DNA of 48,164 bases from a virus, in the IMG/VR virus record IMGVR_UViG_3300031027_000022, positions 1 through 48,164 of that record; one strand, given 5' to 3'. Made by a program: the position numbers and the translations under genes. Below the pieces are notes generated by a model. The model ran no database searches. It was not told the origin of the DNA and was given only the letters and a program-made list of their open reading frames with translations. Positions 1-48,164 of this stretch are shown piece by piece; positions within the stretch are counted from its first letter, which is position 1; every line of letters begins with the position of its first letter.

Positions 1-169
<169 letters not shown>

Positions 170-348
170 ACCCCTGAATATGCAATGGTCGCGGCGCGTT
201 ACACCCCAGAAAGCTTGGCAGAGAAAATGACTTCAGGACTGATTAAAGGCATAGCGAATAAAGAGGGCAGAGGCATCGAAAACACATGCAAAACCCTGGG
301 CATCAAGTACACATATAAGGCTATCGCTGCGTTTCTGAGCTAAATAAT

Positions 349-486
349 ATGCCGTCTTATCTCCTTTTCAAGGCGCGCATGCTTGGCGCCTACGTCAAAC
401 CTAACGGGCTGCTGTGCTTTCCGTCGATTACCGCCCGCTTCCAGTGGTGCGCTATCGCCCGGGCTAACGGGTTTGAATTTCGCTGA
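349..486 (+). CDS. Putative 45-residue protein
   Basis: A short frame opening at an ATG five bases after the previous stop and running to TGA at 484-486. The product begins MPSYLLFKARML and is rich in aromatic and basic residues (ends GFEFR). There is no clear Shine-Dalgarno sequence, so expression would depend on re-initiation from the gene before. It fills what would otherwise be a gap in a tightly packed operon, which is the main argument for it. Function unknown. Confidence 0.45.
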   Translation: MPSYLLFKARMLGAYVKPNGLLCFPSITARFQWCAIARANGFEFR

Positions 487-502
487 CTAATCAGGATAAA
501 TC

Positions 503-718
503 ATGAGCCATCTGCATCTCGCTTACCCCGGACCTAAATTGCATACCTGGCTCGCACCGTTGCTCTTGGCCTTGATGGACGACAGCCTTACGTCGGCCCT
601 AGCGTATCAACAGGGCTGGAATAGCGCCGCGTCAGGCCTACAGACAAACGGCTATCGCAGTGCCAGTATCGAGTGGTTTGCTTTTGAACTCGGGCGCGCT
701 GATGCGCTCGATCAGTAG
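503..718 (+). CDS. Small hypothetical protein, RMF-like pattern
   Basis: A 71-residue protein beginning MSHLHLAYPG, with AGGATAAATC before the ATG. The C-terminal half reads YQQGWNSAASG, then GYRSASIEW, then FELGRADAL. This Tyr-x2-Gly-Trp-x2-Ala-x2-Gly spacing with a later aromatic/Gly-Arg motif loosely recalls ribosome modulation factor-like small proteins, also seen at 47151 and 47368. That likeness is a pattern judgement, not an identification. It lies in the same small-gene operon as its neighbours. Confidence 0.75.
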   Translation: MSHLHLAYPGPKLHTWLAPLLLALMDDSLTSALAYQQGWNSAASGLQTNGYRSASIEWFAFELGRADALDQ

Positions 719-727
719 GGGTTAATT

Positions 728-853
728 ATGAGCCGACCTGCCGCGAATCTTATCGAACTAATCCGACTACGAGGCCAGGACCACGGCGCATTGCTTGAAC
801 ATTTAATTATTGTGCTGGTCCATCTTATCCTGGAGGAAAGTTATCGTGTCTAA
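728..853 (+). CDS. Putative 41-residue protein
   Basis: An ATG at 728 follows AGGGGTTAATT and opens a 41-codon frame (starts MSRPAANLIE, ends EESYRV). It is rich in Leu, Ile and His and would form an amphipathic helix. Its last eight bases overlap the GTG start of the next gene, typical of translational coupling. No family recognised. Confidence 0.55.
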   Translation: MSRPAANLIELIRLRGQDHGALLEHLIIVLVHLILEESYRV

Positions 854-1748
854 AAAATTCGAACTGACTAGCGAATTCCTAGTAAATGTTTTCGGTGTAA
901 AACTTTTTCGCATTAAAGCCTTGGCTTCTTTCTCGGATGTAACTATCGGGGATTTAGGGGGTTTTGTAGAAAAAGAAGATAACTTCAGTGCTGAGGCACA
1001 GATCTCCGGCGATGCCTGGATCTACGGCGATGCACAGATCTCCGGCAATACGTGGATCTCCGGCAATGCACAGATCTCCGGCGATGCACAGATCTACGGC
1101 GATGCACAGATCTCCGGCAATGCACAGATCTCCGGCAATACGTGGATCTCCGGCAAGGCACAGATCTCCGGCGATGCACGGATCTACGGCGATGCACGGA
1201 TCTCCGACAATGCGTGGATCTACGGCAATGCACAGATCTACGGCGATGCACAGATCTCCGACAATGCGTGGATCTACGGCAATACGTGGGTCTCCGGCGA
1301 TGCGTGGATCTACGGCGATGCACAGATCTACGGCAATGCACAGATCTACGGCGATGCACAGATCTACGGCGATGCACGGATCTACGGCAATGCACAGATC
1401 TCCGGCAATACGTGGGTCTCCGGCGATGCGTGGATCTACGGCGATGCACAGATCTACGGCGATGCGTGGATCTCCGGCGATGCACGGATCTCCGGCGATG
1501 CACGGATCTCCGGCGATGCACGGATCTCCGGCGATGCACAATTAATTTGGTTTTCTAAAGTCGGTAGCGAAGAGGGCACGCTTACTGTATTCAAAGCGGA
1601 AGCAGGGCTGAAAGTAACGCGAGGATGCTTCTTAGGCACCGATGTTGAATTTTTAGCCGCCGTAGATATTAAGCACGGTGCGGATTCCAAGATTGGCAAA
1701 GAATACCATTTGCTGATCGAGGTCGCTCGGTCACGGTTAGGAGGTTAA
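846..1748 (+). CDS. YdcK-like left-handed beta-helix hexapeptide-repeat protein
   Basis: A 300-residue protein. The GTG start at 846 is chosen because GGAGG sits 9 bases upstream; a longer frame from a TTG at 810 lacks this. The N-terminus (about residues 1-50, with FRIKAL and IGDLGGFVEKE) and the C-terminus (with TLTVF and TRGCFLGT) match the conserved ends of YdcK-like polymer-type proteins found in phages and gut bacteria. Residues 51-230 are thirty hexapeptides of the form A-[QWR]-I-[SY]-G-[DN], the signature of a left-handed parallel beta-helix, about ten coils. No acyltransferase catalytic His is evident within the repeats. It lies in the small-gene arm, not among virion genes, so a tail-fibre role is not supported by context. 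Confidence 0.85.
   Translation: MSKKFELTSEFLVNVFGVKLFRIKALASFSDVTIGDLGGFVEKEDNFSAEAQISGDAWIYGDAQISGNTWISGNAQISGDAQIYGDAQISGNAQISGNTWISGKAQISGDARIYGDARISDNAWIYGNAQIYGDAQISDNAWIYGNTWVSGDAWIYGDAQIYGNAQIYGDAQIYGDARIYGNAQISGNTWVSGDAWIYGDAQIYGDAWISGDARISGDARISGDARISGDAQLIWFSKVGSEEGTLTVFKAEAGLKVTRGCFLGTDVEFLAAVDIKHGADSKIGKEYHLLIEVARSRLGG
996..1535 (+). repeat. Thirty tandem 18-bp coding repeats
   Basis: Thirty in-frame 18-base units, each coding one hexapeptide. Most units differ only at three codons: CAG/CGG/TGG (Gln/Arg/Trp), TCC/TAC (Ser/Tyr) and GAT/AAT (Asp/Asn). Many units carry the palindrome AGATCT. Near-identity at DNA level, including third codon positions, indicates recent expansion by slippage or gene conversion rather than protein-level selection alone. 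Confidence 0.95.
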
Positions 1749-1749
1749 T

Positions 1750-1956
1750 ATGCCCTTACTCGGTAATCGGTCGCTAGGCCATGTGCGCAGCCTGCAAAAA
1801 TCAGCCAAGATCACCGCACTTGAAGCAAGTAATCAACGGCTTATGCAGGCGCTTATCGGCATCATGCGCAATCCCGGGCTCGAAGGCCCAAGACTCGCTA
1901 AACTAGCTGAAGAGGCATTAGCCGCAGATCAGCTAGCCCGTCACCCGGAGGAATAA
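1750..1956 (+). CDS. Small coiled-coil hypothetical protein
   Basis: A 68-residue protein starting MPLLGNRSLG. The ATG follows AGGAGGTTAAT and lies one base after the previous stop. Residues 15-40 (ITALEASNQRLMQAL) have heptad character, so a short coiled coil or helical hairpin is likely, followed by an Ala/Glu-rich tail. No known family; it is part of the coupled plus-strand operon. Confidence 0.8.
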   Translation: MPLLGNRSLGHVRSLQKSAKITALEASNQRLMQALIGIMRNPGLEGPRLAKLAEEALAADQLARHPEE

Positions 1957-1959
1957 ACC

Positions 1960-2148
1960 ATGCGCCACGTTAGCACCACTGAAATGCTTTCCCGCCTTGA
2001 AGGCTTGCTAGGCACGAAAGATTTAAACGATTGGGAACAAGGCTTCGTAAGCGGCCTTCTTAGCGTTAGCTCTATAAACGATCTCACGTGGCTCAGCGAT
2101 AAGCAGGTCGAGACATTAGAGCGGCTACACAATAAACATTTCGCTTAA
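1960..2148 (+). CDS. Small protein with DWEQGF / LSDKQ motif
   Basis: A 62-residue protein. It carries LNDWEQGFVSGLL and, 15-20 residues later, WLSDKQVETLERLHNKH. This pairing of a D-W-E-x-x-F helix with an L-S-x-K-Q-x-x-x-L-x-x-L helix is a recurring module in phage proteins, often attached to zinc-ribbon or primase-like domains; here it stands alone. Its molecular role is not established. The start has GGAGGAATAAACC upstream, with the ribosome binding site inside the end of the previous gene. Confidence 0.8.
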   Translation: MRHVSTTEMLSRLEGLLGTKDLNDWEQGFVSGLLSVSSINDLTWLSDKQVETLERLHNKHFA

Positions 2149-2159
2149 CGGAGACAGCC

Positions 2160-2345
2160 ATGGCTACCCCCACGAAAAGCTTGAAAGACCCGAAATTCAA
2201 ATACCGCAATAGTGCTGAGACGGATATCAGCGTGACTTTCCGGCGCGAGCGTAAGCGTCTGGAAGCCTTGAAAGCTGTTGAGGAAGTTGCACCTGCACCG
2301 AGTTATACCGCACGGCCTTTGATGTTCGGGAGGCGAGTGAAATGA
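2160..2345 (+). CDS. Small basic hypothetical protein
   Basis: A 61-residue, Lys/Arg-rich protein (MATPTKSLKDPKFKYR, FRRERKRLEALKAVEE) with a Pro-rich C-terminal region. GGAGACAGCC precedes the ATG. The charged central helix could bind nucleic acid, but nothing specific is recognisable. It ends ATGA-coupled to a 19-codon frame that leads to the gene at 2398. Confidence 0.75.
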   Translation: MATPTKSLKDPKFKYRNSAETDISVTFRRERKRLEALKAVEEVAPAPSYTARPLMFGRRVK

Positions 2346-2401
2346 TTAAAACCACCATCGGATCGAGCATCATCTTGATCAATAGAAAGGAGAGGCTATG
2401 A
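2342..2401 (+). CDS. Putative 19-residue micro-ORF
   Basis: The ATG at 2342 overlaps the upstream stop as ATGA, and its own TGA overlaps the next ATG at 2398, again as ATGA. GGGAGG lies 8 bases upstream of its start. The product, MIKTTIGSSIILINRKERL, is a hydrophobic segment with a basic end. Coupling at both ends suggests it is translated, either as a micro-protein or simply to carry ribosomes into the next gene. Confidence 0.45.
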   Translation: MIKTTIGSSIILINRKERL

Positions 2402-2715
2402 AACAGATAGCACTAGGGCAATCAATCGCTCTATACACACCCTCCGGCGCGGACAGCCCGGAACCCGTAGCTAAGCTGGTGTACGGCGAATACAATTTTG
2501 AAATTAGCTATACGCTGATGCACTGGATTACGGGCTGGCTGGGACATGGTATGTTTGGGGCGGACAGCGTACCGATTGCAGCAAAGGCGAATACTCGGGC
2601 TGCGTTTAATCGCGTGCGGTCAGCAATGATGCTTGACGCCTTGCAGGAAAACGGCATCCAAGACCTCGAAGACTTGTGCCCCTTTGTGCTGCCTCACCCA
2701 CAGAATCCCGCATAG
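2398..2715 (+). CDS. Hypothetical protein, last gene of the plus arm
   Basis: A 105-residue protein starting MKQIALGQSIAL with a strong AAGGAGAGGCT site before the ATG. It has a Trp/Gly-rich middle (HWITGWLGHGMFG) that may be membrane-associated or a tight core, then a helical region and a Pro-rich end. No family recognised. It is the last gene before the bidirectional terminator at 2851. Confidence 0.8.
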   Translation: MKQIALGQSIALYTPSGADSPEPVAKLVYGEYNFEISYTLMHWITGWLGHGMFGADSVPIAAKANTRAAFNRVRSAMMLDALQENGIQDLEDLCPFVLPHPQNPA

Positions 2716-2726
2716 CGCGAATCTCT

Positions 2727-2838
2727 TTGACTTAGAATAGAATTAAAGCATTTAGGCTGAGCGACCTATCCGCTCCGTACCGGCCCGATAAGGCCTTATC
2801 TCTACCGAACGGAGGACGCCATGCACACGACGGAGTAA
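2727..2838 (+). other. Possible short transcript with MHTTE mini-ORF
   Basis: In the 204-base gap between converging arms, a TTGACT box lies at about 2727 and a 14-bp palindrome GATAAGGCCTTATC at 2787-2800. A strong ribosome binding site (GGAGG at 2811-2815) then precedes ATG at 2821 and a five-residue frame ending at 2838. It runs straight into the terminator. The -10 box is poor. A short regulatory RNA or a relic is possible; neither is shown. Confidence 0.25.
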
Positions 2839-2850
2839 TGTCCGTTAAAA

Positions 2851-2880
2851 AGCCCCGGACCTTAGCAGGTATCCGGGGCT
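2851..2880. terminator. Bidirectional terminator between convergent arms
   Basis: AGCCCCGGA and TCCGGGGCT form a perfect 9-bp stem around a 12-base loop. A-rich sequence lies on the left (five T on the minus strand) and TTCCATTT on the right. It sits between the end of the plus-strand genes and the last minus-strand gene, so it can stop both. Confidence 0.85.
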
Positions 2881-2919
2881 TTCCATTTCAATAGGGCCTA
2901 ACTCAGCGCCCGATAACTT

Positions 2920-3312
2920 TTACAGATGCAGCAGTTCCTTCAAGCGCGCCCACAAGGCATGTACTTCCGCGCCGGCGTCGTCGTAAGCCGTTTTGATATG
3001 GCTTTCCACTTCTGCAGCTAGGTCCGTAGCTTCATCGTGATCGGTAGGGGTAATCACCACGCCGGTTGTGCTCGGATCAGCAGACACCACGGCCGGGGTT
3101 TCAGCGGCAGGCTCGGTTTGCGCAGCATCTTGAACAGCAGGGGTTTCGACCACAGGTTCAGCTTGCGCGGCATCTTGAACAGCAGGGGTTTCGACGACGG
3201 CCGCAGTGCTCGCTTCCGCGGTAGCAGCAACTTCAGGGGTCGATACTTCGGTGACAGGTTCGGCTGCGGGTACGGCTTCCGGGGTTTCGCCAGTTACGGT
3301 CTGATCGCTCAT
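2920..3312 (-). CDS. Acidic Ala/Pro/Glu-rich low-complexity protein
   Basis: The start at 3312 (MSDQTVTG) is preferred over an upstream frame start at 3330 because AAGGAAACAAA directly precedes it. The 130-residue product is mostly Ala, Glu, Val, Thr and Pro, and contains a duplicated stretch around VVETPAVQDAAQ. Only the last 40 residues (DEATDLAAEVESHIKTAYDD on) look folded and helical. It is the last gene of the late operon, after the spanin genes. Function unknown; an accessory virion or lysis-timing protein are both conceivable. Confidence 0.75.
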   Translation of the reverse strand: MSDQTVTGETPEAVPAAEPVTEVSTPEVAATAEASTAAVVETPAVQDAAQAEPVVETPAVQDAAQTEPAAETPAVVSADPSTTGVVITPTDHDEATDLAAEVESHIKTAYDDAGAEVHALWARLKELLHL

Positions 3313-3364
3313 TTTGTTTCCTTGGTTCAAGTTAATAAGGTAAGAGCCGCTACGATAACACGAT

Positions 3365-3595
3365 TTATTTGCTCGGCGCTACAGCAGGGCAGTTTGCTCG
3401 ATAGGCTCGGTCAAAAGTATCGATCTCGCGCCGTGTCTCGATCGTATCCGATGCTGAGGCGGACATAGGAGAAAGCCAGGTACAGGCGCTATCGATTACC
3501 ACGGGTGCCGAGGGCAGCATGAGAGGGGCTTGGCTTGCGCATGACACCAGGGCAAGTCCTGTACAAGCTACTAACACTCTAATTAGCGTGCGCAT
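3365..3595 (-). CDS. Rz1-like outer-membrane lipoprotein (o-spanin candidate)
   Basis: A 76-residue protein with a basic N-terminus, a hydrophobic stretch and a lipobox (LVSC, modified Cys at about residue 19), so it should be exported and lipidated. The mature part has two further Cys (DSACTW and ANCP) and a helix around DTIETRREIDTF. Small lipoproteins of this kind sit next to Rz genes in many phages of Gram-negative bacteria and complete the spanin bridge. Its start codon touches the stop of the Rz-like gene, as usual for unembedded spanin pairs. It is not Pro-rich like lambda Rz1, so the call rests on lipobox and position. Confidence 0.65.
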   Translation of the reverse strand: MRTLIRVLVACTGLALVSCASQAPLMLPSAPVVIDSACTWLSPMSASASDTIETRREIDTFDRAYRANCPAVAPSK

Positions 3596-3900
3596 TAGTC
3601 TTTCCTCAGTTCGCCCATGGCGCTTAAGTCAGCATCGATCGATGCATCAGGGATAGCGGTTGTCGCTTTTTGCGCCGCTACACTGTTCTGCACATCGGCT
3701 GTTACGGCCTGTGCAGCCTTCGCTTGGCCTTGTGCTGCGGCTGCTTGACTGTTAGCTAGGGCAATCTGCGTACTTGCCTTAGCCGTGGCCGCAGCGACCC
3801 CTGTAGCGCGGCCGTGGAACCAACTACCGATGCAGCCGGCGCCCAGGGCCAATAGCCCGAGGAATAACTTGCTTGAAAATAGAGATAAAAGCAGCGTCAT
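3595..3900 (-). CDS. Rz-like i-spanin candidate
   Basis: A 101-residue type II membrane protein: one N-terminal transmembrane helix (about residues 5-28) and an Ala/Gln-rich periplasmic region with helical, coiled-coil character. It lies immediately between the endolysin and the lipoprotein gene, the classical place for the inner-membrane spanin. With its partner it would fuse inner and outer membranes at the end of lysis. Sequence identity to known Rz proteins is not obvious; topology and position carry the call. Confidence 0.65.
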   Translation of the reverse strand: MTLLLSLFSSKLFLGLLALGAGCIGSWFHGRATGVAAATAKASTQIALANSQAAAAQGQAKAAQAVTADVQNSVAAQKATTAIPDASIDADLSAMGELRKD

Positions 3901-3902
3901 GA

Positions 3903-4550
3903 TTAGATCCTTTCAATGAAGGATACGACATCTTGCACCAAGGAGGGTGCGGATACAGGCGCTTCGACAACCGCCAGGGTACCTTCAGAGGTGGCGGCCG
4001 GTACCGGCATAGGCTCGGGTACCGATTCGGCGGCAGGCGCACCGATTACCCCGCCGGCCGCAGTATCCGCAGCCTCTAAGGCTGCGTCCGTCGATTCGGG
4101 CTGGCCGTAACTATTACCGGGCAGACTGGCCCAGATATGCGCGCACAGGCCAATAGCTGTATCTAAGTCGCCGGCCAGAATCGCGGGAATAGCATTGCAT
4201 TCTTTGATCAGCCGGATAGCCCATTTATCTTGAGATAGAGGGCTGAAGTCCGGCAAGGATAGCAGCGCTTTATAGGCCAGCCAGTCTTTTACCAGGAACT
4301 GGTACCGGCCACTGGCCGTAGAGGTCAAGCCTACGTGATTCACGACGACCGGCGCACGGCCGGAGGCGAAAGGGTGCTGGCTGTAATCTGTAAAAATATT
4401 AGGACCGTTAACGCCCGACACAATTACGTCGTAGCCGTCGTTAGCCGTAACCGGGCTACTTGCGGTACCTTCACTGGCTTTTGACGCGATCATATCGAGG
4501 AAAGCCGTGATATTCGTACCGCCTACTAAATTCGGATTAATGACAGCCAT
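3903..4550 (-). CDS. Endolysin, lambda R-type lytic transglycosylase
   Basis: A 215-residue protein whose first 150 residues follow lambda R (glycoside hydrolase family 104) closely: ASEGT with the catalytic Glu at residue 27, NDGYDVIV, FTDYSQHPF, TASGRYQF, LPDFSPLSQD, and NIWASLPG-type CAHIWASLPGNSYGQ. The enzyme would cleave MurNAc-GlcNAc bonds in peptidoglycan, forming anhydro ends. There is no signal peptide, so release depends on the holin. A Pro/Ala/Glu-rich tail of about 60 residues ends in an amphipathic helix (VQDVVSFIERI) absent from lambda R; its role is unknown. Confidence 0.92.
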   Translation of the reverse strand: MAVINPNLVGGTNITAFLDMIASKASEGTASSPVTANDGYDVIVSGVNGPNIFTDYSQHPFASGRAPVVVNHVGLTSTASGRYQFLVKDWLAYKALLSLPDFSPLSQDKWAIRLIKECNAIPAILAGDLDTAIGLCAHIWASLPGNSYGQPESTDAALEAADTAAGGVIGAPAAESVPEPMPVPAATSEGTLAVVEAPVSAPSLVQDVVSFIERI

Positions 4551-4852
4551 TACTCACCTCTTCGGTCAAAAGTTAAAACACGGGCCAGAATAATCAGCAG
4601 AGAGCCGATAGCGGGGGCGACAGATCCATCGGCGTGCGGGAAAAAGCGCATGACAAATGGCGCCACGTTCGGCCACTGGTCCGCCAAGGAGGGTAGCAGC
4701 CGCGGCACGGCTAGGTAAAGACCGGCGAAGGTGGCGGCGATATGGATCGACCCGTATTTCCAGCACTCGCGCCAGTCATCAACTAAACGCAGCCGGAAGC
4801 CACGTCGCGTTACCGTTGGCGGTGTAGGAAGATTACCCAGTGGTGTAGTCAT
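4550..4852 (-). CDS. Holin-like membrane protein
   Basis: A 100-residue protein with a basic/Trp-rich cytoplasmic N-terminus (DDWRECWKYGS) and two hydrophobic segments (about residues 35-54 and 77-92). The W-x-x-x-WKYxSIH motif resembles the DUF7940-type phage holins. It lies directly upstream of the endolysin, with the start and stop nearly overlapping. It would form the membrane lesion that lets the endolysin out. Confidence 0.75.
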   Translation of the reverse strand: MTTPLGNLPTPPTVTRRGFRLRLVDDWRECWKYGSIHIAATFAGLYLAVPRLLPSLADQWPNVAPFVMRFFPHADGSVAPAIGSLLIILARVLTFDRRGE

Positions 4853-4854
4853 GA

Positions 4855-5265
4855 TTACCCTGCAAATTTTTCAAGCAACGCATATCCTTTCATCGCCCAA
4901 GTCGCCCATACGGGTAGGGTTTGAAAGGTCAGATAATGGACAAGCGCTATGATACCTAAAGTCGCTAAACCTTTTTTAGATAGCAGCCAGGTCACAGCCC
5001 ATTCATAAGTGCGCGCCGCTTTACAAAACCCTCGGCCCCAGCGCGCCCCGCCTTCCCACATGCCGACGATTCCTTCAATCGAAGATTTAATCTCAGCGCT
5101 AGAACCGTCCTGTCGTTCTAAATGCTCTTTGATCTCTGTCACAGCGCAAGCAAGACCGGATAGCGCTTCTGAGACTTCTTTAAACCGATTACCCCCGACG
5201 TCTAATTGATGCTCAGCGCGGCCCATGCGCTCGCGTAGTTCGCTAATCTCGGTTTCGGTGCTCAT
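4855..5265 (-). CDS. Coiled-coil membrane protein of lysis cassette
   Basis: A 136-residue protein: residues 1-65 are a charged coiled coil (ISELRERMGRAEHQLD), then a hydrophobic segment around residues 90-125 (KKGLATLGIIALVHYL). This layout resembles XhlA/hemolysin-type holin accessory proteins. It is the first gene of the lysis group, separated from the tail-fibre gene by a hairpin. It could be a second holin component or a regulator of the holin; no motif decides between them. Confidence 0.6.
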   Translation of the reverse strand: MSTETEISELRERMGRAEHQLDVGGNRFKEVSEALSGLACAVTEIKEHLERQDGSSAEIKSSIEGIVGMWEGGARWGRGFCKAARTYEWAVTWLLSKKGLATLGIIALVHYLTFQTLPVWATWAMKGYALLEKFAG

Positions 5266-5288
5266 AAGTCTTTTCCTGATAAGAGAAA

Positions 5289-5309
5289 GCCGCTTAAAAG
5301 CTAAGCGGC
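5289..5309 (-). terminator. Hairpin between tail-fibre and lysis genes
   Basis: GCCGCTTA and TAAGCGGC form a perfect 8-bp stem with a five-base loop, followed on the minus strand by TTTCTCTT. The T-tract is weak, so partial termination or mRNA end protection is more likely than a full stop. A third copy of the arm (AAGCCGCTTAAA) lies at about 5321-5332, allowing an alternative pairing. Confidence 0.6.
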
Positions 5310-5334
5310 CTTCGGGCAGTAAGCCGCTTAAATA

Positions 5335-5985
5335 CTATACGCCTGTCGCTTCCCAAGTAAAGGCCACGGTCTGGTTGAACGTAGCGTAACCTAGCGTGTC
5401 GCCCTTGGCAGTAAATCCAGTAAGCGTAGGCGCGCCTTGCGCCCCCGTTGTAGGTTGGCCGCCGGTACTGCTATTGGCTGATCCGTAGGGGGTAATTTGC
5501 ATCGCCCATACGCCGGAAGTAAAGGCCACAGGAAACGTAACTGCCAAGGTTGAGGTTGTCGCCGCGCTGGCTGGCAATGTGCCGCTTCCCCACTGCGTAA
5601 TAGTGCCGTCTGGGTTATTGCGCCATCCTGGCGTAGCCTTTACCCCGACACTGGCGCCTGCCTGGACGAGATTGGTCATAGTGCCGTCGGTGATGAAACT
5701 GGACACGCTATCGCCGGCCAGCCAGTTGTCCGCCGCAGTACCTTCCTGCGCACGTATGATCGTCATTACATCGGCTGTGCGTGCTGTGCAAAAACAGATC
5801 TCATTGACGAGGCCAGTCAGTGCGTCGACCAGGGTAATGCGGAAAAACTGATTGAGCCCGGTATTCGGGTTCGGGAAAAGCGCACCGGTCCCTGAAGCCA
5901 CTGTTAACGATGTGGCCGTGGATACCAGAGGGGCCGCTAGTGTTGTTCCTGCATTGTTGGCAAATAGCTCGGTGATGGCGCTCAT
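5335..5985 (-). CDS. Tail fibre protein with gp53-like C-terminal domain
   Basis: A 216-residue protein in two parts. Residues 1-105 (NNAGTTLAAP, GTGALFP, AQEGT) are paralogous to the N-terminus of the protein at 8849-9469, and probably attach to the tail. Residues 118-216 (GWRNNPDGTITQWGSG, VTFPVAF, TLGYATFNQTVAFTW) match the C-terminal gp53-like domain common at phage fibre tips, which often contacts the receptor. As the most distal fibre gene before lysis it is a candidate receptor-binding protein. Confidence 0.8.
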   Translation of the reverse strand: MSAITELFANNAGTTLAAPLVSTATSLTVASGTGALFPNPNTGLNQFFRITLVDALTGLVNEICFCTARTADVMTIIRAQEGTAADNWLAGDSVSSFITDGTMTNLVQAGASVGVKATPGWRNNPDGTITQWGSGTLPASAATTSTLAVTFPVAFTSGVWAMQITPYGSANSSTGGQPTTGAQGAPTLTGFTAKGDTLGYATFNQTVAFTWEATGV

Positions 5986-6290
5986 GTTGAAACCTCCGGC
6001 GGGATAGTGGCATTGGCTAAGCAGTGGCCTTTACCGAAGATAAAATCAATAAAGGGCGCGGCGAAAGAGGCCCACGGCTTGCCTTCAATCAAAGCGTTAC
6101 CTGTGGCTGTGCTAATCGTCTCCGTAGGCGGGTTGCCGAATAAAGCGCTACCGCACTCATCCTGCGCTATTGCCATGCTCTTAGCTCGCGCCTCCGAGCC
6201 GAATAGCGCCTGTATGAGCATAGCGGTTAGGAGCACCGGAGTAAAAAGTACCACGAGGAGCCACATGCCTAGAAGTTCTAAGCGCGTCAC
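5982..6290 (-). CDS. Hypothetical protein with N-terminal membrane segment
   Basis: A 102-residue protein with a hydrophobic N-terminal helix (LLGMWLLVVLFTPVLLTAML), then a mostly polar domain containing two Cys (DECGSAL and KGHCLAN). The hydrophobic stretch could be a membrane anchor or uncleaved signal. Its stop overlaps the ATG of the downstream fibre gene, so the two are coupled. Function unknown. Confidence 0.65.
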   Translation of the reverse strand: MTRLELLGMWLLVVLFTPVLLTAMLIQALFGSEARAKSMAIAQDECGSALFGNPPTETISTATGNALIEGKPWASFAAPFIDFIFGKGHCLANATIPPEVST

Positions 6291-6796
6291 TGTGGCACCC
6301 CCGCCAGGATTTGCGCGATGCGATCAGGCAGGATAATTTGCAGCGTCGGGGCTGTCGGGCTCGATAAGTAGCTGAGGGCCTGCTGTACGGAGGGCAGGTT
6401 AGGATCAATGAGGTCCTGCAGCGTCACGGCCAGTTGATAGGTCTCCCAAAAGTCGGCAACGATAGGATCGATCGGTATTGCTACCTCGGTAGACGTTGCC
6501 GGAATACCGGTAAGCGCCATAGTCTTGAGCAAAATACGCTCGGCGTAAGTAAAGGCAAACCAGAAAACCATAGGCGTTAACTGAGCGTAAGCGACCGGAG
6601 GTATGAGGGGCGTCGGAGGTGCGGGCGGCGCCGTCCATACACCATCGACCAAGGTGCTATTCACGATGGTGCCATCAGGCACTTCAGTAAATAGCACGGC
6701 TACCTCAGAATGAAAGCACTGCGCTAGCGTGAAGCCGGTCGGCGGAATGAAAATTTCCACAGCGACATTATTTTGAATTTGTGCGTAGGTCGTCAT
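6287..6796 (-). CDS. Hypothetical tail-region protein, possible fibre assembly factor
   Basis: A 169-residue protein starting MTTYAQIQNNVAVEIF, followed by a Pro/Ala-rich linker (WTAPPAPPTPLIPP) and an alpha-helical C-terminal domain. Short proteins with a beta-rich head, W-x-x-P linker and helical tail often follow fibre genes and act as fibre assembly chaperones or minor tail proteins. The sequence is not close enough to a known chaperone to be firm. It sits directly downstream of the glycine-rich adhesin. Confidence 0.6.
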   Translation of the reverse strand: MTTYAQIQNNVAVEIFIPPTGFTLAQCFHSEVAVLFTEVPDGTIVNSTLVDGVWTAPPAPPTPLIPPVAYAQLTPMVFWFAFTYAERILLKTMALTGIPATSTEVAIPIDPIVADFWETYQLAVTLQDLIDPNLPSVQQALSYLSSPTAPTLQIILPDRIAQILAGVPQ

Positions 6797-6799
6797 GAT

Positions 6800-7807
6800 T
6801 TACCACTCCACGATTACGAGGCCATTGCCCCCAGCGGTACCTAGAGAAGTGCCAGTGGTAGGGGCCGCCCCACCCAGGCCCGCCGACACTACGTACTGCT
6901 GTAGAGGGTATACGGTAAATACACCCATCGCAAAGCCACAACCGCCGCCACCAGACCCGCAATAGGCGACAGCATTTCCACCCCCGCCGCCGCCGCCTCC
7001 GATACCGCCGCCAGCACCTGTTTGCCCGCCGCCGCCGCCGCCTCCGATACCTCCTGCCAGGGTGCCAGTGGCACCGGTGCTCGCCCCGCCGCCGCCGCCT
7101 CCGATACCGCCGCCGCCGAGGGGGCCGCCGCCCCCGCCGCCGCCAGGGAAGATATCAAATGGAAAACGAATTACAGCGTTAAAGGGATTTTTTGCCCCGG
7201 CGGAGTTCGCTGCTGCATTGACCCCGGAAACATCCATGCCGCCAGTGCTGCCAACTCCAGGGCCTGCGCTGCCTCCACCTCCACCTCCGGCCCCACTAGC
7301 GGTACCAGCGGCGCCAGCATTCCCGGCAACTCCACCTCCGCCCCCGCAGCTTCCAGCGCCAGCGCCACCAGCGCCACCGTTGCCAAGTTGGCTCGCAGCG
7401 CCACCGCCACCGCCAGCACCAGTTGCGGCGTTACCCCCAAGACCCCCAGCACCGCCCGTGAGCTGAACTTGGCCGCCGAAACCAATCCCCCCGGCTCCGG
7501 GTGTGCCTGACGACGTAGATGTGCCCATTGCCGCACCCTGTCCGCCAGTCGCAGACAGAAGACTACCGAAGGAAGAGGAGCCGCCGCTATTGCCCCCTCC
7601 TCCACCTGCTGACGATGACCCACTACCTCCGCCAGAGGCGACACGAACGCGAATTTGCGATATGCCCGTTGGAACCGTAAAAATTCCGCTCGCACCAAAT
7701 ATCTGATAGGCACCAGTTCCGAAAACTATGCCATTCGGTGCTTGCACCGTCTGGATGGTGTTTTTACCCGTCGGGTACTGAGGCCCGAATAAGCCGCGGC
7801 TAGTCAT
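6800..7807 (-). CDS. Glycine-rich tail adhesin / receptor-binding tip
   Basis: A 335-residue protein. A short beta segment (QIFGASGIFTVPTG, IRVRVASG) opens a domain made largely of GGGGG and GAGG runs (about residues 58-300), ending in the typical GGNGLVIVEW. Such sequences fold as packed polyglycine-II helices in phage adhesins (the S16 gp38-type tip is the known example), with surface loops between Gly runs deciding host range. One run encodes FNAVIRFPFDIFPGG, a non-Gly insert that may be an exposed loop. The coding strand is a GC-rich simple-sequence tract likely to evolve by slippage. Confidence 0.82.
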   Translation of the reverse strand: MTSRGLFGPQYPTGKNTIQTVQAPNGIVFGTGAYQIFGASGIFTVPTGISQIRVRVASGGGSGSSSAGGGGGNSGGSSSFGSLLSATGGQGAAMGTSTSSGTPGAGGIGFGGQVQLTGGAGGLGGNAATGAGGGGGAASQLGNGGAGGAGAGSCGGGGGVAGNAGAAGTASGAGGGGGGSAGPGVGSTGGMDVSGVNAAANSAGAKNPFNAVIRFPFDIFPGGGGGGGPLGGGGIGGGGGGASTGATGTLAGGIGGGGGGGQTGAGGGIGGGGGGGGNAVAYCGSGGGGCGFAMGVFTVYPLQQYVVSAGLGGAAPTTGTSLGTAGGNGLVIVEW

Positions 7808-8838
7808 TAGTAGGTCCCCCCTTCACCTTGTATTGATATGCCCGATAAAATCGGGGGGTTGCCTACTAATACCGCTGTCGATACCGCAGCGCTTGCGGCA
7901 ATAGTAAGAACGCTTGTGTAGGAGTTAGCCGATTGCACTTCGTTAACATTCGGCCCCGATAAAACTTCTGTCTGCACTGTGCCTGAGCTATTTGTGCCCG
8001 TGATGGTGAAATTAACCGCTGAAATATTACCTCCACTTGATATCATAATTTTAGTCGGCAAAGGCAATACTGCGGTACCGGCCACCGTGGAATATCCAGC
8101 GGACACCGTACCAGCGTTGCTAGTAGTTGGCACAATCGACAAAATAGCTTTGTACACATTGACGGAATATACCGTATTAGCATTTGGGCCTGTCATCGCC
8201 TCAGACACTATTGCGCCTGCGGCTGTACGACCTGTTACTTGATAGCTAACTGTCGACACGTTCGACCCACTAGTGAGCGTCAATAACGCCGGATTCGTCA
8301 TCACATAGGGGCCGGAGGTGAGCGTCATCGGCGCGTTGGCGACAGGCGCCGCCGCCGTTGCGATAGCTGTGGCGCTCGCCGCAACCACGTTCGACCCGTT
8401 CAGCGAAACCGGGCCAGCGCCGGCCAATGTCTGTGACTGCGCGATACTACTGATCGACATTTCCTGTCCGATCTGAGTGTCGTTAATAGTTGCACGTAGG
8501 GACCATAGCGCAGGCAATGCAATCGGAAATAGATTAGGGTTGTCATATGCTTCCAGCGTAATACCTGGGTTAGCTGTGCCATTCGCCGCAGTTAGCGCAG
8601 GAATCGTAATCTCGCTCCCGTATTCATGGAAAGTCGTGCCGTCGTAACGAAATAGTCTTATCACACTAGCTGTTAATGTCCCCAGAGGGGTCAATACGAT
8701 ACGCTCGCAAGAGCCGCCGTTTGTGCTAGACGGGAAAATAGTTACAACATTAACTGGCGCTATTCGGGAAACATCCCCGAGGTTAAGCACCGCGGACCCT
8801 ACTACGGGGACGTTCGTATAATTAGGGGTTGTGCCCAT
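7807..8838 (-). CDS. Tail/baseplate structural protein with duplicated beta domain
   Basis: A 343-residue Ser/Thr/Ala-rich beta protein. Two similar blocks of about 75 residues follow each other in the C-terminal half: SGSNVSTVSYQVTG...AMTGPNANTVYS and SGGNISAVNFTITG...VLSGPNVNEVQS. This is an internal domain duplication of a beta-sandwich. Its place between the fibre attachment protein and the adhesin suggests a fibre shaft or baseplate appendage. No enzymatic motif seen. Confidence 0.7.
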   Translation of the reverse strand: MGTTPNYTNVPVVGSAVLNLGDVSRIAPVNVVTIFPSSTNGGSCERIVLTPLGTLTASVIRLFRYDGTTFHEYGSEITIPALTAANGTANPGITLEAYDNPNLFPIALPALWSLRATINDTQIGQEMSISSIAQSQTLAGAGPVSLNGSNVVAASATAIATAAAPVANAPMTLTSGPYVMTNPALLTLTSGSNVSTVSYQVTGRTAAGAIVSEAMTGPNANTVYSVNVYKAILSIVPTTSNAGTVSAGYSTVAGTAVLPLPTKIMISSGGNISAVNFTITGTNSSGTVQTEVLSGPNVNEVQSANSYTSVLTIAASAAVSTAVLVGNPPILSGISIQGEGGTY

Positions 8839-8848
8839 GATCTGATCC

Positions 8849-9469
8849 TTAAAGTAAATAGCCTGTCATGTACAAAGATGCTGAAGCCTGATCTACAGCA
8901 GCGAGATTACCGTGCCCGTCATTATAAAGTAGCGCACCGATGCCTAGCGTAGACAAAGGCCCCCCCGTGATAAAGGTCCATACTGCCGTGGAAGCTGTGC
9001 CTGTCGTAGTGCAAATCCACCACTTAAAATCAGGCGCGTCCCATACTGCCGAAGGCGCAGAAACCCCCGTAACCCCCGCATTCCCCGCAACATGCCCGTT
9101 CGGATTTCCCGGATAGACTTGCACCATTGACACCCCTCCAATAGCGTCGGAGGGTTGCTGCGCGATGTTAGCAAACATCCCATCGGTAAAGAGATTGGCG
9201 ATAATGTCGTGCGCTAAATAAGCTTTAGCTACGGTATTTTCTTGACCCCGAAGTACGGTAAATACATCCTCTGCGCGGTTAGTCGCATACACTATCTCGC
9301 GCTGTAAACCTGACGCCTGATCCATCAAGGATAAAGACAAAACATTATTGCCCGAAGGGGAAGGGAATAAAGCCCCAGTACCCGTAGCAACGGTGAGTGT
9401 AGTCTGAGATGCCGTAATAGGAAAGGCAAGAGTAGTGCCCGCATTATTAGCGCCTAGAAAATAAGTCAT
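8849..9469 (-). CDS. Tail fibre/appendage protein, paralogous N-terminus
   Basis: A 206-residue protein whose first 100 residues (NNAGTTLAFP, TGALFPSPSG, RGQENT, FTDGMFANI) align with the N-terminus of the protein at 5335-5985. The C-terminal half differs and carries a Trp-rich patch (WDAPDFKWWICTT) and a short collagen-free tail. The shared domain probably docks on a common baseplate partner while the rest varies. Likely a tail appendage; which of the two is the main fibre is not clear. Confidence 0.72.
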   Translation of the reverse strand: MTYFLGANNAGTTLAFPITASQTTLTVATGTGALFPSPSGNNVLSLSLMDQASGLQREIVYATNRAEDVFTVLRGQENTVAKAYLAHDIIANLFTDGMFANIAQQPSDAIGGVSMVQVYPGNPNGHVAGNAGVTGVSAPSAVWDAPDFKWWICTTTGTASTAVWTFITGGPLSTLGIGALLYNDGHGNLAAVDQASASLYMTGYLL

Positions 9470-10177
9470 TTACCATACCCCCACTACATACGTATACTGA
9501 AAAGGAAGCTGCACTACGCCTGCATTAATGGCTTGCTGCAAAACATAAGCAAGACCAACATTCATAAAACTTTGGGTCGTAAGTTGAACCTGGTTAAACT
9601 GCACCTGGTTAAACTGGAAGGCATTGAACAGCGCCCCGCCGGATATAAATCCTACGCCAGCGGATACCCCAATATAGATTACCCTATTAGGCCCGAACGT
9701 TATACTAATTTGGGAGGTCTCGTCTATGTTAGGTGCCGTGCCTTGAGCCCCTATCAGGAACCGGGCAATACGTCGTTTCAGCCAAGCGATATTAACCTGT
9801 ACGCCATCGCCTCTGTATAGATTCCAGGTAGCAATACGTTTGTACACGTCATCAGCCGTAGGTAACAGACGGGCGGGCTGTATCTGTCTTAGAGTGTTGA
9901 GTGCAAGGCTATTAAGGGGGTAGGTGTTCAAAGGCCCCGCTAAGTTTTCCTGAGCGTTCAATAGCGCCGGTCTAGATTGCCCATAAATACCGTTGAGTAC
10001 CCAATCGAGCAAAGGCCCCCGAATTTCAGGGTTGCCTGCATACACAGGCAAGTTAATGGCATTAAACCAGTCAATGTAGGCCTGGGTCTGTGCGTTATAA
10101 GCGTCGACAAATGCCTGTAGATCCTGATCGTCGTTATACTCCCAGTACAGATAGGAGGGTATCGTTTTAGTTAGCAT
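9470..10177 (-). CDS. Baseplate wedge protein (gpI / Mu gp48-like)
   Basis: A 235-residue protein beginning with the characteristic IPSYLYWEYNDDQDLQAFVD and YIDWFNAINLPVY, then GPLLDWVLNGIYG, as in many phage tail protein I-like proteins that end the baseplate wedge. A curious duplicated NQVQFNQVQL segment lies near residue 185. It follows the J-like gene directly, the order seen in Mu, P2 and Pam3-type baseplates. Confidence 0.8.
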   Translation of the reverse strand: MLTKTIPSYLYWEYNDDQDLQAFVDAYNAQTQAYIDWFNAINLPVYAGNPEIRGPLLDWVLNGIYGQSRPALLNAQENLAGPLNTYPLNSLALNTLRQIQPARLLPTADDVYKRIATWNLYRGDGVQVNIAWLKRRIARFLIGAQGTAPNIDETSQISITFGPNRVIYIGVSAGVGFISGGALFNAFQFNQVQFNQVQLTTQSFMNVGLAYVLQQAINAGVVQLPFQYTYVVGVW

Positions 10178-10180
10178 GGC

Positions 10181-11596
10181 TTAGCCTTGCACTACTGAGA
10201 TGTTCGCCGCTGTACAGAAAAAATAACTTTCAGAGTCCCCGAGTACGATCTCAGTACCTGTTTGCGGCGCCGTCGTAATCCCGTTGATCGTGATAGACCA
10301 CACTAACCGGGTCAAGAATTCAGCAGGGATTACACTGGCTATCGACTCGGTAAAAATTGTCGACATTTGAATCAGGTTGATCGGCTGGCCGACTACGATA
10401 CTGTTAATGTATGCCGCCAAGGGCGCGGTAGCTAAATTTGCTACTGAAGCAGGACTGACGAAATTCGGGCTGTCGGTATTCCACGTGGCGATAACGCCTG
10501 CCGTTTGCTGCGGGGGCAGCACGAAAGGTATTGCATAGACGTCGGGGAAATTGTTGATCGACACAACTTCATTACGCAGATTCGGCGTAATCACTCCACC
10601 GCTAACCCAGGTCGGCAAAGAAGTCGTATCGACACCGATCGAGAAAGTTGTCTGCGTCAATACTGTGATAGTAAGCGCGGTATTATTGAGCGAGGTCGGG
10701 CCGACCATGCCGGCTATCTTGATCACCTGGCCCGTGGCGAAACCATGATTGAGACTGGTTGTCACGACGCCGGGATTTGCCTGTGTTAAACCCAGTACAT
10801 TAAGCGTCGATCCTATCAACGTGGAAATATCGAGCACGCCGTTATAGATCGCAAGAGCCACGGCATAAGGGTCCCCCCCGCCTACGATCACTTCCCATTG
10901 CCCCGTACCTTGAATAATCGAGATTAACCGGGCTTGCACCCCAGGCACGTTCTGCAATTGAGTGCGCAAGAAGCTCGGCATGCCTACGCCGGTAGCTTCT
11001 TGCGCCTGCACAACCTGCGCTCGATACTCCTCTTCAGTCTGTGCCGCAGCCTGCGGTACGCCCGTCACCAAGTTGGTACACGTCACTACGATAGGCGCCG
11101 GAACTGAGGTGATTATTTCATTGACCGTGTTGATCGGCACAGCCCAAGACCCCGCTACCGAAGCCACGCAAAATACAGGTACCGTCGAGCCGCTTGACCC
11201 GATAACCGCGTTGTCTTGCGCTATATATTGATACTGGCCGTCGGATACCGTAAAGCCGATATTGATAACGAAGCCAGGTGTTGTGCTGCTAAATACGACA
11301 TAGACACTCGTATTGGTATCAAGCCCTTGCACTACGCCGGTTTGCGCGCCGAGTTGATTCAGAATAAATTGATTGGCGCCGAGGGGCGTAATTGAGTTGA
11401 TCAGCTCAAGCTGAGCCGCATCGCAAAGGATGACAGCCCCGGTATCGGTACTCGAAATATCTTCGATCAGGGATGCCGGCAAATTCGCGGTATAGCCGGG
11501 GGCTTGCGCTTCAGCATAAGCGATGATATTCGCCAGGATCGTAGTTGGGGCCTCCGGTTGCGGGCCGGCTGCAGTCATAACAAGGGGGAGGCTCAT
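10181..11596 (-). CDS. Baseplate J-like protein (wedge)
   Basis: A 471-residue protein with the Mu gp47/P2 J layout: an N-terminal region (TTILANIIAYAEAQAPGY, LPASLIEDISSTDTGA), the Q-E-x-Y-R-A-Q-V segment (EEEYRAQVVQAQEATGVGM) typical of the family, then the beta-rich C-terminal part. J-like proteins form the wedge that links hub and fibres and signals sheath contraction. Its stop overlaps the start of the gpI-like gene spacing, in the expected W-J-I order. Confidence 0.88.
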   Translation of the reverse strand: MSLPLVMTAAGPQPEAPTTILANIIAYAEAQAPGYTANLPASLIEDISSTDTGAVILCDAAQLELINSITPLGANQFILNQLGAQTGVVQGLDTNTSVYVVFSSTTPGFVINIGFTVSDGQYQYIAQDNAVIGSSGSTVPVFCVASVAGSWAVPINTVNEIITSVPAPIVVTCTNLVTGVPQAAAQTEEEYRAQVVQAQEATGVGMPSFLRTQLQNVPGVQARLISIIQGTGQWEVIVGGGDPYAVALAIYNGVLDISTLIGSTLNVLGLTQANPGVVTTSLNHGFATGQVIKIAGMVGPTSLNNTALTITVLTQTTFSIGVDTTSLPTWVSGGVITPNLRNEVVSINNFPDVYAIPFVLPPQQTAGVIATWNTDSPNFVSPASVANLATAPLAAYINSIVVGQPINLIQMSTIFTESIASVIPAEFLTRLVWSITINGITTAPQTGTEIVLGDSESYFFCTAANISVVQG

Positions 11597-11937
11597 TGAG
11601 GCACCTTAAGGGCTATCTGCGCGCCTAACAGGGTAGTACAGGCGATATTGTAAGTCGGAGTCGCACTAGCCTGCTTATAGACGAGCAGGCTAGCAAAGTA
11701 CGGCGCGAACTGGCTTTGTGTCTGCGTCACGTAAAAATCAGGGAAAATCTGCGTCAGCACTGACTGAATCGCGGGGATACCGTAGTTCGCATAAAACGGA
11801 CTTTCCCCCAAGACCAGCTTTAAACACTGGATCAAAGTCGTCAGATAGATTTGCGAATTGTCGCCGTTCGCGGCAGTCTGCACCTCAACCCAGGATAAGG
11901 ACCCGTCGTTATTCGTGATGCGGCCATAGGTTCTCAT
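11593..11937 (-). CDS. Baseplate W/gp46-like protein
   Basis: A 114-residue protein placed just before the J-like gene. Features of the gp25/W or Mu gp46 group are visible: a short beta start, a helix (LTTLIQCLKLVLGES) and PFYANYGIP followed by V-L-T-Q-I-F. It forms part of the inner baseplate that starts sheath assembly. It overlaps the J-like gene by four bases. Confidence 0.8.
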   Translation of the reverse strand: MRTYGRITNNDGSLSWVEVQTAANGDNSQIYLTTLIQCLKLVLGESPFYANYGIPAIQSVLTQIFPDFYVTQTQSQFAPYFASLLVYKQASATPTYNIACTTLLGAQIALKVPQ

Positions 11938-11945
11938 GTCAATCC

Positions 11946-12665
11946 TTAAACGATAGGTGCGCCTGTATCGCCTGTACCCGGCTGCACCCCTGGATGTACG
12001 TGCGCGCTCAGCGGTATCCCGTTTGCTGTGACCTCCTGAATAACCGTAACAGGCCCTTGCAAAGTTGCCGCGTAAGACGTAGCGCCGGTACCCTGTGAAA
12101 GCTCACCATTCAGCACAATCACCGGGGAATCGATCGTCGTCACCGGCCCGTTAAGTGTAATTCCTGAAGCATTGATTGTGATGTTAACAGAACCCACGGC
12201 TAGCGTGATCTGCGTCGGCAGGACCGTCACTACGGCACCCGAACCCGTATCACGCATAACAACCCCGTTCGGTCCGTAGATCGTCACCGCTTGCGGGTCA
12301 ACCTCAGACCAAGCGGTTGTAGCGAAAGGAATAAACACCAGTGCGGATAAATTGCCAGGTTGATTAAGCGTGGCCGTGCCTCCCCCCTGGCCACTGATAC
12401 CGCCGAGCCGTGCATCTGCCGCCACCAGGAACCCGCCGTCGCCGGTTTGCATCGGATATCGGATATATTCCGGGCCGATAAGTGGCACCGTCACTTGCAT
12501 CAGCGTGAAGATGCTCGATATCTGGAAACTCACCGTCATAAACGATTTGCTCGCCTTGACCACGCGCGCCGGAAGAGACCGGCCGGTTAGCTGAATCGCG
12601 TCAAGTGCTTTATCTCGGGCAAACTGGTTTTGAGATAAAGCGAACGGAGTTTTTAAGGCGTTCAT
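11946..12665 (-). CDS. Baseplate spike protein (gpV / Mu gp45-like)
   Basis: A 239-residue protein with an N-terminal OB-like region, then a beta-helical stretch of short repeats (ITLAVGSVNITINASGITL). The C-terminus HVHPGVQPGTGDTGAPI fits the metal-binding spike tip seen in P2 gpV, where paired His residues hold an ion at the needle apex. The trimeric spike pierces the outer membrane on contraction. Its start overlaps the end of the hub gene. Confidence 0.86.
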   Translation of the reverse strand: MNALKTPFALSQNQFARDKALDAIQLTGRSLPARVVKASKSFMTVSFQISSIFTLMQVTVPLIGPEYIRYPMQTGDGGFLVAADARLGGISGQGGGTATLNQPGNLSALVFIPFATTAWSEVDPQAVTIYGPNGVVMRDTGSGAVVTVLPTQITLAVGSVNITINASGITLNGPVTTIDSPVIVLNGELSQGTGATSYAATLQGPVTVIQEVTANGIPLSAHVHPGVQPGTGDTGAPIV

Positions 12666-13612
12666 GAGGTAACAACCGGATGCGCGTAAAAGCTCGTCAC
12701 CCAGCCGCGGCCGTCGCGCTGGCGGAAATTCCCGACGTGCCGCACCATGTCGACTTGAAATGTACCCTGGAACACCGAGCCTTGCCGATACTGCGATAAA
12801 GATTGCGGCGTGGTCGTGACCTGGCCTGGCGGCATTTTGATGTAGTCACCCACGTTGATATCGGCGCGCATGACGTTGTAAAACGATATCTGGCCGGGGT
12901 TGATCCAAGTCGCTTGCCCGATCATATCGGTAAAAGCTACCTGAGTTGGCGTCTTGGTTGTCGTACCGTCATACACGCTGAATACATTATTGCGCAGAAC
13001 AATATCCACGCCCGGATAAGTACCGCCGAGAATTGCTTGACTGACGGATTTAATGTACGTGCCGAACTGCACCAGGGATTGACTAAACCCCGGCTCGTCA
13101 TGAGCAAGTACAAGGTTCGGGCTAATGTTGATGTTTGCGGTATAGGTAGGAAAGGCTACGGCCAGGGTATTTTTAATCACCGTGGCTAAAGGTGTGCCTG
13201 CCGTCCAATTGTGAACCAAGTTCGCCGGCTGCGTAAAATTCACGCCGTTCGGGATCAAGTTAAAATCAAGCGACTGGTTGATACCTTCCCAATTGCCGAA
13301 GGCTTGTTGCACCGTCGCTATGACGAGCACGCCGGCCTGTTTTGGGTTTGCCAAGGGCAGGCCTTTAGACATACCCCCGGCTATCGTGATATTGCGCCCG
13401 TTGAAATTTGAAGCTTGCGCCACGTCTTGCAGCGAGGGCCCCCAGATCCGCAAGTAAGCCTGGCCCATGGGTGTAGCAAAAGGCACCGTGGGTATGTCGA
13501 GTTCGATTTGCGCCGCAGCCGGATTAAACGCGCCGCTGTCGAGCAAAGAACTCCATGCGCGTGTCGGGGCTACGCCGGCCGGATCTGTAATCGTAATGAC
13601 GTAGTAGCGCAT
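12662..13612 (-). CDS. Baseplate hub protein (gpD / Mu gp44-like)
   Basis: A 316-residue protein between the plug-like and spike genes. It has the mixed beta architecture of hub proteins related to T4 gp27: an N-terminal domain with YVITITDPAG and ELDIPTVPFATPMG, a middle domain (PGFSQSLVQFGTYIKSVSQ), and a C-terminal strand region with GYVKMPPG-like DYIKMPPG. It would bind the spike trimer and the tube. The call rests on position plus general family resemblance. Confidence 0.75.
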   Translation of the reverse strand: MRYYVITITDPAGVAPTRAWSSLLDSGAFNPAAAQIELDIPTVPFATPMGQAYLRIWGPSLQDVAQASNFNGRNITIAGGMSKGLPLANPKQAGVLVIATVQQAFGNWEGINQSLDFNLIPNGVNFTQPANLVHNWTAGTPLATVIKNTLAVAFPTYTANINISPNLVLAHDEPGFSQSLVQFGTYIKSVSQAILGGTYPGVDIVLRNNVFSVYDGTTTKTPTQVAFTDMIGQATWINPGQISFYNVMRADINVGDYIKMPPGQVTTTPQSLSQYRQGSVFQGTFQVDMVRHVGNFRQRDGRGWVTSFYAHPVVTS

Positions 13613-13884
13613 TAGCCGATTACCTCAAACTGCTGCGACGGCGCCCGGAAAACAAGCTGTGATGTGAATTGGCCTGCGACCAAGTTTATGTTGTACCCGT
13701 TGGGGGAGCCAACCATTGCACAGTATTTAACGAGCACGTTGTCGCTTGTCGTAATCGAGATATACCAGCGCTGACCGAATAAACCCCAATACACCGTCAC
13801 GGTATAGGCCGTGCCGTCGAGCACAGCTTGAAAAGTGAAAGGCGCGTTAGCTGAAGGCGTGAAAGGTGTAATTACGGTACTCAT
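13612..13884 (-). CDS. Baseplate plug-like protein (Pam3 plug family)
   Basis: A 90-residue beta protein. LFGQRWYISI, VGSPNGYNINL and AGQFTSQLVFR match the small plug family known from the cyanophage Pam3 baseplate, where the protein sits in the hub. It is coupled to the Dit-like gene upstream and to the hub gene downstream, both with overlapping start/stop codons. Confidence 0.8.
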   Translation of the reverse strand: MSTVITPFTPSANAPFTFQAVLDGTAYTVTVYWGLFGQRWYISITTSDNVLVKYCAMVGSPNGYNINLVAGQFTSQLVFRAPSQQFEVIG

Positions 13885-14657
13885 GGCAAACTCGTCACAA
13901 TAGAAGACCCGCTAGGTACCGCGCTAGCTGTCACGCCGGACGCGGCCCCTGTCAATGTACCTGTCAGGTTCTGCGCGCCTGTCACGGTCGTGCTGACGGC
14001 GCCGGATAGCGTACTGCCTACGGCTGTTTGCGCCCCGGACCAAGTTGGATCACCAGATATTTGCGTGCCGCTTGATAGCTTGCTCATTAGGCTGTTTTGC
14101 GCCGAGGCGGCTGCACTAAACGTAACAAGGGGTTGCTCAAAATCCCACTGATAAGTATGTTGCGCCTGCGCGCTTTGCCCTGCCGATACGTCATGCAGCT
14201 TACGCAAAATAAGATTCGTATAAATTTGTGCAGGGGTTGCCACTGTGTACAAACCGCCTTGCGCAGTATGCATCGCAAGTACCTGAGTAAGCGCGGTAAA
14301 GGCGATCAACTTGGCTGTATAGCCCCCCGCCTTGCGCACAGGGCAGATCATTTGCAGGGATATAGTCAAAGGGTTGGCTATCGTCGCATTGGCCGCCACG
14401 GTTTGATTGGCGAATGGATATTGCCCGATATCGTTATCTACGAGTGACGAGCCGGGTAGCGGCCGATAGTGGGCAAAGAAATTGTCTAAGGTATCGTCAA
14501 CCGAGCCGTTGAGCAGATCCGTCACAAAGCTTGCCGCTTCGGTGATCGTGATGATAGGCAGCATGCCGCCGGGAATCGAGCTAGCGATACCGCCTGTCAA
14601 AATGATAGGGGATACTTCAAACCCAAGTCGAAAAAGCTCGCGCCCTAAGCTGATCAT
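13881..14657 (-). CDS. Dit-like tail/baseplate protein
   Basis: A 258-residue protein placed between tape measure and plug, as in Pam3-like tails. Residues 25-190 contain the IANPLTISLQMICPVRKAGGY and QIYTNLILRKLHDVS segments of the Dit_like group, which forms the ring joining tube and hub. The last 60 residues are Ser/Thr/Gly-rich and low complexity. Confidence 0.75.
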   Translation of the reverse strand: MISLGRELFRLGFEVSPIILTGGIASSIPGGMLPIITITEAASFVTDLLNGSVDDTLDNFFAHYRPLPGSSLVDNDIGQYPFANQTVAANATIANPLTISLQMICPVRKAGGYTAKLIAFTALTQVLAMHTAQGGLYTVATPAQIYTNLILRKLHDVSAGQSAQAQHTYQWDFEQPLVTFSAAASAQNSLMSKLSSGTQISGDPTWSGAQTAVGSTLSGAVSTTVTGAQNLTGTLTGAASGVTASAVPSGSSIVTSLP

Positions 14658-14659
14658 AA

Positions 14660-16729
14660 TCAGTACGCTATAGACCGAGAGGAAACGATCGCGCTCCCCC
14701 CCGTGTTGTTGTTAATCTCGATAATGACAGGCTGCGCTATCGAGCCTTGCCCTTGCTTAGCGCTGATGATTTGAGCCACCTTATCCGCGCTATAGCCTTT
14801 CGAGCCTTCTTCTTTCAGCATCGCACTCATAACCGTAGAAAGCGTAGCGGTATCTGTCAGGCTTAAATGCTCTTTCGGATCAAATCCCGTTTCTTTACTC
14901 ACGTCGCGAATATACCGCGGGGTATCATTTTCGAAATGGCCCTGCGCATCTTTCGGCGGCGCATATTTCGAAATGATATCTTGTAGCGTATCCAGGTGAT
15001 CACGGTTTTGATAAAGCAATAGCTGATTCGCCATGGCCTGTACGCCGTCGGCATCTGAGGCGAAAGACTGAAAAGCATTTGCGCCAGGTACGCGCAAGTT
15101 ACCTGGGTTATGCCGTTCGCCGTGCGGCCCGCTAACCCCGCTTGATACGTCCGGGGCGCTCATAGCGTTAGCCGTTTCCGGGAAGTCGCTCATATCAAGC
15201 ATCGTGATAGGCGTCTCTTTCGGCTCAGAAGAGGAAGGCATAACGGTTTTAGCCTTCGGCTTAATCGCCGGCACTTCGTCCATATCAATCACGGTTTCGG
15301 GTGAATCATTTAACGAGCTAAAACCGTACTCGTCAAACAAGCCTTTCATGATCGGCCCCATAGTCGGATTTTTTACCGAATCCGAGGCCGCGGCCATGGC
15401 CTGGCGTGCTTTCTCGCGGGCGGCGTAATCATTAGGATGCGTGATCGCATCGTTGATCGCTGCAGCCGTGCTGAGGTTGCCGTGAAAAATGCCTATATCC
15501 CGGATGCCTTTTTCCTGTTCACTTGTCGCATCAGCATAGGCATTAGGGTCGAGCGCGGCGCCGGGTTTATCGCCCCCCGCACCTGAGCCCCCGCTCGAAT
15601 CGGGGCCGACCCAGCCCAGCTTACCCAGTAGGTCGTAAAGGTGCGTGCCAAGGGCGTCGATTACTGCAAAAAATTTATGTGTGCTTTCCTTGAAGTCATC
15701 CGATACCAGGTACTTCGCGAAGTCCTGCAAGCCGACGGCTGCATCGTCTAGGTACTCTTTAAAATGCGGATCTCCTAGCACCGTGCCAAAGGCATTAGCA
15801 AGTGCGTCGGATAGTTGAGTGAAAGAAGGAATCAGGGGGTCCAGGGCTTTCACGAATACGTTTTCGATCTTGTCGCCGGCTGTATCTAACTGGTACTTAA
15901 AATTTTGCCAAGACTCGGCCGTTTGATCACTCAGGTCAAGTAGTTTGCTGTTTTTGCCATAGGTATTTTGAGCGGATTGCAAATCCTCGGGCGACGCCTT
16001 AGCGAGCCGGTTCAAGTCCTCCAAGCTCATAAACTGGTCAAGGCCGTAGGCGTGTGCGCCCTGCGCTGTCTGCCCGCTAGCAAGATATTTCTGGCGGATC
16101 AAAGGCAGCGCTTCCTGTGCGAGTTGCGCGGTGTCTTTGCTCTGTATGTCGTGCTCAGAGATGCCAAGCGCACTCAGCGCCCAGCGTTTCGACAAGTCAT
16201 GCACTGACTCATTGACGTTAGAAAGGAAGCTCCCTGAGTCGACATATTTGCCGTAGCTCAAGTCAAAAGCTTTGTTCTCGCCATATGTTGTGCCAAGCCC
16301 TTGAGACTGGCGCCGATTGTTCGATACAGACTCAGCTAGCCGTGTAATGCCAAACAGGCCGCCACCGCCGACTAAACCCCCTAGCACGGACGTAATGCCT
16401 GCCCACTTAAGCAGCGACGTCGTAGCTTTAGTGATATTGGACGCGATCGACCCTGAGCTTTTTGCAAGACTGACAAACTGGGTCGCTGTCGTCTGACTGA
16501 CCCGCATCATTAGATTCTGCTGCTTGGCAACCCCGGCCATAGCTTTTTGCATCTTAGCTATTTGCGCCGCGGATTGCCTGAGCGCCGAGATATTGGCTGA
16601 AGTCGCTTTATTGACAGCCTCCCACGTACTCGGCAGGGTACGTGCGAGGGCTTCGTACTTGGCAAATGTGGCCTCGTACTGTTTAAATTTTTCGTCATTA
16701 ACATCGACTTCTAGGATCGATACAGGCAT
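14660..16729 (-). CDS. Tape measure protein with C-terminal peptidoglycan-hydrolase-like domain
   Basis: A 689-residue protein. The N-terminus is helical coiled coil, followed by a hydrophobic Gly-rich stretch (about residues 98-130) that may enter the host membrane. Residues about 535-665 hold HNPGNLRVPGA, ADGVQAMANQLL, IISKYAPP and TPRYIRDVSKETGF, the pattern of a lysozyme-like domain found in phage structural proteins, probably used to open peptidoglycan during injection. By the usual 0.15 nm per residue rule the tail would be about 100 nm. The ATG overlaps the stop of the frameshifted chaperone frame as TAATG. Confidence 0.88.
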   Translation of the reverse strand: MPVSILEVDVNDEKFKQYEATFAKYEALARTLPSTWEAVNKATSANISALRQSAAQIAKMQKAMAGVAKQQNLMMRVSQTTATQFVSLAKSSGSIASNITKATTSLLKWAGITSVLGGLVGGGGLFGITRLAESVSNNRRQSQGLGTTYGENKAFDLSYGKYVDSGSFLSNVNESVHDLSKRWALSALGISEHDIQSKDTAQLAQEALPLIRQKYLASGQTAQGAHAYGLDQFMSLEDLNRLAKASPEDLQSAQNTYGKNSKLLDLSDQTAESWQNFKYQLDTAGDKIENVFVKALDPLIPSFTQLSDALANAFGTVLGDPHFKEYLDDAAVGLQDFAKYLVSDDFKESTHKFFAVIDALGTHLYDLLGKLGWVGPDSSGGSGAGGDKPGAALDPNAYADATSEQEKGIRDIGIFHGNLSTAAAINDAITHPNDYAAREKARQAMAAASDSVKNPTMGPIMKGLFDEYGFSSLNDSPETVIDMDEVPAIKPKAKTVMPSSSEPKETPITMLDMSDFPETANAMSAPDVSSGVSGPHGERHNPGNLRVPGANAFQSFASDADGVQAMANQLLLYQNRDHLDTLQDIISKYAPPKDAQGHFENDTPRYIRDVSKETGFDPKEHLSLTDTATLSTVMSAMLKEEGSKGYSADKVAQIISAKQGQGSIAQPVIIEINNNTGGSAIVSSRSIAY

Positions 16730-16974
16730 TACAGGCCCCCTCTTTGCCGAATTGCTTTAACTATGTGACGATGCCTGAATTCTTGCGCCGAGTCCCAGCC
16801 GAGCCCATACTCCAAGAAAAACCGCGTGAAGCCCTCGCCGGAGGCCCAATCTAGTGCGGCACAGATGAAAGAGGGGTCGTCTCCGCCATCTCGCCAGTAT
16901 TCGCGGCCTCTGTCGACGTCTGCAAGGAATCGACGTACTCCGTAAAGCTCCACGATGCGGCGCGTGTGCCCCAT
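16729..16974 (-). CDS. Tail assembly chaperone, frameshift extension (GT-like)
   Basis: An 81-codon frame in the -1 frame relative to the preceding chaperone ORF and overlapping its 3' end. It is open upstream as far as 17073, so a -1 ribosomal slip anywhere between 17073 and 16851 would join the two into a protein of about 235 residues. This is the classical G/GT arrangement between tube and tape measure genes. A stand-alone start at 16974 has only a weak binding site. The product has a GFTRFFLEYGLGWDSAQEF helix pair consistent with a chaperone C-domain. Confidence 0.7.
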   Translation of the reverse strand: MGHTRRIVELYGVRRFLADVDRGREYWRDGGDDPSFICAALDWASGEGFTRFFLEYGLGWDSAQEFRHRHIVKAIRQRGGL

Positions 16975-17435
16975 ACGCCATTCATCCCGGCTAGCGTGAT
17001 CAACAGTTCTTTCCCACGCTGTATCGCAGAGGCCAACGTAAAAAACACAAGCGCCCCCAGAAGCTCGCTCATTTCAGTAGCGCCTAGCATCTTCTCTTCA
17101 TGCGCCCGGTCAAGAGAAATACGCCGCCAGCCGCCATTAGCATCGGGAAGGGCAACATTGGAAAGCCGGATAATTTCGGCCACCAGTGTATTTTTCACCC
17201 CGTCTTGACCGTCCCACATTTTACGTGAGGTCGCGATATCCTTGAGCATCAAGTAAGACACACGCGGCCCGCTGATCGCTCCAAGACCTTCGCCGTACAG
17301 GGCGGCCCAGGTCTTGGACATAATCAGGTAATGGCGCTCGAAGTTTTCCAAGGTGATCGGCGTTGAATGCACATGCAGCACGCCGATATCCGTTTCAACT
17401 TCGATCACGATATTCATTTGCTTGTTAATAGACAC
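16851..17435 (-). CDS. Tail assembly chaperone (G-like)
   Basis: A 194-residue protein starting at GTG 17435, chosen because AGGAGG lies four bases upstream; the next ATG at codon 7 has no site. It lies between tail tube and tape measure genes, where nearly all long-tailed phages encode the chaperone that coats the tape measure. Residues 25-150 are helical with a LLGALVFFTLASA segment. Slippery runs in the overlap are six T (17045-17040, minus strand) and five G (17058-17054). Confidence 0.75.
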   Translation of the reverse strand: MSINKQMNIVIEVETDIGVLHVHSTPITLENFERHYLIMSKTWAALYGEGLGAISGPRVSYLMLKDIATSRKMWDGQDGVKNTLVAEIIRLSNVALPDANGGWRRISLDRAHEEKMLGATEMSELLGALVFFTLASAIQRGKELLITLAGMNGVWGTRAASWSFTEYVDSLQTSTEAANTGEMAETTPLSSVPH

Positions 17436-17464
17436 AGTGCCTCCTATCGTTACTGCAGGTTAAA

Positions 17465-17911
17465 TTAGAGCAGGTCCCACAAAGAACTGTTGATCAGTGT
17501 GTAGCCTTTAATTTCTACCACGTACCCGGCATCTTCCCCGCCGAATTTCAATTCTTTGATCGTACCGATTGAGGTGTTGATCAGGTCAAACTGAGGCAGT
17601 GCCGAGCTATCGGTGTAGACCGTCGAATCCCCGAGCAAGGTGCTCAGTTGCTTTTGCGTCTCGTACTGCTGCGCGAGCCCTTGAGTTTTCAGCAGGGGGA
17701 TTTCAACCGTCACCATTTGATAGGGTTCCGGCGAAGTAACGGCGCCCGTCATCGTCGGGATATACGTCGTCGCTTCCCCGTCAAACGTCAGCGAGATACC
17801 GGCTTTACCCAGGTAAGACGCAGGCACGTTTAGTGCCGGGAAGTTGACAATAGCGAAGGAACCCCGTAACCGGTTTAGGGTGCCCTGTGGAACCATAGGA
17901 TTAGTTGCCAT
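17465..17911 (-). CDS. Tail tube protein
   Basis: A 148-residue protein directly downstream of the sheath gene. Features typical of myovirus tubes: LNRLRGSF, a beta-hairpin (ISLTFDGEATTYIPTMTG), MVTVEIPLLKTQGLAQQYE, and a late GYVVEIKGY strand. Hexamers would stack to form the inner tail channel. Preceded by a good ribosome binding site. Confidence 0.87.
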   Translation of the reverse strand: MATNPMVPQGTLNRLRGSFAIVNFPALNVPASYLGKAGISLTFDGEATTYIPTMTGAVTSPEPYQMVTVEIPLLKTQGLAQQYETQKQLSTLLGDSTVYTDSSALPQFDLINTSIGTIKELKFGGEDAGYVVEIKGYTLINSSLWDLL

Positions 17912-17923
17912 TTGTCAGGCTCC

Positions 17924-19234
17924 TTAGCTTGTAATGAAGTCAGTCACGCTAATGTTAAACGTGATCGATTTAAACCCGATTTGCGGGGTCATAACCAGTG
18001 ACAACCCGTTATAGACACCTTCGAAGTAATCGTTCGGGTTATCGGCTACGTACTGCGCAAACGGTACAGCTTGAACCGTGGCGGGAGACAAGATCAAAGC
18101 ATACGTGATGCCGCTGTTGGTCGTTTGCTGTGCGCGCAATTGCAGGCGGTTGATGCCGTTTTGGTTGTAGCCGAGCGGATTGATCGGGTTATTTGACCCG
18201 TTGATAATCTCGTTTGACAAGGCCAAGGCGATATTGATCTGAAGCCAGTCAACCGCATACCAGTAAGTAAAATCGCGGCCGTCCGCTGTCGTACCCCATT
18301 TAGTGATGATGTTTGAAATGCCACCTGCCGCGCCCGTAATGAAATAGTTGCAGAAACCGGCTTTAAGCGCCGATTGCTGTGGCCCGGTAAAATTCGAACC
18401 CGTTACCCCGCTGACAAAACGGAAGGCCATCGGCGGGACTTTATTTGTCGTGCTCGGGTTCTGATTGAGCACGTTCCACATAAAGGACGCAAGATCAAAC
18501 TCGGTACTCGGCGGGGTAGCTACGCCGGCCGCTTCCACCGCGGTAACGAAGCACTTGGTCGCCGCGTACTCGGCATAGTCAGCCATGCTGCAGGTTGTCA
18601 GCATGTAAAACTTGCTTGTCGTCGACGAATAGAGCTTGCCTAGAGGCAGCAGAGTCGAGTCAGCAGCCCAGGAGCGCGGCAGCAAGGCCAGATAAATCTT
18701 GTTCAGATTAGCCATCAGCCAAGTGGCAAAATTTGCGATACCTACCGTCGAGCTTACCGCGCCGACTTCAAGTACATTGACTGAGACGGTCGACCCGTTC
18801 GCGAAAAACGTGTCAATCATGGACGTCAATTCTGCTACCGAGCCGCTAATGACTGTGCCGGGTGTTGTCTCGGTACCGGGGTTTGTCGTCAGGGGGTAGG
18901 TGAAGGTACTGGCCCCTGTGATAGAGGCAAGGAAAGTGCCGTTATACCCGGCCGGTGCCGCCCCGGCAATCGTCAGGTAAATCGATTGCCCTGTCGTATA
19001 GCCGTGCGGGGCCGTAGTAGTCCCGGTCACAACCGAGGAGAGCCACGTTAGCGAGGTAAGGGCCTGCGGGGCCACGAGCAACGGCGTTAAATCTGAGGTT
19101 TGCGTGATTAGCGCCGTCGTGCCTTCGGCTAAGGTCGTCGCCCCATTTGAGATACACGCACCGGTCTGCTGCAGCGTCGACGGGGTGGCGCCGACCTGCT
19201 GCGATACGTTGATTTGGACAATATCATTGGACAT
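17924..19234 (-). CDS. Contractile tail sheath protein
   Basis: A 436-residue protein, DUF3383-like sheath. N-terminal VQINVSQQVG, a beta insert (HGYTTGQSIYLTIAG), a central helical domain, and the C-terminal TFNISVTDFITS strand that donates to the neighbouring subunit in contractile sheaths. Presence of this gene shows that the phage is a myovirus. It is followed 12 bases later by the tube gene, the standard order. Confidence 0.88.
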   Translation of the reverse strand: MSNDIVQINVSQQVGATPSTLQQTGACISNGATTLAEGTTALITQTSDLTPLLVAPQALTSLTWLSSVVTGTTTAPHGYTTGQSIYLTIAGAAPAGYNGTFLASITGASTFTYPLTTNPGTETTPGTVISGSVAELTSMIDTFFANGSTVSVNVLEVGAVSSTVGIANFATWLMANLNKIYLALLPRSWAADSTLLPLGKLYSSTTSKFYMLTTCSMADYAEYAATKCFVTAVEAAGVATPPSTEFDLASFMWNVLNQNPSTTNKVPPMAFRFVSGVTGSNFTGPQQSALKAGFCNYFITGAAGGISNIITKWGTTADGRDFTYWYAVDWLQINIALALSNEIINGSNNPINPLGYNQNGINRLQLRAQQTTNSGITYALILSPATVQAVPFAQYVADNPNDYFEGVYNGLSLVMTPQIGFKSITFNISVTDFITS

Positions 19235-19248
19235 AACGCGGCCTCGGT

Positions 19249-19581
19249 TTAGTTATACGACACGGCCAGGGTTTGACCCGTGCCAGGCGTGACGACAATC
19301 CCCACTGCACAGGGGAAATGTACCGGGTAGCTACCCACGGCTTCAGGGATAACGAAAACCTCGTTTGCGGTAGCGACGGCGCCAGTTGTCGCGCAATCGT
19401 TGACCGTACCGGTACCGGTACCGACGACCAAGACATTCACGATAACGGCGGTACCGGGCGCGGCCTTAACCACCGTGGCGGCCGTAATGTTGAGGTGTGT
19501 CGATTTCGCCGCTGTCTCCAAGACATTGACGTTCGAGCCGGCTTGCTGAAAAATTGCGACTTGTTGCGCGGTTTGAGGCAT
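19249..19581 (-). CDS. Small beta-rich virion protein
   Basis: A 110-residue protein with VVKAAPGTAVIVNVLVV, PVHFPCAVGIVV and TGQTLAVSYN. This pattern of a short beta-sandwich ending in V-S-Y-N recurs in small phage structural proteins whose place in the particle is not settled. The protein at 30496-30831 has a similar layout and length and may be a distant paralog. It lies just upstream of the sheath gene. Confidence 0.65.
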   Translation of the reverse strand: MPQTAQQVAIFQQAGSNVNVLETAAKSTHLNITAATVVKAAPGTAVIVNVLVVGTGTGTVNDCATTGAVATANEVFVIPEAVGSYPVHFPCAVGIVVTPGTGQTLAVSYN

Positions 19582-19598
19582 GGTGTTATCTCCGGCTA

Positions 19599-20609
19599 TT
19601 AAACGACAGGGGTAGGATCGACGCTATAGTTTACAGTAGCGCTGAGGATATCTTGTTGCGCTATGTTTCTAATGCGGGTTTGATAGTAACTAATCTCAGG
19701 CTCGAAAACCTTTTTCATTGCGATCACATTCAATTCTGACTGGATACGCTTTTCGTCACGCATGACAGGCATCTCACCGACTAGGCCGAAATTGTCAGTG
19801 TTCAGTGAGTAGCTGAAAATGTAATCCTGAAAGTCCAGCGCGTTAAAATTACGCAAACCGTAGATCGTAATTTTGACTTTATCGCGCACCAGTTGGTAGT
19901 GATTCGACATTGAATCATTCCACGGTACCGGCTGAATCGCACGGGTGCCGGAGGGCTCGATATGCACCGAAGCGTAGGGCGGTTCAACGTTATCTGGTAC
20001 CAAGAACGACGGGTACATCGGCATAAACTGGTCTAAGCTTAGCCACATAGGCAGGCTGTTCGAGACAATCACGTTCTGCGTGTCGAACCCTGTCACGTCG
20101 TCAATAATCTGCGACTCCATAGCGGCATAGATGGCTTCGCCCTGGTAGTGGAATATACCGGCCTGTTCGAAAAACATGCGGCGCCGGGTAAAGGCAAAAC
20201 GCACACCTTCGAACTCGCCTATCCAGATCGAATTAGGACCAATCTCGTTAAAATCTTGGATCTCCTCGGTGCAATTAAACAGCACTGAATTGATAGCCAG
20301 GGTTTCGTCTTGACGCTGTTCCTGATTCGTCATGAAATGGAAGGCGCCTTGCACTACGAGCGTCGGCGCCGGCGTTAAAACCTTGGTCGGCGCATTCAAG
20401 CAAAGCTGGTTCAGGCGATGCGCGTTAAGCAAAGCGCCAGGGGATACTTGATCCGCGCGCACCCAGAAAACATAGCCGTCGAGCGGCAGCACCAGTCGTA
20501 TGTACTTGGTAAAAGTAATCGTCTGGTTGTATGAAATGTTGTCAAGCCCTGCCTCTAACGCAGCGTTAAGAGGCGAGCCCGAGGCAGCACTTTCGACGGC
20601 TGAGGCCAT
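19599..20609 (-). CDS. Neck / head-tail connection structural protein
   Basis: A 336-residue protein between the small neck genes and the sheath. It contains KYIRLVLPLDGYVFWVRA, HRLNQLCLN, and a Trp/Pro-rich centre (NSLPMWLSLDQFMPMYPS). Large conserved proteins at this place in Pam3/Burkholderia-type myoviruses belong to the neck, but I cannot say which ring. It overlaps the previous gene by one base. Confidence 0.6.
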   Translation of the reverse strand: MASAVESAASGSPLNAALEAGLDNISYNQTITFTKYIRLVLPLDGYVFWVRADQVSPGALLNAHRLNQLCLNAPTKVLTPAPTLVVQGAFHFMTNQEQRQDETLAINSVLFNCTEEIQDFNEIGPNSIWIGEFEGVRFAFTRRRMFFEQAGIFHYQGEAIYAAMESQIIDDVTGFDTQNVIVSNSLPMWLSLDQFMPMYPSFLVPDNVEPPYASVHIEPSGTRAIQPVPWNDSMSNHYQLVRDKVKITIYGLRNFNALDFQDYIFSYSLNTDNFGLVGEMPVMRDEKRIQSELNVIAMKKVFEPEISYYQTRIRNIAQQDILSATVNYSVDPTPVV

Positions 20610-21127
20610 TATTCTATCCAGGCTCTAAACGATTTTTGGTAAAGACCTGTCGCAATAAACGACGGCCGCGGTGATCCTTGCTTACTTTTCAGCCGAGGGT
20701 TAAACCCGTCCAAGGCGGCCTGAGTTGGCACACCGGGCACACCTGCATGCGCCATTTCGTCATCACTGAGAAACTGGCGAAACATCTGCGCTATGGCATC
20801 TTCACCTTGGGCAAAAGGGTTGCTACCGGCGGGCGCACCGAGTTGCTGATTTTGCAGGTAGCCAACTAAAGACTGGCCCAGGGCGTCAGCACAGACTTGG
20901 CCCTGCAATTCCCAAAACTTAGCCATCACGCCGTACTTGGTTTCCAGCCAGTCCGCCACGTCGCCGGTTGTCTCGGTACCGCTTTGCACTTTACGCTCCG
21001 TCGCCGGCTTGACAAGCGCCTTACCGCGGGCAGCTTTACCTTTTGCCCGCTTCGGTACCGGCGTCGTGTTGACCGACGAAAACGCATAAGGTACATCGAT
21101 TACGCCGAGGTGTAGGGTAAAGCTCAC
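20609..21127 (-). CDS. Neck / tail completion protein
   Basis: A 172-residue protein with a basic, disordered stretch (RAKGKAARGKALVKP), a helical middle (VADWLETKYGVMAKFWEL) and a C-terminus SPRPSFIATGLYQKSFRAW. The F-I-x-T-G-L-Y-x-x-S-F-R-A-W ending is typical of proteins that join head and tail in this gene position. Exact role not assigned. Confidence 0.62.
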   Translation of the reverse strand: MSFTLHLGVIDVPYAFSSVNTTPVPKRAKGKAARGKALVKPATERKVQSGTETTGDVADWLETKYGVMAKFWELQGQVCADALGQSLVGYLQNQQLGAPAGSNPFAQGEDAIAQMFRQFLSDDEMAHAGVPGVPTQAALDGFNPRLKSKQGSPRPSFIATGLYQKSFRAWIE

Positions 21128-21324
21128 TGTTTTCTCTCGATCAAGTCGTAGTACTGCAGGATTAGGTCTACCTTAGCTATTTCCTCGGCAGTAGGTAGAT
21201 AGCCCACTTCAACTCGGGAAAAATCAGGATAGAATAATAGGCGGACATGCGCAACTTTACTCACGTCAAGACCGAGGGCTTCACATATTTTCTTATTCAG
21301 CTCAAGAGTGTTAATCGTTCTCAT
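21124..21324 (-). CDS. Small hypothetical protein
   Basis: The start at 21324 is preferred over a TTG at 21336 because it overlaps the upstream stop as ATGA. The 66-residue product starts MRTINTLELNKKICEALGLD and has a beta-hairpin-like VRLLFYPDFSRVEVGYL, then a helix. Similar short proteins are found in phage structural clusters without a known role. It also overlaps the next gene by four bases. Confidence 0.7.
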   Translation of the reverse strand: MRTINTLELNKKICEALGLDVSKVAHVRLLFYPDFSRVEVGYLPTAEEIAKVDLILQYYDLIERKQ

Positions 21325-21758
21325 GACATACCCCAAAGGCTTCCGACCTGCTGCGCAATCGCTAGATACTCGCGGCCGTATTGCGTTTTAAGGTTTTGTA
21401 AATCTTGTACGCCGAAATTCTTAAACGTATCCGGCACCATGAAAGACTGGCTGTCCGTTTCATCGGCCGACGCGTTAATCACACCGGCCACGAAAGAGAG
21501 AATCCGGTTACTTTTACGTAGTAACGTAAAATAGGTTTGACCTTCTTGATCCGGCGCCCAGTTGATCAGCCAGTCTGCCGCGAAGTTGTTTACCGCAACA
21601 GCATATAAAAGCGGTATCTCGCATTGAATTTCAGCATTGACCATTGCGAGCGCCATGTTAAACGACCAAGCGATAGCCGGCGAATCGTCAGGCAATGCCG
21701 GGACCGGCACCTCAACGATATTGCGTAAAAACCACAAATAACCGGCTAACGTGGGCAT
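21321..21758 (-). CDS. Head-tail connector (adaptor-like) protein
   Basis: A 145-residue, mostly helical protein (YLWFLRNIVEVPV, IPLLYAVAVNNFAADWLINW). Small helical proteins directly after the capsid genes normally form the adaptor ring on the portal. Assignment is by position and helical character; no diagnostic motif is seen. Confidence 0.62.
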   Translation of the reverse strand: MPTLAGYLWFLRNIVEVPVPALPDDSPAIAWSFNMALAMVNAEIQCEIPLLYAVAVNNFAADWLINWAPDQEGQTYFTLLRKSNRILSFVAGVINASADETDSQSFMVPDTFKNFGVQDLQNLKTQYGREYLAIAQQVGSLWGMS

Positions 21759-21781
21759 TTAACTTTTCCTAAGTTGATCGA

Positions 21782-22360
21782 TTAACGGCGGTTGCTCTTG
21801 GCTTGACGCGCACGCTCAGCGCCTTTCTGAGCCATTGGCGAACCCGGCTTAGACACAGAGATCACTTCCTCTAGTCGGTCCGCGCCTTGGTCCTCTCCGC
21901 GCTTTACTTCTTGCTCAATTTGCATCTCGATACCTGCCAGCTTCGGCGCCTGCGAACCCAGTTCACCAGCCAGACGGTCAGCTTGGTCTTGTACTTGCGC
22001 ATGCAGCGCTTCAGCCTGGACCGTGCGGATCAAATGCGCCTTATCAAGCAGAACGTCTTTGTTATGCGTAATCGCGGTAACAAGCGTGTCATGCGACACC
22101 GGCACATCAAGGGAGTAGCACAGCCCTACGAATTTCGTGGTACGGGGGATTTCCTTTGCATCGATCAAGCCATACTTGGCGTGCTGCTTGATAATTTTAT
22201 CGATGTCGCTGAGCTTGATCTCTTTGCTGAGCAGCGCCTTTTGCGAGCCGGCCGGGATACGCTGAATAATCAGCTTCGGCACATCGGATACCCGAAAGTG
22301 AAAATCCTGATCCAAGGTCGAGCAGTTAGCGATATACAAGGTAGCGTGCGTCTTAGCCAT
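21782..22360 (-). CDS. Hypothetical capsid-cluster protein
   Basis: A 192-residue protein. Residues 1-110 are mixed alpha/beta (ATLYIANCSTLDQDF, FVGLCYSLDVPVS); the rest is a charged, coiled-coil-like tail ending in basic residues (ERARQAKSNRR). It is the first gene after the hairpin that follows the major capsid gene, so it may be made in lower amount. Similar proteins occur in DUF2184-type phages; function unknown. Confidence 0.65.
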   Translation of the reverse strand: MAKTHATLYIANCSTLDQDFHFRVSDVPKLIIQRIPAGSQKALLSKEIKLSDIDKIIKQHAKYGLIDAKEIPRTTKFVGLCYSLDVPVSHDTLVTAITHNKDVLLDKAHLIRTVQAEALHAQVQDQADRLAGELGSQAPKLAGIEMQIEQEVKRGEDQGADRLEEVISVSKPGSPMAQKGAERARQAKSNRR

Positions 22361-22383
22361 GTGACTTACTCTCTATAGTGAAA

Positions 22384-22410
22384 GGGGCTAAGCAGGGTTT
22401 GCCTAGCCCC
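22384..22410 (-). terminator. Hairpin downstream of the major capsid gene
   Basis: On the minus strand GGGGCTA and TAGCCCC pair across a 13-base loop, followed by TTTCACT. Position right after the capsid gene suits a leaky terminator that lets capsid mRNA exceed that of the neck genes. The T-tract is short, so read-through is expected. Confidence 0.65.
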
Positions 22411-22445
22411 TAGGGGTAACTGTCTCTACGTCTTAACCGAACAGC

Positions 22446-23468
22446 TTATTCGTACTGGATCGACAGAACCGTAACAGCTTCGCCGCGTTGGCCCCAGCCC
22501 GACGTGATACGCAATTCGCTCAGCACGTCGATAGCGCCACCCGGCAACGGGGTCGGGATTTCCCGCGGCGCGACCATATCGCAGTACATCACGTTTGTAG
22601 CCAACATACCCGGCGTCAGATCGGCAAACGTATTGGTATTCCAATTCGGGATCTTGGGTTTCTTGATCTCAGGTACTGTCAGAATCACCGCATCTGTGCC
22701 GCCCGCACCTTGGCCTTGGAGTGTGTCGTCATAGCACCATTCCAAGGTGTAACCGTTACGTTTCAGGATATCTTCGATCAAACCCTTCGAAGTTTCCGTA
22801 CCGGCACCGGTACGCTGGAATTGCGTAAGCTGGACGATATTTTGCATTTCCATCGGCGCCAAGATCCGTTGCGGACCCAATACGACGATGCGGCCGACTT
22901 GGCCCATCTGGTACATACGGGTCAGGATCGAGGTAACTAGCGTCAGGAAAAACTCAGCCAATTGCCCGTTATCGTAAGTGACGAGCGTATCGTTACCATT
23001 CGAATCGGGCGGCAAGCTAATCGCCGTGGCACCGGCCGTATTGATAATGCCTTCGCCGCCGGCCGGGTTCATCCCGTAAATCGCAGCGTTACGGCTTGCC
23101 TGAAAGATACCCTGGCGCATGCCGAGCTTTTGCGACTCGGGCAGCGATGCGCCCCAGCGGCTAAAGCCAGCCGTATCGTGGTGATCGTACTCAGCGCGCA
23201 CGCGCAACAGATACGTCGGTGTGTTGATCTGCGAAGGCACAACCGATACGCTCGGCAGTTGGTTGTAAGCGACTTGGCCGGCGGCAGCAATCGTGCGAAT
23301 GTCCATGCGCTTTTGATACACGTACAGATCACCGTCGCCCAAGCGCACCATTGGCTCGCCTGTCGCAAACATTTCGAAGGCCCCGGATACCTGATTAAAA
23401 TTCAGGATGATTTCGGGGGCGGTGTAATTCGGGCTTACCTGGGAATAGGCAGGCGCAAGATTTGCCAT
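22446..23468 (-). CDS. Major capsid protein, DUF2184 family
   Basis: A 340-residue protein with the DUF2184 hallmarks: LYVYQKRMDIRTIAAAGQVA, YNQLPSVSVV and RVRAEYDHHDTAGFSR, which fold as an HK97-type capsid protein. There is no long N-terminal delta domain, in keeping with a separate scaffold (see 24096-25838). It lies in the order scaffold, decoration, capsid. The downstream hairpin at 22384 suits high expression. Confidence 0.88.
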   Translation of the reverse strand: MANLAPAYSQVSPNYTAPEIILNFNQVSGAFEMFATGEPMVRLGDGDLYVYQKRMDIRTIAAAGQVAYNQLPSVSVVPSQINTPTYLLRVRAEYDHHDTAGFSRWGASLPESQKLGMRQGIFQASRNAAIYGMNPAGGEGIINTAGATAISLPPDSNGNDTLVTYDNGQLAEFFLTLVTSILTRMYQMGQVGRIVVLGPQRILAPMEMQNIVQLTQFQRTGAGTETSKGLIEDILKRNGYTLEWCYDDTLQGQGAGGTDAVILTVPEIKKPKIPNWNTNTFADLTPGMLATNVMYCDMVAPREIPTPLPGGAIDVLSELRITSGWGQRGEAVTVLSIQYE

Positions 23469-23480
23469 GGTAGTAGCTCC

Positions 23481-24092
23481 TTAAATTTCGATGAGAGCGC
23501 AAGCGCCGTTAAAATTCCAGGTGACAAATCCAGTACCTGAGTTGTATTGCACGATCATACAGCCGGTTGCGATCACGTTGAGGATCTTGCACGGGAAGGC
23601 GCCGGGCGTAGCGTTATACGCAATCAATTTCTGATTGACATAATCCCAGGACACTTGCTGGTTGATCAGACCGGTATTCAGGCTGACCAGTGCAGGGTCG
23701 CACTGTACCGCGATACGCGCATGCGAGCCGAACCGGTAGAAGTTCACCGTCCCGCCACTCGGCACAGCCGGCGCATTGCTTTGCGGTGTCGTGATCGCGT
23801 TATTGAGTTGGTTATAAACCGTCATACCGGTAGCGCCAGCTTGATTCGCCGCGCGCTCGATATTATTGCCCAGGCCGTTAGCCTCGTCGGCCAGATTCAG
23901 ATATTCACCGATGACCACGCCACCCCACATCGGCAGGGTTTCGGTGCTAGCCAGGACGCCGCCGGCCAGTGAATTACGGATGTTCGGGTCATCCATGGCG
24001 ATACCCTGGACCATGCCGTAAGTAGTCGCGGAGAACGTGCCCGTCGCGTTGGTCGTGATATTCGGGTTGAGTGAGATAGCGCTTGTCGTCAT
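23481..24092 (-). CDS. Head decoration-like structural protein
   Basis: A 203-residue protein just upstream of the capsid gene. It is beta-rich with a Pro/Ser-rich linker (QSNAPAVPSGGTVNF), and carries the segment RNSLAGGVLASTETLPMWGG, seen in virion proteins adjacent to DUF2184 capsids. A capsid cement or decoration protein is the best reading from position and size. Confidence 0.65.
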   Translation of the reverse strand: MTTSAISLNPNITTNATGTFSATTYGMVQGIAMDDPNIRNSLAGGVLASTETLPMWGGVVIGEYLNLADEANGLGNNIERAANQAGATGMTVYNQLNNAITTPQSNAPAVPSGGTVNFYRFGSHARIAVQCDPALVSLNTGLINQQVSWDYVNQKLIAYNATPGAFPCKILNVIATGCMIVQYNSGTGFVTWNFNGACALIEI

Positions 24093-24095
24093 GGC

Positions 24096-24881
24096 TTAGC
24101 CCTTCCGTGGATCTTTGTTGATTTGGGTCACTAGACGGGGCTCGCTCATAAACGGCGCCATCCAGCTACGCGGGCTGTGGCCTGCATATTCGGTGATCTG
24201 GCGGCCGGTAGCGTCGGTGCGGATAATCGGGCGAAGCTCAGCCGATCCTGCATCAACGGTATGCGCGCTCACCATGGCATCGGCGTAAATCGTTTCTTCA
24301 GCCATCGCTAGCACGGCTTCCGGCAGTTCCGGCGTCAGCTCGATATCCTTCCAAGCGCCGGAGTGCTTTTGCAACGGGCGAGCCAGCCGCTTTTTGTACG
24401 ACAGCAGCGTTTCGCCGGACATTGGCGCCGGGGCGCGCTGGCCGAGGGCCGAGTACACGCTATCAGCGCGAGCCTGTGCGGTAGCGAACAGGCCGTAGTC
24501 AGCCGCTTGCGTATCCCGCGGCAAATTGCCTTCGAGCATTTCCAGGCGTTTTTTAAGCGCTTGGTTTTCGCTCATAGCTGCGTCGGCCTTCTTGTTCGCT
24601 TCCTCGGCTTTCTCGTCCGCCTTTTTATCGGCGGCCGTCATCGTCGGAGCAGGCAATTCTTCACCTGCACCGTCAGCCTTTTTATCGGCTTTCTTGTCGC
24701 CTTTACGGGCCTCCTCCATGCTGTCCATCCGGGCGCCCATAGCTGCTACGCTATCCGCCAAGGAACGAGCCCAAGCCGGCTGTTCGGCATCGGCCTTGGC
24801 CTTAGCTTCGTCCGCTTTTTTCTTGTCTTCTGCTTCTTTGGCTTCGGCGTCGGCTTTAGCCTTCAGTTCTTCTTCCGTCAT
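24096..24881 (-). CDS. Probable internal start: scaffold-only product
   Basis: Within the Nudix-DUF2213 gene, GGAGA lies seven bases before an in-frame ATG at 24881 (MTEEELKAKA). A start there gives a 261-residue protein holding only the coiled coil and C-terminal capsid-binding part. This matches lambda, where Nu3 scaffold is made from inside the C protease gene. It is inferred from the ribosome binding site and domain boundary. Confidence 0.55.
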   Translation of the reverse strand: MTEEELKAKADAEAKEAEDKKKADEAKAKADAEQPAWARSLADSVAAMGARMDSMEEARKGDKKADKKADGAGEELPAPTMTAADKKADEKAEEANKKADAAMSENQALKKRLEMLEGNLPRDTQAADYGLFATAQARADSVYSALGQRAPAPMSGETLLSYKKRLARPLQKHSGAWKDIELTPELPEAVLAMAEETIYADAMVSAHTVDAGSAELRPIIRTDATGRQITEYAGHSPRSWMAPFMSEPRLVTQINKDPRKG

Positions 24882-25838
24882 GATTGATTCTCCATTTGCT
24901 GAATCCGATATAACGCCAGCAGCCGCGCCGCCTTTGTCCCATACTCCCAACTCACAGACTGCCACGTGATCAATAAGCCCTGGTTTGCCTTCAATCAGGA
25001 AAGGCGTACCGTCGGCTAACTGCAGCATACCGTTCGCGCCTTCCCTGAAAACAACCGTGGGCGAGGTCGATACCTTAAAATCCGGGTCCGACATAATCTC
25101 TACGGCATCGGCATCGTAAATTCGGGCTATCGCCCAGACCTCGTCACCTTTGATATAAGGCAACATAATCGAGCCGACGATACGCTTTTTAAATTCTTTC
25201 GAGTCTAGAGTGCGCTTTTCCGGGTGCAACATAATAACCGGCACGCCGTTACATCGCGCTAAAAACTCTTTGGTCAGGTAATTTTCTGGCAAACGTAGCA
25301 CATATTCTTGATCTAAGCTACGGTACGCAATGCCAGTGCCTGTTACGCGAATCGCGAACAGGGCCATGTTTGAGTAAATTTGAGGGGAAGGCAAATCGCC
25401 GGAAGCGATCGACCGGGCTACGTCCAACTCGCTAATATCGGCCGGGTTTTGGCTATTGTTCGCCTGCAAATGATTATTGCCGAGCAGGTCTTGCACGCCG
25501 GGATGCAGGTTCGCCGGGTAAGCGCCGAAGTCCACCCACATAAACGCATCTGACTCACTATTCAAGGTCGGCGTGAATTGCTCAACCCGGGCAACGAAAG
25601 TCGTAAATTCGTTGTGGCCATCGTTCGAATAGCTAAGCTGCGTCAGGTCCGAGCATTCGTATTTCAGTTCCTCACGGCACTCGCGCCGCGCTGCTTCCTC
25701 AGGGGACTCGCCAGCTTCTAGGCCCCCGGCCGGGAAAGCCCAGGTACCAGGGTAGTCGCAAGATAGGCTGCGTTTCGTCAGCAAGATTTGGTTGCCGGAA
25801 ACAAACATCACCCCGGCTGCGCGTTTTAGCTCAGCCAT
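24096..25838 (-). CDS. Nudix - DUF2213 prohead protease/scaffold fusion
   Basis: A 580-residue protein in three parts. Residues 1-115 are a Nudix hydrolase with an intact box: G38, E44, R52-E53 and E56-E57, which bind the metal for nucleoside-diphosphate-X cleavage. Residues about 130-315 are DUF2213 (LRLPENYLTKEFL, NGVPVIMLHPEKR, VSTSPTVVF, DHVAVCELG), the putative prohead protease group. Residues 320-450 are a Lys/Ala/Asp/Glu coiled coil typical of scaffold, then a helical end likely to bind the capsid protein. A strong internal start at 24881 could make the scaffold alone. Why a Nudix enzyme is kept inside a procapsid is unknown. Confidence 0.85.
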   Translation of the reverse strand: MAELKRAAGVMFVSGNQILLTKRSLSCDYPGTWAFPAGGLEAGESPEEAARRECREELKYECSDLTQLSYSNDGHNEFTTFVARVEQFTPTLNSESDAFMWVDFGAYPANLHPGVQDLLGNNHLQANNSQNPADISELDVARSIASGDLPSPQIYSNMALFAIRVTGTGIAYRSLDQEYVLRLPENYLTKEFLARCNGVPVIMLHPEKRTLDSKEFKKRIVGSIMLPYIKGDEVWAIARIYDADAVEIMSDPDFKVSTSPTVVFREGANGMLQLADGTPFLIEGKPGLIDHVAVCELGVWDKGGAAAGVISDSANGESIMTEEELKAKADAEAKEAEDKKKADEAKAKADAEQPAWARSLADSVAAMGARMDSMEEARKGDKKADKKADGAGEELPAPTMTAADKKADEKAEEANKKADAAMSENQALKKRLEMLEGNLPRDTQAADYGLFATAQARADSVYSALGQRAPAPMSGETLLSYKKRLARPLQKHSGAWKDIELTPELPEAVLAMAEETIYADAMVSAHTVDAGSAELRPIIRTDATGRQITEYAGHSPRSWMAPFMSEPRLVTQINKDPRKG

Positions 25839-25865
25839 GGTTTGCCTTTAAAACCCCGATATTTA

Positions 25866-26684
25866 TCATTGTGCTGCGACTCGCTCTAAGCTTTTAATGC
25901 CCAAGACCGTAAGCATATAATCCGGCACACTGGCGAGATTGTACACATAAACGTAGCTACAGCGGCAAAAGGGCTCTTCGCCGGGCTGCGTAATCTGATC
26001 GGTATAACCGGCAGGGCCGACTTTCATCAAACCTTTCTGCATCGCCCAGTTACCGCGGATCGCATAATATTTCCTGTCACGCTCTTTATGGTCGGGCCGA
26101 TAGTTGTACCCCGGCTGACGCCAGCGTGAATCCCAAACAGCACACAAAGCGTTATTGTCGAGTGCGATGATATCGTTGATATTCGATATCAGCTTGTGCG
26201 CTTGATCAATCAACACGCGCCGCTCTTCATAGGGTAGTGAGGTAAGGGGCTTAGTTAAATTCTCCTTAACTTCTTTCACTTCTACTACGTTGCTCCCGCC
26301 GGCCGGTACCGAGGTCGACCAACCTTCAAAGCGCTGAATCGTCTTGCGTATCGTTTCCTCGCGATGCAACTTGATCAAATTGCGTGAGGCTTCCATGCGC
26401 CGCTCTAACTCGCGATGCAGGCTAGGTTTCATCTGGTCGATCGTAAATCGCGATATGCCCGGATGCACTTTGTACACGCCGTCTTTCTCGATAAAACGCG
26501 TGTACACGGTACGCAGCATGCCGTTCAACATATTTTCGACCATGCTTTGCGGGGTGTAATGCCTGGCCGCAGCCTCGCGTATCACGAGTATCCACCGCTG
26601 GATACGCGCTTGCGAGTCATAGCCGTGCGCTTCGATATCGCGGATCGCTTCGGTGATGACTTGGAAAAAGGATTTGCTAGCCAT
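25866..26684 (-). CDS. MuF-like minor head protein
   Basis: A 272-residue protein between portal and scaffold, the SPP1 gp7/Mu F position. The N-terminal half is helical (AIRDIEAHGYDSQARIQRW). The C-terminal part holds DHKERDRKYYAIRGNWA, YTDQITQPGEEPFCRCSY, with the Pro-Gly-Glu then Cys-x-Cys pattern of MuF domains. It probably enters the procapsid with the portal and may leave with DNA. Confidence 0.82.
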   Translation of the reverse strand: MASKSFFQVITEAIRDIEAHGYDSQARIQRWILVIREAAARHYTPQSMVENMLNGMLRTVYTRFIEKDGVYKVHPGISRFTIDQMKPSLHRELERRMEASRNLIKLHREETIRKTIQRFEGWSTSVPAGGSNVVEVKEVKENLTKPLTSLPYEERRVLIDQAHKLISNINDIIALDNNALCAVWDSRWRQPGYNYRPDHKERDRKYYAIRGNWAMQKGLMKVGPAGYTDQITQPGEEPFCRCSYVYVYNLASVPDYMLTVLGIKSLERVAAQ

Positions 26685-26949
26685 GGGCCGAGGTCAAAGG
26701 GATGAATTCTTTGTCTTTGATATAACCGAAACGATGCGTCTTTAACATCGTGCTCGCTACTTCCTGCTGGGTAAAAAGTTCAACAAACCAAGTGCAAATA
26801 GCCTCAGAGTCAAAATCTTCTATCCTTGCAGCAACATAATGCTTGGCGCCCGTCATACTTTCGTATTCAAACACCGGATGCATCGTAACGAGTTCGATCC
26901 TATGGACCTTGGTATCGACTCTAACACGCAGTGTGTACTTATCGAGCAT
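26677..26949 (-). CDS. Small hypothetical protein near portal
   Basis: A 90-residue protein beginning MLDKYTLRVRVDTKVHRIEL, with a ribosome binding site AAGGGGTCGTT. A beta-rich first half is followed by a helix (AICTWFVELFTQQEVAST). It overlaps the MuF-like gene by eight bases. No family recognised. Confidence 0.7.
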   Translation of the reverse strand: MLDKYTLRVRVDTKVHRIELVTMHPVFEYESMTGAKHYVAARIEDFDSEAICTWFVELFTQQEVASTMLKTHRFGYIKDKEFIPLTSAHG

Positions 26950-26962
26950 AACGACCCCTTGA

Positions 26963-28435
26963 TTAGGCAGTTACAGCAAAAGGCTTCGGTCGACTGGTCG
27001 GCGTCTCGGCTTGCTGAGTGTCTTGCTGTGCTAACTGACTAGCGGCATCCTCGCTAGCCTGTTGCTGTTTCTGCAGGAAGGCAAGCAACTCGTCAAATTC
27101 AAGCATAAGCGGTGTGCTAAACATCAGCTTCATTTCGCTGAGGTTATCCGAGGCCCAGCGCATAACCTCAGCTTTATTAGTCGGGTCGACTAAGGGCGTC
27201 ATAACTTCCATCACGGCGACAATAGCTTTGAGCTTCACATCTTCGACCTTGACCTGTTCGCTTTCCGGCTCAATCAGCAGGGAAGGCCAAGTAGCACTAA
27301 AGCTATTTTTCCATTTGTAAAAAGCTTGCTCGTAGGGGATAGCTTGATACTCAGGGAAGTCGGCTTGCACGCACGCATAGAACTCGGGGGACCAAGCGCG
27401 ATGCATCGTAATTTCATCGAAATAAGCGTAGGCCGGATTGAGCCACTTACGAATATTGTCGATATATCGCGCCACGTTCTTAGCGTCCTCGGTACCTTCC
27501 CCGAAACCTTCCGCGAAGGTCTCGCTATTCAATAGCTTGGCCGGCATATCCGCGGCGACAGCGACGTTCTCTAACACGTTCTTACGTGCTACCGTCATAG
27601 CGGTATCTGCGTTTTTCAGGTCAAGTGTCTCAACCGAATCTTCCGGGCCAATGTTGATCACATTGTTAGTCGTCGCTTCTTTCAACAAATCCCGCTTACG
27701 CCCCGCGGCGCGCTGCATCAAGTTAGTGATAACACCTGTGATCTGTTTCAGCTTGGCGATCAGTACCCCGGCCTTGCGCGTCACAAGATCATCGGTACGC
27801 ATTGATTCGATAAACGTCTTAAGTGGGTAGAGTGCCCGCTGATAGACCGAGCACCCGACATAACCGAAGGCCGAGCCCGTGTAATCGAGGAATACCGGCT
27901 CTTCATTCATTAGCACACAGGCGCGGCTGCGGTGATAAACCTGGCCGGCGGCCGTCACGTCCTTGTATTTCAGGAAGTCAGGTGCATTAGGATCTTGATT
28001 AAGCACGAGTGAGCCCGACGTATTCAAAGGGTCGAGTACGTTGAAATAGAGTTCAAGCTTAGGCCACTTGAACGGGTCGATCGGTTTATCTGTCGGGATA
28101 TTGACGGCGCCGACGATGACCGTCGCAACCCCGTACACCCGAGATAGCGAACCAACGTTGAGGATGTTCTTGTCATTCTCAAGATTCAGCCACTCGTCCT
28201 CAAAAGCTTTGCGCAAACGATCTTCGGGGCCACCGTTAATCGTTATCTTGCGCTCTTGGGATTGCGCCATCTTAATCGGCGCGCGCGCCATCTTGGCGCC
28301 GAGCGGGTGATAGCGATAGATCAGCTTACACAATTCGTAAGAAGGCGAGTCGCCTGGCTGGATATCGCCGCCGCTCATAATCTGAGCAAAAGCTTGCCCT
28401 GTGCCCGTGCCGTTGCTGATTTCGTATTCGGCCAT
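26963..28435 (-). CDS. Portal protein, DUF1073 family
   Basis: A 490-residue protein directly after terminase. It has the DUF1073 portal segments YELCKLIYRYHPLGAKMA, LSRVYGVATVIVGA, NVLDPLN, and ADMPAKLLNSE...GFGEGTEDAKN. The dodecameric portal forms the DNA channel. The C-terminus is Gln-rich (QKQQQASEDAASQLAQQDTQ) and likely flexible. Confidence 0.88.
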   Translation of the reverse strand: MAEYEISNGTGTGQAFAQIMSGGDIQPGDSPSYELCKLIYRYHPLGAKMARAPIKMAQSQERKITINGGPEDRLRKAFEDEWLNLENDKNILNVGSLSRVYGVATVIVGAVNIPTDKPIDPFKWPKLELYFNVLDPLNTSGSLVLNQDPNAPDFLKYKDVTAAGQVYHRSRACVLMNEEPVFLDYTGSAFGYVGCSVYQRALYPLKTFIESMRTDDLVTRKAGVLIAKLKQITGVITNLMQRAAGRKRDLLKEATTNNVINIGPEDSVETLDLKNADTAMTVARKNVLENVAVAADMPAKLLNSETFAEGFGEGTEDAKNVARYIDNIRKWLNPAYAYFDEITMHRAWSPEFYACVQADFPEYQAIPYEQAFYKWKNSFSATWPSLLIEPESEQVKVEDVKLKAIVAVMEVMTPLVDPTNKAEVMRWASDNLSEMKLMFSTPLMLEFDELLAFLQKQQQASEDAASQLAQQDTQQAETPTSRPKPFAVTA

Positions 28436-28446
28436 GATTTAAATCC

Positions 28447-29715
28447 TTAGTAGCCGTCGCCGTTGCCGAGGGCCAAGCTGATACCGTAAGTGAAGCAGTC
28501 CAGTAAATCATCTACTTGATCCTTCACGCCTATCTTGAATCCGAGCACTTGGGTGAGAAAGTGATTCCGGGTCTCGCCTTTGTATTGCACTACCTTATCG
28601 TAAGCGTATTGAGTGATCTTAACGAGGCCTTGATAGACATAGCCTGAGACGCTAATCGCCCGTTCATCCTTGCCTAGTGCCGTAAGTTTACTGTCAATTG
28701 CCTGTGCAGGCCACCCGCGACGCAAGGCCTGCTGGATAAGGATAGTACCTGAAGCCTTATCTTCGATGAAAGCGCCCTGTGATCCGTTACGCGCCTTGGT
28801 CTTAACGCACAGCGCTTCTAGGTTCTGGAAAACCGTGGGTAGCCAGGTCTCAAGCAGCGCGCCTTCGATCTGCAGCACATCCCAATCCAAGATGGTAAGC
28901 GGCTTGCCGTGGAACTCGGAATATCCATAATACGTTACGCCGGTACCGTCGTTATCCTTGCCTGTCTTAACTGCTGTATCGATCACGGCGAACACAGTAT
29001 CGATGTGCTGAGGGGTCGGCACGGGCACGCCGTTATCGAGCATCGCCGTGAGGCTAAAGAATTGCACCCCGGACCAATCCACGAACTCAGCGAGGTATTC
29101 TTGCTTAAAGACAAGCGGGTGATTCTGTACCCGGAGTAGAGCTAACTCCTCGGGCGGCAGGAAAGGATTGCTATGCGACGGCGCATGATAGCTGATAAAC
29201 CCGTGCTTGTTCTCAGGGTCATTGCATATCTTGTAGAAGAAATTATCTGGGTCAACCCCGTTCGGCGTACTCGCTGCAATTGCTGTGCCGCGATAGTCGA
29301 GCAGGGTAGGCTTGATGGATTTGGCCCAGATATCCATCATATTCGGTTTAGCAAAAGCCACTTCGTCAAGGATGGCTTTGTGGTACTTGCGGGACCGGCC
29401 GGCACGCGGGTTCTCTAAGGTCCAGAAGTCAATCCGGCCTCCTGTGACTAGCCGGATCACACCTTCGGTTTTAGACGACCGACGCTTAACGACTTCCAGG
29501 ATATCAAGGATCTGTTCATATACCTCGGTCTGCTGCTTATACTCCGGCGTAAACCAACCAACCGACTCACGTTTAACCGCAGCATCGCAAGCAACCGTAG
29601 TCAGATATTCAGTCTTGCCCCAGCGGCGCCCGCATCGCAATACCTTAAACCGGCCACGTGCGAGATGCGCGTTTATCTGCCCCTGGTGTAGTGTAGGCAG
29701 GATGATTTCAGGCAT
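28447..29715 (-). CDS. Terminase large subunit
   Basis: A 422-residue packaging motor. Walker A is CGRRWGKT at residues 28-35; Walker B is ILDEVAF with D117-E118. The C-terminal RNase H-like nuclease has Asp-rich motifs AVIDTAVKTGKDNDGTG (about 245-260), FIEDKASGT and DDLLDCF. It hydrolyses ATP to pump DNA and cuts concatemers. It overlaps the small subunit gene by eight bases. Confidence 0.92.
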   Translation of the reverse strand: MPEIILPTLHQGQINAHLARGRFKVLRCGRRWGKTEYLTTVACDAAVKRESVGWFTPEYKQQTEVYEQILDILEVVKRRSSKTEGVIRLVTGGRIDFWTLENPRAGRSRKYHKAILDEVAFAKPNMMDIWAKSIKPTLLDYRGTAIAASTPNGVDPDNFFYKICNDPENKHGFISYHAPSHSNPFLPPEELALLRVQNHPLVFKQEYLAEFVDWSGVQFFSLTAMLDNGVPVPTPQHIDTVFAVIDTAVKTGKDNDGTGVTYYGYSEFHGKPLTILDWDVLQIEGALLETWLPTVFQNLEALCVKTKARNGSQGAFIEDKASGTILIQQALRRGWPAQAIDSKLTALGKDERAISVSGYVYQGLVKITQYAYDKVVQYKGETRNHFLTQVLGFKIGVKDQVDDLLDCFTYGISLALGNGDGY

Positions 29716-30469
29716 CGCGATTCACCCCGTCTTCAGCCTGTTCGAGATACGTCACTTTCGGCTCTTCGCGGATTTGTGCGTCGGCCGGCAAGCCACCGAT
29801 GATACGGATCAAAGCCGGGTCGTCAGCGCCTTCCTGATTAGTTGCGCTACCCTGGCTAATGCGATAGTCCATTTGACTAACCCTAACCTTTTTAGGCGTC
29901 ATGCGCCCCATGATCCATTGGCGTGTCGTTATCTGTAAGTTGGCACGTTGAGTGTTGTCAATGCGTTTAATCTTTTGCTTGGTGATACGGATTTTAGGCT
30001 TGCCTGTTTCGGGGTCGATAACAAGCTTGCCGCGCCGATACACTAGCTCTTGTTCAGTCTCTTCGATTAGCGAGATACGGTCATCATCGGCAATCTGGAC
30101 ACACTCGTCTTGCATAGATTGCAAGCGGACCTCAAGCGCAGCCGCGTACATCTCTGCTACGCCTTTAAACTCAGGGTATTCTTCAGGTGCCGCAGCCTTA
30201 TCGAGCCAGGTAAATAGCAGGCTCATACTCGGCATGCCAGGTTGATTAGTCGCGTCAGTAACGGTCATTCCTCGCACACCTGGGCCACCGGCGATATAGC
30301 TACAAAGCTCGGTCATAACCGCATGAGTAAATGTGACAAGCTTTGTAGGCTTATACTTCGCGGCCTTGGGCGTGATGGCCTTCATGTACGCCTCTTGCAC
30401 CTCTTCAACTTGAGCGAGCGCAGCAGCTAACTCTTGCTCAAGTTGCTCCTTGGTTTTAGCTTTAGCCAT
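29708..30469 (-). CDS. Terminase small subunit
   Basis: A 253-residue protein just upstream of the large subunit. A coiled-coil N-terminus (KEQLEQELAAALAQVEEV) precedes an HTH-like region (SMSLLFTWLDKAAA) and an oligomerisation region ending in RANLQITTRQWIMGRMTPKK, a segment seen in terminase small subunits of this type. It would recognise the packaging site and regulate the motor. Confidence 0.82.
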   Translation of the reverse strand: MAKAKTKEQLEQELAAALAQVEEVQEAYMKAITPKAAKYKPTKLVTFTHAVMTELCSYIAGGPGVRGMTVTDATNQPGMPSMSLLFTWLDKAAAPEEYPEFKGVAEMYAAALEVRLQSMQDECVQIADDDRISLIEETEQELVYRRGKLVIDPETGKPKIRITKQKIKRIDNTQRANLQITTRQWIMGRMTPKKVRVSQMDYRISQGSATNQEGADDPALIRIIGGLPADAQIREEPKVTYLEQAEDGVNRDA

Positions 30470-30495
30470 GGTGCTAGCTCGGTAATTGCCTCCGG

Positions 30496-30831
30496 TTATT
30501 CTGAATAGATAAGCGTGATATTCGCCGCAGTGCCGCCGGCCGTTGTGACGTTGAGCGCCGTAGCGATTGGGATATTCACCGGATAAACATTAACGGCTGT
30601 AGTAGACAGTGTAAGTTTCACGTTAGATCCATCGTCAACCACGATAGTCGAAGTCACACCGGCCACTCCAACGATGATGCTTTCGAGTAACGTTGGTCCT
30701 GTCGTTACGGCCAGAGTCTCATTGGTCGTCAGGTTGACAACATGCTGAGTTGAGCCGCTACCTGCAGGTGCGGGGGCAATCCAGACAGGGATAGCAGAGG
30801 CAGGGTTGGACTGAGAATTAGGGAAGGCCAT
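30496..30831 (-). CDS. Small beta-rich virion protein
   Basis: A 111-residue protein: a Pro/Ala-rich N-terminus (PVWIAPAPAGSG) then beta strands (LLESIIVGVAGVTSTIVV, YPVNIPIATALNV) ending TLIYSE. Size and strand pattern resemble the protein at 19249-19581, suggesting distant paralogs. It precedes the terminase genes. Likely a virion component, place unknown. Confidence 0.65.
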   Translation of the reverse strand: MAFPNSQSNPASAIPVWIAPAPAGSGSTQHVVNLTTNETLAVTTGPTLLESIIVGVAGVTSTIVVDDGSNVKLTLSTTAVNVYPVNIPIATALNVTTAGGTAANITLIYSE

Positions 30832-30846
30832 AGTGTCACCTCAAAA

Positions 30847-31065
30847 TTATCGATGGAACCGCGGGGATATCCAGTTACGATTTAACTTGCGCTTGCGTAA
30901 CGACCGAAGGCGCTTGTCTCTCTGTTGCTGCATAACACGCATGTCAAACCAATCAGGCGGATCGATAGCCGTTGAGCGAACGGAAACAGCCCGCTTTTCA
31001 AGGCGAGCCTGCAGCTCCTCTAATTCATCTTCTTGATCCTGCGCCGCGCCTTGATCCTGCAGCAT
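30847..31065 (-). CDS. Small acidic/basic hypothetical protein
   Basis: A 72-residue protein with an acidic coiled-coil N-terminus (AAQDQEDELEELQARLEKR), the motif DPPDWFDMRV, and a strongly basic C-terminus (KRLRSLRKRKLNRNW). GAGG precedes the ATG by six bases, and the gene fits the spacing of its neighbours. No family recognised; RNA or DNA binding by the tail is possible. Confidence 0.68.
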   Translation of the reverse strand: MLQDQGAAQDQEDELEELQARLEKRAVSVRSTAIDPPDWFDMRVMQQQRDKRLRSLRKRKLNRNWISPRFHR

Positions 31066-31092
31066 GGCAAACCTCGATAGCTTTCAGTTGTG

Positions 31093-31596
31093 TTATCTGA
31101 CGGGGATTGTAACGGCAAAATCCATATACCAGTTGAAAACGTCCCAGGCGTGCTTATGCCCGTACACGACAATACAGCAATACCCTTTACGATGCGCCGC
31201 TGCGGCAAACTCAACTTGGGCCTCGCTTTGGCCCCCGTTCTTTTCATTTTGTCGGCCTAAGCGCTTGAACTCTAAATAGAGGCCAAAATAACCGCCCCTT
31301 GCTTCTTGTATACAATAATCGTATACACCTGCGCGAACACCTTCGGCGGCTAGACGCACACGTTCTATCTCACCACGGGAGCCGCCGTTAGGTACGGCGT
31401 AGCCCAGTACGTCGGGATAAAACGTTTTTAACTTAGCCGTAAATATAACTTGGTCGGTATGTTCTAGTTTTATCTTAGGTTTAGTAGGCTTCGTAGCCTT
31501 AGTTTTAACTTTAACCCCTATCTCAAGAGATTTAGTAGTCTTAGCAAGCGTAGCAGGCCTAGCGAGAGGTTTTAATAAAGCTGCAATTTTAGCCAT
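31093..31596 (-). CDS. VRR-NUC domain nuclease
   Basis: A 167-residue protein. The basic first 45 residues (KTKATKPTKPKIK) look disordered. The rest is a VRR-NUC nuclease of the PD-(D/E)xK fold: PNGGSRG, a catalytic Asp in GVYDYCI, LYLEFKRLG with E-x-K, then QSEAQVEFAAAAHRKGY. Phage members are thought to resolve branched DNA or trim replication intermediates before packaging. It overlaps the HTH gene by eight bases. Confidence 0.85.
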   Translation of the reverse strand: MAKIAALLKPLARPATLAKTTKSLEIGVKVKTKATKPTKPKIKLEHTDQVIFTAKLKTFYPDVLGYAVPNGGSRGEIERVRLAAEGVRAGVYDYCIQEARGGYFGLYLEFKRLGRQNEKNGGQSEAQVEFAAAAHRKGYCCIVVYGHKHAWDVFNWYMDFAVTIPVR

Positions 31597-31828
31597 CTTT
31601 ACCCCCGAAAAGATCAGGTCTAAGCGTAGCAGCGCTAAATTTAGGATTTACCTTTTCAACAAGTTGCGCTCCTTTAGCGCTAATTTGCCCGTAAGACATC
31701 CATCCGGCGGCTCGGCCTTCAGGTATAGCTAAAATTCGGGCTAACTGCTTAGTTGAGCCCCCGTAAAAATCTAGTAAATCACGTAAAGCTAAACGCTTAG
31801 CCGCCTTAAAATTATCCGACTTAGCCAT
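31589..31828 (-). CDS. YdaS-like HTH regulator
   Basis: A 79-residue protein starting MAKSDNFKAAK with AGAGGGGG upstream. GGSTKQLARILAIPEGRAAGWMS is a Cro-type helix-turn-helix; the ending TLRPDLF is typical of YdaS/DNA-binding transcriptional regulators. It resembles the protein at 35456-35812. It opens the structural gene block and lies beside the motif-rich region 31829-32150, which probably holds its operators. It may time late transcription; no lysogeny partner is seen. Confidence 0.82.
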   Translation of the reverse strand: MAKSDNFKAAKRLALRDLLDFYGGSTKQLARILAIPEGRAAGWMSYGQISAKGAQLVEKVNPKFSAATLRPDLFGGKDG

Positions 31829-31855
31829 AAAACCCCCTCTTTATCCAATTTAAAA

Positions 31856-31873
31856 GTTAAAAAGCTTTTTAAC
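31856..31873. promoter_or_regulatory. 18-bp perfect palindrome upstream of HTH gene
   Basis: GTTAAAAAGCTTTTTAAC is perfectly self-complementary and ends 28 bases before the ATG of the HTH gene at 31828. Without a loop it is a better DNA operator than an RNA terminator. Autoregulation by the HTH protein is inferred. Confidence 0.55.
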
Positions 31874-31922
31874 CTTGTCAGGTACACCGTCTGGTACGCA
31901 CTCAGAACACCCCTGTGTACGG

Positions 31923-31953
31923 GCTGAAACCCTTACCTGTATTGGGTTTCAGC
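31923..31953. repeat. Inverted repeat, 10-bp arms
   Basis: GCTGAAACCC and GGGTTTCAGC are exact reverse complements 11 bases apart. No T-run follows on either strand, so it is not a standard terminator. It may be a structural element of the control region or an operator. Confidence 0.7.
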
Positions 31954-32009
31954 GATTTGGTACACGCGGTGCACCGGAATCGACAAAACTCTATCCTGAC
32001 GCATAATGT

Positions 32010-32033
32010 ATATATCGTAATATCACGATATAT
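32010..32033. repeat. Inverted repeat, 9-bp arms, operator-like
   Basis: ATATATCGT and ACGATATAT flank a six-base spacer. The 24-bp length and dyad symmetry fit a dimeric HTH protein binding site; the A/T content would also ease melting. Confidence 0.65.
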
Positions 32034-32150
32034 CATTTCTTCTTCTACTCTCTTTATTACTTTTTCAGTGTACCAGTGTACTAAAAGAAAGAAAGAAGAA
32101 TGAAATCAAGTACTTAAGTCGGTACACAGGTAGTGTACCTCCTGTGTACA

Positions 32151-34679
32151 TCAGTGTTCTTCAGCTATGTTATCTAAATTCCCTCCTATCGCATCCCGCA
32201 CTAAATCAAGATCAGTGCAGTTAGACCAAGCCACGTCCTTCGTATAAATAGTGTGTAGCCCCCGGCCTAATTTAACCCTGGACTTATAAGTTGCTAGCGG
32301 CACACGCACATAACCCATCTTGGCTAAGGTGCGCAGCATGCGGGTAGGCCCAGGCCACGGTAGAGCCCCGCTAAGCGGCCAGACGGTGCGCAGCCAGGTC
32401 ACAGACAGCAGCGTCTCATTCATGCCCAGGGCGCGGCCTCCTTGATCAAGCAGATCCTCTAGCATGCGTTCCTCGTCGTTACGGCTGACCTCAACCATGC
32501 GGTGCTTACCCTGGCTCTCCGGTGCTCGCGCATTGTTATTAAACGCTTCGGATATCACGCGCTCGGTAAAATACTTACGCAAGCTACCTGCGTTGGCGCG
32601 CATAGACTCAAACAGCCAGCCGTAAAACTTTTCATGTTTAACGCGGTACTGGCGCGCTTCCTCTTTAGTTTTAAAGCGCGTAAAAATAACGTAATAGCGG
32701 GTGTTGTCTTCGTCGAGAGGTAAAGCATCTTCGAAGTTAGTAAACATCATGTAGTTAGTTACGTTGACGGCGGTGTACGAAGTCTTACCCTTGGGGTTGA
32801 TATGCACCGAGCCGTTCGAGATATAAGGTTTCATCTTGTTAAGAATCGCGTACCGGTCTTTACCCTCTAAACGGATCTCTTCGACAAAATTAAGCAAGGA
32901 GCCGGCAGCCCAATCTTGGAAGTTGCCGCCGAGCATCGCAGGGTCAACCGGTTTGACGTTCGAGGTACCGAGCATGGCTTGACACATCTCGGCTAAAAAC
33001 GTCTTACCGATACCCTCATGTCCCCACACTAAAATTGCCCAACGGATCTTCTTACCCGGCTGTTGAACCGTCCAGGCGATGTAATCAAGCAGCATCTCCC
33101 GGTCCCGCGGGTCTTCGATGACGGCCTCTAGGTGGCCGAGCATGGCTTTTACGATCTCTGTGCCTGCAGTATCGTAAAACTGCGGCAACGGGGCGCCGGT
33201 ATCTTTATAAATATTTGCCCAAGTACCCAGTTCATCGGTAAAAATTAAAGGCTGACCAGGCCGATAGCGTGCGCCGTTTAAAACTTGCATACCGTAAATA
33301 TCCGTTGCAAGGGCCGAGGCGTTGCGCTGATCGTCAGGCATTTTTACGCGTTTATTAAAAATAGCGTTAAAGCTGGCAGGGCTATACGCTTTAGATTGCG
33401 CCGTGCTAAAGAACTCGTCATTCTCAGCGAGGTAGTACCAACCTTCCCACAGAGCCGACAGCGCCCCGTTAGAGTGCTCCCCTGGGGCAAGTACCTCGGA
33501 TGACCCGGCAGAGGCGCCAGGGGCCGATTTGAGGGCTTTCTTGACATCAGCTAGCGGGACGGTCGAGCCTAAAAGTGCACTTGCACGCGATTTAACTGCG
33601 TTTTGGATCGGAACCGCCATCACCGGATTAGCTGAAACGTACTTACGGAGGTCTTTAGTCAGCGGGCCGTCCATTAAATCGGTATAAGACTGCGCTTCGG
33701 CAATCATCTTATTTAACCGTAACCGGTAAGATTCGGCTTGAACGTTTTGTTCGGTTTTAGCCCAGTGAAAGATAGACGCGACGGTAACGGCGCTATCGCG
33801 GGTTTCGCTAAAGCTATTCCACTTGGCCAGTAGGCTATCGACGCCGTTATAATTTTTACCGGTTTGTGACCATCGGTCCCATACGTCGACACCTTCTAAG
33901 TTGCCGTCGAACTGATGATGCAAGGCCATGCCGACGTGTACCCATTGATCATAGTCGTCGGCATTGATAAAACTTAGCAGGTGATCAAGCTGAGTCGGCT
34001 CGATCGGTGCGGGCGCTTTTCGGTCAAGGAGCGCATCAACATCTGTCGGCGTGAGATCCGCAGCAACCCCGAAGGCGCCCCGTTTAAGGAACACCCACTT
34101 ACCGGCGGTGACCATCTGCGCACCAAGCGCTTCGAAGGCAGTGAGTACGGCTCTACAGTCGACGAGCCGCAAGAGGGGTAGCTGAAAGTAAGGTGTAGTG
34201 GCAGGGCTATCTTCGGGCCAGATATACGGGCGCTGAGTCCCTGGGTGAATGTGCAGAGCGGCATACTGTTGTCCTTTACCTAGAATTTCGATGCGATGCG
34301 TAATTGTCGGGTCCGTCGCATCGGCGTATTTAGCTGATAGCATTTTGCTAAACGGCTGATCGGTACGAAAAGCGAGTAGGGCGCGAGGCGGACGGCCGAT
34401 TCGCCGCAACCCTTGGCCGATGTGCATATCGATCCAGTCCACCATCGTATCGACTACAGATTCATCGGATACGTCGATATCGATAGCCGGCGCCCACTCG
34501 GTAATGATGCCGATACCTGCATGCGCGTGGCCGTTGGCTAACCACTTATTAAGATTGTCGAAGGAAGGCTGTACCGTGCTCCACCCTTTCATCCCCGGAT
34601 GTTTTTCCCCGGGCTGTATGGGCACGATGTTATAGCCATTGGTCAAAAGCTGACTACCATATTGGCTTAGCTCGTTCAT
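32151..34679 (-). CDS. Bifunctional primase-helicase (AEP + SF3/D5-like)
   Basis: The ATG at 34679 (MNELSQYG) is preferred to a TTG at 34724. The 842-residue protein starts with a prim-pol (archaeo-eukaryotic primase) domain: GIGIIT, catalytic IDIDV with D67 and D69, and RIEILGKGQQ...AALHIHPGT. A PrimCT-2-like region (DQWVHVGMALHHQF, about 245-310) follows. The helicase part has Walker A GHEGIGKT near residue 555 and Walker B LLNFVEEI, as in DUF5906/D5-type replicative helicases. It should prime and unwind at the fork. The candidate origin is just downstream. Confidence 0.9.
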   Translation of the reverse strand: MNELSQYGSQLLTNGYNIVPIQPGEKHPGMKGWSTVQPSFDNLNKWLANGHAHAGIGIITEWAPAIDIDVSDESVVDTMVDWIDMHIGQGLRRIGRPPRALLAFRTDQPFSKMLSAKYADATDPTITHRIEILGKGQQYAALHIHPGTQRPYIWPEDSPATTPYFQLPLLRLVDCRAVLTAFEALGAQMVTAGKWVFLKRGAFGVAADLTPTDVDALLDRKAPAPIEPTQLDHLLSFINADDYDQWVHVGMALHHQFDGNLEGVDVWDRWSQTGKNYNGVDSLLAKWNSFSETRDSAVTVASIFHWAKTEQNVQAESYRLRLNKMIAEAQSYTDLMDGPLTKDLRKYVSANPVMAVPIQNAVKSRASALLGSTVPLADVKKALKSAPGASAGSSEVLAPGEHSNGALSALWEGWYYLAENDEFFSTAQSKAYSPASFNAIFNKRVKMPDDQRNASALATDIYGMQVLNGARYRPGQPLIFTDELGTWANIYKDTGAPLPQFYDTAGTEIVKAMLGHLEAVIEDPRDREMLLDYIAWTVQQPGKKIRWAILVWGHEGIGKTFLAEMCQAMLGTSNVKPVDPAMLGGNFQDWAAGSLLNFVEEIRLEGKDRYAILNKMKPYISNGSVHINPKGKTSYTAVNVTNYMMFTNFEDALPLDEDNTRYYVIFTRFKTKEEARQYRVKHEKFYGWLFESMRANAGSLRKYFTERVISEAFNNNARAPESQGKHRMVEVSRNDEERMLEDLLDQGGRALGMNETLLSVTWLRTVWPLSGALPWPGPTRMLRTLAKMGYVRVPLATYKSRVKLGRGLHTIYTKDVAWSNCTDLDLVRDAIGGNLDNIAEEH

Positions 34680-34710
34680 AATTTTCGCTGTTATGAGCTT
34701 AGAAAACGAA

Positions 34711-34733
34711 GCCCCTCTAAACAACCAAGGGGC
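34711..34733 (-). terminator. Hairpin terminator upstream of primase gene
   Basis: On the minus strand GCCCCTT and AGGGGC pair across about ten bases, followed by TTCGTTTTCT. It lies between the stop of the gene at 34764 and the primase start, so it may limit transcription from the regulator operon into the replication gene. Confidence 0.65.
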
Positions 34734-34763
34734 CTACAGTAAAACGTGTTGTGTTGCGTGAGA

Positions 34764-35168
34764 CTACTCGCCTTTAACAGGCTTGTTAAATTCAAGCTGT
34801 ACGCCGAGGTAATTGATACAGGAAGCAGTGAAACTCTCAGCTACTTGAATGTACTGTGCGGAGCTGAGACCTGGGCTTAGCGCAAGTTTAGCCTCCGCGA
34901 GAGTAAAACCCTCGGACCAGACACGTTGAGCAAAAGCGATTGCTTGATCTTCAAGCGTAGCCGCGGTGATTTGTTCGAGAGGAGGTGCATCTTGCAGATA
35001 ATCTTCAGGAATAAAGTCTTCTTTTAGGCCCTCAGGGATATCGCTATGGGCAGTAGCACCTTTACGCTTCGCATCTAAGGCGCTATTTAAGGCAACAAAA
35101 ACCTCAGCATCTTTTAGCCGTGCAAGGCTCTTGTCTTGCTCAAGTGCGTCATCATAGTCCGTAGGCAT
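34764..35168 (-). CDS. Probable internal product of the gene above
   Basis: Starts at ATG 35168 (MPTDYDDAL) with AAGGAG eight bases upstream inside the longer frame. The product has 134 residues and is acidic and helical. Chosen because this is the best ribosome binding site in the locus. Confidence 0.5.
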   Translation of the reverse strand: MPTDYDDALEQDKSLARLKDAEVFVALNSALDAKRKGATAHSDIPEGLKEDFIPEDYLQDAPPLEQITAATLEDQAIAFAQRVWSEGFTLAEAKLALSPGLSSAQYIQVAESFTASCINYLGVQLEFNKPVKGE

Positions 35169-35459
35169 CGGTGTCTCCTTAGTAAAATCAGCTAGGAAAT
35201 GTTGTTTGAGAAAATCAGCTAGGAAATGTTGTTTGAGAAAATCAGCTACTTCCTTAGGGTTAATAAAATCAGCCTCGTTGCAAACACAAACATCGTTTAA
35301 GAGCACAGAGCAGCGAATCCCTTGAAAAAGGACATCTATGTAAAAGCGATACACACCTTTCCACCCGCGGAGCGTTCTACGGAAAGAGACGTCTCCTCGT
35401 GACCCTCGTATCTCAGCGATCAGCACCTGGAAAGGGACAAGGATTAACGTATTGGTCAT
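34764..35459 (-). CDS. Hypothetical protein, possible gene fusion with tandem duplication
   Basis: A 231-residue frame. Residues 1-75 form one unit (SFRRTLRGWKGVYRFYIDVL, LLNDVCVCNEADF); residues 98-231 form an acidic helical unit (DYDDALEQDKSLARLKDAEV, ending EFNKPVKGE). They are joined by a nine-residue segment present twice plus a partial copy (ADFLKQHFL). A strong ribosome binding site, AAGGAGACACCG, precedes an in-frame ATG at 35168, the natural start of the second unit. This looks like two genes merged after loss of a stop, still able to make the second product alone. No family recognised. Confidence 0.7.
   Translation of the reverse strand: MTNTLILVPFQVLIAEIRGSRGDVSFRRTLRGWKGVYRFYIDVLFQGIRCSVLLNDVCVCNEADFINPKEVADFLKQHFLADFLKQHFLADFTKETPMPTDYDDALEQDKSLARLKDAEVFVALNSALDAKRKGATAHSDIPEGLKEDFIPEDYLQDAPPLEQITAATLEDQAIAFAQRVWSEGFTLAEAKLALSPGLSSAQYIQVAESFTASCINYLGVQLEFNKPVKGE
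35184..35247. repeat. 27-bp tandem duplication
   Basis: A 27-base unit beginning AAAATCAGCTAGG occurs exactly at 35184-35210 and 35211-35237, followed by a ten-base partial copy. It is a multiple of three, so it adds nine codons without shifting the frame. Identity is complete, so the event is recent. Confidence 0.95.
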
Positions 35460-35812
35460 GGTTTTTGCTCCGGCAAAGGGTTAGCTTTCAAGTAAGCCTT
35501 AGCTGCTGCAAGCTTGCTCTTAAATACCGGGTCTTTCAGCCACGCCGGATCGAGCACCTTGATATCCGGTCGAATATCCTCTAAATTCATCGGGAATCCC
35601 GGGAGAAGGCCGAGTAGCAGGGCGCCGTTGCGGCTGATCTGCCCGCGGTGCTTCATATAGACAATTGCGACAGAGGATACCCCCAGGATACGAGCGAGAT
35701 TATTACCGCTGCCCGCAAGGGCTAAGGCATTAGCTACACCTTGAGCGCAACTTTTTTTGTACTGTGCATCTTGCTTCGGGCTGACCTTAACCCGTGCCCC
35801 TCTTGCAGTCAT
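35456..35812 (-). CDS. YdaS-like HTH regulator, first gene of the minus arm
   Basis: The start at 35812 (MTARGARVKV) has AGGAGGCAAGCAT upstream; a longer frame to 36079 would cross the promoter region. The 118-residue protein contains AGSGNNLARILGVSSVAIVYM (helix-turn-helix) and HRGQISRNGALLL...LEDIRPDI, the YdaS-like layout shared with 31589-31828. It is placed at the divergent promoters and probably controls them through the palindrome at 35846. Its stop overlaps the next start as ATGA. Confidence 0.8.
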   Translation of the reverse strand: MTARGARVKVSPKQDAQYKKSCAQGVANALALAGSGNNLARILGVSSVAIVYMKHRGQISRNGALLLGLLPGFPMNLEDIRPDIKVLDPAWLKDPVFKSKLAAAKAYLKANPLPEQKP

Positions 35813-35845
35813 ATGCTTGCCTCCTGTAGTTAAATAGTAAAAGTT

Positions 35846-35859
35846 AAGTTGCAACTTAG
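35846..35859. promoter_or_regulatory. 14-bp palindromic operator candidate
   Basis: TAAGTTGCAACTTA is a perfect palindrome lying at the predicted start of minus-strand transcription and 34 bases from the HTH gene. Its position suits repression of the leftward promoter, probably by the HTH protein itself. Confidence 0.55.
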
Positions 35860-35865
35860 GACTTA

Positions 35866-35893
35866 GTGTAGCATACGGGTCTAGCCCTGCAAT
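35866..35893 (-). promoter_or_regulatory. Leftward sigma70-like promoter
   Basis: Minus strand: TTGCAG (35893-35888), a 16-base spacer, then TACACT (35871-35866). It points at the HTH gene and is back to back with the rightward promoter at 35910. Confidence 0.5.
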
Positions 35894-35909
35894 AGAATAA
35901 TAAAATTCT

Positions 35910-35938
35910 TGCACGGCAAAGATTAATACCCTATAGTA
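35910..35938 (+). promoter_or_regulatory. Rightward sigma70-like early promoter
   Basis: TTGCAC at 35910-35915, a 17-base spacer, then TATAGT at 35933-35938, reading into the small-gene operon starting at 35961. The -35/spacer region shares CGGmAAAGATTAAT with the promoter at 47703, so the two form a phage-specific promoter class. Confidence 0.7.
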
Positions 35939-35960
35939 CCCATAACAAGGAAAATGTGTC

Positions 35961-36158
35961 ATGCACGGGGACTTTCTACTGGTTTTCGCTTTTGTCGCAC
36001 TGTGCTTCGCCTGCATCGGTTGGACGTTTTTAAAGCTTATTGTAAGACTTGTAATGTACGCAGTGATCTTCATGATCATCTATATTATTTTGCACCAAGG
36101 GGCTAGGGTCAGCGCCCGCCCAATTGGAGCTTTAACTTCACAGGAGTATGTAGCGTGA
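35961..36158 (+). CDS. Small membrane protein, first gene of plus arm
   Basis: A 65-residue protein with one or two transmembrane helices (FLLVFAFVALCFACIGWTFL and VMYAVIFMIIYIIL) and a short polar C-terminus. AAGGAAAATGTGTC precedes the ATG. As the first rightward gene it is expected early in infection, a place often used for host-membrane or exclusion functions, but nothing specific is recognisable. Its stop overlaps the GTG of the next gene. Confidence 0.75.
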   Translation: MHGDFLLVFAFVALCFACIGWTFLKLIVRLVMYAVIFMIIYIILHQGARVSARPIGALTSQEYVA

Positions 36159-36727
36159 GTCGATTTCACCCCGAATTAAACGCCTTCGATATCGCACGCA
36201 TGCTTGTGCTCGGCGCGCGCGATTGCCTAGGCGAGCTAGCCGCAAGCGCCTTAGCCTTTGTCGTCAGCTCACCTAGAGTTGCAGACTGGCTGATTGAACG
36301 TGCCCAGCGCACGCCGTACATCCATATCGGTGAGGGGCCGGAAACCTATATGTACCGGTACTGGCTGTTCAATGCTTATGATAGCTGGACCCACAAATGC
36401 AAATACGCGCCCTTCATTAAACACTCAGCACGTATCCACGAGATTATGCGCCCGGACAGCAGCCGAGATCATCATGACCACCCTTGGAACGCTCGCACAT
36501 ATATTTTGAAAGGGTGGTATATCGAGCAGCGTGAGGATGGCCGCACCTATCTGCGTCAACCGGGGGATACCGTAGCGATAAACTTTAACGAATATCACAC
36601 GATTATTTCGGTAGCCCCCGGCGGCTGTACCACGCTATTCGTGACAGGCAAATACCGCGGTATCTGGGGGTTTCTTGTCGACGGGGTAAAGGTGCCGCAC
36701 TTTGACTATGATAAGGGCCGAGTATGA
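36155..36727 (+). CDS. Cupin-like metalloprotein
   Basis: A 190-residue protein starting at GTG 36155, which overlaps the upstream stop as GTGA. Residues 85-180 follow the cupin pattern found in many phages: ARIHEIMRPDSSRDHHDHPW (metal ligands in the H-D-H-P motif), TYILKGWYIEQ, PGDTVAINFNEYHTI, and TLFVTGKYRGIWGFLVDG. A double-stranded beta-helix binding one metal ion is expected. The substrate is unknown; related proteins are annotated only as cupin or cysteine-dioxygenase-like. It is an early gene. Confidence 0.78.
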   Translation: MSRFHPELNAFDIARMLVLGARDCLGELAASALAFVVSSPRVADWLIERAQRTPYIHIGEGPETYMYRYWLFNAYDSWTHKCKYAPFIKHSARIHEIMRPDSSRDHHDHPWNARTYILKGWYIEQREDGRTYLRQPGDTVAINFNEYHTIISVAPGGCTTLFVTGKYRGIWGFLVDGVKVPHFDYDKGRV

Positions 36728-36849
36728 AGACCTTCAAACAGAAATTTGACGCTTGGCTACTCGGGGATTGGGCACTGATACAAACCGCTTGTATCTACGG
36801 GGTTTTCTGCGGCGCGGTTAATTTCCTAGTTATGAGGTACGTATCATGA
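36724..36849 (+). CDS. 41-residue membrane protein
   Basis: Starts ATGA-coupled to the cupin gene (MKTFKQKFDAWLLGDW) and ends ATGA-coupled to the next one. One transmembrane helix follows (IQTACIYGVFCGAVNFLVM). Too short to classify, but coupling on both sides strongly supports translation. Confidence 0.65.
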   Translation: MKTFKQKFDAWLLGDWALIQTACIYGVFCGAVNFLVMRYVS

Positions 36850-37031
36850 AACCAGATTGGAAAGATGCACCGGCATGGGCTCAATTTGTTGCAATGGATT
36901 CTAACGGCGAGTGGTATTGGCATGAGCATAAACCCGCTTGGATTAAACGGGCTGGCCGTTGGGCAAACCCTGGGCTAATGGAAGGGTTTGACATTGTTTC
37001 GGCACTCGAATCTCTTGAGGAAAGACCATGA
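36846..37031 (+). CDS. MKPDWKDAPAW family small protein, copy 1
   Basis: A 61-residue protein: MKPDWKDAPAWAQFVAMD, then SNGEWYWHEHKPAWI, ending SLEERP. The Asp/Trp-rich head with a G-x-W-Y-W-x-E-x-x-P-x-W signature recurs in many phages; function unknown. Three paralogs follow at 37028, 38637 and 38828. The C-terminal codons for LEERP contain GAGGAAAGACC, the ribosome binding site of copy 2. Confidence 0.82.
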   Translation: MKPDWKDAPAWAQFVAMDSNGEWYWHEHKPAWIKRAGRWANPGLMEGFDIVSALESLEERP

Positions 37032-37222
37032 AACCAGATTGGAAAGACGACGCACCGGCATGGGCACGATATTTAGCAATGGACGCCGACGGGGCCTGGA
37101 GTTGGTTTGAGTACGAGCCCCAGTGGATTCCTAACATGGGGCATTGGAGCGCCGCGCCGAGGTATGAGCAAGCGTATCACACCCTGGAACAAGCGGCGAA
37201 TAGTCTTGAGGAAAGACCATGA
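37028..37222 (+). CDS. MKPDWKDAPAW family small protein, copy 2
   Basis: A 64-residue paralog: MKPDWKDDAPAWARYLAMD, DGAWSWFEYEPQW, ending SLEERP. It overlaps copy 1 as ATGA and is tandem to it. It has one extra Asp codon in the head. The C-terminal region between the Trp motif and SLEERP differs from copy 1, so only the head and the tail are conserved. Confidence 0.82.
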   Translation: MKPDWKDDAPAWARYLAMDADGAWSWFEYEPQWIPNMGHWSAAPRYEQAYHTLEQAANSLEERP

Positions 37223-37347
37223 AAACCACTTATACGCGCTGGCCTTTGTCGGACCTTGCGCTTACTTTGGGTGCCGTCTACATGGCAGGCATTGCAACCG
37301 GCGCCGCCGTAGTCGTAACGGCGCGCTGCTTATTAGGAGTGATTTAA
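37219..37347 (+). CDS. 42-residue membrane protein
   Basis: The ATG overlaps the stop of copy 2, with GAGGAAAGACC upstream. Product: MKTTYTRWPLSDLALTL then a transmembrane helix (GAVYMAGIATGAAVVVTA) and a short end. It resembles the 41-residue protein at 36724 in size, position next to an MKPDWKD gene and topology, but not clearly in sequence. Confidence 0.65.
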   Translation: MKTTYTRWPLSDLALTLGAVYMAGIATGAAVVVTARCLLGVI

Positions 37348-37348
37348 G

Positions 37349-37579
37349 GTGGAAAAACACTATCGGATAAGAGTCACAATTGAAGAGATCCAGCGCGATA
37401 AGTTCGAGCCGTGTGCGTGTGCGGACACGATGGCTATAGTGGACATCATGCCAGGGAGGCCGAAGAGTGAAATACGTCGGGTGCTATCTACCTGGGTACA
37501 AACACGTGCACTGGAAGTAGCGAAAGTATGCAGCGAACAATTTATCCTGTCGGAAGTAGCCAAGTGGGGCAGACTATGA
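37349..37579 (+). CDS. Small hypothetical protein
   Basis: Starts at GTG 37349, one base after the previous stop, with TTAGGAGTGATTTAAG upstream. The 76-residue product begins MEKHYRIRVTIEEIQRD, has an FEPCACAD turn with two Cys, and a C-terminal helix. A ferredoxin-like or small beta-alpha fold is possible. No family recognised. Confidence 0.72.
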   Translation: MEKHYRIRVTIEEIQRDKFEPCACADTMAIVDIMPGRPKSEIRRVLSTWVQTRALEVAKVCSEQFILSEVAKWGRL

Positions 37580-38031
37580 AACGACCAACGTTTAAATGTA
37601 TATCATGCAACGAAGATCACCCGATACCAGATTGCGTCAGCCCCGGGTGCCGCAATTTCGCGGCCGGCTGGCTCGCTTATCAGGTTGAAGTTTTACGCCC
37701 GGGGGAAGAGTCGGTAATCGTTACTGTGCTGCCAGATATCGTTGCCTGCGAATCGTGTTGCACTAAAGAGCGTATGGCCGATATCCGCCCCGGCATCTTA
37801 GAAATGTTCGACGCTGAAACGCTAGCTGCGATTCCTGGCGCTTCGGAAGTCGGCGCAATTCGGGCCGTCATTCTTGAGTTCGGGTCAAAACTTGAACAAG
37901 AAGCAATTAAGCAAAAACTTGACAGACAATTGCGCGCACTTTTGTCGGGTAGCGATGTGCTAGCTCAAGAGTTGCAAGTGACTCAGGCAAGCGCTGATGA
38001 CCTGAAAGCTTTACGCCCGACGCTGCATTAA
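37576..38031 (+). CDS. Hypothetical protein with Cys-rich N-terminus
   Basis: The ATG at 37576 overlaps the previous stop as ATGA, so it is preferred to the upstream in-frame start at 37528. The 151-residue product has C8-x2-C11-x7-C19-x4-C24, a likely zinc-binding knuckle (FKCISCNEDHPIPDC), then a second CESCC cluster near residue 58 and a helical C-terminal half. Regulatory or nucleic-acid-binding roles are possible; none can be named. Confidence 0.72.
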   Translation: MKRPTFKCISCNEDHPIPDCVSPGCRNFAAGWLAYQVEVLRPGEESVIVTVLPDIVACESCCTKERMADIRPGILEMFDAETLAAIPGASEVGAIRAVILEFGSKLEQEAIKQKLDRQLRALLSGSDVLAQELQVTQASADDLKALRPTLH

Positions 38032-38047
38032 CTGCGAGTACCTAGCC

Positions 38048-38503
38048 ATGGCAATCTACTATTACCGCGACGGCCGCGAACACAAAACCGAGTTTGCGCT
38101 ACCCGTCAATCATCGCGGCGAATATAGGCGCCACGGACACGCGACGTTGTACACAGCAGCCCGATTGCAACAGCTTAACGAAACAAAATGGCTAAGCGAG
38201 GCGCATGCATCGGCACGTAGAACCTTGGCCCAGCATACGCCCGACGAATGGCGAGAGTTATACCAGTGCGATTTTACCGACGCGATAAAACGCGAACAGG
38301 AAGCGCTCTATCTCGCTAACGCCGAGACGATGGCCGGCATAGAAGCGCTGCACAATCAACACGAAGTTCTGTTGAATCTACGGGAAAAACACACCCATGG
38401 TATGTATTTAATTGAAGAGGATTTCCGTGAGGCTAAACGTGCTATCCAAGAAGTTGCACGACGCGTTATCTCAAGCGCTGCGGCTGACTTGAAGCGCATA
38501 TGA
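38048..38503 (+). CDS. Hypothetical coiled-coil protein
   Basis: A 151-residue, highly helical charged protein (MAIYYYRDGREHKTEF at the start). Residues 90-150 form a long coiled coil (AGIEALHNQHEVLLNLREKH, EAKRAIQEVARRVI). It ends ATGA-coupled to the following small gene. No known family. Confidence 0.7.
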   Translation: MAIYYYRDGREHKTEFALPVNHRGEYRRHGHATLYTAARLQQLNETKWLSEAHASARRTLAQHTPDEWRELYQCDFTDAIKREQEALYLANAETMAGIEALHNQHEVLLNLREKHTHGMYLIEEDFREAKRAIQEVARRVISSAAADLKRI

Positions 38504-38640
38504 CTTTTACCCCGTGGAAACCGAATTGCATAATCGATAACCTCGGGGGCTATTACCTTCCTGTAACTGAACATCCTATTTCCTTGACGGCGATGATCGT
38601 CACAATCGTAATTTACAAAATGATGCGAGGTCAAAAGTGA
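38500..38640 (+). CDS. 46-residue membrane-segment protein
   Basis: The ATG overlaps the preceding stop; the product begins MTFTPWKPNCIIDN and has a hydrophobic stretch (SLTAMIVTIVIYKMM). Its last codons overlap the GTG of MKPDWKD copy 3. The upstream binding site is weak; coupling supports it. Confidence 0.55.
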   Translation: MTFTPWKPNCIIDNLGGYYLPVTEHPISLTAMIVTIVIYKMMRGQK

Positions 38641-38831
38641 AACCAGACTGGAAAGACGCACCGGCATGGGCTAGATATTGCGCCAAAGACGCAAAAGGAA
38701 ACTGGTATTGGTTTGAGGATAGGCCCTCAACTCGTGAAGAATTCGGTGTCTATCAAACCCGTGGACGGTTTCTTTCTGTGCGCGTGCGATCGTCCATTTC
38801 TTGGCGTAATTCCCTTCAGGAGCGGCCATGA
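38637..38831 (+). CDS. MKPDWKDAPAW family small protein, copy 3
   Basis: A 64-residue paralog starting at GTG 38637 (GTGA overlap; GCGAGGTC upstream). Head: MKPDWKDAPAWARYCAKD, then KGNWYWFEDRPS. The tail is diverged and Arg/Ser-rich, ending SLQERP, where CAGGAGCGGCC serves as the ribosome binding site of copy 4. Confidence 0.8.
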   Translation: MKPDWKDAPAWARYCAKDAKGNWYWFEDRPSTREEFGVYQTRGRFLSVRVRSSISWRNSLQERP

Positions 38832-38968
38832 AACCGGATTGGAAAGACGCACCCGCATGGGCAAACTACTTAGTTCAAAGGCCGTCCGGTATTTGGTACT
38901 GGCTTGAAGTTAAGCCTCAGTGGCTTTCTAATCAATCAGCGAAAAACTTTGAGACGCGGCCTCAGTGA
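38828..38968 (+). CDS. MKPDWKDAPAW family small protein, copy 4
   Basis: A 46-residue short paralog: MKPDWKDAPAWANYLVQ, SGIWYWLEVKPQW, ending NFETRPQ. It lacks the SLEERP tail, and is followed by a different kind of gene (helicase) whose GTG overlaps its stop. This fits the idea that the tail is kept for the next ribosome binding site. Confidence 0.78.
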   Translation: MKPDWKDAPAWANYLVQRPSGIWYWLEVKPQWLSNQSAKNFETRPQ

Positions 38969-40236
38969 AATTACCTCAAGCGCATCAATACTCAGGGTAT
39001 CAGTGGCTGCGTGATCACCCGAAAGGTTTGTGTGCCGATGATATGCGGTTAGGTAAAACGCTTACCGCTACGTTGTCGGTGCACGATAAAGGCCCAGGCG
39101 TGATCGCGTGCCCCGCTTCCGCTAAGTTAATCTGGCGGGACCATTTTCGTGAGTTGAATCCTCGCGTCAAGATCAACATCTTATACGGTCGTAGCGCGCA
39201 CATTATCGAGGACGCCGATGTTTATATTACCAATTACGATATCCTCGGCGACAACCTCGTCCGTATTCCTAAACGTGCTCGATACAATTGGTTTTTGCCG
39301 GATGAATTTCATATGCTCGGGAACCCCATGGCGCGCAGAACGGGGGCCGCGCAACATCTGGCTCGTCATTCATTAATCTGCCACCCGTTGAGCGGCACGC
39401 CGATGCCTAACCGGCCCATAGAGTGGTGGCCGATGCTCAATGCGCTCGATATTACGAGCATGAATTACCCGACGTTCGCGAAGCGCTACGCTGCGGCGTG
39501 GCATGCACCCTGGTCGAAAGATAAGCCCTATGGACTGGATGTACGTGGCGCGTCTAATCTTGCTGAGCTACATGATCTGACGGCGCCGCACATCTTGCGC
39601 CGTATGAAGTCGCAAATTATCGAAGGCTATAAGTCGCCTGAGATAGCGCTGATCACCTTTGACCGACCTGTCGATAGTCGTGAAAGTGGTTTTAACCGTG
39701 AGGTGTTGCGGCAAACAGAGAACCCTTTATTGTCGATTGAGGGGCTATCCGAGGTGCTGAAAGAGAGTGCGCTTCGTAAGCTCCCGGACTGTATTGAGTT
39801 CATCGAAAACCGTTTGCAGGAGGAACAAAAAATAATTGTTTTTAGTTACCACCACGAGGTAATAGATGCGCTACAATTAAGGTTAGCAGCTTACCCCAGT
39901 GTCCAAGTTACCGGGCACAACACGACAGAGCAGAAGTATGCGTTAGCTGCGCATTTTAGATCTGACCCGGATTGTCGGTTATTTTTCGGCAACATCGTAT
40001 CAGCAGGACAATCGATCGATCTAAGCGTTGCCGATACGATTATCTGCGTAGAGACAACGTTTGTACCGTGGCATTTTCGGCAAGCGATTGAGCGCACCGA
40101 ATCCGTGTTTAAAACCGGCCGTGCTGCATCGGTCTATGTACTCACTACGGAGAATTCGATAGACCACTTTTTACTTGAACGAATTTTTAGCAAAGAGCAT
40201 GTTATCAGCCAAGTCGTAAAACCAAGCTATTTGTGA
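38965..40236 (+). CDS. SNF2-like superfamily 2 DNA helicase/translocase
   Basis: A 423-residue protein starting at GTG 38965. Motif I is DDMRLGKT with K31-T32; motif II is DEFH at residues 113-116, where DEAH is usual; motif III is SGTP at 143-146; the second RecA domain has IIVFSYHHEVID, AGQSIDL, and a motif VI QAIERTESVFKTGR. Short SNF2/SMARCAL1-like helicases are common in phage replication blocks and may remodel forks. ATP binding should be intact. Confidence 0.87.
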   Translation: MKLPQAHQYSGYQWLRDHPKGLCADDMRLGKTLTATLSVHDKGPGVIACPASAKLIWRDHFRELNPRVKINILYGRSAHIIEDADVYITNYDILGDNLVRIPKRARYNWFLPDEFHMLGNPMARRTGAAQHLARHSLICHPLSGTPMPNRPIEWWPMLNALDITSMNYPTFAKRYAAAWHAPWSKDKPYGLDVRGASNLAELHDLTAPHILRRMKSQIIEGYKSPEIALITFDRPVDSRESGFNREVLRQTENPLLSIEGLSEVLKESALRKLPDCIEFIENRLQEEQKIIVFSYHHEVIDALQLRLAAYPSVQVTGHNTTEQKYALAAHFRSDPDCRLFFGNIVSAGQSIDLSVADTIICVETTFVPWHFRQAIERTESVFKTGRAASVYVLTTENSIDHFLLERIFSKEHVISQVVKPSYL

Positions 40237-40242
40237 GGGGTT

Positions 40243-40437
40243 ATGCAAAACGAGCATCAGTATTTCACTGTTGAACGAGGGCTACCAGCTAGGCTTGTAA
40301 GCCGTTCGGAAGCAGCAGAGATTTACGATAAAAAATTGCCGGGGATGCGTATATTTTGCGTAGACGAAGATTCGCTTATCTTTGAAATCAAAAGGAACAG
40401 CACACTAGGTCACATGGAATTTGTAACGGTTAATTAG
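40243..40437 (+). CDS. Small hypothetical protein
   Basis: A 64-residue protein (MQNEHQYFTVERGLPARLV) six bases after the helicase, with GAGGGGTT upstream. An alpha/beta domain with FCVDEDSLIFEIK strands is likely. No family recognised. Confidence 0.7.
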   Translation: MQNEHQYFTVERGLPARLVSRSEAAEIYDKKLPGMRIFCVDEDSLIFEIKRNSTLGHMEFVTVN

Positions 40438-40505
40438 TTTGTACCGCAGTGCCGAAGTACCCGGGCTCACGCCTAAATCTCTAAATTTAAACAGGAGTCA
40501 CCTAA

Positions 40506-41273
40506 ATGTCTGAAGCTTATAAAAACGCCCTTGAGGAAGCTGCAGCACTCGCCTCTGAACTATCGTCGGCGTTGTTTGAAGTTGCCGCGCAAATCCCCGG
40601 CCTTGCACTTACCCCTCTCGCACCGGCGGCCATGGCTATCCCGCCGGTACCGGCAGCGCTCGCAACCCCTGCTGCACCGCTCCCCCCTTCGGCTATGGCC
40701 GTTCCGCCGGTACCGACAGTGCCCGCTGCACCCGCAGCCCCTGCCGCACCTGCATCCGGTAAGCGCACCCGTCGCACCAAGGAACAAATTGCACAGGATG
40801 TCGCCGCCGTTGCCGCCGGCTTTCCCGACCACGCCGCTATGCTTGCCGCCCAAGGTGGAGCTGTTCAGCCCGGAACAGTGGGCGGCGCTCCGGCTGCACC
40901 AGCGTACACGCCCGCTATGCCCACGGCCCCTGTTGCACCGGGGGCAGTACCAGCCGTGCCAGCAGTGCCACAACCCCCAGTGCCCGCTGCACCCGCAGCG
41001 CCGGCCGCTCCCGTCCCCCCGCCTGCACCGGTTCCGGTAGCTACACCTCTAGATGATTTGCAAGCTGCGTTTATCAGCTTTGCAAGCATGATCGAAAAGC
41101 GCCCGAACGGCGTAGGCCATGGTATGGGCCAGGCAGGGCTGCTACTCGGCAAGCTCGGCTATACCCGCCTAGAAGATATCCCGGCGGAGTCGATCGATCA
41201 CGCGATCAAATACGTGTCCGACTATCACAAATACATCGAACTGGCGCCGGGTACCTGGGTAACGGCCGATTAA
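40506..41273 (+). CDS. Pro/Ala-rich protein with basic linker and folded C-terminus
   Basis: A 255-residue protein. A short N-terminal helix (ALEEAAALASELSSALFEV) is followed by long Pro/Ala-rich stretches (VPAAPAAPAAPAS), interrupted by a basic KRTRRTKEQIAQD segment, and a folded C-terminal domain of about 80 residues (LDDLQAAFISFASMIE, GLLLGKLGYTRLEDIP). GGAGTCACCTAA precedes the ATG. It lies beside recombination and ssDNA-binding genes, which share the Pro/Ala linkers, and may be a replication accessory factor. Confidence 0.7.
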   Translation: MSEAYKNALEEAAALASELSSALFEVAAQIPGLALTPLAPAAMAIPPVPAALATPAAPLPPSAMAVPPVPTVPAAPAAPAAPASGKRTRRTKEQIAQDVAAVAAGFPDHAAMLAAQGGAVQPGTVGGAPAAPAYTPAMPTAPVAPGAVPAVPAVPQPPVPAAPAAPAAPVPPPAPVPVATPLDDLQAAFISFASMIEKRPNGVGHGMGQAGLLLGKLGYTRLEDIPAESIDHAIKYVSDYHKYIELAPGTWVTAD

Positions 41274-41292
41274 ATCGCCCGAATAACTTTGA

Positions 41293-41330
41293 CCGTCTAG
41301 GAGTTGGCGAGAAAGCCTAGACGGCTTTTA
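41293..41330 (+). terminator. Intrinsic terminator after the Pro/Ala-rich gene
   Basis: CCGTCTAGG and CCTAGACGG form a perfect 9-bp stem with a 14-base loop, followed by CTTTTAACTTT. It is a good terminator and would separate the helicase group from the nuclease group. Confidence 0.8.
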
Positions 41331-41346
41331 ACTTTAGGAGTCAGTC

Positions 41347-41625
41347 ATGCAAAAACTTATCTCGGGCGGCCGTCGACAAGGAATAATGGAGGCGATGAAA
41401 CTCGCTATTAACCGTTTCCTGAAACGCAGCGGTAAGCCTACGTGGCACGCCCCGCACATCGGCGCAAAGGAACAAGAGCGCGCTCAGCGCTGCATTATGA
41501 GTACGCATCACCGGGGCGATATCAGGCTCCCCCGTGCGGCGCCGACAATGCAGCAAATGAGCAAACGTCGGTATTTTGATCTTGTCATTTTCGACGAGGC
41601 GGATCATGCAAATAGCGACGATTGA
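41347..41625 (+). CDS. Hypothetical protein
   Basis: A 92-residue basic protein (MQKLISGGRRQGIMEAMKL) with TAGGAG six bases before the ATG. It ends in YFDLVIFDEADHANSDD, which resembles a helicase Walker B (DEAD/H) strand but without any Walker A, so it may be a remnant. It overlaps the start of the nuclease gene by 20 bases. Confidence 0.6.
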   Translation: MQKLISGGRRQGIMEAMKLAINRFLKRSGKPTWHAPHIGAKEQERAQRCIMSTHHRGDIRLPRAAPTMQQMSKRRYFDLVIFDEADHANSDD

Positions 41626-43108
41626 ACTGCCGATACGCGAGCATAGCGAAGTCGGTGCGTCAGCTCGGGAGCGTTTCTCTAAATGCCCTGGCTCAGTGCG
41701 GCTATCGCGCTATGCGCCGCCCGAGGTGCCACGGGAATATACCGAGGATGGTATTGAGGCGCACGCCTTCGCTGAGGTTGTCCTGAAGGAGCGTGATCAC
41801 GGTCAGCGTGCGGTACTTTATGCAACATGGACAAATAACGGCGGCGACTTGGAGATTTTCCGCTCTGTCGTCAGCTATTCCCGCTATTTCGAGAGGTATG
41901 CCAGTATCCCCGGCGCCATTTACGGTATCGAAGATGCGCTAGACTTATCTTGGCTTGTCGAAGATGCCCGCGGGCGCTGTGACGCCTGGGTGTATGTGCC
42001 TGCAGGTTTTATTGAGTTGGAAACTGGCGAGGTATTTGAAGGACCGACGCTACATGTTTTCGATTTTAAATTCGGTAAGCTGCAACGTTACGCAAAAGAA
42101 CACCCCCAAACACTTTACTATGCCAGTGGGGCGTTTTTTAATCTTGTGCGTACCGGCGTGCAATACCCGAAGCGGGTCGTCCTGCATATCTTTCAGCCTC
42201 GCGTCGAGAACCGCAATCGGCTATACGAGCATCACGACGTCTGGTCGTGCGATCTGCCCTATCTTGAACAAGATGCGATCAAGCTGAAAGATGAAATACT
42301 GGCTACCCGTGAGCCGGATGCGCCGCTTAATCCCGGCGTCGAGCAATGCCGTTTTTGCCCTGCTGCCACTATCTGCCCGGAACTGCAGAAGCCGGGGTAT
42401 GAGGCTGCTAAACAGGCTATCGCGGAGCAGAATTCAGCTGGCGCCGCGCTACCTGCACTCGCCACGTTTGAGGAAGTCATGCAAGATGACAATCAGAAAA
42501 TTCGGGCCGCCTACTTGGCCCGCTCCTGGGCCAATCAGGTTATCGAGCAAGGGAAAGAACAAGCTTTTCGGGGTCAGAAATTTGCAGACTTTGCTCTGTT
42601 TAACGGCAATCGCCTGCGTTACTTATCTGACGAAGCCAAGTTTAGAGAGGCTTTTCCGCCAACCCTCTACCCGGACTGTTATGAGCAGCCCATCGCTAAA
42701 TCCGTGGCACAGATTGAGACGGTGCTAGCTGCGCATCCTTTCGGCGGTAAAAAGCTTGTTAAGAGACTTGACGAGGAATTTACTCGGAAAGGATACCCGA
42801 AACCGATTTTCGGCCCGAAAGAGGGCGCACGGCGTAAGGAATATACCGGCGACGAAAAATTTATCGAAGAGTGGTCAGCCGAGCTTGCTGATCACGTGCA
42901 TAAAAATCCACCTGATACGCCGACCGAAACACGCGGCCCGGAGGGTCAGTCTTTGCAAAGGGTTATTGTCAGGCATGATTATTCGCAAGATCACTATTCC
43001 GAAGATGGTAAATTGCCTGACTCCCCGGCTGAAACCCTTATTATCCCGCCCGGACCTCCGGCCTTTACCCCCGCCCCAGGAGCCCTTGATTTTCTGAAGT
43101 TGAAGTAA
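41606..43108 (+). CDS. DUF2800 / Cas4-like Fe-S exonuclease
   Basis: Start at ATG 41606 (MQIATIEL) with GAGGCGG upstream. The 500-residue protein has the PD-(D/E)xK nuclease core: GRCDAWV with D126, VFDFKFG with D153 and K155, and QTLYYASGA. Four Cys (C27 and CRFCPAATIC with C248, C251, C257) frame the domain and fit a Fe-S cluster as in AddB/Cas4. It is a RecB-type nuclease of the DUF2800 family, expected to resect DNA ends for recombination beside the ssDNA-binding protein. A Pro-rich tail of about 60 residues follows. Confidence 0.85.
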   Translation: MQIATIELPIREHSEVGASARERFSKCPGSVRLSRYAPPEVPREYTEDGIEAHAFAEVVLKERDHGQRAVLYATWTNNGGDLEIFRSVVSYSRYFERYASIPGAIYGIEDALDLSWLVEDARGRCDAWVYVPAGFIELETGEVFEGPTLHVFDFKFGKLQRYAKEHPQTLYYASGAFFNLVRTGVQYPKRVVLHIFQPRVENRNRLYEHHDVWSCDLPYLEQDAIKLKDEILATREPDAPLNPGVEQCRFCPAATICPELQKPGYEAAKQAIAEQNSAGAALPALATFEEVMQDDNQKIRAAYLARSWANQVIEQGKEQAFRGQKFADFALFNGNRLRYLSDEAKFREAFPPTLYPDCYEQPIAKSVAQIETVLAAHPFGGKKLVKRLDEEFTRKGYPKPIFGPKEGARRKEYTGDEKFIEEWSAELADHVHKNPPDTPTETRGPEGQSLQRVIVRHDYSQDHYSEDGKLPDSPAETLIIPPGPPAFTPAPGALDFLKLK

Positions 43109-43175
43109 ACTGCACATAACCGCGATCCCGAGAACCCGAGTACAAGCCTAAACCTTTATCCAGTGAGCCCTTATC

Positions 43176-44267
43176 ATGAATGCACCGTTAGCCCCCGTTT
43201 ATACCCCTCCCGGCGCTCCGCAAGTGCCTCCCGCTTATGCGCCCGCGGCTCCTGTCCCGCCAGCTTACGGTACGCCTGCACCGGGTACCCCTTACGGTGC
43301 CCCGGCTGCACCCCCTGCGGGCCCCGATCCGCGCCGCGTCAAACTGCACAATGTGCGCGTTTCCCACTGGTACGGCATCGAGGGCAAGCTGAACCCAAAA
43401 ACCGGCGTGCTCGAAAAGACGACCAGTTTGCTTATTCCGAAGTCCGAAGCCACGTGGAATATGTGCCAGGTAGCTATCAATGCCGCTAAAGCTAAAAAGT
43501 GGCCTCACGATCCGACGAAATGGGCGGATTGTTCTTTACGCGACGGCGATTTACCTGCCCCGAGAGGTAAACCCCGGGGCCCGGAATGCAAAAATCACTG
43601 GGTGCTCAATACGGGTACGCCGAACGGGCGCGAACTGGAAGTGCGCCGCCTGGACGGCTCGCTGATCACCAACCCGCACGAAGTCAAATCTGGGGATTAC
43701 GTACATTGCTCGATCACATTCTATGGATCAGACAATGACAACAATACCGGCGTATGGGCCTCGTTGAATAACGTAATCTTTGTGCGCCCAGGCGAAGCTT
43801 TAGCCAGCAGTAATATGATGGCTGAGGACGAATGGTCTGACGAGTTTGTTACGGGTAGCGTCCCGCAAGCTCAGGGGGCCACGCGATATGCGGCACCGAT
43901 GCAACCCTACACTCCGGCACCGGCCGTCGCACCTCATGCTGTATCCCCTGGGTTCGCAGCACCTCAGCCTGCTATGGCCCCCCCTGGTCTTGTGCTAACG
44001 GCTAAAGCGGCCGGCGCATCGCTGCAATCGTTTTACGACGGTGGCTGGACCGACGACCAACTTGTGTTGCACGGCTATGCAGTACGCGCTGTTGCTGCGG
44101 CCCCCGCCGCCCCGCCGCCCCCTTCGGTACCTGCTACGCCGGCAGGTCTCGTTATGACGACTAAAGCGGCCGGCGCATCGCTGCAATCGTTTTATCAGAA
44201 TGGCTGGACAGACGAGGCGCTTGTATCAAACGGATACGCCGTACCTCATTCCGACGTACCGTATTAA
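43176..44267 (+). CDS. DUF2815 ssDNA-binding protein with duplicated C-terminal motif
   Basis: A 363-residue protein. A Pro/Ala/Tyr-rich N-terminus (residues 1-50) precedes the DUF2815 OB-fold core (VKLHNVRVSHWYGIEG, CSLRDGDL, SGDYVHCSITFYG), a group of phage single-stranded DNA-binding proteins. Residues 225-235 are acidic (MAEDEWSDE), like the acidic tail of other phage SSBs but internal here. Then come two copies of a 35-residue module ending GWTDDQLVLHGYAV / GWTDEALVSNGYAV, linked by Pro-rich spacers. Confidence 0.82.
   Translation: MNAPLAPVYTPPGAPQVPPAYAPAAPVPPAYGTPAPGTPYGAPAAPPAGPDPRRVKLHNVRVSHWYGIEGKLNPKTGVLEKTTSLLIPKSEATWNMCQVAINAAKAKKWPHDPTKWADCSLRDGDLPAPRGKPRGPECKNHWVLNTGTPNGRELEVRRLDGSLITNPHEVKSGDYVHCSITFYGSDNDNNTGVWASLNNVIFVRPGEALASSNMMAEDEWSDEFVTGSVPQAQGATRYAAPMQPYTPAPAVAPHAVSPGFAAPQPAMAPPGLVLTAKAAGASLQSFYDGGWTDDQLVLHGYAVRAVAAAPAAPPPPSVPATPAGLVMTTKAAGASLQSFYQNGWTDEALVSNGYAVPHSDVPY
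44002..44194 (+). repeat. Duplicated C-terminal module in ssDNA-binding gene
   Basis: A 34-base block starting CTAAAGCGGCCGG is identical at 44002-44035 and 44161-44194, coding the KAAGASLQSFY segment. Flanking parts of the module are diverged, so only part has been conserved or recently converted. Confidence 0.9.
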
Positions 44268-44289
44268 TCCACGCTCTTCGCTTTAACCC

Positions 44290-44321
44290 GCCTGTCAGCC
44301 CGAAAAGCTGGCAGGCTTTTT
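44290..44321 (+). terminator. Intrinsic terminator after ssDNA-binding gene
   Basis: GCCTGTCAGC and GCTGGCAGGC form a 10-bp stem with one wobble pair and a seven-base loop, followed by five T. It would reduce transcription into the SLOG-like and polymerase genes, in keeping with a need for more SSB than polymerase. Confidence 0.85.
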
Positions 44322-44333
44322 AACGGGGTTAGC

Positions 44334-44702
44334 ATGAAAATATTGATCAGCGGGGGCTGCGAAAAACCTAACTACGAAGAGATCGCTCTTGCACTTGACA
44401 GGCTACAGCGGCGAGAAAAACAAGAGTGCTTAGAGACTAAACGGCCTTTCGAGTTGACTCTTATCCTCGGCGGCCCGCATCTCACTGACGCGCTTGCACA
44501 GCGTTGGGCCTTCCTCGGCGGCATACCCGTTTTGCGCATTGAAACGAATTCTTGGTTTTACGGCCGTGCGGCCGAATCGGTGCGTGCATCCTGGCTAATG
44601 AAAACCACGGTACCCGACGTAGTGCTGTCCCTCCCCGGCGACGAAGTAGCGCCGATTATTACCCTGGCTCAGGCATACAATATACCCGTGGTTACGATAT
44701 GA
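44334..44702 (+). CDS. SLOG / DUF2493-like protein
   Basis: A 122-residue Rossmann-like protein: MKILISGG, ELTLILGGPHLTDALAQRWA, GIPVLRIE, then VVLSLPGDEV. The GG-x-x-x-D-A-x-A-x-x-WA pattern fits DUF2493/SLOG proteins, which may bind nucleotides or their derivatives and occur in phages with unknown roles. GGGGTTAGC precedes the ATG. The polymerase start overlaps its stop as ATGA. Confidence 0.7.
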   Translation: MKILISGGCEKPNYEEIALALDRLQRREKQECLETKRPFELTLILGGPHLTDALAQRWAFLGGIPVLRIETNSWFYGRAAESVRASWLMKTTVPDVVLSLPGDEVAPIITLAQAYNIPVVTI

Positions 44703-46954
44703 AACTCTCAGGCGACTACGAAACGTTCAACACCGAGCCGATTAAAAATTCGATGTTCAAGTACGCCGAATCGGACACGCTCGATATCTTGTGTATGTCG
44801 TATAAGATCGACGCGGCTCCGACGCGGATCTGGTACCCGGGGTTAGATGTGCGCGATCTAGCGTATGCGATGCGCGAGTGTGAAACGTTTCATGCCTTTA
44901 ACGCAGGGTTCGAATATCTCATTACGCATACCCGTGCGGCGCGCTATTACGGCTTGCCCGAGGTGCCGCTTGCCAAGATGCGCGACACAGCACTCAAGGC
45001 CGCTGTGTGCGCTCTACCGCGCTCGCTAGGCCAATGCGCCGAGGTATTGGGTACGCCAATTCAAAAAGACGAAGAGGGTAAGCGCGTCATGCTGAAATTG
45101 TCGCAACCACGCACGCCGTCTAAGTCCAACCCGAGTATCCGCTATACCCCTCAAAACGCCCCTGAAGATTTTGCCAAGCTCTATGAATACTGCATAAACG
45201 ACACCGATACCGAGGAAGGTATTGACCAGCTATTGCCTGAGCTGTCGCCGTTTATGGTGCAATTCTGGAAACTGGATTACGAGATTAATGCGCGTGGCGT
45301 GCCAATCGATAAACCCATGGTTGAGCATATCTGTATGCTGCGTGACGAATATATTGCACGCCTGAATACGGAGTGCCGCGCACTGACAGGCTATAACACG
45401 ACGCATGTAGCCAAGCTCCATGCGCTGATCAATGAGCAGTTACATTTTCAACACCTGGCCGCCGACGAGAGGGGCCGATTTAAAGTACAAACGTTAGCGA
45501 GCATGGCGGCACCTAACGTGTCGATCGCGATCCAGGCGCTCCGTCAAGGTGCCGCACGCAGCGAGAATAATGCGCTTGTGCTGCGGGTCTTAGAACTACG
45601 CCAGCAGGCGGCCAAGACGAGCGTAAAAAAGTTTGACAGGATGCTATCGGCTATGTGCCGCGACGGGCGCATACGCGGTATGTTTTTAATCCATGGCGCC
45701 GGTACGGGCAGGCACGCAGGGCGCATTGTGCAATTTCACAACTTGGCGAAACCGGTCATTGGTACCCAGGTCCAAGACAAGAAATACCCGCAGCTTAAAG
45801 GGGTAAATGTACCGGTCTTAGTGGCAGAGCAGATCACGCATATGTCGCTTGATAACGTGCTGCAGTTTTTCCCTCGGGCGATGGACGTGTTTAGCTCAGT
45901 CTTGCGCCCTGCTGTGCTATCACCCCCTGGCCATCGCCAGATCGTGGTCGACTATAAATCGATTGAAGCCCGTATCATTTCCTGGCTCGCGAACGAAGAG
46001 TGGCGCCTAGAGGTGTTCCGCACACACGGCAAAATCTATGAAGCCGCGGCGTCTCGCATGTTCAACATCCCGATAGAAGATATCGGCAAAGATTCCAAGG
46101 TACGTCAATCTGGCAAAATCAGCGAGCTCGCCTTGTCCTTTCAAGGGGCGGTAGCGGCACTGATACGCATGGGGGCCATTAGCCAATATGGCTTAAAGTA
46201 CGAAGAGCTATTGCCCCTCGTCAAATCCTGGCGCAAAGCGAATAGCCGGATTACCCAGATGTGGGCAGGCTTGCAAGAATTGATTATTGAGTCGGTACGA
46301 TCAGGCCGCGTACTCAGCGGGTACCGATGTCATTTTGGTATGGAATATCACAATGCACCGGGTATGCCGCAATTCGCCACGTTCGTGATTCAGTTGCCGA
46401 GCGGGCGTAAGCTGTACTACCCGTTCCCCCGGCTGCGCAAGAATAAAGTGGTCTGGAATGACGAGACAGGACGCTACGAAATTTATGATAAGAACAAGCA
46501 TCCATTAACTGCCCACGAGCGTATTATTGAGGTTAATTTCGAGACTCGCGGCGACGGTAGCAGCTTACTCGATCTCACCACACCCGAAGGCTCGTCTGAA
46601 AGTGAATACGTTACCTACCTACACCCTGGGTTTGAGGTACAGGAAAAAACGGAATTCGTTTTTAGGTCACAAGTTAAAGGTACGTTTTGGGGGTGGCAGT
46701 CAATGCATGGCGGGCTGGCGGCCGAAAACATTACTCAGGCTGTCGCGGCCGATATCTTGCAGGCAGGACTCGTGCGCACCGAAGCAGCTGGATATCAAAC
46801 AATCTTGCATGTGCATGACGAAGGCGATGCACTCATGCGCTACGGCGTCGGTAGCGTCGAGGAATACAAAACACTTTTATGTGTATTACCGCCTTGGGCA
46901 GAAGGATGCCCGATAGACGCCGAAGGTATTGAAGTCGAACGTTATAGGAAATAG
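44699..46954 (+). CDS. Family A DNA polymerase with 3'-5' exonuclease
   Basis: Start at ATG 44699 (MKLSGDYETF), overlapping the upstream stop; a longer frame from 44552 is not used. 751 residues. Exonuclease: D6-x-E8 and NDTDTEEG. Polymerase: motif A VVDYKSIEAR with D418; motif B R469QSGK473ISELALSFQG, where the usual YG of the O-helix is FQG; motif C HDE at 706-708. It is the replicative polymerase, a Pol I-type enzyme without a 5' nuclease. The Phe at the sugar-discriminating place is worth noting. It lies downstream of the terminator at 44290. Confidence 0.93.
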   Translation: MKLSGDYETFNTEPIKNSMFKYAESDTLDILCMSYKIDAAPTRIWYPGLDVRDLAYAMRECETFHAFNAGFEYLITHTRAARYYGLPEVPLAKMRDTALKAAVCALPRSLGQCAEVLGTPIQKDEEGKRVMLKLSQPRTPSKSNPSIRYTPQNAPEDFAKLYEYCINDTDTEEGIDQLLPELSPFMVQFWKLDYEINARGVPIDKPMVEHICMLRDEYIARLNTECRALTGYNTTHVAKLHALINEQLHFQHLAADERGRFKVQTLASMAAPNVSIAIQALRQGAARSENNALVLRVLELRQQAAKTSVKKFDRMLSAMCRDGRIRGMFLIHGAGTGRHAGRIVQFHNLAKPVIGTQVQDKKYPQLKGVNVPVLVAEQITHMSLDNVLQFFPRAMDVFSSVLRPAVLSPPGHRQIVVDYKSIEARIISWLANEEWRLEVFRTHGKIYEAAASRMFNIPIEDIGKDSKVRQSGKISELALSFQGAVAALIRMGAISQYGLKYEELLPLVKSWRKANSRITQMWAGLQELIIESVRSGRVLSGYRCHFGMEYHNAPGMPQFATFVIQLPSGRKLYYPFPRLRKNKVVWNDETGRYEIYDKNKHPLTAHERIIEVNFETRGDGSSLLDLTTPEGSSESEYVTYLHPGFEVQEKTEFVFRSQVKGTFWGWQSMHGGLAAENITQAVAADILQAGLVRTEAAGYQTILHVHDEGDALMRYGVGSVEEYKTLLCVLPPWAEGCPIDAEGIEVERYRK

Positions 46955-46957
46955 ACC

Positions 46958-47161
46958 ATGGAAGATCTAATAGAGGAACGTATGCGCGCCCTAGTTTTTC
47001 ATGAAGATGGCACCTTTGAGCGTTATAGAGCCCGTGCTACGCAGGAGGTTCTAAGCGAGCAAATACAAGGAGCATGCGCAGGTATCCCCGAAAACGAAGC
47101 ACTGCATAATGTGCTTCGTTTCCTAGCTAATAAAGCCCTGGGCGACGGCTATGTTTTTTAA
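46958..47161 (+). CDS. Small hypothetical protein
   Basis: A 67-residue acidic helical protein (MEDLIEERMRALVFHEDGTF). The binding site AGGAAATAGACC lies within the stop region of the polymerase gene. No family recognised. Confidence 0.7.
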   Translation: MEDLIEERMRALVFHEDGTFERYRARATQEVLSEQIQGACAGIPENEALHNVLRFLANKALGDGYVF

Positions 47162-47375
47162 CTTCCTACGACAATGGAGGCAGGAGCGTGCTAGACGCAA
47201 AGTATACGCAGCGTATGAAGCGGGACTGATCGCTTGGTATCGAGAACAAGTTAAAAAAGAACAGCAAGTTCTTTCTCCTTATTTTCCGGGTACTGAGGAG
47301 TATTTAGCCTTCTTTGAAGGGTATAAGAACGCAGAAGCGCATCGGTACGTTTTAGGAGACCCCGACAATGTTTGA
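47151..47375 (+). CDS. Small protein, RMF-like pattern
   Basis: A 74-residue basic/aromatic protein: FNFLRQWRQERARRKVYAAY, then YFPGTEEYLAFFEGYKNAE. The P-G-T-x-E-x-x-x-F/Y-x-x-G-F/Y segment also occurs in the next gene, so they are paralogous in part. A likeness to ribosome modulation factor-type small proteins is a weak pattern judgement. It overlaps the previous gene by 11 bases. Confidence 0.68.
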   Translation: MFFNFLRQWRQERARRKVYAAYEAGLIAWYREQVKKEQQVLSPYFPGTEEYLAFFEGYKNAEAHRYVLGDPDNV

Positions 47376-47559
47376 TATTTTTCAAAAAGTGATAGCCCGG
47401 ATAGGTCTTAGTAAAGCCAAGTGGGCGGGGCGCGAGGCGGCACTTTTAATTATTAATGAAAAGCAGATGACGTCTTGCCCTTATGCGGTCGGTACCCCCG
47501 AGCGTTATGCCTACTACGCAGGGTTTGCCGACGAGTGGATACACCACTATGACCACTAG
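47368..47559 (+). CDS. Small protein, RMF-like pattern
   Basis: A 63-residue protein (MFDIFQKVIARIGLSKAKW). GREAALLIINEK then CPYAVGTPERYAYYAGFADEW follows the G-R-x-A...CPY...Y-x-x-G-F layout of RMF-like proteins better than its neighbour. AGGAG precedes the ATG, which overlaps the upstream stop. Function not established. Confidence 0.7.
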   Translation: MFDIFQKVIARIGLSKAKWAGREAALLIINEKQMTSCPYAVGTPERYAYYAGFADEWIHHYDH

Positions 47560-47695
47560 ACCCCAACCCTACCGCACTGACGTTGTGCACATGTTCGGGT
47601 TTTGGTGCCCATACCGCGCACCGATAAAGCCCCTTCCTAAACCTCAGGCAAATAGCAGCGGGGCATGTACTCAACCTTTGAGCGAAAATAGTTAA
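47549..47695 (+). CDS. Putative 48-residue protein
   Basis: The ATG overlaps the end of the previous gene by 11 bases. The product MTTRPQPYRTDVVHMFGFWC continues as a Pro/Lys-rich, probably unstructured chain. The binding site is poor. It may be translated by coupling; evidence is moderate. Confidence 0.45.
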   Translation: MTTRPQPYRTDVVHMFGFWCPYRAPIKPLPKPQANSSGACTQPLSENS

Positions 47696-47702
47696 AAATA
47701 AT

Positions 47703-47731
47703 TTACACGGAAAAGATTAATGCGCTATTCT
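47703..47731 (+). promoter_or_regulatory. Sigma70-like promoter, same class as 35910
   Basis: TTACAC at 47703-47708, a 17-base spacer, then TATTCT at 47726-47731. From ACGG through AAAGATTAAT to CTAT it follows the promoter at 35910-35938 closely. It starts the gene at 47771 and, past the circular junction, the operon with the CA microsatellite and hexapeptide protein. Confidence 0.65.
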
Positions 47732-47770
47732 GTAGTTACTGAAGCGCACAACCTTACCGGAGTATATGAA

Positions 47771-47998
47771 ATGAGCACGACGAAAACCACAGTAAGCGGC
47801 GGCTTTCACAACGCCACCCCAATCACGCTCAGCATCCGCGGCGACAAAATGTCACTTCGTCAATATGACCGTCTCAACAAACACATGTGCGGCGTGTCGG
47901 GCTGTATATGCGGGTGGAGAGGCTTTGAGGTGACAGGCGTGACCAAGGAAAAGTTATTGGAAATGACTGAATTCGCTGATTACGCGCGCTACGCTTAA
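47771..47998 (+). CDS. Small hypothetical protein with Cys/Gly motif
   Basis: Start at ATG 47771 (MSTTKTTVSGG) because CCGGAG lies just upstream and the longer frame from 47720 begins within the promoter. The 75-residue product contains HMCGVSGCICGWRGF, three Cys that could bind zinc or a disulfide, then an acidic helix. It runs to the circular junction. No family recognised. Confidence 0.72.
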   Translation: MSTTKTTVSGGFHNATPITLSIRGDKMSLRQYDRLNKHMCGVSGCICGWRGFEVTGVTKEKLLEMTEFADYARYA

Positions 47999-48031
47999 AG
48001 GTCGAAACCCGCTTAGCTGGTCTGTGCGTAG

Positions 48032-48082
<51 letters not shown>

Positions 48083-48104
48083 ACGAGACCAAGGGACAGA
48101 GAAA

Positions 48105-48164
48105 ATGAATAACGCCCAGAAATTTCAAGCCGAATTGACGACCCAATACACGCGCCTTTTCGCA
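48105..48164 (+). CDS. Partial copy of the gene at 110
   Basis: The first 20 codons of the 77-residue protein at 110-343, cut by the end of the window. This is the circular overlap, not a second gene. Confidence 0.95.
   Translation, partial: MNNAQKFQAELTTQYTRLFA

Follow-up and report, generated by a model that had tools for sequence, protein, structure and literature searches.

A GTGTAC iteron array 3' of a PrimPol-helicase gene is a candidate replication origin in a tailed phage and its relatives

In PICI origins, which lie 3' of rep, an A/T-rich region has a set of iterons on each side (PMC6092414), a layout that a 2018 paper described as not shared by any other known bacterial replicon, and in SaPIs the C-terminal domain of Rep reads the iteron origin downstream (PMC7581432). 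The isolated C-terminal domain of SCCmec Cch2, a D5-type helicase, binds direct repeats that directly follow the helicase gene (PMC7581432), and the P4 alpha protein is a primase-helicase fusion whose C-terminal winged helix binds origin repeats (as described in PMC4234260). ORF904 of pRN1 combines an AEP primase, a helicase and a C-terminal winged helix, and a region 3' of its gene is essential in cis; pRN1-type origins keep their layout while the sequence varies, and stem-loops have been proposed for related phages such as BIP-1 (PMC4234260).

Here we describe a comparable locus in a tailed phage represented by a single IMG/VR virus record of 48,164 bp (the whole stretch analyzed, hereafter the window). 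The entire intergenic region at 31829–32150, our candidate replication origin, is bounded, as a first-pass annotation had it, by a PrimPol-helicase gene (32151–34724, − strand) and a YdaS-like HTH gene (31589–31828, −), the latter followed by a VRR-NUC-type nuclease gene (31093–31596, −). A site count confirmed the eight exact GTGTAC/GTACAC copies claimed for this region in both orientations. Three exact sites lie left of an A/T-rich core, GTGTACC at 31882–31887 (−), GTGTAC at 31915–31920 (+) and GTGTACC at 31960–31965 (−), together with two degenerate iterons, GCGTACC at 31894–31899 (−), recovered when one mismatch was allowed, and GGTGCACC at 31968–31975, from a matrix scan. The right set holds the remaining five: GTGTACC at 32068–32073 (+), GTGTACT at 32076–32081 (+), 8 bp past the preceding iteron, GTGTACC at 32122–32127 (−) and at 32133–32138 (+), and GTGTAC at 32144–32149 (+), the first iteron beyond the primase stop codon and 1 bp away from it. 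An 11-base spacing had been noted for three copies; the starts are indeed 11 bp apart (32122, 32133, 32144), but the first of the three is inverted.

GTGTAC occurs 26 times in the whole window against 14.5 expected, a count reached in none of 100 shuffles. When the full window was simulated with a first-order Markov model, the most frequent 6-mer attained only 5–6 copies per 322 bp; when the 322 bp alone was simulated in this manner, at least eight copies arose in 5 of 2000 cases. An 11-bp matrix derived from the eight sites placed all eight among its ten best genome-wide matches, a partly circular result. The top local 6-mer counts of the real window correspond to obvious repeats (a CA run, GCC repeats and a repeat-protein gene). 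The repeat-rich protein gene at 810–1748 (+) carries 12-copy DNA repeats (GCATCGCC and related), and its product matches phrog_7964 (function unknown) as well as structural or tail families; a CA dinucleotide run at 48034–48146 lies close to the contig end, where assembly possibly stopped.

The A/T-rich tract proves to be exceptional on the scale of the genome, the window's most A/T-rich 60, 100 and 150 bp all beginning at 31978–32005. The most A/T-rich 100 bp (32004–32103) contains two of the iterons and represents a candidate DNA-unwinding element. Three dyads of 18, 24 and 31 bases, also reported earlier, are real: an 18-bp palindrome without mismatch, GTTAAAAAGCTTTTTAAC, on the HTH-gene side of the array (31856–31873); a 24-bp dyad, ATATATCGTAATATCACGATATAT, with 11 of 12 pairs, in the A/T-rich core (32010–32033); and a 31-bp dyad with perfect arms, GCTGAAACCC-N11-GGGTTTCAGC (31923–31953). 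The last was rejected as a canonical terminator for lack of a T-run, and GCTGAAACCC was dismissed as a shared element, its only exact copies being in the window and in the relative L029, probably by chance. Scans for intrinsic terminators and sigma-70 promoters yielded nothing above chance. Cumulative GC skew, suggested earlier as a check, has its minimum at 45.2 kb and not at the array, but is uninformative as a test here because it is confounded by gene orientation, which switches near 36 kb. A cupin/cysteine-dioxygenase-like gene (36155–36727, +; phrog_4786, E 1.5e-37) separates two divergent replication operons.

The proposed initiator, encoded at 32151–34724 (−), is organized, according to domain searches, modeling and alignment, into PrimPol, PriCT_2, a DUF5906/D5-type helicase and a C-terminal domain, with PrimPol, PriCT_2 and the DUF5906 helicase region all recognized by Pfam. 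Alignment with relatives suggests that the true start of the primase may be the ATG at 34679. The AlphaFold2 model (pLDDT 86.7, pTM 0.52) matched the NrS-1 PrimPol helicase, ASFV PrimPol and SaPI5 PriRep1 (7ola/7pds; E ~1e-8, 12% identity) in Foldseek, and this last match, together with the DUF5906 region, relates the helicase core to SaPI Rep. Profile search further ties the primase to NrS-1 and to pRN1 ORF904, in the latter case through the ORF904 N-terminus. The C-terminal domain (residues 735–857; 32151–32522, −) is modeled as winged-helix-like, its helix-strand-helix-helix-strand-strand order being typical of winged helices, with a candidate recognition helix at ~32319–32348 and a wing at ~32241–32279; Foldseek with this domain alone returned only non-significant matches, several of which are winged-helix proteins. 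We propose this domain as the iteron reader.

Compared with SaPI/PICI origins, the locus likewise lies immediately 3' of the initiator gene, in the window as in relatives, has two sets of short iterons around an A/T-rich core with an element-specific motif (PMC6092414, PMC7581432), and adjoins a primase whose model resembles SaPI5 PriRep1 (7ola, 7pds). It differs in that PrimPol and helicase are united in one protein and in that the origin, here a predicted one, belongs not to a satellite but to a full-size tailed phage that itself encodes a DNA polymerase. With this candidate origin, the PICI-like layout extends to full-size tailed phages. The window encodes terminase, portal and tail-module proteins, DNA polymerase, exonuclease and helicase; with its own terminase, portal and tail-module genes it was rejected as a PICI element, that is, as a helper-dependent satellite, and since it is a phage genome the PICI comparison is limited to the origin. 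The Cch2 system also places repeats directly downstream of a D5-type helicase gene, but has three iterons only, a separate primase/polymerase and the context of an integrated staphylococcal element. The P4 ori/crr system likewise has a primase-helicase fusion, with a C-terminal winged helix for origin repeats as proposed here, although the P4 primase is of the Toprim type and that of the window AEP/PrimPol. With pRN1 the similarities are the initiator architecture, the cis region 3' of the gene, a layout that persists as the sequence varies, and the profile match given above, whereas pRN1 has a 100-nt stem-loop without iterons; a pRN1-type origin with a single large (~100 nt) stem-loop was rejected for the window, where iterons are present and the dyads measure 18–31 bp. 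By analogy, the best account of the element is a phage counterpart of a satellite or mobile-element origin of known kind (SaPI/PICI, SCC Cch2, P4-like).

The same phage was found only as the window and five near-identical contigs. A 98% variant (L006) carries one change within the 322 bp and none in the iterons, and because this sole change lies outside the iterons, the variant is informative on little more than conservation. More distant relatives were traced through the primase, which is nearest to those of Casjensviridae and allies (BcepNazgul, AH2, JS26 and chi-like phages) at ~30% identity and ~90% coverage or more. The large terminase instead matches PdC23/QDWS/Chronis-type phages at 48–50%, with no Casjensviridae among the matches listed, indicating that the genome is a mosaic in which replication genes of Casjensviridae type (primase, 32151–34724) are combined with a PdC23/QDWS/Chronis-like large terminase (28447–29715). 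Other replication genes of the window encode an exonuclease, a Gp2.5-like SSB and a DNA polymerase.

Arrays with differing motifs recur at the same location in these relatives. BcepNazgul and AH2 carry a AGGTCCGAAT array just 3' of the homologous primase gene, with copies in both orientations within the non-coding region of BcepNazgul, and arrays occupy the corresponding position in AhaSv and Suzuki (ACTGTCAC), JS26 (CCTACGCAAT), phiAxp-2 (ACCTGCAAG), UF_RH7 (CCCTAAGT), YSD1 (GGTTACAAG), SS2019XI (TGTCCCGGA) and many IMG/VR contigs fetched with primase alignments. In the closest relatives, L029 and L030 (36–38% primase identity), the AACTAGACCC and AATCGGTCA arrays are located between the primase and VRR-NUC genes, in the same order as in the window. 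The relatives' arrays consist of a short motif in both orientations flanking an A/T-rich core, with site clusters of alternating orientation (for example +++ --- +++ in L076 and L080) and a within-cluster spacing of mostly 7–18 bp. With one locus taken per 70% primase identity (n = 55), the block 3' of the primase strictly outranked every other two-orientation array of its locus in 18 cases (4.5 expected), a strictly positive outcome for only about one locus in three. Among the 38 array-bearing loci, 29 have their most A/T-rich 100 bp inside the array (1.3 expected), the same relation as in the window. This method revealed no clear array in FoX4, in R16L or in several GC-rich relatives, and the automatic array calls in L044, L051, L075 and L081 are probably coding repeats, not origins.

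Two further loci merit description. L132 encodes a PrimPol-PriCT_2 protein (2980–4959) in which an AAA_25 helicase replaces the D5-type, and a dense two-orientation GTGCGAGA array (nine sites, one mismatch allowed) lies directly after its stop codon (~4960–5180); the arrangement may thus not be limited to D5-type helicases. By eye, BPP-1 (NC_005357, L207) displays two opposed TTTGCCTCG pairs around an A/T-rich core ~465–575 bp 3' of the primase, which constitute a candidate origin simpler than the stem-loop proposed in PMC4234260.

Chi-like phages offered a closer view of which protein reads the motif. Among them most site positions and strands are kept and the motif differs at all sites together (GGTAACAA, GGTAACAG, GGTTACAA, ATTACAAG, GTAAGAAG), with position conservation above random placements in most, not all, pairs. 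Between L090 and L094, the HTH protein (96%, 81 residues compared), PrimPol (96%) and helicase (99%) are nearly constant, whereas the C-terminal domain is only 63% identical and the motif changes from GGTAACAG to GGTTACAA; L093 and L100 likewise combine an HTH protein at 98% with a C-terminal domain at 35% and the motifs GGTAACAA and GTAAGAAG, respectively. Given that motif and C-terminal domain changed while the HTH protein remained near-constant, both pairs favor the primase C-terminal domain over the HTH protein as the reader. A preliminary residue pattern among chi-like phages, bearing on the wing and recognition helix, pairs GGTAACA with GGLxK[FL][ED]G and GGTTACA with GGVxKFGG. An all-pairs regression did not single out the domain (motif similarity versus C-terminal domain r 0.50, versus helicase 0.53), and as the domain adjoins the array, their joint exchange could also arise by linkage alone. 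From these sequence comparisons, the primase C-terminal domain is the candidate reader of the iterons.

The same pairs bear on an earlier suggestion that the array could be the operator set of the YdaS-like protein, coupling replication to late transcription; in such a reading the protein would bind the array and control the HTH/late operon. The HTH gene and the late operon, both on one strand, do lie directly downstream of the array, and most relatives have a YdaS/Cro-like gene accompanying the primase. Against this, the HTH protein is 96–98% identical in the two chi-like pairs despite their differing motifs; L029 and L030 carry the array with no HTH gene after it, establishing that the array is independent of that gene; and the arrays of Nazgul, AH2, JS26 and UF_RH7 are without an annotated HTH gene immediately after them. 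In the loci scanned, the promoter of the upstream Cro-like gene has no exact sites, and the only consensus promoter-like site faces the wrong way, at chance level. The suggestion is thus not supported by comparison, and we regard an operator role as quite improbable. The HTH protein itself has as relatives only the same phage and one doubtful match, and BLASTP of P0002 against the small HTH protein encoded upstream of the L029 primase gave no alignment. Upstream of the window's primase, where relatives have a Cro-like gene, a 207-aa protein (35456–36079, −) contains a second weak YdaS-like domain at residues 116–173.

A role in packaging (cosB/pac), with the terminase small subunit binding repeats beside a cos in the gap, might be suspected from the annotated cos overhang of BcepNazgul, 613 bp 3' of its primase, and from chi-like records, in which the primase is also near the genome end. 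Yet the array of the window still sits beside the primase although the large terminase groups with PdC23, QDWS and Chronis and not with Casjensviridae; Chi and Nazgul have GCGCAGAGC in common at their cos ends while their arrays differ; and in chi-like phages a changed motif accompanies a changed primase C-terminal domain. Packaging is therefore a very improbable function. The conserved cohesive-end GCGCAGAGC is absent from the window, excluding a Chi/Nazgul-type cos site, and both the cos-site and the master-operator readings were rejected on comparative evidence. In plasmids and P4, initiator-bound iterons serve for control, and the array could by the same token be bound by the initiator chiefly to control copy number or incompatibility, or to work as an enhancer (compare P4 crr), while replication starts at another site. 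This too is very unlikely: the same 11-bp matrix revealed no further array in the window, and array and A/T-rich core coincide in most relatives.

The origin reading raised by the first-pass annotation, in contrast to its operator reading, is well supported comparatively, as the same element with a different motif lies 3' of a homologous initiator gene in many phages. We consider it likely that 31829–32150 is the replication origin of this phage, its iterons read by the C-terminal domain of the neighboring initiator. In the mechanism we envisage, the winged-helix-like C-terminal domain of the PrimPol-helicase would bind the GTGTAC(C) iterons on either side of the core, and this two-sided binding would allow the assembly of helicase rings around the A/T-rich core, which they would melt before unwinding outwards; the initiator's own PrimPol domain would prime, and the phage DNA polymerase would extend.

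A broader proposal, which we put forward tentatively, is that tailed phages of a broad class, from chi-like to soil phages, possess a fast-evolving, self-specific iteron origin 3' of the PrimPol-helicase gene, and that origin and C-terminal domain change in concert as a swappable specificity cassette following the logic of PICI satellites. If true, this cassette reading would suggest that phage and satellite replicons share an origin, as well as replicon exclusion between co-infecting phages. Searches of openly available papers found no described origin for phage chi or Casjensviridae. The locus provides a concrete, testable candidate origin for phage chi, Casjensviridae and many uncultured phages, and the all-site motif turnover constitutes a natural data set on how one winged-helix-like domain reads DNA.
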